In this document: positions 1 through 23,631 of the stretch, piece by piece | Layout of the letters: each line of letters opens with the position of its first letter | Position numbering within the stretch: position 1 is the first letter of the stretch | Virus record (IMG/VR): IMGVR_UViG_3300032092_000261 | Span: 1-23,631 of that record | Origin: a virus | Direction: 5' to 3' (one strand) | Length of the DNA: 23,631 nt | Program-made: the position numbers and the translations under genes | The notes under the pieces: generated by a model | Seen by the model: only the letters and a program-made list of their open reading frames with translations | Database searches by the model: none | Told to the model about the DNA's origin: nothing

Positions 1-3000
1 AACCTGCCGTTTACCGGCCAGACACCATAGTCGATGATGCCCGAAACATTGCCGGTCTCTGGTTCATAGCTGGCTTGCTTTTTCAGCAGTACGCCGCCCA
101 TCTGCCCCCCACCCACCTTCGGCAGCAGCTTCTTGAGCGCCGTGGGCACGATGGTGTCGTAGAAGGCTTTCATGCCTTCGCCGCCAACCTTGAGGTCTAG
201 GCCGGTCAGCGCGTTGTGTCGCGCCAGCAAAGCGCCCTCGCGGGAGCCCTCGCCGTTGATGATCTTTTGCGCGATCTCTTTGCCGACGACCTCATCCAGC
301 TCGCTCTTGGCGACAATCCTGTCGAATGCCACCCCGCCAGACTTGGCGACCGCATGGATGCGATAAGTGCCGGGAGGCAATCCCTCGTTCGACATTGCCT
401 GATCGCCATCTCGGTACTCGATGGTCTTGATCTGCTTGCTCAGGTCATATCGCTCGGCGCTTTGCGTCCCGTTGACAAACGCCACGCGGTCATAGCCGCC
501 CTCTGCGGCCATCGTGATGATGCGCTTGAGAGCAAGGTTGAGCCAGCCTTCGGTCTTGGTGACGTAGGGGGCGCGAGGCACACCAGAGTCATTGAGACCA
601 AGGAATCCTTCGTCCTGACCCTCCATGCCCTGCATGTAGGTGGGATCGCCCTTGAACCCCTTCTTCTTTCCCTCCTGCCCCCAGTCGGATTGAATTTCCT
701 CAACAAACAGCACGCGCTTGCCATCTGCATCGGTGCGGTCGTTCACGCGGATGTGGGCGAGGACGTTGGGCTGGTCCCAGTGGGTGGAGCGGTAATTTTG
801 CGGGCTGTCTTTCGCTTCAACTTTGCTTACGACGGCCCCAATGTTTGGACGGGCGTCATAGGCTTCCTGCTGAGTCGCGAACCCCTGTTCAGATTCTTGG
901 GTATCGGGGTCGTACCATTCCCACGTTTCTTTCTTCGGGCTCTCCGGCAGCGTCAGCAACATCTCGCGGTAGTTCTCGCCGCCCGGAAGGGTGTACTTGC
1001 CGTATTTCGGCGTCGATCCCGGCGGCCGAGTAGCGCCGTATTCCAGCTCGCGCAGGCGGCGCACATCGTCAGACTCCAACACACCGCGTTCGCCACCCTC
1101 GTGGCGGCGGCGCAGGTCGCGCAACTCGTTGAGCTCAACCTGCTCTGCTTTGCTCAGTCCGGCATCTTCACCCAGCACCGTTTCCTGAACCTGTACCCCA
1201 TTGGCATTCAGGTACTCCAGCACCTGCTCCTTGCTGACTTTGCCGGCCTGCAGCGTCAGCCAGTCAGTAATGCCGCTCCACTCCACCTCGTCGGCCTTGG
1301 CTTGGCCCTTGTTGACCATGCCCTTGATAAGCTCCTTCCAGCCAACAGCGGGGGCAGCAGAAGTCTTGCTGGATTCGATAGATCGCGCGAGGGCAGAGTA
1401 AAGGCCCAGCGGGGTGATGTCATCCCTACGGAATGCTGGCGAATTGGCGCTACGGCTGAAAGCCGCATCTGGTGTGTTGGCTTCTGGTGGCTTGGCGATA
1501 GGGGCGCTTGGAGCGGTGGCTTGAGGCGACATGCTCTTGGCCTCGTCTGCCATGGACGGCAGTGCATACAGGGCTTGCTTGTCCATCAGCAGGTCCAGCA
1601 CCTTCACCGCGCTGGCCGGGTCGTCCACATTCGCAACCATCGCGTTGACACTGGAAACAAAATCGCCCGCCTCGGCAATCAAATTCTTGTCTAAAAAGTA
1701 GCGGGCGCCCTGTGTCTTGGACTTCGGAACACGAACCTGAATACCAGCCCCTTTGGGCAGCACACGCACCAGTCCGTCACGGGTGGCAATGCCGAACCTT
1801 CCAATGTCCTTGTTGGTGCTTTGCTGCAGGAACTTGAGCGCATCTGCTCCACTGCGCAGGCGGTAGTCACCCTGCGTGTTCTTGCTGAAATCAAACAGCT
1901 TGGGCAGCAAAATACCCTGCTCGATCACCCCGTCAGCCTTGGTGAAGCTGATGATGGTGCCGCGCACGCCCTTGATTTCGCCATAGGCGGCCAGCAGGTT
2001 GCCCGTCACGATCTTGGCGGTTTCGCGCTGGTTGGCGGGTTGCTCCTTGAAAAGCGTTTCCACCCGGAATGCAGGCGCAATGCTGGAAACCTCGATCTTT
2101 CGGAACTGGGTCGCCGGCACGGTGATGCTGCGCAGTGCCCCATTGAGTGCCACAGTGATTTGGAACTTGCTCAGGCTGAACGGGTTGCCCGTGCTCTTGT
2201 GCGTGTTGCGCACGTTGGTGACGACCGCGTTGTAAGGCTCGCTGTTGATGTCCACACGGAACGTTTTGCCAATGGCATGGCTGCGCACGAAATCATCGCC
2301 AGTGGCTACACCTTGGGCTTGAGACAACTCGCGCACGGTCAACGCGCCAACAGGCTCGCCCTTCATGGCTCGCCGCATTGCCTGCTCTGCCATGCTGGCA
2401 GCCATGCCCTCGCCAAACAGCGGCTTGAGCAACGCGGCATATTCCTCCTGGTCGAAGTTGTCGCCCTGGCCCACCTTCTGCGCCAGCATCGCATTGGTCT
2501 GGTCCACATAGGTCTGCAGCAGGCCCGACAGCATCGCCTGCGCGTGCTCTGCGCCGGTCTTGCCCTGCAGATTCTCCGTCATGACCGCCTGGATTTCATC
2601 GGGCTTCATGGCCACACCCTGAGCCTTGATGGAGTATTCGCCGTACACGGCATCCTCTCCAAACGGCGTGGCCTTGTTGGGGCCTTCAAACAGGATCTCG
2701 GAGCGCACTTCCTTGGCGTCGTAGTCGAACGTGCGCGGCTCCAGGTCGTTCTGGTTGGTCTTATTCAGGTATTCAATCAGCGCGTCGTACTGCGCCTCTA
2801 CGTCCTCATAAAAAGCGCGCTGCACTTCCACTGGCTGAAGGGCTAGGCGCCCCGTGGCCCTGCGAGCAATGTCTTCGGTCACGCGCTCGCCATCGAGTGA
2901 TACCAAGTCGTCCATGCCCAATTGCCTGGCCAACTCAAGGTTATCTGCCAGGTACTCGTTGACGATCTGATCGCCATACTTGTTAAGGATGTCTGCCGTC

Positions 3001-6000
3001 TTGACCGATGTAGCCGATTCCGTGTTGCTCGATGTGTTCGCGTTAAGCGACTTCATCTTGCGCGACAGTACGGCGGTCGGCCGCTTCTCGGTGGGCAAGT
3101 CCACACTTAGGATGGTGTATTTCGGCAGTCGCACCTGACCGGTGCGATGCACGCGACCCAACATCTGCATGAAGATGTTAATGTCACCAGCGGCCTGGGC
3201 CACGATCATGTGGCGCTGGCGCTGGTCCGCGAACTTCTCTGAAGCGTGCAGACTAATGCCGGTGGAGCCCGCCACATTCAGGATGAGCGCATCCAGCTCG
3301 CCGCCATTGAACTTGCGGGTGGATGCCACTTTGTCGCGCTGCTCGGTCAGGTCAATGGCGGCCAGCACGGGATTGCGCGGATTGCTGTAGTCCACCGACA
3401 GGTTGCGCCCGGTAATCTCAGCAACGCTGAACCCGGCCCTGGCGATCTCGGCCCGCATCCAGTCGATTGGCGACACGGGAATATCAATGTCAAGGGAATC
3501 AATTACGGCCTGCGCATCGTCGTAGGCCCTGCGTGTGATTGGGTCCAACTTCGACAGGGGAATGTTCTGCTTTTTCTTGTCGCCAGTGGGCGATACCACA
3601 TTGATTACTCGGCTACGCTCCAAGGCGCGCGACAACACCGTGCGATAGTCAAATGCTCCAAGGCTGTCACCCTGCGCAATGTTGTTCTGCTCTGCGTACT
3701 CGGCCAGAAAGGAACCCATCGTGTTTTCCACAGCGATGATGGGTTTTTCTCCCCGCTTGAGGGATGCAATCGCCTCGTCTGCGGCGGTCTGCGCCTTGAG
3801 TCCCAGCAGCATCTGACGCACGAAGTTATGCACCACGCTGGAAAACTCGGTGTGCTGCACGCCAGCAGAGACCTGATTGCCAGCGTTATCCTGCACCGTG
3901 GAGCCCTCTTTTTTCAGTGCCTTGTCCATCGACTTGACGAACACGGAGTGAAACTTCTTGTCGGCAGACACGATGGCGCGCAGCGCCTGGGTGGCCTCGT
4001 CACTCAGGCGCTCGTGCAGCGCGCGGTTACTGGTGTCGAAGGTGGATGCAATTGAAACCCCGTCATAGGACCGCTCGCGGCGGAACATCTGCCCGGCTTT
4101 CACCAGGTTGTTCGATACCACCGTCTGCAGCGGCAGGCCACCGGCCGCCATGGCATCACTCAGGCCATCAGCATCAGCTGCCGCGTCCCCAATGTCCGTC
4201 TTAAAGTACAACGGCATGTTGTCGGGCCGCTTGGCGTAGGTGGCGCTCAGGTAGGTCACGCCTCGGGCTTGTGCAAGCGCGGAAATCATGAAATCCCCGG
4301 TGCCGGATGCGCCTGCAGCATTGTGCGATTCGTCCAGCACAAACACAGCATTGCCAGACAGCGCCATGAGCGCCTGGCGCTGCAGGTTGGCCGTGTTGAT
4401 CTGCGAATACGTCATGAACATGGCGTTACGGCCCTGTGGCAGCTTGCCGTTGTCCACAATGGATTGCACGGCCGCCCGGTGCGTCGATGCCTTGTTGGAG
4501 AAAAGCTTTTCGCCGTCCGCGCCGGATACCCAGGCGTCGGAATTCAGGATGAACGGGGCCACATCATGTGTGCCTATATCGGCCAGGTCGCCGTACATAT
4601 CGGTGAACAGGCTGGGCTTGACGCTCACAAACACCGGGGTCATGCCGTTGCGAACGGCCCAGCGGATGATAGATGCGGCTTGCCGCCCCTTGCCGATGCC
4701 AGTCTGGTCGGCAATCACCACCGCCTTGCCCTGCTTGATCTGGTAGATAGCAGTGGCCACGGAATCCACCTGCAGGCCCATAAGGGCGTTGTGCAGGGCT
4801 TCGACCGATGGATAGCCCAGTTCCTTGCGTGCGAACTCGTCGATGTCGCCTACAGCATCTTCCAGTCGGTTGAGCGCATCCTGCGTGGGCTGCGCCATGT
4901 TGGACGGGATCAGTACACCCTCGTCCTTGCGCGCGCTGCGCGGCGTGTACGCCACCTGGAATTCGTTTCCGGCGGCGGGTTCTGCGGGTGCTACCCCAGT
5001 TGTTCCAGCAGGCTTTGCAGGTCCGCTGGCGGCAGGTTTTGAATCTGCCCCGGCTGGCTCCAGTCCAGGCGGGACAAAAGACTGGCCATTGAGTCGCTGC
5101 TCGTCAGGTATGTGCCCCACTGGGTCCGTGGTTGTCCCTGTGAGATCAGAAACAGCTCCGGCAGGTGCTCCTGCGACATTTCCAGCGCTGCCTCTGCTTG
5201 CTCTGGTGCCTGGTCGATTAGCGACTGGAGGTGTTTCGCTAGCAAATAGCGGTACTCCTGAGGGTCTGGCTTTTCCGCTGTCGGCACCGACAACAGGCGT
5301 GCTTGACCCTCGGACAGGTCGCCCGCCGGCATCCAGAATTTTTGTGAACTGCTCATAGACTTGATTCCAATTGTCCGCCCGTTGGATGGTTCCTGCAACT
5401 GGCGAAATCTGATTCGACTTTTGGTGGCCGTCAATCACGATCACGCGCACGGGCCAGCCCGCACCCTGGCGCGTGTAAAGGTCGCCTTCCACCTCGAAAT
5501 GGCCGGCCACGTTGTAGTGCGAGTAAAGCCAGTTGAAGAAAATGCGGTCGTCTGTGCTCAGGCCACCCGGCGCCTTGTTGGCCCCCAGGATCAGCACGGC
5601 ACGGCCGTCCTCCTTCATGGTTTCCAGCGCATACGCTGCAATCAAGTGGTCGATCTGGCCAATGTTGTAGCCATCCACCTTGACCTTGATGGGCTTGCCA
5701 TCCTCACCCTTGACGGAGCCAAAGGGCGGATTGGTGATGACGGCATCTACCGGACCACGGCTGTCACGCATGGGGCCGATAGCCGCATCTTTTTGGGTGG
5801 GGTTGAAACCCTGCTCCTTCAACAGCGACACCCGCAGATCGTTGAGCTCGTTGACGACTGCATTGGCCGGGTCGGCGCCTATCAGCAGCATGCCCGTGCC
5901 GCCGGTGGGCTCGTGCACGATGGTCTTGCGGTTGATGCCGGCCAGCTTGGATGCCAGGTAGGCCAGCGGCGCCGGTGTGCTGTATGCCTGATTGGCAATG

Positions 6001-9000
6001 CTGGTGCTGGTCCGCACGTTGAGCAGCGGCTGCGATTCGTACAGCCGCACCAGGGATGCAAAGGTGCTGGCCGGGCCTTCCTTGTCCAGCTTTTCGATGC
6101 GTGCGCGTGCCTCCTGCACGATGGCCGCCTCCAGAGACTCCTGCGCTTGCTTCATTCGCTCTTGCGTGGCTGGCTTGCCGTCGAAGGCTTCCACCAGCTT
6201 CTTGAGCGCCGGGTTGTCCTTGGGCATCCGGTTGGCCGCCAGTTCCTCGCGCAGCGTCTGGGTAAGCGTGCGCGCGCCGGGTTCGTCGGCGGCACCATCC
6301 TGCGCCTCGTCGGCAACGGCTGCCTCGTGCGCCTCAATCTCGGCTTTCGTCTCTACGTCGATGACCGTGCGCTTTGTGTCGGCATCGGGCTTGCCTCCCG
6401 CCATGGCGATGTAAGCGCCCTGCAGGTGGTCCAGCGTCAGCGCATCAGCAGCGTCGTCACCTAGGTTTGCGCTGATTTGATCCAGGGCGAACTTGGCCGC
6501 GTCCTTGAACTTGTGGTACCCCAGGCGGAAAGCAGCATCCAACAAGCGCGTGAGCACGGGCAGCAGCTTTTGCTCCTGCTCGGGCATGATGTTCATGCGA
6601 GTGTTCTTGCCCAGGATGTCGCCCAGGTCGGCCAGCGCAGCCATGAGGTCGGCTTTGGCGCGGGTCTTGTCGGCGCTGGGCTTCTTCTTGGGTGCTACCT
6701 TTTTTGGCGCGGCGGCTGGCGCCGGTGCTTGGGCGGCGCCAATCAATTCCTGTAGCGCTTTTTCCGTCTTGAAGAACGTGATGTGTTCCGCAAACGGCGC
6801 CATGTCCTTCTGCTCAATGGCTTTGATCGCGGCGTCCTCGGCATCGAAGCGCGTGCGGCGCATCGTTTGCAAGGTGAACTCTGCGCCTTTGATCTGGGTT
6901 TGCGCGCGGGTTTTTTCTTCCAGCGTTGTGCCGTCCTTCGCTGCCTCGTTGCGCAGGCGCGTGACGCGCGCTTTATGGGCCTGCATATCGGCATCCAGCG
7001 CTGCGGCGATAGCTGGCGGCACATTCACCACGCTATCCGATGGCGCAGAGGCCGGTTGAGCTTGCTCGCTTGGCACCTGATCCGCTTGCGCATCCTGCAA
7101 AGGTTTTTCTGCGGTGGTGCTGCCGCCTTGTCGCTCCATTTCGGCAACTAGCTTTTCCTGCTCGCGGATTCGCTGCAATAGCCGGTCGTCAACTACTGCG
7201 CCTTGGCTTGCCTCGCGGGTACGCAACTCAATGAGGTCATTGCGGGCGTCCAGCAGTGTGTATCCAGGCTCTCCAGGCTGTGCGCGTGTCGGGGAGGTTA
7301 GCCCTTGCTCTGCCCCGCCGCTTTGCGTCGTTGGTGCAGTCTCAGCAGAAGCCCCGCTACTCATGGCGCGGGCCAGCGTGTCCTGCGTGCCCGCCACCAT
7401 GTTCCCCCAGCTTGTCCGCAAAAGCCGTTTGCCCACCAAATTCAACCCGCCAGCATTGGTGCGCCAGCCTGCGAGCTTTAGCGCGCCCTCGCGCTCCAAG
7501 CTGGTCATGCGCGTCCACCGCGCGCCCACTTCGTTCAGGTCTGACGCCTGTGTTGTAGCCGTCGCGCCTTGCGTTGCGCTCGTTGCCGCTGCTTGCGCTC
7601 CATTTTTCTGAGCCGGGGCGCCATTGGTCAGTGCCCGAACTTCTGATGCGCCAGCAGGGGCTTGCTGGGTGCTGCCTTCGATTGCTGCTCCTGCGGCTGG
7701 CGCTGTTCCTGCTTGCGTTGGTTGCGGGCTTGCTTCGATGGCTTGAGGGGCTTGAGGCTCACTGGTTACTCCTGGGGTGGTGGTTGCGGCTGGCGCAGCA
7801 CGGCGCTGCACCTCCTTTTGCAGCTTGGCTGTGCGCTTGTGTGCAGGGCCGTAGTGCTCGATGGCCACTTGCAGCTCCGCGTCCGTCATGTCCGGGATCA
7901 GCTTGCCGGTGATGGCCTTGATGTCGGGTGCAGTCCCAGCGGCTTGCACGGCGGGGGCGGCGCTGGGTGCCTCGGTGGCAGCGGGTGCAGGCTCTTGGGC
8001 AGCCTGGGTATTCGTGCCTTGCTGTTTCGCGGCACGAATCTGTGCGAATGCGTTTTTGAGGCTTTGGCCAAAGCTAGGCCCTGGGTGCGCCGTCTGACCG
8101 GCTGCGCCCATAGTGGCGGCTGGCGCACCTGTGAAGTTTGTGGGCTGTAGCCGACCTGCTACTTGGCCCTGTTGCGCCTGGTTTGCTCCAGTACCCTGGC
8201 GCGGATTTGCGGGCTCATTCGCCTGAGCGCCAGGATTGCCCGCAGGATTGCCTTGCGTGCTTTGGGATCGGCTGGAAGTGGTGGCAATGACATCTTGAAT
8301 TTCCTCCTCGGTAGCGCCCGTGGCGCGTAACAATTGATCGTCGCTCACGTTGCCGGAAGCGCCTGCATCGGCTATGACAGCAGCATTTTCCGCATAGCTG
8401 GCTGCCATGGGATCAGCGTCAAGGCTTTCAAAATACTGTAGGACAAAGGCTTGATCCCAAGGGTCAGCATCCTCGAAGTCGATTTCCCGATAGCCCGGAT
8501 TTGTTGGCTCGGTCACGCCAGTGTCAATCGCGGTCAGCGCAGCGGCAGACAATGATCCACCTTGCGCGGCGGCGGCTGCAACCTGCTCACGAACGGGGTT
8601 GACTGGCTTGGGCTCTACATCAGTCACATCGCCCACATAGGAGGGCACTTGATAGGCTGGTGTACGGGCTGTGCCGTCTGCACCCACCTGAATCACGCCG
8701 GGGTTTGGTGCTGGCAATGCCAGTGTTGGGCCGGGCGCTGGTGGTTGTGCGGGAGGCTGTGCTGGAGGCTGGTCGGGCGGCGGGGGAGTCGTCTTGTTAT
8801 CGGTGCTCAAACCAGAAAAGCCAGCGGCACCGCCACCCATGGCCATACCAGCCAGCGTACCCATGACAGCCGCATCTTCCACGCCTTCATGCCATGGCTT
8901 GTTAAGCGCCAGGTTTTGCAGCACTTGCTCTGCTACTGACTGCGGCAGTTCCTCTAGCAGGCCCTCAGAGATCGCACCCTCAATAATTTGGCGTGGGATG

Positions 9001-9809
9001 CTCTTGGCCACTTCGCGCGGGGCCACTTGTCCGGCCGCACCCTTGGCAATCATGGTGTCCAGGTCGCCAATGCCCAGCCTTTGCGCAGCACGGCCGCCCA
9101 AGTAACCAAAACCAGCAGTTGCCAGACCGGTGGCGGCTGCCAGTGCTGATTGCGTTGGAGTTAGCAGACCATCTTTGGTTTCCTGTCGGATTTGCTCTGC
9201 CGCAGAGCCCGCACTGACAATGCCCTCGCCCAACGCACCGGCCACCATTGGCGCGGCTTTTTCCCCAACCGTGCGAGCCAATACACCAGGAAGTGCTGGG
9301 CCAACACCACCCGCAGCAGATGCCACACCGCGCGCACCGGCTGCCATCAGGCCGCGCGCAGCCACACCGCCCGCACCGATGGATGGGATGGATTCGACAA
9401 CGGGATTGGTAATCAGGGATGGATTGGAAAGCGCAACGCCCGCTTTGTTGAGCACGCCGTCCGCATCCTGGAACTGCTTTTGTTTGGCCTTCAAGTCGTC
9501 AGATTGGAACGACGACAGGTATTCCTGCGCTTGTTTGGTCCTAAGACCAAATGCGCCGCCCTCGTTTTCAAGGAACTTGCCTACCGCGCCACCCGTGGGA
9601 ATATCGAGCAGACCGACCGCTGCCTCGGGCACGCCGACGACACCCTTGGCCAGCGATACACCCAGGTCGCCCGCCTTGCGCAACACGCCTGCGGGCTCGG
9701 GTGCTGGCGTGAAATCATCCCAGTTAACGCCCTGCTTTGGCTGGGCTGGCTTGGTGGGCACGCCATTGTCATCGACGGGCGTAAAGTCGTTCCAGTTGAT
9801 TTGGCTCAT
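1..9809 (-). CDS. giant polyvalent protein: N6-adenine methyltransferase + Strawberry-notch SF2 helicase (DarB-like), 3' end outside window
   Basis: One uninterrupted frame of 3269 codons starts at ATG 9809 and leaves the window at base 1. I checked the frame at about ten points. Residues 5-32 carry two NW(N/D)DFTP units. Gly/Ala-rich hydrophobic segments follow (about 130-330), then a proline-rich stretch (about 337-357) and an Ala/Gln-rich region. The methyltransferase shows EPTGGTGM at 1300-1307 (SAM binding) and NPPF at 1360-1363 (catalytic, amino-methylating type). The helicase shows GIGKGRQ (Lys1707), DESH (1826-1829), SAT (1855-1857) and QMLGRVHRTGQ (2215-2225). A C-terminal module carries HWDQPN (3010-3015), EEIQSDWGQ (3037-3045) and GGEGM (3209-3213). 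P1 DarB and the very large virion protein of Bcep22-type phages share the methyltransferase/helicase pairing and protect injected DNA or are thought to. The same role is inferred here from fusion and position. No clear Shine-Dalgarno precedes the ATG; TTG codons at 9845 and 9842 are alternative starts. Confidence 0.9.
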   Translation of the reverse strand, partial: MSQINWNDFTPVDDNGVPTKPAQPKQGVNWDDFTPAPEPAGVLRKAGDLGVSLAKGVVGVPEAAVGLLDIPTGGAVGKFLENEGGAFGLRTKQAQEYLSSFQSDDLKAKQKQFQDADGVLNKAGVALSNPSLITNPVVESIPSIGAGGVAARGLMAAGARGVASAAGGVGPALPGVLARTVGEKAAPMVAGALGEGIVSAGSAAEQIRQETKDGLLTPTQSALAAATGLATAGFGYLGGRAAQRLGIGDLDTMIAKGAAGQVAPREVAKSIPRQIIEGAISEGLLEELPQSVAEQVLQNLALNKPWHEGVEDAAVMGTLAGMAMGGGAAGFSGLSTDNKTTPPPPDQPPAQPPAQPPAPGPTLALPAPNPGVIQVGADGTARTPAYQVPSYVGDVTDVEPKPVNPVREQVAAAAAQGGSLSAAALTAIDTGVTEPTNPGYREIDFEDADPWDQAFVLQYFESLDADPMAASYAENAAVIADAGASGNVSDDQLLRATGATEEEIQDVIATTSSRSQSTQGNPAGNPGAQANEPANPRQGTGANQAQQGQVAGRLQPTNFTGAPAATMGAAGQTAHPGPSFGQSLKNAFAQIRAAKQQGTNTQAAQEPAPAATEAPSAAPAVQAAGTAPDIKAITGKLIPDMTDAELQVAIEHYGPAHKRTAKLQKEVQRRAAPAATTTPGVTSEPQAPQAIEASPQPTQAGTAPAAGAAIEGSTQQAPAGASEVRALTNGAPAQKNGAQAAATSATQGATATTQASDLNEVGARWTRMTSLEREGALKLAGWRTNAGGLNLVGKRLLRTSWGNMVAGTQDTLARAMSSGASAETAPTTQSGGAEQGLTSPTRAQPGEPGYTLLDARNDLIELRTREASQGAVVDDRLLQRIREQEKLVAEMERQGGSTTAEKPLQDAQADQVPSEQAQPASAPSDSVVNVPPAIAAALDADMQAHKARVTRLRNEAAKDGTTLEEKTRAQTQIKGAEFTLQTMRRTRFDAEDAAIKAIEQKDMAPFAEHITFFKTEKALQELIGAAQAPAPAAAPKKVAPKKKPSADKTRAKADLMAALADLGDILGKNTRMNIMPEQEQKLLPVLTRLLDAAFRLGYHKFKDAAKFALDQISANLGDDAADALTLDHLQGAYIAMAGGKPDADTKRTVIDVETKAEIEAHEAAVADEAQDGAADEPGARTLTQTLREELAANRMPKDNPALKKLVEAFDGKPATQERMKQAQESLEAAIVQEARARIEKLDKEGPASTFASLVRLYESQPLLNVRTSTSIANQAYSTPAPLAYLASKLAGINRKTIVHEPTGGTGMLLIGADPANAVVNELNDLRVSLLKEQGFNPTQKDAAIGPMRDSRGPVDAVITNPPFGSVKGEDGKPIKVKVDGYNIGQIDHLIAAYALETMKEDGRAVLILGANKAPGGLSTDDRIFFNWLYSHYNVAGHFEVEGDLYTRQGAGWPVRVIVIDGHQKSNQISPVAGTIQRADNWNQVYEQFTKILDAGGRPVRGSSTPVVGADSGKARPSGVPLFASETPPVANRPGTRASRGSAGNVAGAPAGAVSDLTGTTTDPVGHIPDEQRLNGQSFVPPGLEPAGADSKPAASGPAKPAGTTGVAPAEPAAGNEFQVAYTPRSARKDEGVLIPSNMAQPTQDALNRLEDAVGDIDEFARKELGYPSVEALHNALMGLQVDSVATAIYQIKQGKAVVIADQTGIGKGRQAASIIRWAVRNGMTPVFVSVKPSLFTDMYGDLADIGTHDVAPFILNSDAWVSGADGEKLFSNKASTHRAAVQSIVDNGKLPQGRNAMFMTYSQINTANLQRQALMALSGNAVFVLDESHNAAGASGTGDFMISALAQARGVTYLSATYAKRPDNMPLYFKTDIGDAAADADGLSDAMAAGGLPLQTVVSNNLVKAGQMFRRERSYDGVSIASTFDTSNRALHERLSDEATQALRAIVSADKKFHSVFVKSMDKALKKEGSTVQDNAGNQVSAGVQHTEFSSVVHNFVRQMLLGLKAQTAADEAIASLKRGEKPIIAVENTMGSFLAEYAEQNNIAQGDSLGAFDYRTVLSRALERSRVINVVSPTGDKKKQNIPLSKLDPITRRAYDDAQAVIDSLDIDIPVSPIDWMRAEIARAGFSVAEITGRNLSVDYSNPRNPVLAAIDLTEQRDKVASTRKFNGGELDALILNVAGSTGISLHASEKFADQRQRHMIVAQAAGDINIFMQMLGRVHRTGQVRLPKYTILSVDLPTEKRPTAVLSRKMKSLNANTSSNTESATSVKTADILNKYGDQIVNEYLADNLELARQLGMDDLVSLDGERVTEDIARRATGRLALQPVEVQRAFYEDVEAQYDALIEYLNKTNQNDLEPRTFDYDAKEVRSEILFEGPNKATPFGEDAVYGEYSIKAQGVAMKPDEIQAVMTENLQGKTGAEHAQAMLSGLLQTYVDQTNAMLAQKVGQGDNFDQEEYAALLKPLFGEGMAASMAEQAMRRAMKGEPVGALTVRELSQAQGVATGDDFVRSHAIGKTFRVDINSEPYNAVVTNVRNTHKSTGNPFSLSKFQITVALNGALRSITVPATQFRKIEVSSIAPAFRVETLFKEQPANQRETAKIVTGNLLAAYGEIKGVRGTIISFTKADGVIEQGILLPKLFDFSKNTQGDYRLRSGADALKFLQQSTNKDIGRFGIATRDGLVRVLPKGAGIQVRVPKSKTQGARYFLDKNLIAEAGDFVSSVNAMVANVDDPASAVKVLDLLMDKQALYALPSMADEAKSMSPQATAPSAPIAKPPEANTPDAAFSRSANSPAFRRDDITPLGLYSALARSIESSKTSAAPAVGWKELIKGMVNKGQAKADEVEWSGITDWLTLQAGKVSKEQVLEYLNANGVQVQETVLGEDAGLSKAEQVELNELRDLRRRHEGGERGVLESDDVRRLRELEYGATRPPGSTPKYGKYTLPGGENYREMLLTLPESPKKETWEWYDPDTQESEQGFATQQEAYDARPNIGAVVSKVEAKDSPQNYRSTHWDQPNVLAHIRVNDRTDADGKRVLFVEEIQSDWGQEGKKKGFKGDPTYMQGMEGQDEGFLGLNDSGVPRAPYVTKTEGWLNLALKRIITMAAEGGYDRVAFVNGTQSAERYDLSKQIKTIEYRDGDQAMSNEGLPPGTYRIHAVAKSGGVAFDRIVAKSELDEVVGKEIAQKIINGEGSREGALLARHNALTGLDLKVGGEGMKAFYDTIVPTALKKLLPKVGGGQMGGVLLKKQASYEPETGNVSGIIDYGVWPVNGR
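4991..5356 (-). CDS. putative nested (overprinted) gene, acidic 121-residue protein of unknown function
   Basis: This frame lies wholly inside the giant gene, on the same strand, in the +1 frame. It starts at ATG 5356 and ends with TAG at 4993-4991. The product has balanced composition with Trp, Tyr and Phe, helix-like segments (for example EYRYLLAKHLQSLIDQAP, residues 34-51) and a net negative charge of roughly -8. Hand counting gives G/C in 85 of 121 third positions here, against 52 of 121 in the giant frame over the same bases. The giant frame here translates to a Gly/Ala/Pro/Ser/Thr-rich linker between the methyltransferase and helicase. A GGA lies about 9-10 bases before the ATG, so the ribosome site is weak; ATG 5332 is an alternative start. 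I do not recognise a family. Alternatives are a chance open frame, or a +1 frameshift product ending the giant protein after its methyltransferase. Confidence 0.5.
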   Translation of the reverse strand: MSSSQKFWMPAGDLSEGQARLLSVPTAEKPDPQEYRYLLAKHLQSLIDQAPEQAEAALEMSQEHLPELFLISQGQPRTQWGTYLTSSDSMASLLSRLDWSQPGQIQNLPPADLQSLLEQLG

Positions 9810-9843
9810 GCGGGCCAGTGTTCCAGCGCTTGCGCGTAGCAAC

Positions 9844-9859
9844 AAACCCGACAGGGGGG
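9844..9859 (-). repeat. 16-base intergenic repeat, copy 1
   Basis: The minus strand reads CCCCCCTGTCGGGTTT. This is identical to 20781-20796 and 13 of 16 bases match 11943-11958. It begins 22 bases after the stop of the 668-residue gene and ends 34 bases before the ATG of the giant gene. It could fold into a very small CCC/GGG hairpin. Function is unknown; a phage promoter, operator or RNA element are all possible. Confidence 0.6.
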
Positions 9860-9881
9860 CGGAGCAAAACTAGCCTACGGT

Positions 9882-11888
9882 TTAGGCGGGAACGGGAACC
9901 CCGTTTTTGACCACATAAGCCTTGCCATCCTTGCCTTGCAGGCGCTGGCCTTCCTTATAGGGGGACGCCTGTGCGCCGCCATTCAAATCCACCCGTTCGG
10001 CCTGTCCGGTGGACTTGTTGTAGCGGATCACGCTGCCCTCGGTAGTGCTTCCGTCTGCGTTCTTGGTAGTCGGTGTCACCTGGACGGCCCAATCTGCGGG
10101 GTCTGACTTACCTTGAAGTCCTCTGATCTGGCGCGCAAGGGCTGCCTGCTTTACCGGGTCTTTCTCTGTGGTGTAGGCATTTTGCAGGTTCTCCAGCTGC
10201 TGCGCAGCCCGTGTCTGGAACCCTTGCGCCTCGCGCTTCATGCTCAACTCTTGCCCCGCAAGGTTTATGCGGTTTGCATCACGCGCATTGGCTCCAGCTT
10301 CCTGCATCCCTGTGCGGGTTGTGGCTCCTGTTTGTTGCATATCCTCGCGCTGAATGCCTGCGTTTTCACGCATAGCCGTCACGTCCGCTACTGGCTGGGC
10401 TTGTTGCAAAGCCTGATCGGTGGCCAGTGCAGCCTTGTAGGCAGCCATGGCGGCAGAATCACCCTTGCCACTTTTGTCCCAGCGCCCGCCGTTGTTGGTG
10501 ATTGAGCTTGCAGAAACCTCCAGATTGCGCAGGTTGTTGCGGGCCTGCCAGTCATTTGTGCTGTTGCGTACCGTGGGCGCGGTCACGCCTCGAGAGCCGT
10601 TAGCGCCAGGGAACCCAGCGGCTACTGGCATCGCCGGAGTGCTTGAACTCTTGGGCGCGAGACTGTCTGAAGCCGCCATGTTTTGCGTGCTTGGCTGTGC
10701 GGTGATCCCTCCAGGCAAGGCCGTTCCGGTGGGAGTATCGCTGTACTGGCCGGGCGCGTTGCGGTACACACCTGGGGCGATTGCGGCTGAAGAAGACGGC
10801 GCGGCAGACGGCGCGGCAGGTGCTGCGCTCGGGTCCACTGCGGGAGGGTTGACCACGCCGCGAGCGCCACCAGCAACCGTAGCAGCGGGTGCGGCAGGCG
10901 CCGCGCTTGCAGTAGGAGCGGCGGGAGGCTGTGCAGCGTCGTCGCTGCCAAAGAGGCCGCGACCAAAACCGACTGCTGCATTCAATACAGGCGTTGCTGC
11001 CTTGTCAGCCATCTCGATGCCGTACATCGGAAGACCCTGCACAGATGTGCGTAGGGCGGTACCGGCAGCCTGCGCATAGTTGCCAGCGCCGACCTGATCT
11101 CGCATTTCTTGCACACGATCTTGAATGTAAAGACCTGTAGGGCTGGCGTCCTTCGTTGCAGCGACTGGTTTATTGGCAGGCCGCTCTGGCGGGCGATTGG
11201 CGGCAGCGGCCTGCGCGCCTTGTACGTACATGGAAGTCTGGTTCTGTAGTCGCGCCTGTTCCTCAGGGGTTTTGACCCTGCCACCATCATTAAAAAACTG
11301 CTGTGGCTCGCCCCTGGGTTTGAATCCGAGCGCCATAGGTTGCTCACCCTCTGCGGCCTCGTCGTCGCCCTGCCCTGTCGGCGCATGGGTCACGCCCTTG
11401 ATAGCATCCAGCACAGCCGCGCCGATAGCCTGTACCCGCTCTGGGGGCAATTCGTACTCACCATTGCTCACGCGCACAGGCACCTTCTCGCCCTCTGCCG
11501 CCTCATCGTCCAGGCCCAGCGCCTGCGTGGAATCGGCAGGCATGATGAACGTGCCGGGTTCCATTTCGTCGGGAATCGAATCGCTTGTGCCGGTTCCAGG
11601 CCCACGGATCATCCCGCCATTTGCCAAACCCTGCTCTTTCTCACGGCGCTGCATGGCACTCATGCCCGAGTATTGAGTAATTGCAGCGGGTGCGGGTGCT
11701 GGTGCAGCCGCTGCCTTTTTGGCTGCTTCCCTCTCACGCGCAGAGTTGGCCCTGTATTCGGCCAGTGCTGCGGCGCGCGCAGGGTCCTGTGGCTTAAATC
11801 CAAGCGCGCGCTTGAAGCCATCGACAAGACCGCCGTCTGCGAATTGCTGCACAGGCTTGCGCTGCGCTTTTGGTTGGAAACCGTACAT
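9882..11888 (-). CDS. 668-residue low-complexity phage virion protein (probable internal/ejected protein)
   Basis: The ATG at 11888 follows AGGGG at a workable distance, and the gene ends with TAA 72 bases before the giant gene. The N-terminal 210 residues hold internal repeats: ALGFKP at 28-33 and 186-191, DDEAAEGE at 127-134 and 175-182, and QQF-x(1-2)-DGG at 14-20 and 196-203. Residues 96-106 read GPGTGTSDSIP, followed by FIMPAD and SNGEYELPPE; such segments recur in phage virion proteins. Residues 318-380 are Ala/Pro-rich. Residues 506-592 are charged and Gln-rich and probably form a long helix or coiled coil. The C-terminus reads GKDGKAYVVKNGVPVPA. No catalytic motif is visible. Position just before the DarB-like gene suggests a protein packed in the capsid or tail and ejected with DNA. 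This role is inferred. Confidence 0.85.
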   Translation of the reverse strand: MYGFQPKAQRKPVQQFADGGLVDGFKRALGFKPQDPARAAALAEYRANSAREREAAKKAAAAPAPAPAAITQYSGMSAMQRREKEQGLANGGMIRGPGTGTSDSIPDEMEPGTFIMPADSTQALGLDDEAAEGEKVPVRVSNGEYELPPERVQAIGAAVLDAIKGVTHAPTGQGDDEAAEGEQPMALGFKPRGEPQQFFNDGGRVKTPEEQARLQNQTSMYVQGAQAAAANRPPERPANKPVAATKDASPTGLYIQDRVQEMRDQVGAGNYAQAAGTALRTSVQGLPMYGIEMADKAATPVLNAAVGFGRGLFGSDDAAQPPAAPTASAAPAAPAATVAGGARGVVNPPAVDPSAAPAAPSAAPSSSAAIAPGVYRNAPGQYSDTPTGTALPGGITAQPSTQNMAASDSLAPKSSSTPAMPVAAGFPGANGSRGVTAPTVRNSTNDWQARNNLRNLEVSASSITNNGGRWDKSGKGDSAAMAAYKAALATDQALQQAQPVADVTAMRENAGIQREDMQQTGATTRTGMQEAGANARDANRINLAGQELSMKREAQGFQTRAAQQLENLQNAYTTEKDPVKQAALARQIRGLQGKSDPADWAVQVTPTTKNADGSTTEGSVIRYNKSTGQAERVDLNGGAQASPYKEGQRLQGKDGKAYVVKNGVPVPA

Positions 11889-11942
11889 GGCTGCCCCTAT
11901 TGATTCGTTCAGGCGATTGTTCCGGGAAATCGCAGTACCCCA

Positions 11943-11958
11943 TAACCTGATAGGGGGG
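11943..11958 (-). repeat. 16-base intergenic repeat, degenerate copy 3
   Basis: The minus strand reads CCCCCCTATCAGGTTA, matching the two exact copies at 13 of 16 positions. It starts 2 bases after the TGA of the 348-residue gene and lies about 54 bases before the next ATG. It overlaps the hairpin at 11946-11965. Confidence 0.4.
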
Positions 11959-11965
11959 CATCAGG
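11946..11965 (-). other. stop-codon hairpin, 6-bp stem with 8-base loop
   Basis: In the minus-strand transcript CCTGAT pairs with ATCAGG around an 8-base C-rich loop. The TGA stop of the 348-residue gene (11963-11961) sits inside the 5' arm. No run of U follows, so this is not a convincing terminator. It may slow RNA decay or affect coupling to the next gene. Confidence 0.4.
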
Positions 11966-13007
11966 CTAAAACGCTGTCCCAATCGGTGCGATCCGTCTCC
12001 GTACCGTTGTATCCACCCTTGGCACTGACCTGATTCATCAGTGTCGTCACCATGTTGCCGAACATATCCACCACCTCATTGGCGTTGGCCATGCGCAGCT
12101 TGCCCAAGAAGTCGCCCCTGTCGGCTGTACTAAGGGCATCGAACTCCAGTCCAAATCTGCGTGAGCTGGTTTTGCGGATCAACCCCGTGATTGCGGAATT
12201 GAATTTTTCGTTCAGGGCGATCACGCCATTGACAGAATCGACCACCTGATTCTGGTCGTTGATCCACATACCGCGTGCTCTGAGCTTGAGCTTGAAGCCT
12301 TCGGCCACCTTCTCGTGCAGCTTTCTTGTGCGGTCCATGCTGGTGTCCAGCAATGCACGCACCATGCGCATTTTTTCTGTGCGCTCTTGTTCCAGGCGGG
12401 AGGCATGCGCGCGCGTCAACGCCTCGGTCGCGGACGCGATGCTGTTGCCGTGTATGCGCGCCAGAGCATCCATTGCATGACCATGGGCGAAACGGTGCCC
12501 GGCTGCGGCTGCTGCGTCCAGCGTCTCGCGCTCCTGTGCAAATGCCTGCCGACGCGCCATCAGGAACGCCGTTTCAGCCGGCGTGCTGTCCACCAGATCG
12601 TTATAGGACATCCCGATAGCGGACGCCAGCGCCGACTGAACGAAAGCCTCAGCGCCCGCACCAGCCGCGCCCATGCCTGGGAAAAGCATGTCCAGTTTTT
12701 CCAGGTAGTCGTCAAAGAACGATCCCACCACGTTGTCCAAGAACAAGGGCATGCTGGCAATCTGCGGGTCGATCCCTTCCAAGTTTGCTTTGCTCAGTGC
12801 GCCTTGCGTTGCCACAAACTTTTCTCGGTAGCTGACGCCCGTCGCGTTCGGCTTTGACGGTATGCTGCTCAGTGCGGCATTGATTTCCTTGTCAACGCTG
12901 GAGCGCATCGCTCTATCAGCCTTGTCGATCATTTCAGAAATCTTGTCGATGGCCGTGTAAACGATGGCCGCAGAAATACCTTGTGCAGCAATTCCAGTGG
13001 TTGTCAT
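11961..13007 (-). CDS. 348-residue helical virion protein, probable internal protein
   Basis: I place the start at ATG 13007 (MTTTGIAAQG) because a strong AGGAGG-type ribosome site precedes it by about 9 bases. The open frame extends to 13235, but those extra residues are an Arg/His/Gln-rich shadow of the upstream gene. The start lies 2 bases after that gene's stop. Residues 10-30 form an Ala/Ile-rich helix. The remainder is Ala-rich and helical, with a Gly/Ala hydrophobic stretch around the LFPGMGAAGAGAEAF segment and a long charged helix about two thirds along (EALTRAHASRLEQERTEK). The C-terminus ends in a polar tail (TDRTDWDSVLA). I do not recognise a named family. Place and composition suggest an internal core or ejection protein like its neighbours on both sides, but no motif proves this. 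Confidence 0.85.
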   Translation of the reverse strand: MTTTGIAAQGISAAIVYTAIDKISEMIDKADRAMRSSVDKEINAALSSIPSKPNATGVSYREKFVATQGALSKANLEGIDPQIASMPLFLDNVVGSFFDDYLEKLDMLFPGMGAAGAGAEAFVQSALASAIGMSYNDLVDSTPAETAFLMARRQAFAQERETLDAAAAAGHRFAHGHAMDALARIHGNSIASATEALTRAHASRLEQERTEKMRMVRALLDTSMDRTRKLHEKVAEGFKLKLRARGMWINDQNQVVDSVNGVIALNEKFNSAITGLIRKTSSRRFGLEFDALSTADRGDFLGKLRMANANEVVDMFGNMVTTLMNQVSAKGGYNGTETDRTDWDSVLA

Positions 13008-13009
13008 GG

Positions 13010-14011
13010 TCAACCCCCTCCTGCGTCTATGCTGTTGGATTCCGAGGCGGTCGAGTTGACGCTGACCCCGGCACTGTTCAAGGCGGCAGCGGCACGAGAC
13101 GAATACCGGCGCAGCAACTTGATGTTTGCTTCTGCCAACATGCTGGCCTTGGTGTTTGCGCGCTCCACCAGCGCCTTGAGTTGCTGCGTTGATGCCTGGC
13201 GCGAGTCGTCCGTGGACATGACACGCTCCTCCCAAGAGGAAAGCTCCGCGCTGCGCACATCCATCCGGGCGCGTGCAGCCTGCTCGCCTCGCTGCAACCG
13301 TGTCAGGTAGTCGTTATTGCGACCAAACACGTCAAACATCAGGTGCATTTGCGTGAAGGTGTGCTCCATCGCTGCATTGAGCGCTTCGTTGTAGGCACGC
13401 AATAGCGCCTCGGCGGCATCGACCCGCATCTTGTGCCGCTCCGCTTCACGATCGGCTGTCATTTGCACACTGGCCCGCGCGACATGCAACTGCGCCATCT
13501 GTCCTGCCACCGCGCTATGCGCTGCAGCCACCCCTGGCGGTACAGCAAGAGCACGGGCACTAGCCCACTGCGTTGCAGACAGCGCATACCCCGATGCCTG
13601 ATCCATGCGGCGGTCGTATCCGACATTGCCAATGCCATCATGCGACCCAATAACCGCACTCAGCCAGTTCAAGGCAATGCGAAACCCCGGCCCCACTGGC
13701 GCGGCAGTCTTGATGATGTCTTGAAACTCCGTGGACCAGCGCTGTGCAACCTGTGCAAGCTGGCCACGCACGGACAGGTCGTGAGCCGCCACCAAGGCAG
13801 CCGCCTCGTCGCCTGCGTAGAGGCTCAAAAACTTTTCAATAGACGGCGCCCCACCGCCCACACCTACGCCAGTAGCAGACCCAGCCGATGCGCCCAAATC
13901 GCGCGAAGACAATCTCTCGGCATTGGCATAGCTGGTCATAGCCATGTTCCAGGCCCGACCAAGCAGCGCGTCAAAAAGCAGCGCTGTAGGTAGCGCTCGT
14001 CCGTTGGCCAT
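13010..14011 (-). CDS. 333-residue Ala-rich helical virion protein, probable internal protein
   Basis: The ATG at 14011 lies 1 base after the stop of the upstream gene and is preceded by GGAGA about 8 bases away. The protein has a Gly-rich segment at about 40-55 (GASAGSATGVGVGGGAP). A long helical, Gln/Ala/Arg-rich region follows from about 170 to 310, with probable coiled coil (for example AELSSWEERVMSTDDSRQ). The C-terminus is Ser/Asn/Gly-rich. There are no transmembrane segments of the usual kind and no catalytic motif. With the 348- and 668-residue genes it forms a set of three helical, low-complexity proteins just before the giant gene, the usual place of ejection proteins in short-tailed phages. 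Function is inferred from that context only. Confidence 0.85.
   Translation of the reverse strand: MANGRALPTALLFDALLGRAWNMAMTSYANAERLSSRDLGASAGSATGVGVGGGAPSIEKFLSLYAGDEAAALVAAHDLSVRGQLAQVAQRWSTEFQDIIKTAAPVGPGFRIALNWLSAVIGSHDGIGNVGYDRRMDQASGYALSATQWASARALAVPPGVAAAHSAVAGQMAQLHVARASVQMTADREAERHKMRVDAAEALLRAYNEALNAAMEHTFTQMHLMFDVFGRNNDYLTRLQRGEQAARARMDVRSAELSSWEERVMSTDDSRQASTQQLKALVERANTKASMLAEANIKLLRRYSSRAAAALNSAGVSVNSTASESNSIDAGGG
13014..13022 (-). promoter_or_regulatory. strong ribosome binding site for the 348-residue gene
   Basis: The minus strand reads AGGAGGGGG inside the 3' end of the 333-residue gene, with about 9 bases between its GGAGG core and ATG 13007. It decides the start and rules out the longer frame to 13235. 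Confidence 0.75.
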
Positions 14012-14012
14012 G

Positions 14013-15905
14013 TCAGATTCTCCGCTGTGATGCGATCACCGTGAACTGCACCGAATCAAGCTCAAAGGCATCAGCCTCGCTGGTCAGCTCAAACGTGAAA
14101 TAGTTGGAGCGCAGCCCGCGCCCAGGATCAAACCGCTGTGTGCGCAGGCGATCATCAAAACGCCGTGCCCGGTAGGTGTACTCGTTGACGCCATCACCAA
14201 TTTTTAGGAACACTGCGCCGGTCGATGAAATGCCAACGTGTACCGCTGGCAGATACTTATTGGCCTGGGTGCCAAAGTTGTGTTTGCCTAATGAAATGCC
14301 TGAGTTGATGGGGATTCCAGCGTCGGTATTACCTTCCAGCAGATAGACGCCATCTGCCCGCGCGCCAAACTGGCGGCCCTTGACCACGGCAAAGCTGCCA
14401 AAACCGAACTGCTCATAGCGCGAGCTGGCATTGCTGCGAGCGTTGACCACCCACGCCTCACCCGCATCAACTGGCACGCCATCAACTGTGCGGAAAGCAA
14501 ACACCGTCGCACGCTCACCTGCGCCAATCATTTCTGCCACCGAGTCCAGTAGCGTTGCCGTGAAGCTGGCGCTGTCCTGCGCACTGATTTCCTCGGTGCC
14601 GTCCTCGGGCGCAACCAACCAGGCTTCTGCCGTGACAGTCCCGCCTACCTTCTCGGTAATCGTCAGCCCAACGTAGGCAGAATGCTCAACAGGCGCGCGG
14701 AACACCACAGCCTCCATGACCTGCACCAGCGGGGTGAGCTCTCCACCAAACCCGACCATGCGCAAAGCGCCAAGGTCCAGTCCCAGCTCGGCATACGTGG
14801 TTTGAACCGACGCACGCATTACCAGCCCGCGCAGCGCCGCGTTGACGGTGGCCGTTGGGGGCGCAGTAGCCACCATGCTCAGTTCCGGCAGGTCTGCATC
14901 CAGGACAGAGTACGGAACACCTGTATCCACCTTGTTCATTCCGGCCTGCATTCCTAGCTGGCCCAGAGTGACTTGGATGAAACCAAAGCTATCGAGGTCT
15001 GACGCAATCATGCCCAGAGGCTTGAGCGTGGCTTCCATCCCGTCATAGTCGCCAAGCGTTATCTGAAAGCGCGACAGATCGCCAAACAGGTTGGCCATCT
15101 GTGTCTCTGATAGCTGCGCAGCAAAAGACGGCAGCGTGATTGCCAGACCGCTGGGCGCCATCGCGTCAATGGTCATCGCTAGTCTTTCAAGCCCGGTCAC
15201 TATCTCGCCGCCAGACGGCACCGGCAGACTTCCGGGTGTCAGCACTGGGTTGTTCACCGCGTCATACGGCAGGTACAAGGTTGCATCCAGTACAAACGGC
15301 TCGACCATGCTGAACGGCGCCAGCAATAGAGTGTCACCATTGACCACCCACTTGATATGCGTGCCGTAGATTGCGGCACTCACCGTGTCCGTACCAGCGC
15401 CGACCCGCATCGCACGAATGGGTGCATAGGGCTTTTCTGAAGTGACCGCGCCATCATGAATGATCCGCACGGTAGTCGCAGTGAACACCAAGCCGTAGCG
15501 CAAGTGTCCGTAGCCATTGCGCCCGATTGGAGAGACGGCCGACGAATAGGCCAGCCCCACGGCCACACCGCCCTGGCGCGCACCCTGCACATCAGGAATA
15601 TCAAGGCTGATCGTTCCGATCCAGTTTGGGGGAAGCTCCTGAATGCTTCGCGCGCCAGAATCCCAAGCCGGAACGAAACCAGAGGTCGTCTGGATGGTGT
15701 TTGCCGTGTTGTCTGGGGCAACGATGCTGCCACCGCCTGGATTGGGGATGAAATTCACATCACCGCTTGGCGCATTCCCGGTTGGCGCAGGCGGCGCCTC
15801 TGTGTAAGCGTCTCCACCATCAGCAAGATCGGGGAAACAAACATATTGATACCCGGAAGCAGTGCCGTCCACAAAACCATTCACCCACACGTATGCGCAT
15901 CGCAT
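14013..15905 (-). CDS. 630-residue beta-rich phage structural protein
   Basis: The start is ATG 15905 (MRCAYVWVNG), with AAGGAG 6 bases before it. An upstream TTG at 15929 is in frame but lacks support and would overlap the previous gene. The N-terminal 60 residues are Cys/Tyr/Gly/Pro-rich. Residues from about 80 to 230 have lectin- or jelly-roll-like alternation (for example GYGHLRYGLVFTATTVRIIHDG) that resembles a concanavalin-like fold, a reading from pattern only. The middle section repeats short beta units with Leu/Gly spacing (LGQLGMQAGM; LGLDLGALRMVGFGGEL). The C-terminal 180 residues include GEAWVVNARSNASSRYEQFGFGSFA and appear to form a further beta domain. The beta composition and place among tail genes suggest a tail or capsid surface protein, possibly receptor-contacting. 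I do not recognise the family. Confidence 0.85.
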   Translation of the reverse strand: MRCAYVWVNGFVDGTASGYQYVCFPDLADGGDAYTEAPPAPTGNAPSGDVNFIPNPGGGSIVAPDNTANTIQTTSGFVPAWDSGARSIQELPPNWIGTISLDIPDVQGARQGGVAVGLAYSSAVSPIGRNGYGHLRYGLVFTATTVRIIHDGAVTSEKPYAPIRAMRVGAGTDTVSAAIYGTHIKWVVNGDTLLLAPFSMVEPFVLDATLYLPYDAVNNPVLTPGSLPVPSGGEIVTGLERLAMTIDAMAPSGLAITLPSFAAQLSETQMANLFGDLSRFQITLGDYDGMEATLKPLGMIASDLDSFGFIQVTLGQLGMQAGMNKVDTGVPYSVLDADLPELSMVATAPPTATVNAALRGLVMRASVQTTYAELGLDLGALRMVGFGGELTPLVQVMEAVVFRAPVEHSAYVGLTITEKVGGTVTAEAWLVAPEDGTEEISAQDSASFTATLLDSVAEMIGAGERATVFAFRTVDGVPVDAGEAWVVNARSNASSRYEQFGFGSFAVVKGRQFGARADGVYLLEGNTDAGIPINSGISLGKHNFGTQANKYLPAVHVGISSTGAVFLKIGDGVNEYTYRARRFDDRLRTQRFDPGRGLRSNYFTFELTSEADAFELDSVQFTVIASQRRI

Positions 15906-15911
15906 CTTCTG

Positions 15912-15917
15912 CTCCTT
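15912..15917 (-). promoter_or_regulatory. ribosome binding site for the 630-residue gene
   Basis: The minus strand reads AAGGAG with 6 bases to ATG 15905. It overlaps nothing but the short gap after the previous stop and fixes the start at 15905 instead of TTG 15929. Confidence 0.75.
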
Positions 15918-15921
15918 GGGT

Positions 15922-16245
15922 TCATCCAACGCCTACGCCAGTGGTCTGATCTGAGTAATAGTTCAGGCTCACGTAGCCATTGACGCAAGTACCGGTGACC
16001 TCGTAAACCCAGTCTCCCGGTCTCGTTATGCGGAAATACGATGTGCCATCGCTGCGAGTCACCAAGGTAATGGAGCGCCCTGGCCACAGCAGGTACAACT
16101 GCTGCTCAATAGCAGCAAAGCACGGACTATCTGGCGGCGGAAGCGTGCCACTGCCACTACCTCCACCGATACCACCGCCTCCACCACCACTACCGCCACC
16201 GCCGCCACCTTGGGATGGGGGTAGTTTTTCGAGTTTGTTAGCCAT
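15922..16245 (-). CDS. 107-residue small protein with polyglycine linker
   Basis: ATG 16245 has AAGGAG about 7 bases upstream and overlaps the end of the 693-residue gene by 8 bases. Residues 13-33 are almost pure glycine with a few Ser and one Ile, a flexible spacer. Then come PPPDSPCF and a compact beta-looking domain of about 65 residues with two cysteines (Cys42 and Cys87) and the segment GDWVYEVTGTCVNGYVSLNYY. The C-terminus is TTGVGVG. A short helical or extended head (MANKLEKLPPSQ) precedes the glycine tract. The layout of anchor, spacer and small domain would suit a virion attachment or fibre-tip accessory protein. The function is unknown, and the tight coupling between two large surface-type proteins suggests it works with one of them. 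Confidence 0.75.
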   Translation of the reverse strand: MANKLEKLPPSQGGGGGGSGGGGGGIGGGSGSGTLPPPDSPCFAAIEQQLYLLWPGRSITLVTRSDGTSYFRITRPGDWVYEVTGTCVNGYVSLNYYSDQTTGVGVG

Positions 16246-18319
16246 AGTCAGGCTCCTTGAATTTGTGGTCTGCCATCCACGGGCGCGCAGGATTGGACGG
16301 GAGCAATTTGCCGGCCTTGTCGCGCAGCGCGATCATGGGCAGCAGCTCTCCACGGTTGTACTGAGTTGCTGATTCGCTGATGTCTTGCTCGTATTGAAAG
16401 CGTGGGACGCTGTTGCGTTCCCACTGTCTGCCAACAACGATCTGACCATCAACCCATGTCTTACCTGGCAAGCTGATCTGTGCGCGCGTAGCTTTCCAGC
16501 TATCGCCGCCGTTGTCAGATAGGTAGATGGTTGCGTCAATCGGTTTGCCTGGTTCCGTGCGTGCCGACATTACTGGCACTGCAAGCGTCTTATCGTCAAT
16601 GGCCACCACAAAGCCAGCACGAAAACACCAAGGTGTCGGCAGAAGTCGCCGCGCCCAGGTTATCCCACCATCGTCAGACACCAGCAGCATTGGGCGGGCT
16701 CCGGGATAGCTGATATTGAACGGCGTGCCGCCCAGCGTCTTGCTTTCTTCCCATACAGAGTACGGATCAAACTGCATCCACAAGCGCTTCTTCTTGCCTT
16801 CTGGCGTGCTGCGGTAAACGGCGCCTCCAAAGCCCAGCGGCGCATAAGGTATGTAGTAGTTTCCTGATGGCCCCGGTTTGGTCAGGCCAGCGCCAAAAAC
16901 TGCGGCTGGGATCGTGGAGATTTTTGTTGCGCCAGAAGTGGTGATGCGAAACACCTCTATTGCATTTGGAGAGGCTGTCTCGTACCTAGAAAACGCCAGC
17001 AGCGTGTTCTTGTCCTGTGTCAGCAATCCACCATAGTGGCTTGTGCTTGGAAAACTCAATGACGCTGATGGAACAACGTAAGTCCACGTTTCTCCATTAT
17101 TGGTAGACCACATGAAAAAAGCATCGCTGCTTGATGCTTGCACGCTACCGCCTGCACCAAACTGCATGGCATGTACGATTACACGCAAAACCACCTTGGA
17201 CGGCCCCAAGCGATGCAGCGACATGCCTCTGGCGGCGAGATAGTGCTTCGGAAGGCTTGGAAGGGATGGGAAGTTGATCTTTCCCAGGGCAACGCCTCCC
17301 TGTGGCGTAGTGCGCTTGCAAGTGAGTCGGTACGGGCCAGAGCTGCGACTGTCGTACACATCGTCTGCAGCCGGGTACACGGCAATCATGGCGGTGTATT
17401 CGCGGCCGTCGTCTGTCTTAGCAATACCAGGCTCGCAGACTGCATACGTGTCTGATGCGTCTCCAGTGGGAATCTTCCCCGTATCTGGGAACCCCCAATA
17501 GCTACCGTATTGCGCACCAGCGAATGCAACGAATACACTGGTGCTGCTGTACATATCGGCGGTAGTTTGTCTAATGGAGTCGGAAATTGATCGAGGAGTG
17601 GGATCAAATCCAAGACCACTGTGAACATCAAACGAAAACAACGGCGCGCTGGTGGCGCCGGTCAGGGGATTGACCTCAACCACCTCAACGCGGGCCGCAC
17701 GCAATCCACGCTTTTTGGTGTGCGGTCTTGGGGTTGTTACCAACTTACCCATTGAGTCGTTGAAATACCGATTGTCGCCAGAGACAGCAACCTCGCGCAC
17801 CAGAATCACCTTGCCATCGCCCTTGGCAAAAAAACGGCGCTTGCCAGCCTGAGCGGTATAGCTTGTCTCTGCAATGGCGTCACGGGTACGGCTAGTGACA
17901 TTACCAAACTGGTCAGTGCCAGTTATCGGGCCATAGTGCCTAGATATGCGCGTCTGCGTTTTGAAGCCGCTTATTTCCCTAAACGGCAAGTCTCCTGCCG
18001 CTGTATCTTGCTCGGACATGAAAAGCCGCGAGCGCTTGAGCAATTTGGTGTCTGGCGACAGGTTCAGCAGTTCGTTGCCAGTCAAAGCATCGTCTGGAGA
18101 CTGCTCTGCATGGGTCATCGACGTTTCGTGCAGCAAGACAAAGCGCGGCTGCGAAGTGCCTTCCGGCTCCCTCTCAATACGCACGAACTCGCCAGAGCGT
18201 TGGATAGTGCTCTCTGCATCACGGTAGGTCATAAACTCCGACCCGACCGTAATCATGGCCTGGAGCTGATCTTTCTCCTTGCCATCAGATGCGCCCCTGG
18301 AGTCATCGTTAATGAGCAT
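16238..18319 (-). CDS. 693-residue Asp-box (BNR-type) beta-propeller virion protein, probable tail/receptor-contact protein
   Basis: The TGA of the previous gene and this ATG share a base (TGATG at 18321-18317), so translation is probably coupled. Three Asp-box motifs of the S-x-(D/N)-x-G-x-x-W type are visible: STNNGETW at 405-412, SDDGGITW at 548-555 and SDNGGDSW at 601-608. Asp boxes sit on hairpins of beta-propellers in sialidases and related glycan-binding proteins. The C-terminal half therefore probably forms a propeller. The N-terminal 150 residues are polar and may be the virion-binding part. I see no clear sialidase catalytic set (FRIP-type motif, arginine triad), so enzyme activity is not claimed. 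Surface-glycan binding is an inference from the fold and the place among tail genes. Confidence 0.85.
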   Translation of the reverse strand: MLINDDSRGASDGKEKDQLQAMITVGSEFMTYRDAESTIQRSGEFVRIEREPEGTSQPRFVLLHETSMTHAEQSPDDALTGNELLNLSPDTKLLKRSRLFMSEQDTAAGDLPFREISGFKTQTRISRHYGPITGTDQFGNVTSRTRDAIAETSYTAQAGKRRFFAKGDGKVILVREVAVSGDNRYFNDSMGKLVTTPRPHTKKRGLRAARVEVVEVNPLTGATSAPLFSFDVHSGLGFDPTPRSISDSIRQTTADMYSSTSVFVAFAGAQYGSYWGFPDTGKIPTGDASDTYAVCEPGIAKTDDGREYTAMIAVYPAADDVYDSRSSGPYRLTCKRTTPQGGVALGKINFPSLPSLPKHYLAARGMSLHRLGPSKVVLRVIVHAMQFGAGGSVQASSSDAFFMWSTNNGETWTYVVPSASLSFPSTSHYGGLLTQDKNTLLAFSRYETASPNAIEVFRITTSGATKISTIPAAVFGAGLTKPGPSGNYYIPYAPLGFGGAVYRSTPEGKKKRLWMQFDPYSVWEESKTLGGTPFNISYPGARPMLLVSDDGGITWARRLLPTPWCFRAGFVVAIDDKTLAVPVMSARTEPGKPIDATIYLSDNGGDSWKATRAQISLPGKTWVDGQIVVGRQWERNSVPRFQYEQDISESATQYNRGELLPMIALRDKAGKLLPSNPARPWMADHKFKEPDYG

Positions 18320-18795
18320 CAGGGAATCTCACGCGCCTTCACCAAATCTTTCCAGAAGATCGGGGGCGGTTCAGGCGGTATCCCGCCAATACCAATGAAG
18401 AATGAAGGTCTCCAATTTGCTTGATAACCCCCGGAAAATAACACTCGATTGTTATCCACGATTTCAGTGTCGAAGTAATCAAGGTAATCAACGGGCGTAC
18501 CTGACGGGGCGATCATGGCAAATAAAATATCTTGTGCCTTCGCATCATTGAGCGACAGAGTTACCGTCAGTGCGCAGCCAGTCGTTCCGATTTCGCTAGG
18601 AAGAATCTGGATGTTGCCCGACACCCGAACCACTTCTTCCTGAATTGGGGACCATTCATACACGCCGTACCGGGTGTAGTCGTCGGTGTTGATATTTCCA
18701 ACGGCCGCAGGCGTATCGAGCACGTCCACACTGCTTTTGTACCCAAGCATGTCGGTGTGGACGATGATCGCGTAGCGCGTGCCGGTAATGACCAT
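18319..18795 (-). CDS. 158-residue phage protein of unknown function
   Basis: ATG 18795 follows the previous stop by 6 bases, with AGGGT a short distance upstream. The protein is mostly beta-like and ends in a proline-rich segment (GIGGIPPEPPPIFW) before a basic tail (KDLVKAREIP). No catalytic motif, signal peptide or membrane segment is visible. It lies third in a run of three small genes of similar size (168, 150, 158 residues) between the propeller/nozzle-like gene and the Asp-box gene. That place suggests a minor virion or tail-assembly protein. I do not recognise a family. Confidence 0.8.
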   Translation of the reverse strand: MVITGTRYAIIVHTDMLGYKSSVDVLDTPAAVGNINTDDYTRYGVYEWSPIQEEVVRVSGNIQILPSEIGTTGCALTVTLSLNDAKAQDILFAMIAPSGTPVDYLDYFDTEIVDNNRVLFSGGYQANWRPSFFIGIGGIPPEPPPIFWKDLVKAREIP

Positions 18796-18801
18796 GGTGG
18801 A

Positions 18802-19254
18802 TTACCCTGGCAAGCTGATCGATGCGAAGTTCACAGCCTGTGTGTTACCAGCAACCAGGGCGAGCGAGCTGATATTGAGCTCTGCGCCAGACACGCCTAC
18901 GCGCCCCTGCAGGCGGGCCTCGGTCGTCGATGCAAACCCGGTATCAGCACTGCCCACAAAGCGAAAGAAAACCGCGTTGCCGGTGTTAAGCACAGGGCCT
19001 GCCCAGGTCTCTCCAGGGCTCTTGTTGATAGCGCCGTTGGCGGCAGTACCAAGGTTCAGGCCGCTTGAAATACCGTCGCCGTAGACCGTCAATAGCTTCT
19101 GGTGCTTGGCCGTTTCGATGGGATCGTCAGCGCTAAGGGGGATATTGGCCAGCGTGCTGTAGTAAACATGAATAAAACCGTTGGCCAGGATGCTTTTGAG
19201 GCTCCCGGTTTCGAGGATTTTGTTGCGCAGGCCGGTAGATGCAAGAAGGGGCAT
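18802..19254 (-). CDS. 150-residue probable virion structural protein
   Basis: ATG 19254 is preceded by GAGAGG about 7 bases away, just after the stop of the upstream gene. The protein starts LLASTGLRNKILETGSLKSI and continues as a single beta-rich domain with segments such as NGFIHVYYSTLANIP and AVFFRFVGSADTG, ending in NFASISLPG. This general layout is familiar from small structural proteins of short-tailed phages: a short helix followed by a beta sandwich with a Trp-Ala-Gly-Pro turn. I cannot name the family with certainty. Its role is probably as a minor tail or capsid component. Confidence 0.8.
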   Translation of the reverse strand: MPLLASTGLRNKILETGSLKSILANGFIHVYYSTLANIPLSADDPIETAKHQKLLTVYGDGISSGLNLGTAANGAINKSPGETWAGPVLNTGNAVFFRFVGSADTGFASTTEARLQGRVGVSGAELNISSLALVAGNTQAVNFASISLPG

Positions 19255-19265
19255 GATGGAACCTC

Positions 19266-19772
19266 TCAGAACGAAACAAACTGAAACCCGGAAAGCAGTT
19301 CCAGGTAAACGGATGGGTCATAGGGGCGGGGGTTTGCAAAGCGCACCACCGAAAGCAATTTGCCGGTTGCGGCACCCTTGGCAGGGGATGTGCTGATGAA
19401 GGCACCATTGACAGTGCCCGTGCCCAGCATGTCAAAACGCGCCAGCGATGCCGCGTTCGAGCAAGCGGCATCTGTGACGGCACCCAGGTTCAACTGCAGG
19501 CGGTTTGTCTGGCCGTACTGAATGACCTCGGAGACGACCGATAGAAACGTTGCAGCTTCCTCATCGCCGTTGGGGATGTGCGCGCCGCTCCACAACCCAA
19601 TGTAGAGGGCGGCTGGCCCTGCGCCGTTCTTGAGATAGGCAGTCGCCATGTCATTGAGCCCTTCGCGTGGGACTCTGTTCTTGGCGCCGCGCATGGCGTC
19701 CACAATGGCGTCGTCGTATTTGCTTCGGGTCAACACGTCAAACGTGAAGCCGGGTTTGATAAGTGCGTCCAT
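19266..19772 (-). CDS. 168-residue probable virion structural protein
   Basis: Two starts are possible. ATG 19781 overlaps the upstream stop as ATGA but has no room for a ribosome site. ATG 19772 (MDALIKPGF) has AAAAAGGA 9 bases away, so I prefer it. The protein has an N-terminal part with NRVPREGLNDMATAYLKNGA, then beta-rich sequence with YIGLWSGAHIP and a C-terminal LELLSGFQFVSF. The later part resembles the next gene in general layout (beta strands with a late FISTSPAKGA turn), so the two may be distant relatives, but I could not align them well. No enzyme motif is visible. A minor head or tail component is likely. Confidence 0.8.
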   Translation of the reverse strand: MDALIKPGFTFDVLTRSKYDDAIVDAMRGAKNRVPREGLNDMATAYLKNGAGPAALYIGLWSGAHIPNGDEEAATFLSVVSEVIQYGQTNRLQLNLGAVTDAACSNAASLARFDMLGTGTVNGAFISTSPAKGAATGKLLSVVRFANPRPYDPSVYLELLSGFQFVSF

Positions 19773-19777
19773 GATGG

Positions 19778-20755
19778 TCATTCCTTTTTCACGATCCGTG
19801 CTTGGGCGTAGGAGCCGATGCCTGCTCCGGTGCCGCTAGGTGAGGAGAGCGCTGCCACGATGGATGCCATGCCGTCTGCCTCACGCCAGAGCGTTGCCGC
19901 GCCACCCTCTGCAATGAGAGCAACGTTGCGCTCTTGCAGGTTTTGAAGTTCGCCCGAGGCCGTGCAAGAGACAATCCCGCGCTGACTCATCCAGTGGGCG
20001 CCGCCGTCAGGCCGGTATCCGGCCTGCTGCTCTGGAGCGCCATAAGACAGCACAGCACGCACAGAACTGGCAGGGAAACCGCCAGCAATCCAGTAGGTTT
20101 GTTTGGCCACCACGAAAACACCACCCTCTACCGCTGCAATGCAGGTAATTGGTGCCGGGAACATTTCATAGCCGCGTGACTCGTCCCGCAGGTGTGGTGT
20201 GAATGGCTCGCTATAGACCAGCACATTGCCCACAGCCACCAGCAGCCGACCGTTGTGGTGAGCAATGCAGGAGCCGGGCGGCATGGGAGATAGCAACTGC
20301 TCGCCCACATTGACACTGGCAGCCGTTGCCCATTCGGGTGTGGGGCCATTGACGGGGTGATATGAGCCGACCCGCAGACCGTCCGTGAAGTACACCGCCT
20401 CATTGACCTGCGCGTATCGAACGAATGTGACGCGGCCAAACCCTGTAGCTACCTGGGTAGCACTGGTGGAGCCATCTGCGCCCACGTCCATCCGGCGAAC
20501 CGAGCCGTCAGAGCAAAACAGGCCGTAAGCGCCGTCAATCGGCGCCCACAGAGAATGGCAGTCCTGCCATGGCAGAGAAAGCGTGTAGCCCTTGCGCGTT
20601 TTTACAGTGCCGCGCTCTGTGACATCAACATTCAGTGCATCGCGCAGTAGGTGCCCTGCCCCGTTTGGAAGCGACATACTGAAATCAGGGACGCGGTTGT
20701 CCATCCCTTCTGGGAATGGTCCAACAGTCATTGAATTTGATGCCATACCCGACAT
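19778..20755 (-). CDS. 325-residue probable tail nozzle / beta-propeller-type virion protein
   Basis: The frame is open from GTG 20800, which overlaps the adaptor stop as GTGA. ATG 20755 and ATG 20746 are better codons, but none has a good ribosome site; I chose 20755. The early segment GPFPEGMDNRVPDF, then LLRDALNVDVTERGTVKTRKGYT, is a pattern I associate with phage proteins of the nozzle or tail-tubular class. They begin with an ordered arm and continue as a ring of beta blades. The remainder fits blades: short repeated units ending near LFCSDGSVRRMDVG, VYFTDGLRVGSYHP, LLVAVGNVLVYSEP and VFVVAKQTYWIAGG. The gene follows the head-tail adaptor directly, where the tail nozzle or tail hub of short-tailed phages is often encoded. 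Assignment is by pattern and order, not by a proven domain match. Confidence 0.75.
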   Translation of the reverse strand: MSGMASNSMTVGPFPEGMDNRVPDFSMSLPNGAGHLLRDALNVDVTERGTVKTRKGYTLSLPWQDCHSLWAPIDGAYGLFCSDGSVRRMDVGADGSTSATQVATGFGRVTFVRYAQVNEAVYFTDGLRVGSYHPVNGPTPEWATAASVNVGEQLLSPMPPGSCIAHHNGRLLVAVGNVLVYSEPFTPHLRDESRGYEMFPAPITCIAAVEGGVFVVAKQTYWIAGGFPASSVRAVLSYGAPEQQAGYRPDGGAHWMSQRGIVSCTASGELQNLQERNVALIAEGGAATLWREADGMASIVAALSSPSGTGAGIGSYAQARIVKKE

Positions 20756-20780
20756 GATTCCGTTTGCGGCTGCAAAGCGG

Positions 20781-20796
20781 AAACCCGACAGGGGGG
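20781..20796 (-). repeat. 16-base repeat, copy 2
   Basis: The minus strand reads CCCCCCTGTCGGGTTT, identical to 9844-9859. It lies directly after the adaptor TGA and ends 25 bases before ATG 20755. If the downstream gene starts at GTG 20800 it would be inside that gene. Confidence 0.6.
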
Positions 20797-21465
20797 TCAC
20801 AGAACGTGCGAGACGTTCACCTGTGTCTGGTCGTGCCGTGTGGACTGGCGCAAGTCGGCATCAGGTCGTAGCCCGAAGTAAGACTCAAAATCTTCAAGCG
20901 CCTCTTTGGACTTCTGAGGGTTTTGCGCATCGGCGTCTGGCCTGCCAAAAGCGCGATACAACACCCAATGGACCAAGTGAATGTGATGAGCCTCGTGAAT
21001 CTCGGGCTTGTCGTTGTCACTTGCCATTGCTTTAAGGGGCAGCCGGTATGCCTCCATGCGAAGCGTGCCCGCCACGGATGGAACCGGCACCAGTCGCAGC
21101 CGCGTATCCGTTTGGATCGCAAAGCTCGGCATTTCGGAGGGGAAATCGCGCCATCCTGGTGTGGTGCGGTCAAGGTACTCGCGCGATACCAAGCGCAGGT
21201 TTTCAACAACACCGACATTTGGCACAAAATCAAGGGCAGCGATTTCATACACCTTGGGGTGTAGCGGATAGCTCGCGATGCCAGGGGCGACCGCAATTTT
21301 GGTCACTGACGCGCTGTAGTCGTCCAGCAGCAGTCTGGCGCGTACAGCGGCTTCATCTTGCGCTTCGGCAAACCAGTCAATGATCCACTCATCCCGCCAC
21401 AAAGGGGGATTTGCAAGATCATCGGCCTCAATGCGAAAACGCTCAATCAACTGCTGCAGCGTCAT
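20797..21465 (-). CDS. 222-residue head-tail adaptor (connector) protein
   Basis: ATG 21465 lies 1 base after the previous stop. The protein begins MTLQQLIERFRIEADD and continues with WRDEWIIDWFAEAQDEAAVRARLLLDD, an N-terminal helical bundle. A central beta part follows (VAPGIASYPLHPKVYEI; TDTRLRLVPVPSVAGTLRMEAYRLP). It ends with a helical HEAHHIHLVHWVLYRAFGR and a segment rich in Asp, Glu and Lys. This order is typical of phage adaptor proteins of the gp6-like or short-tailed-phage class, which sit between the portal ring and the tail nozzle. The place between capsid genes and a propeller-like tail gene agrees. The family name is from memory and was not searched. Confidence 0.8.
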   Translation of the reverse strand: MTLQQLIERFRIEADDLANPPLWRDEWIIDWFAEAQDEAAVRARLLLDDYSASVTKIAVAPGIASYPLHPKVYEIAALDFVPNVGVVENLRLVSREYLDRTTPGWRDFPSEMPSFAIQTDTRLRLVPVPSVAGTLRMEAYRLPLKAMASDNDKPEIHEAHHIHLVHWVLYRAFGRPDADAQNPQKSKEALEDFESYFGLRPDADLRQSTRHDQTQVNVSHVL

Positions 21466-21466
21466 C

Positions 21467-21883
21467 TCAGCGCGCCCCGAATTGCTCGATCAGTGTGGAC
21501 ACCTCGGCGCGAAGCTTGGTCACGGCCAGGCGCTTGTCCAGAGCTACCTCGTACTTGCTGGCGTATTCTTCAAGCGCGTTTTTGTCCATGCTCTGCACGG
21601 TCAGCAGCATGGATTCCATAACCTGCTTTTCTTGATCCTCAGAGCGCTTGATCTCTTGCTGCACTACCGCTGCGGCTTCTTGCTCCTCAGTCTGTGCAGT
21701 TGCATCCTGGGGCGCAGCCTCATCGACGGGAGCGCGGTCGAACCGTTTGAACTCCACGTAGCGCAATAGCTTATCGGCAGCAGCAGAAGGCACCAGCTTG
21801 GTATCACCGGGCATCCAGCTGTTACCCGTGTGAGATTCCCGGTAGAGCTTGCGGCCCTCATAGGTGATGCGTGTGAGGTCCAT
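21467..21883 (-). CDS. 138-residue head accessory protein with N-terminal small domain and C-terminal SAP/HeH-like helices
   Basis: I start at ATG 21883 because AGGAG lies 6 bases upstream; the frame itself is open to 21913, but that part is the terminator region. The first 50 residues (ITYEGRKLYRESHTG, then WMPGDTKLVPSAAADKLLRY) resemble the short N-terminal domain found in FluMu-like phage proteins. A charged, Glu/Gln-rich stretch follows. The last 40 residues (MDKNALEEYASKYEVALDKR, then AVTKLRAEVSTLIEQFG) look like a SAP/HeH-type helix pair, a fold used for DNA or protein binding. The gene is the first after the capsid-module terminator and is followed directly by the adaptor. A head-completion role is likely but not shown. 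Confidence 0.8.
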   Translation of the reverse strand: MDLTRITYEGRKLYRESHTGNSWMPGDTKLVPSAAADKLLRYVEFKRFDRAPVDEAAPQDATAQTEEQEAAAVVQQEIKRSEDQEKQVMESMLLTVQSMDKNALEEYASKYEVALDKRLAVTKLRAEVSTLIEQFGAR

Positions 21884-21889
21884 TGTGGA

Positions 21890-21894
21890 CTCCT
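21890..21894 (-). promoter_or_regulatory. ribosome binding site deciding the start at 21883
   Basis: The minus strand reads AGGAG with 6 bases to ATG 21883. It lies just after the terminator hairpin and fixes the start against the in-frame ATG 21913. Confidence 0.7.
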
Positions 21895-21906
21895 GTAAGT
21901 GGATGG

Positions 21907-21931
21907 AAAACAAGCCGGACGAACCGGCTTG
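21907..21931 (-). terminator. rho-independent terminator after the capsid module
   Basis: In the minus-strand transcript CAAGCCGG, a 5-base TTCGT loop and CCGGCTTG form a perfect 8-bp GC-rich hairpin, followed at once by TTTT and then CC. Wobble pairs with the upstream GAAG could lengthen the stem. It lies between the capsid accessory gene (stop 21948) and the next start at 21883, so it would limit read-through from the highly expressed capsid genes to the tail genes. Confidence 0.8.
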
Positions 21932-21947
21932 CTTCTCATGGCGTTGC

Positions 21948-22424
21948 TTACACAGCGCCTTCGCTGGCGATGGTCAGCACAACGTCAATACGCGATGCCT
22001 TGGCATTGGTTGCCACTGCGGTCGTCAAAGTGAGCCACGCATCCTTGGGAAGCGTGACAGGCGCCTTGGTCGTCGCATTGCGCAGGCGTGCTGCCGTGGC
22101 CAGTGGCAAAGCAGCAGCGAAATACTGCAGGTCTTGCGGCACCAGGGCGCTGTCCACACCGTCGATGTACTCGAAACCGAGATCGCCGGTAATGGTGGCC
22201 GTCATGCCGTTGGAAATCACCACCATGCTGTCCAGCAGGACAGAACCGGCGGGGATACGGCCCAGGCGGACCTTGTCGCCAGCGAGAATGGCAGCGGTGG
22301 AATCGGAACTCGTGGCGCTACCGTTGGTGGCCGTGACCAGCGAATACTGCAGGCCGTGGGCATTGCCCCAAGGGGTTGCGCCAACAAGGTTGCGGGGATT
22401 TACTTTGCGGGTGATCGTTGGCAT
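21948..22424 (-). CDS. 158-residue probable capsid accessory (decoration/stabilisation) protein
   Basis: ATG 22424 has GGAG 6 bases upstream and follows the capsid gene by an 80-base gap. The protein reads MPTITRKVNPRNLVG at the start, then a beta-rich body (LAGDKVRLGRIPAGSVLLDS; ATITGDLGFEYIDGVDSALV) and ends with SRIDVVLTIASEGAV. Its size, beta content, place directly after the major capsid gene and position before a terminator suit a decoration or cementing protein made in large amounts. No specific family was recognised. A minor head-fibre or scaffold-like role is an alternative. Confidence 0.8.
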   Translation of the reverse strand: MPTITRKVNPRNLVGATPWGNAHGLQYSLVTATNGSATSSDSTAAILAGDKVRLGRIPAGSVLLDSMVVISNGMTATITGDLGFEYIDGVDSALVPQDLQYFAAALPLATAARLRNATTKAPVTLPKDAWLTLTTAVATNAKASRIDVVLTIASEGAV

Positions 22425-22476
22425 GTCAGCCTCCGTAATCGAATCTATGAACTTTGGCGTTATGAGCCGGGCAGCC

Positions 22477-22508
22477 GTAAGCCACCCAGCTCAATCACAC
22501 TGGCTTAC
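22477..22508 (-). other. stop-codon hairpin at the 3' end of the major capsid gene
   Basis: In the minus-strand transcript GTAAGCCA (22508-22501) pairs perfectly with TGGCTTAC (22484-22477) around a 16-base loop. The TAA stop of the capsid gene lies inside the 5' arm. There is no U run after it, so it is better explained as an RNA-stabilising or pausing element than a strong terminator. Confidence 0.5.
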
Positions 22509-23631
22509 TGGCGGGCGCCGATGATGGGCACCACGGTATCCAAGGCGATAACGCCGTGGTCGGTGAAGTGCCTGACACCATTGCCCTGGTCAACGGCCCA
22601 GCGAATCTTGGCCAGGCCTTGAATGGCGCCAATCAGCAGCTCCATCTTGTCGTCGTGGTCGAACGACTTTTCGCTCCAGAAGTAAGGCATGCCGCCCTTG
22701 TCGCTGGAGCCGAACGCCTGCGCAAGCGCCTGTCCACCCAACAGCAAAGCGCGGTCCACGGCGAACGTGGTGCCCAGCGCAGCAGGGACGGTACAGGTTG
22801 ACTCCACTTCCGTGGTGTTCGATGCGCAGTAGCGAATCGTGTCACCGGCATAGAAGCGGATCGGCTTGGGCATCTTGCAGATCAAGACACCATTCCACAA
22901 ACCAACTTCACCCAGGAAAAGCGGGTGGTTATCGGCTTTGGATGCGCGGGCCAGAGCATTCGCCTGGAACTGGCGGAAGTTGGGATCGCTTGCAAAGCCG
23001 TGGTACTGGGCAGGCGAGACCATCAGGCAGCGCAGCGGCGAGTCTTCTGCCACCTTGTCGCCCGGCAGCTTGATTGCTGGGGGAGGAAGGGCAATTGACT
23101 CGATCATGGTGCGAATGCTGTCCACCACGTCCATGCTCAACTTGTCGGTGCTCTGCAAATCAACTTCACCAGCGATGACGTTGAAAGGCTTGATGGCAGC
23201 GCCGTCCGCGATGAAGTGACGGTTGCGCGTTGGCGCTTTCACATCATTGACCGCCATTTCGGCAAACATCTCATGGTCTGCCGTAGGAAGGCGCCACTCG
23301 ATGTTGTCGTGAAAGCCTCGGGCGCCAGCCATGTGAACCAGCATTGCTTGGTCCTGATAGCTGTCCATCAGCGATTGAGCGATTGGGCGGCCAATCTTGC
23401 GGAAGTTAACCGGGCTGCGCAGGTCAGTCATGGTGTTGCCAACGTCCACCGGGAAACGCGCCTGATTGACGCGCACACGGCTTTTGTCCAGCGCAATACC
23501 GGTGCCCTTGCCCTCGGCTTGGCGGCTGCCCATGATGGGGTAAGCGCCAACAGGCTGCACGAAGTGGAACTCCACCTCATCGCCCTTGCCACGGGTCAGG
23601 TCCACCGTGCGAACCACGGGCATATCAGTGC
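22505..23631 (-). CDS. major capsid protein, N4-gp56 (DUF4043) type, 5' end outside window
   Basis: The frame is open to the right edge, and the first Met in the window (23623) is probably internal, because this family normally has some tens of residues before the segment DLTRGKGDEVEFHFVQPVGA. Later family-like segments are KSRVRVNQARFPVDVG and MTDLRSPVNF, then CLMVSPAQYHGFASDPNFRQ, GEVGLWNGVLICKMPKPIRF and, near the end, LLLGGQALAQAFGSSD followed by WSEKSFDHDDKMELL. N4-gp56-like proteins are HK97-fold capsid subunits of short-tailed phages. The place upstream of a small accessory gene and a connector block supports this. At least 372 residues are present. Confidence 0.9.
   Translation of the reverse strand, partial: TDMPVVRTVDLTRGKGDEVEFHFVQPVGAYPIMGSRQAEGKGTGIALDKSRVRVNQARFPVDVGNTMTDLRSPVNFRKIGRPIAQSLMDSYQDQAMLVHMAGARGFHDNIEWRLPTADHEMFAEMAVNDVKAPTRNRHFIADGAAIKPFNVIAGEVDLQSTDKLSMDVVDSIRTMIESIALPPPAIKLPGDKVAEDSPLRCLMVSPAQYHGFASDPNFRQFQANALARASKADNHPLFLGEVGLWNGVLICKMPKPIRFYAGDTIRYCASNTTEVESTCTVPAALGTTFAVDRALLLGGQALAQAFGSSDKGGMPYFWSEKSFDHDDKMELLIGAIQGLAKIRWAVDQGNGVRHFTDHGVIALDTVVPIIGARQ

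What the first reader, a model, noticed from the sequence alone, without database searches (positions are those of the whole stretch)
4991..5356. Probable overprinted gene hidden in the linker of the giant methyltransferase/helicase gene
In the +1 frame on the same strand, 121 codons from ATG 5356 to TAG encode a well-formed acidic protein with helix-like segments. Hand count: third positions are G/C in 85 of 121 codons in this frame, but only 52 of 121 in the giant frame across the same bases; a 52-codon stretch of the neighbouring helicase in the giant frame gave 42 of 52. The giant frame translates there to a Gly/Ala/Pro/Ser linker, as expected if it is only kept open. Nested genes inside phage giant genes are little described. 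An acidic small protein beside a methyltransferase/helicase could be an anti-defence partner (speculative), or the frame could be reached by a +1 frameshift.
Basis: partly seen in the sequence, partly recalled or inferred. Interest (0 to 1): 0.85.

Follow-up and report, generated by a model that had tools for sequence, protein, structure and literature searches.

The report
Hidden gene inside phage methyltransferase-helicase gene
A second, acidic protein of about 120 amino acids is written in a shifted reading frame inside a giant phage DNA-modification gene, and the same hidden gene occurs in many relatives, including bacterial plasmids, where evolution preserves the hidden protein rather than the linker it overlaps.

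Summary
The finding is confirmed and wider than reported. A +1-frame ORF of 92-160 codons between methyltransferase and helicase is present in 67 of 68 viral or genomic loci spanning that linker, down to 32% identity of the giant protein, and in 8 of 18 hand-picked plasmid loci. In 8 disjoint close pairs selection switches frame: in the linker the nested frame is constrained (ratio 0.37) and the giant frame is not (1.33); in both flanks the giant frame is constrained (0.27, 0.16) and the shifted frame is not (0.92, 0.99). Picosynechococcus plasmids show the same switch. Shine-Dalgarno motifs and stops just before the ATG favour internal initiation over frameshifting. No convincing match was found in Pfam, PHROGs, NCBIfam or PDB; models of two subgroups have pLDDT 87.6 and 89.0. 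Function is inferred: most likely a non-catalytic partner of the methyltransferase-helicase. No expression data were available.

The parts
4991..5356 (-). Nested (overprinted) gene, ATG 5356 to TAG 4991, 121 aa, acidic, predicted folded
5357..5376 (-). Internal start region; GGAA at 5365-5368 is a weak Shine-Dalgarno-like motif (a GGA lies 5-14 nt upstream of the ATG in 21 of 21 loci of the window's subgroup, own contig included)
3..9845 (-). Giant host gene, open over 3281 codons, cut by the window edge at its 3' end; true start uncertain (TTG 9845 is only the first possible one)
5361..6068 (-). Adenine methyltransferase domain of the giant protein (NPPF motif at 5732-5721); limits approximate
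   Evidence: (phrog_6263, phrog_9133)
2937..4730 (-). Strawberry-notch type SF2 helicase (AAA_34 and Helicase_C_4) of the giant protein; limits from the Pfam matches

Best explanation
SHOWN BY SEQUENCE ANALYSIS: a protein-coding gene is overprinted in the +1 frame inside the segment that joins the methyltransferase and helicase of a giant 'polyvalent' protein. Selection maintains the nested protein; the giant frame there is only kept open. INFERRED, strong: ribosomes start at its own internal site on the giant mRNA. INFERRED, moderate (about 0.45): the product is a small, acidic, non-catalytic partner of the methyltransferase-helicase that binds and regulates or couples it, made from the same message and so supplied together with it. 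Gene reality about 0.95; partner role about 0.45.
For: Open nested ORF in 67 of 68 spanning viral or genomic loci, own contig included; 62 distinct nested sequences. ATG at the homologous place in 21 of 21 of the window's subgroup. Codon-position bias in the nested frame in 62 of 62. Selection switches frame between flanks and linker (linker nested 0.37, bootstrap 0.24-0.42, giant 1.33, 0.88-1.70; methyltransferase 0.92 and 0.27; helicase 0.99 and 0.16), and in Picosynechococcus plasmids (linker nested 0.41-0.62, giant 1.48-1.79). SD match of 6 or more nt in 32 of 67 against 17 of 1780 other out-of-frame ATGs of the same genes (where several ATGs were possible the one with the best SD was taken, a bias). 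Profile comparison links seven subgroups, phage and cyanobacterial plasmid, into one family; reversed and column-shuffled decoys give 0 of 210 and 0 of 210 at P<1e-3. Two confident models with a similar order of helices. For the partner role: of 113 profile hits in the fetched loci 112 lie in such a long overlapping frame and the other is the minus-strand copy of one of them; likewise 45 of 45 in the A4 scan (many contigs are the same). Distances co-vary with the giant flanks (Mantel r 0.73 for 20 loci, 0.85 for 17; 0 of 999 permutations each). Conserved columns are mostly hydrophobic or small residues. It also occurs on plasmids typed as mobilizable, so a virion-only function is unlikely.
Against: No transcript, ribosome or peptide evidence. 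The window's own SD is weak (GGAA). Frame openness alone is not decisive. The selection test rests on relatives, because the window's nearest relatives share only about half of the nested residues; in the window's subgroup the nested protein is only slightly better conserved than the giant-frame translation of the same bases (mean distance 0.65 against 0.68; nested closer in 128 of 190 pairs). In more distant pairs the nested ratio reaches 1 and up to 1.30, and one flank control (few changes) is as low as 0.38. Direct profile comparison of A1 with A4 is not significant (E 0.059); the link runs through an intermediate subgroup. Short and outlying subgroups, BS-TP4 among them, are not linked by profile. 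Ten of 18 plasmid loci and one of two phage records fetched have both enzymes but no nested ORF, so the pair can exist without it.
Confidence: 0.75

Rival explanations
1. The nested gene is real but codes an independent small effector (for example an anti-defence protein) that merely shares the message and does not bind the methyltransferase-helicase.
For: Small, acidic (negative in 64 of 67, median net charge -9) and fast-evolving (mean distance 0.65 against 0.38 for the giant flanks in the window's subgroup), as many anti-defence proteins are (general knowledge).
Against: No copy found outside a methyltransferase-helicase gene in the searches made; an independent effector would be expected to move on its own.
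Confidence: 0.3
2. A hidden selfish element, like the out-of-frame HNH endonuclease of the ShiLan insertion in mycobacteriophage methylases.
For: Same geometry: an in-frame insertion in a methylase gene whose other frame codes a protein (PMC11855218).
Against: No endonuclease family match, few His and Cys (means 1.3 and 0.6), near-universal rather than patchy presence among the viral loci, and co-variation with the host gene.
Confidence: 0.03
3. The frame is reached by programmed +1 frameshifting, giving a methyltransferase with an alternative C-terminus.
For: In the window the nested frame is open 26 codons upstream of the ATG.
Against: In-frame stop directly before the start in 23 of 67 and at most 6 open upstream codons in 41 of 67; strong SDs.
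Confidence: 0.02
4. Not a gene: composition of a Gly/Ala/Arg/Ser/Pro-rich linker keeps the frame open.
For: Openness is only modestly improbable in single loci.
Against: Frame-specific selection in two sets; codon-position bias in 62 of 62; relatives without the gene show short +1 frames of 31-87 codons.
Confidence: 0.02

Closest known systems
Polyvalent-protein methylase-helicase dyad (Iyer et al. 2017, PMC5512222; section 14 and passages read); phage P1 DarB is its archetype
   Same: The host gene: adenine methyltransferase with NPPF joined to an SF2/strawberry-notch helicase, in phages and plasmids.
   Different: The section and passages read mention no nested gene, and 'overlap' does not occur in that main text. 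P1 DarB does not align convincingly with this segment (best E 0.003) and no family member was found in the P1 stretch fetched.
ShiLan out-of-frame HNH endonuclease (PMC11855218; abstract, introduction and passages read)
   Same: Protein hidden out of frame in an insertion of a phage methylase gene.
   Different: [quoted passage not shown] here another family, +1 frame, ATG mostly with SD, widespread and co-varying with the host gene.
Cas11 made by internal initiation within a CRISPR large-subunit gene (PMC11899642; seen in search listing only)
   Same: Small protein made by internal initiation within a larger gene of a nucleic-acid machine; works-like analogy.
   Different: Cas11b there is made in frame (title); here the product is out of frame and unrelated in sequence to the host protein.
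Overprinted genes of viruses (review PMC8227390, search listing only; Rz/Rz1 and phiX174 genes from recall)
   Same: Same kind of gene: an alternative frame inside an older gene.
   Different: The protein family, the host gene, and the spread over phages and plasmids.

Membership tests
Overprinted (out-of-frame nested) protein-coding gene | Complete ORF in another frame inside a functional host gene | tested here: met
Overprinted (out-of-frame nested) protein-coding gene | Purifying selection on the nested protein | tested here: met
Overprinted (out-of-frame nested) protein-coding gene | Translated product | not testable with these tools
   Only start-site signals available
Polyvalent methylase-helicase dyad (host gene) | Adenine methyltransferase with NPP(F/Y) | tested here: met
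   NPPF invariant in 12 of 12 aligned; phrog_6263
Polyvalent methylase-helicase dyad (host gene) | C-terminal SF2/SNF2-type helicase | tested here: met
   Helicase_C_4 81 bits (cut-off 30.5), AAA_34 53.2 bits (cut-off 27)
Polyvalent methylase-helicase dyad (host gene) | N-terminal LPD36 domain | not tested
   No model was looked for
P1 DarB-like genes carrying the nested ORF | Nested ORF at the homologous place in P1 darB | tested here: inconclusive
   The linker could not be placed in DarB; +1 frame has a 177-codon stop-free run elsewhere, not recognised as family
ShiLan-type hidden HNH endonuclease | HNH endonuclease domain | tested here: not met
   No HNH match in Pfam scans
ShiLan-type hidden HNH endonuclease | Disjunct distribution among close relatives | tested here: not met
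   67 of 68 viral or genomic loci; Mantel r 0.73 and 0.85
Programmed +1 frameshift product | Nested frame continuous with an upstream shift site | tested here: not met
   Stop directly before the start in 23 of 67
Known folds | Structural match to a solved or viral predicted structure | tested here: inconclusive
   No significant match

The most novel reading that the evidence does not exclude
An ancient, previously unrecognised protein family is written out of frame in the methyltransferase-helicase genes of phages and plasmids and is an integral subunit of these DNA-protection machines; the long 'linker' of the giant proteins is mainly the translational shadow of the hidden gene.
Probability: 0.45. 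Interest if true: 0.9.

Novelty: new variant of a known kind. Interest (0 to 1): 0.82.

Why it matters
Annotation pipelines tend to suppress overlapping genes, so this family has been nearly invisible: of 9 annotated records seen here with the ORF, one carries it as a gene (Gloeobacter pGMOR1, WP_230844304.1, at the price of splitting the giant gene; PLSDB gene tables are incomplete). It adds an unstudied component to anti-restriction 'polyvalent' systems, shows that a protein linker can be a by-product of another gene, and is directly testable in a culturable laboratory cyanobacterium (Picosynechococcus PCC 7002, plasmid pAQ6).

Tried and rejected
Stop counting as proof: rejected as insufficient (134 stops in the +1 frame of 68 linkers, own stops included, against 230 expected by codon permutation and 213 by synonymous recoding). 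Standalone homologues: none found by pattern scans of viral contigs with A3 and A4, the A1 profile in 399 genomes of one order (its only hit was the fragment already known as L015), tblastn of three nested proteins, each in one collection (in phages, 118 in plasmids), or nine subgroup HMMs over 12129 six-frame segments of the loci then fetched (its test of 'embedded' was lax: an overlapping frame of over 900 bases or one running off the locus). A separate small gene between separate methyltransferase and helicase genes was suspected in Gloeobacter pGMOR1 and rejected: the giant frame is open there too. Persicobacter pPP10 does have the two enzymes as separate genes, with no nested gene and no profile hit in the part fetched. 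Weak family hits: Pfam DUF2947 E 0.00048, 1 of 11 members; PHROG_33636 E 0.003, 1 of 16; PADLOC HEAT-ARM_XIII E 0.0047, 2 of 16. None is shared by most of the family; treated as chance. Pfam and PHROGs were run for both A1 and A4, NCBIfam for A1 only, PADLOC for A4 only. Foldseek and VIA-align gave no convincing neighbour (best PDB E 1.0, best BFVD E 0.74 with the A1 model only, best Z 2.4). Rows left out of the counts: 15 loci between L065 and L086 in which only the helicase matched (8 of them looked at: no fused methyltransferase upstream), the truncated L010 and L015, and 139 of 219 relatives that the tool did not keep.

Full report
What was checked. The ORF lies at window 4991-5356 on the minus strand, +1 relative to a giant frame open over 3281 codons and cut by the window edge. 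In sliding windows along the giant ORF, GC3 of the giant frame drops to 0.41 here and stays at 0.51 or more in windows that do not overlap this place. None of nine other same-strand ORFs inside a larger frame shows so clear a coding pattern, though 10622-10981 has the same order more weakly. Over relatives, second-position GC is the lowest of the three in the nested frame in 62 of 62 distinct sequences, against 9 of 62 for the same +1 reading of the flanks; mean GC1/2/3 is 0.62/0.38/0.72 nested and 0.57/0.40/0.60 for the giant frame in the flanks.

Relatives. A 900-residue segment of the giant protein (residues 1231-2130: methyltransferase, linker, helicase) found 10 other viral contigs and three genome contigs; an alignment of twelve found 219 relatives, of which the tool keeps 80 loci. 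The linker is spanned in 68 loci, counting the window's own contig, two genome MAG loci (L014, L016) and two named phage records (L017, L018). 67 of the 68 have a +1-frame ORF of 92-160 codons placed alike, with ATG in 66 and GTG in one (L035). The exception is Acinetobacter phage MD-2021a, L018, 25% identity. Four sets of loci have identical nested DNA, leaving 62 distinct sequences. The +2 frame is riddled with stops: 898 in 68 linkers, against 134 in the +1 frame with the ORFs' own stops included; the +1 expectation is 230 by codon permutation and 213 by synonymous recoding, so openness alone is modest evidence. In ten relatives of the window's subgroup the nested proteins are 29-50% identical to the window's while the giant segment is 56-72% identical.

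Plasmids. Of 18 plasmid loci fetched (L092-L099, L148-L154, L156-L158; chosen by hand from 666 and 261 matching records, not a random sample), 8 carry the nested ORF: Chroococcidiopsis, Picosynechococcus PCC 7002, 7003 and 7117, Synechococcus NIES-970, Leptolyngbya, Gloeobacter and Thalassospira. Ten do not: Vogesella, Persicobacter (domains on separate genes), Pseudomonas aeruginosa, Yersinia ruckeri, three Xanthomonas, Bordetella flabilis, Serratia symbiotica and Cupriavidus. Loci without it often have a shorter distance from NPPF to Walker A (242-328 residues in seven) than nested-bearing loci (321-510), but L018 (359), L150 (381) and L151 (511) are long without it, so length alone does not predict the gene.

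Selection. Substitutions were classed by their effect in both frames. In 8 disjoint close pairs the linker shows 84 changes that alter both proteins, 127.5 that alter only the giant and 40.5 that alter only the nested protein; per site, the nested-frame ratio is 0.37 (bootstrap over pairs 0.24-0.42) and the giant-frame ratio 1.33 (0.88-1.70). In the flanking methyltransferase and helicase the giant ratios are 0.27 and 0.16 and the sham nested ratios 0.92 and 0.99. The pairs were picked for low divergence from the list; among all pairs under 33% divergence the nested ratio nears 1 in some of the more distant ones, up to 1.30, where saturation and alignment error enter. Four Picosynechococcus-type plasmids show the same switch: linker nested 0.41-0.62, giant 1.48-1.79; flanks giant 0.05-0.24; sham nested ratio in flanks 0.38-1.22, the lowest from nine changes. 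The six pairs there are not independent. By protein distance the nested frame is closer than the giant-frame reading of the same bases in 132 of 136 pairs of the A4 group but only 128 of 190 in the window's group.

Start site. In the window's subgroup the ATG is at the homologous place in 21 of 21, with a GGA 5-14 nt upstream that overlaps or adjoins a conserved Trp codon of the giant frame. In the more distant group a full AAGGAG stands 7 nt before the ATG, and often a nested-frame stop directly before it. Overall, SD matches of 6 or more nt: 32 of 67 against 17 of 1780 other out-of-frame ATGs of the same genes; stop directly before the start: 23 of 67. This fits internal initiation and speaks against frameshifting.

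Protein. Net charge is negative in 64 of 67, median -9, median pI 4.5; W-x-P near the N-terminus in 48 of 67. Profile comparisons join subgroups g1, g1b, g1c, g2, g3, g6 (cyanobacterial plasmids) and g10 by a chain of matches (P from 8.7e-16 to about 2e-5); decoys give none below 1e-3. Subgroups g4 and g5 and six single-sequence groups (BS-TP4 and Thalassospira among them) are not joined to these. AlphaFold2 gives mean pLDDT 87.6 and 89.0 for two groups, with a similar order of helices; the two models were not superposed. No convincing database relative was found.

Mechanism. What is shown: a conserved, selected coding frame with its own start signals. What is inferred: its translation; and that the product serves the methyltransferase-helicase, because in these searches it is found only there, co-varies with it, spans phages and plasmids and shows no obvious catalytic residues. 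Iyer et al. (PMC5512222, section 14) describe the host dyad as a module typified by DarB, a P1 virion head protein that protects DNA against type I restriction; the window's giant gene lies on the same strand as, and downstream of, virion genes (major head protein and others), in keeping with that.

Novelty. Of ten library searches, seven bore on this question and their listings showed no description of this nested gene; the other three sought proteomics or analogies. The closest is the ShiLan hidden HNH element (PMC11855218), a different protein with disjunct distribution. The library holds open-licence papers only, so absence there is not proof.

Noticed in passing
L012 and L070: The stretch between methyltransferase and helicase is about 150 residues longer than in the other viral loci (NPPF to Walker A 510 and 499); in L012 the extra part follows the nested ORF.
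   Followed up: no
L098 / L155 (Persicobacter pPP10): Methyltransferase and helicase are separate genes overlapping by 4 bases, without nested gene or linker, although the helicase is 48% identical to that of nested-bearing L073: gain, loss or split order could be worked out here.
   Followed up: partly
L156:3312-3761: Automatic annotation of Gloeobacter pGMOR1 calls the nested ORF a gene (WP_230844304.1), starts the helicase at an internal ATG and lists no gene over the methyltransferase, although the giant frame is open throughout.
   Followed up: yes
15 loci between L065 and L086 (helicase-only matches): A group of viral contigs with a related helicase (about 45% identity) that, in the 8 looked at, is not fused to this methyltransferase.
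   Followed up: partly
window 10622-10981 minus: Another +1-frame ATG ORF (119 aa) inside the upstream 668-codon gene, with a weaker coding-like GC pattern (0.74/0.59/0.71).
   Followed up: no
L150, between NPPF and Walker A: Xanthomonas citri plasmid relative has a 275-codon stop-free run in the +2 frame without an ATG ORF; may be only high GC.
   Followed up: no
window 11961-13235 minus: Weak match to the N4 RNA polymerase helical domain (Pfam PF21894, E 0.059, below cut-off).
   Followed up: no
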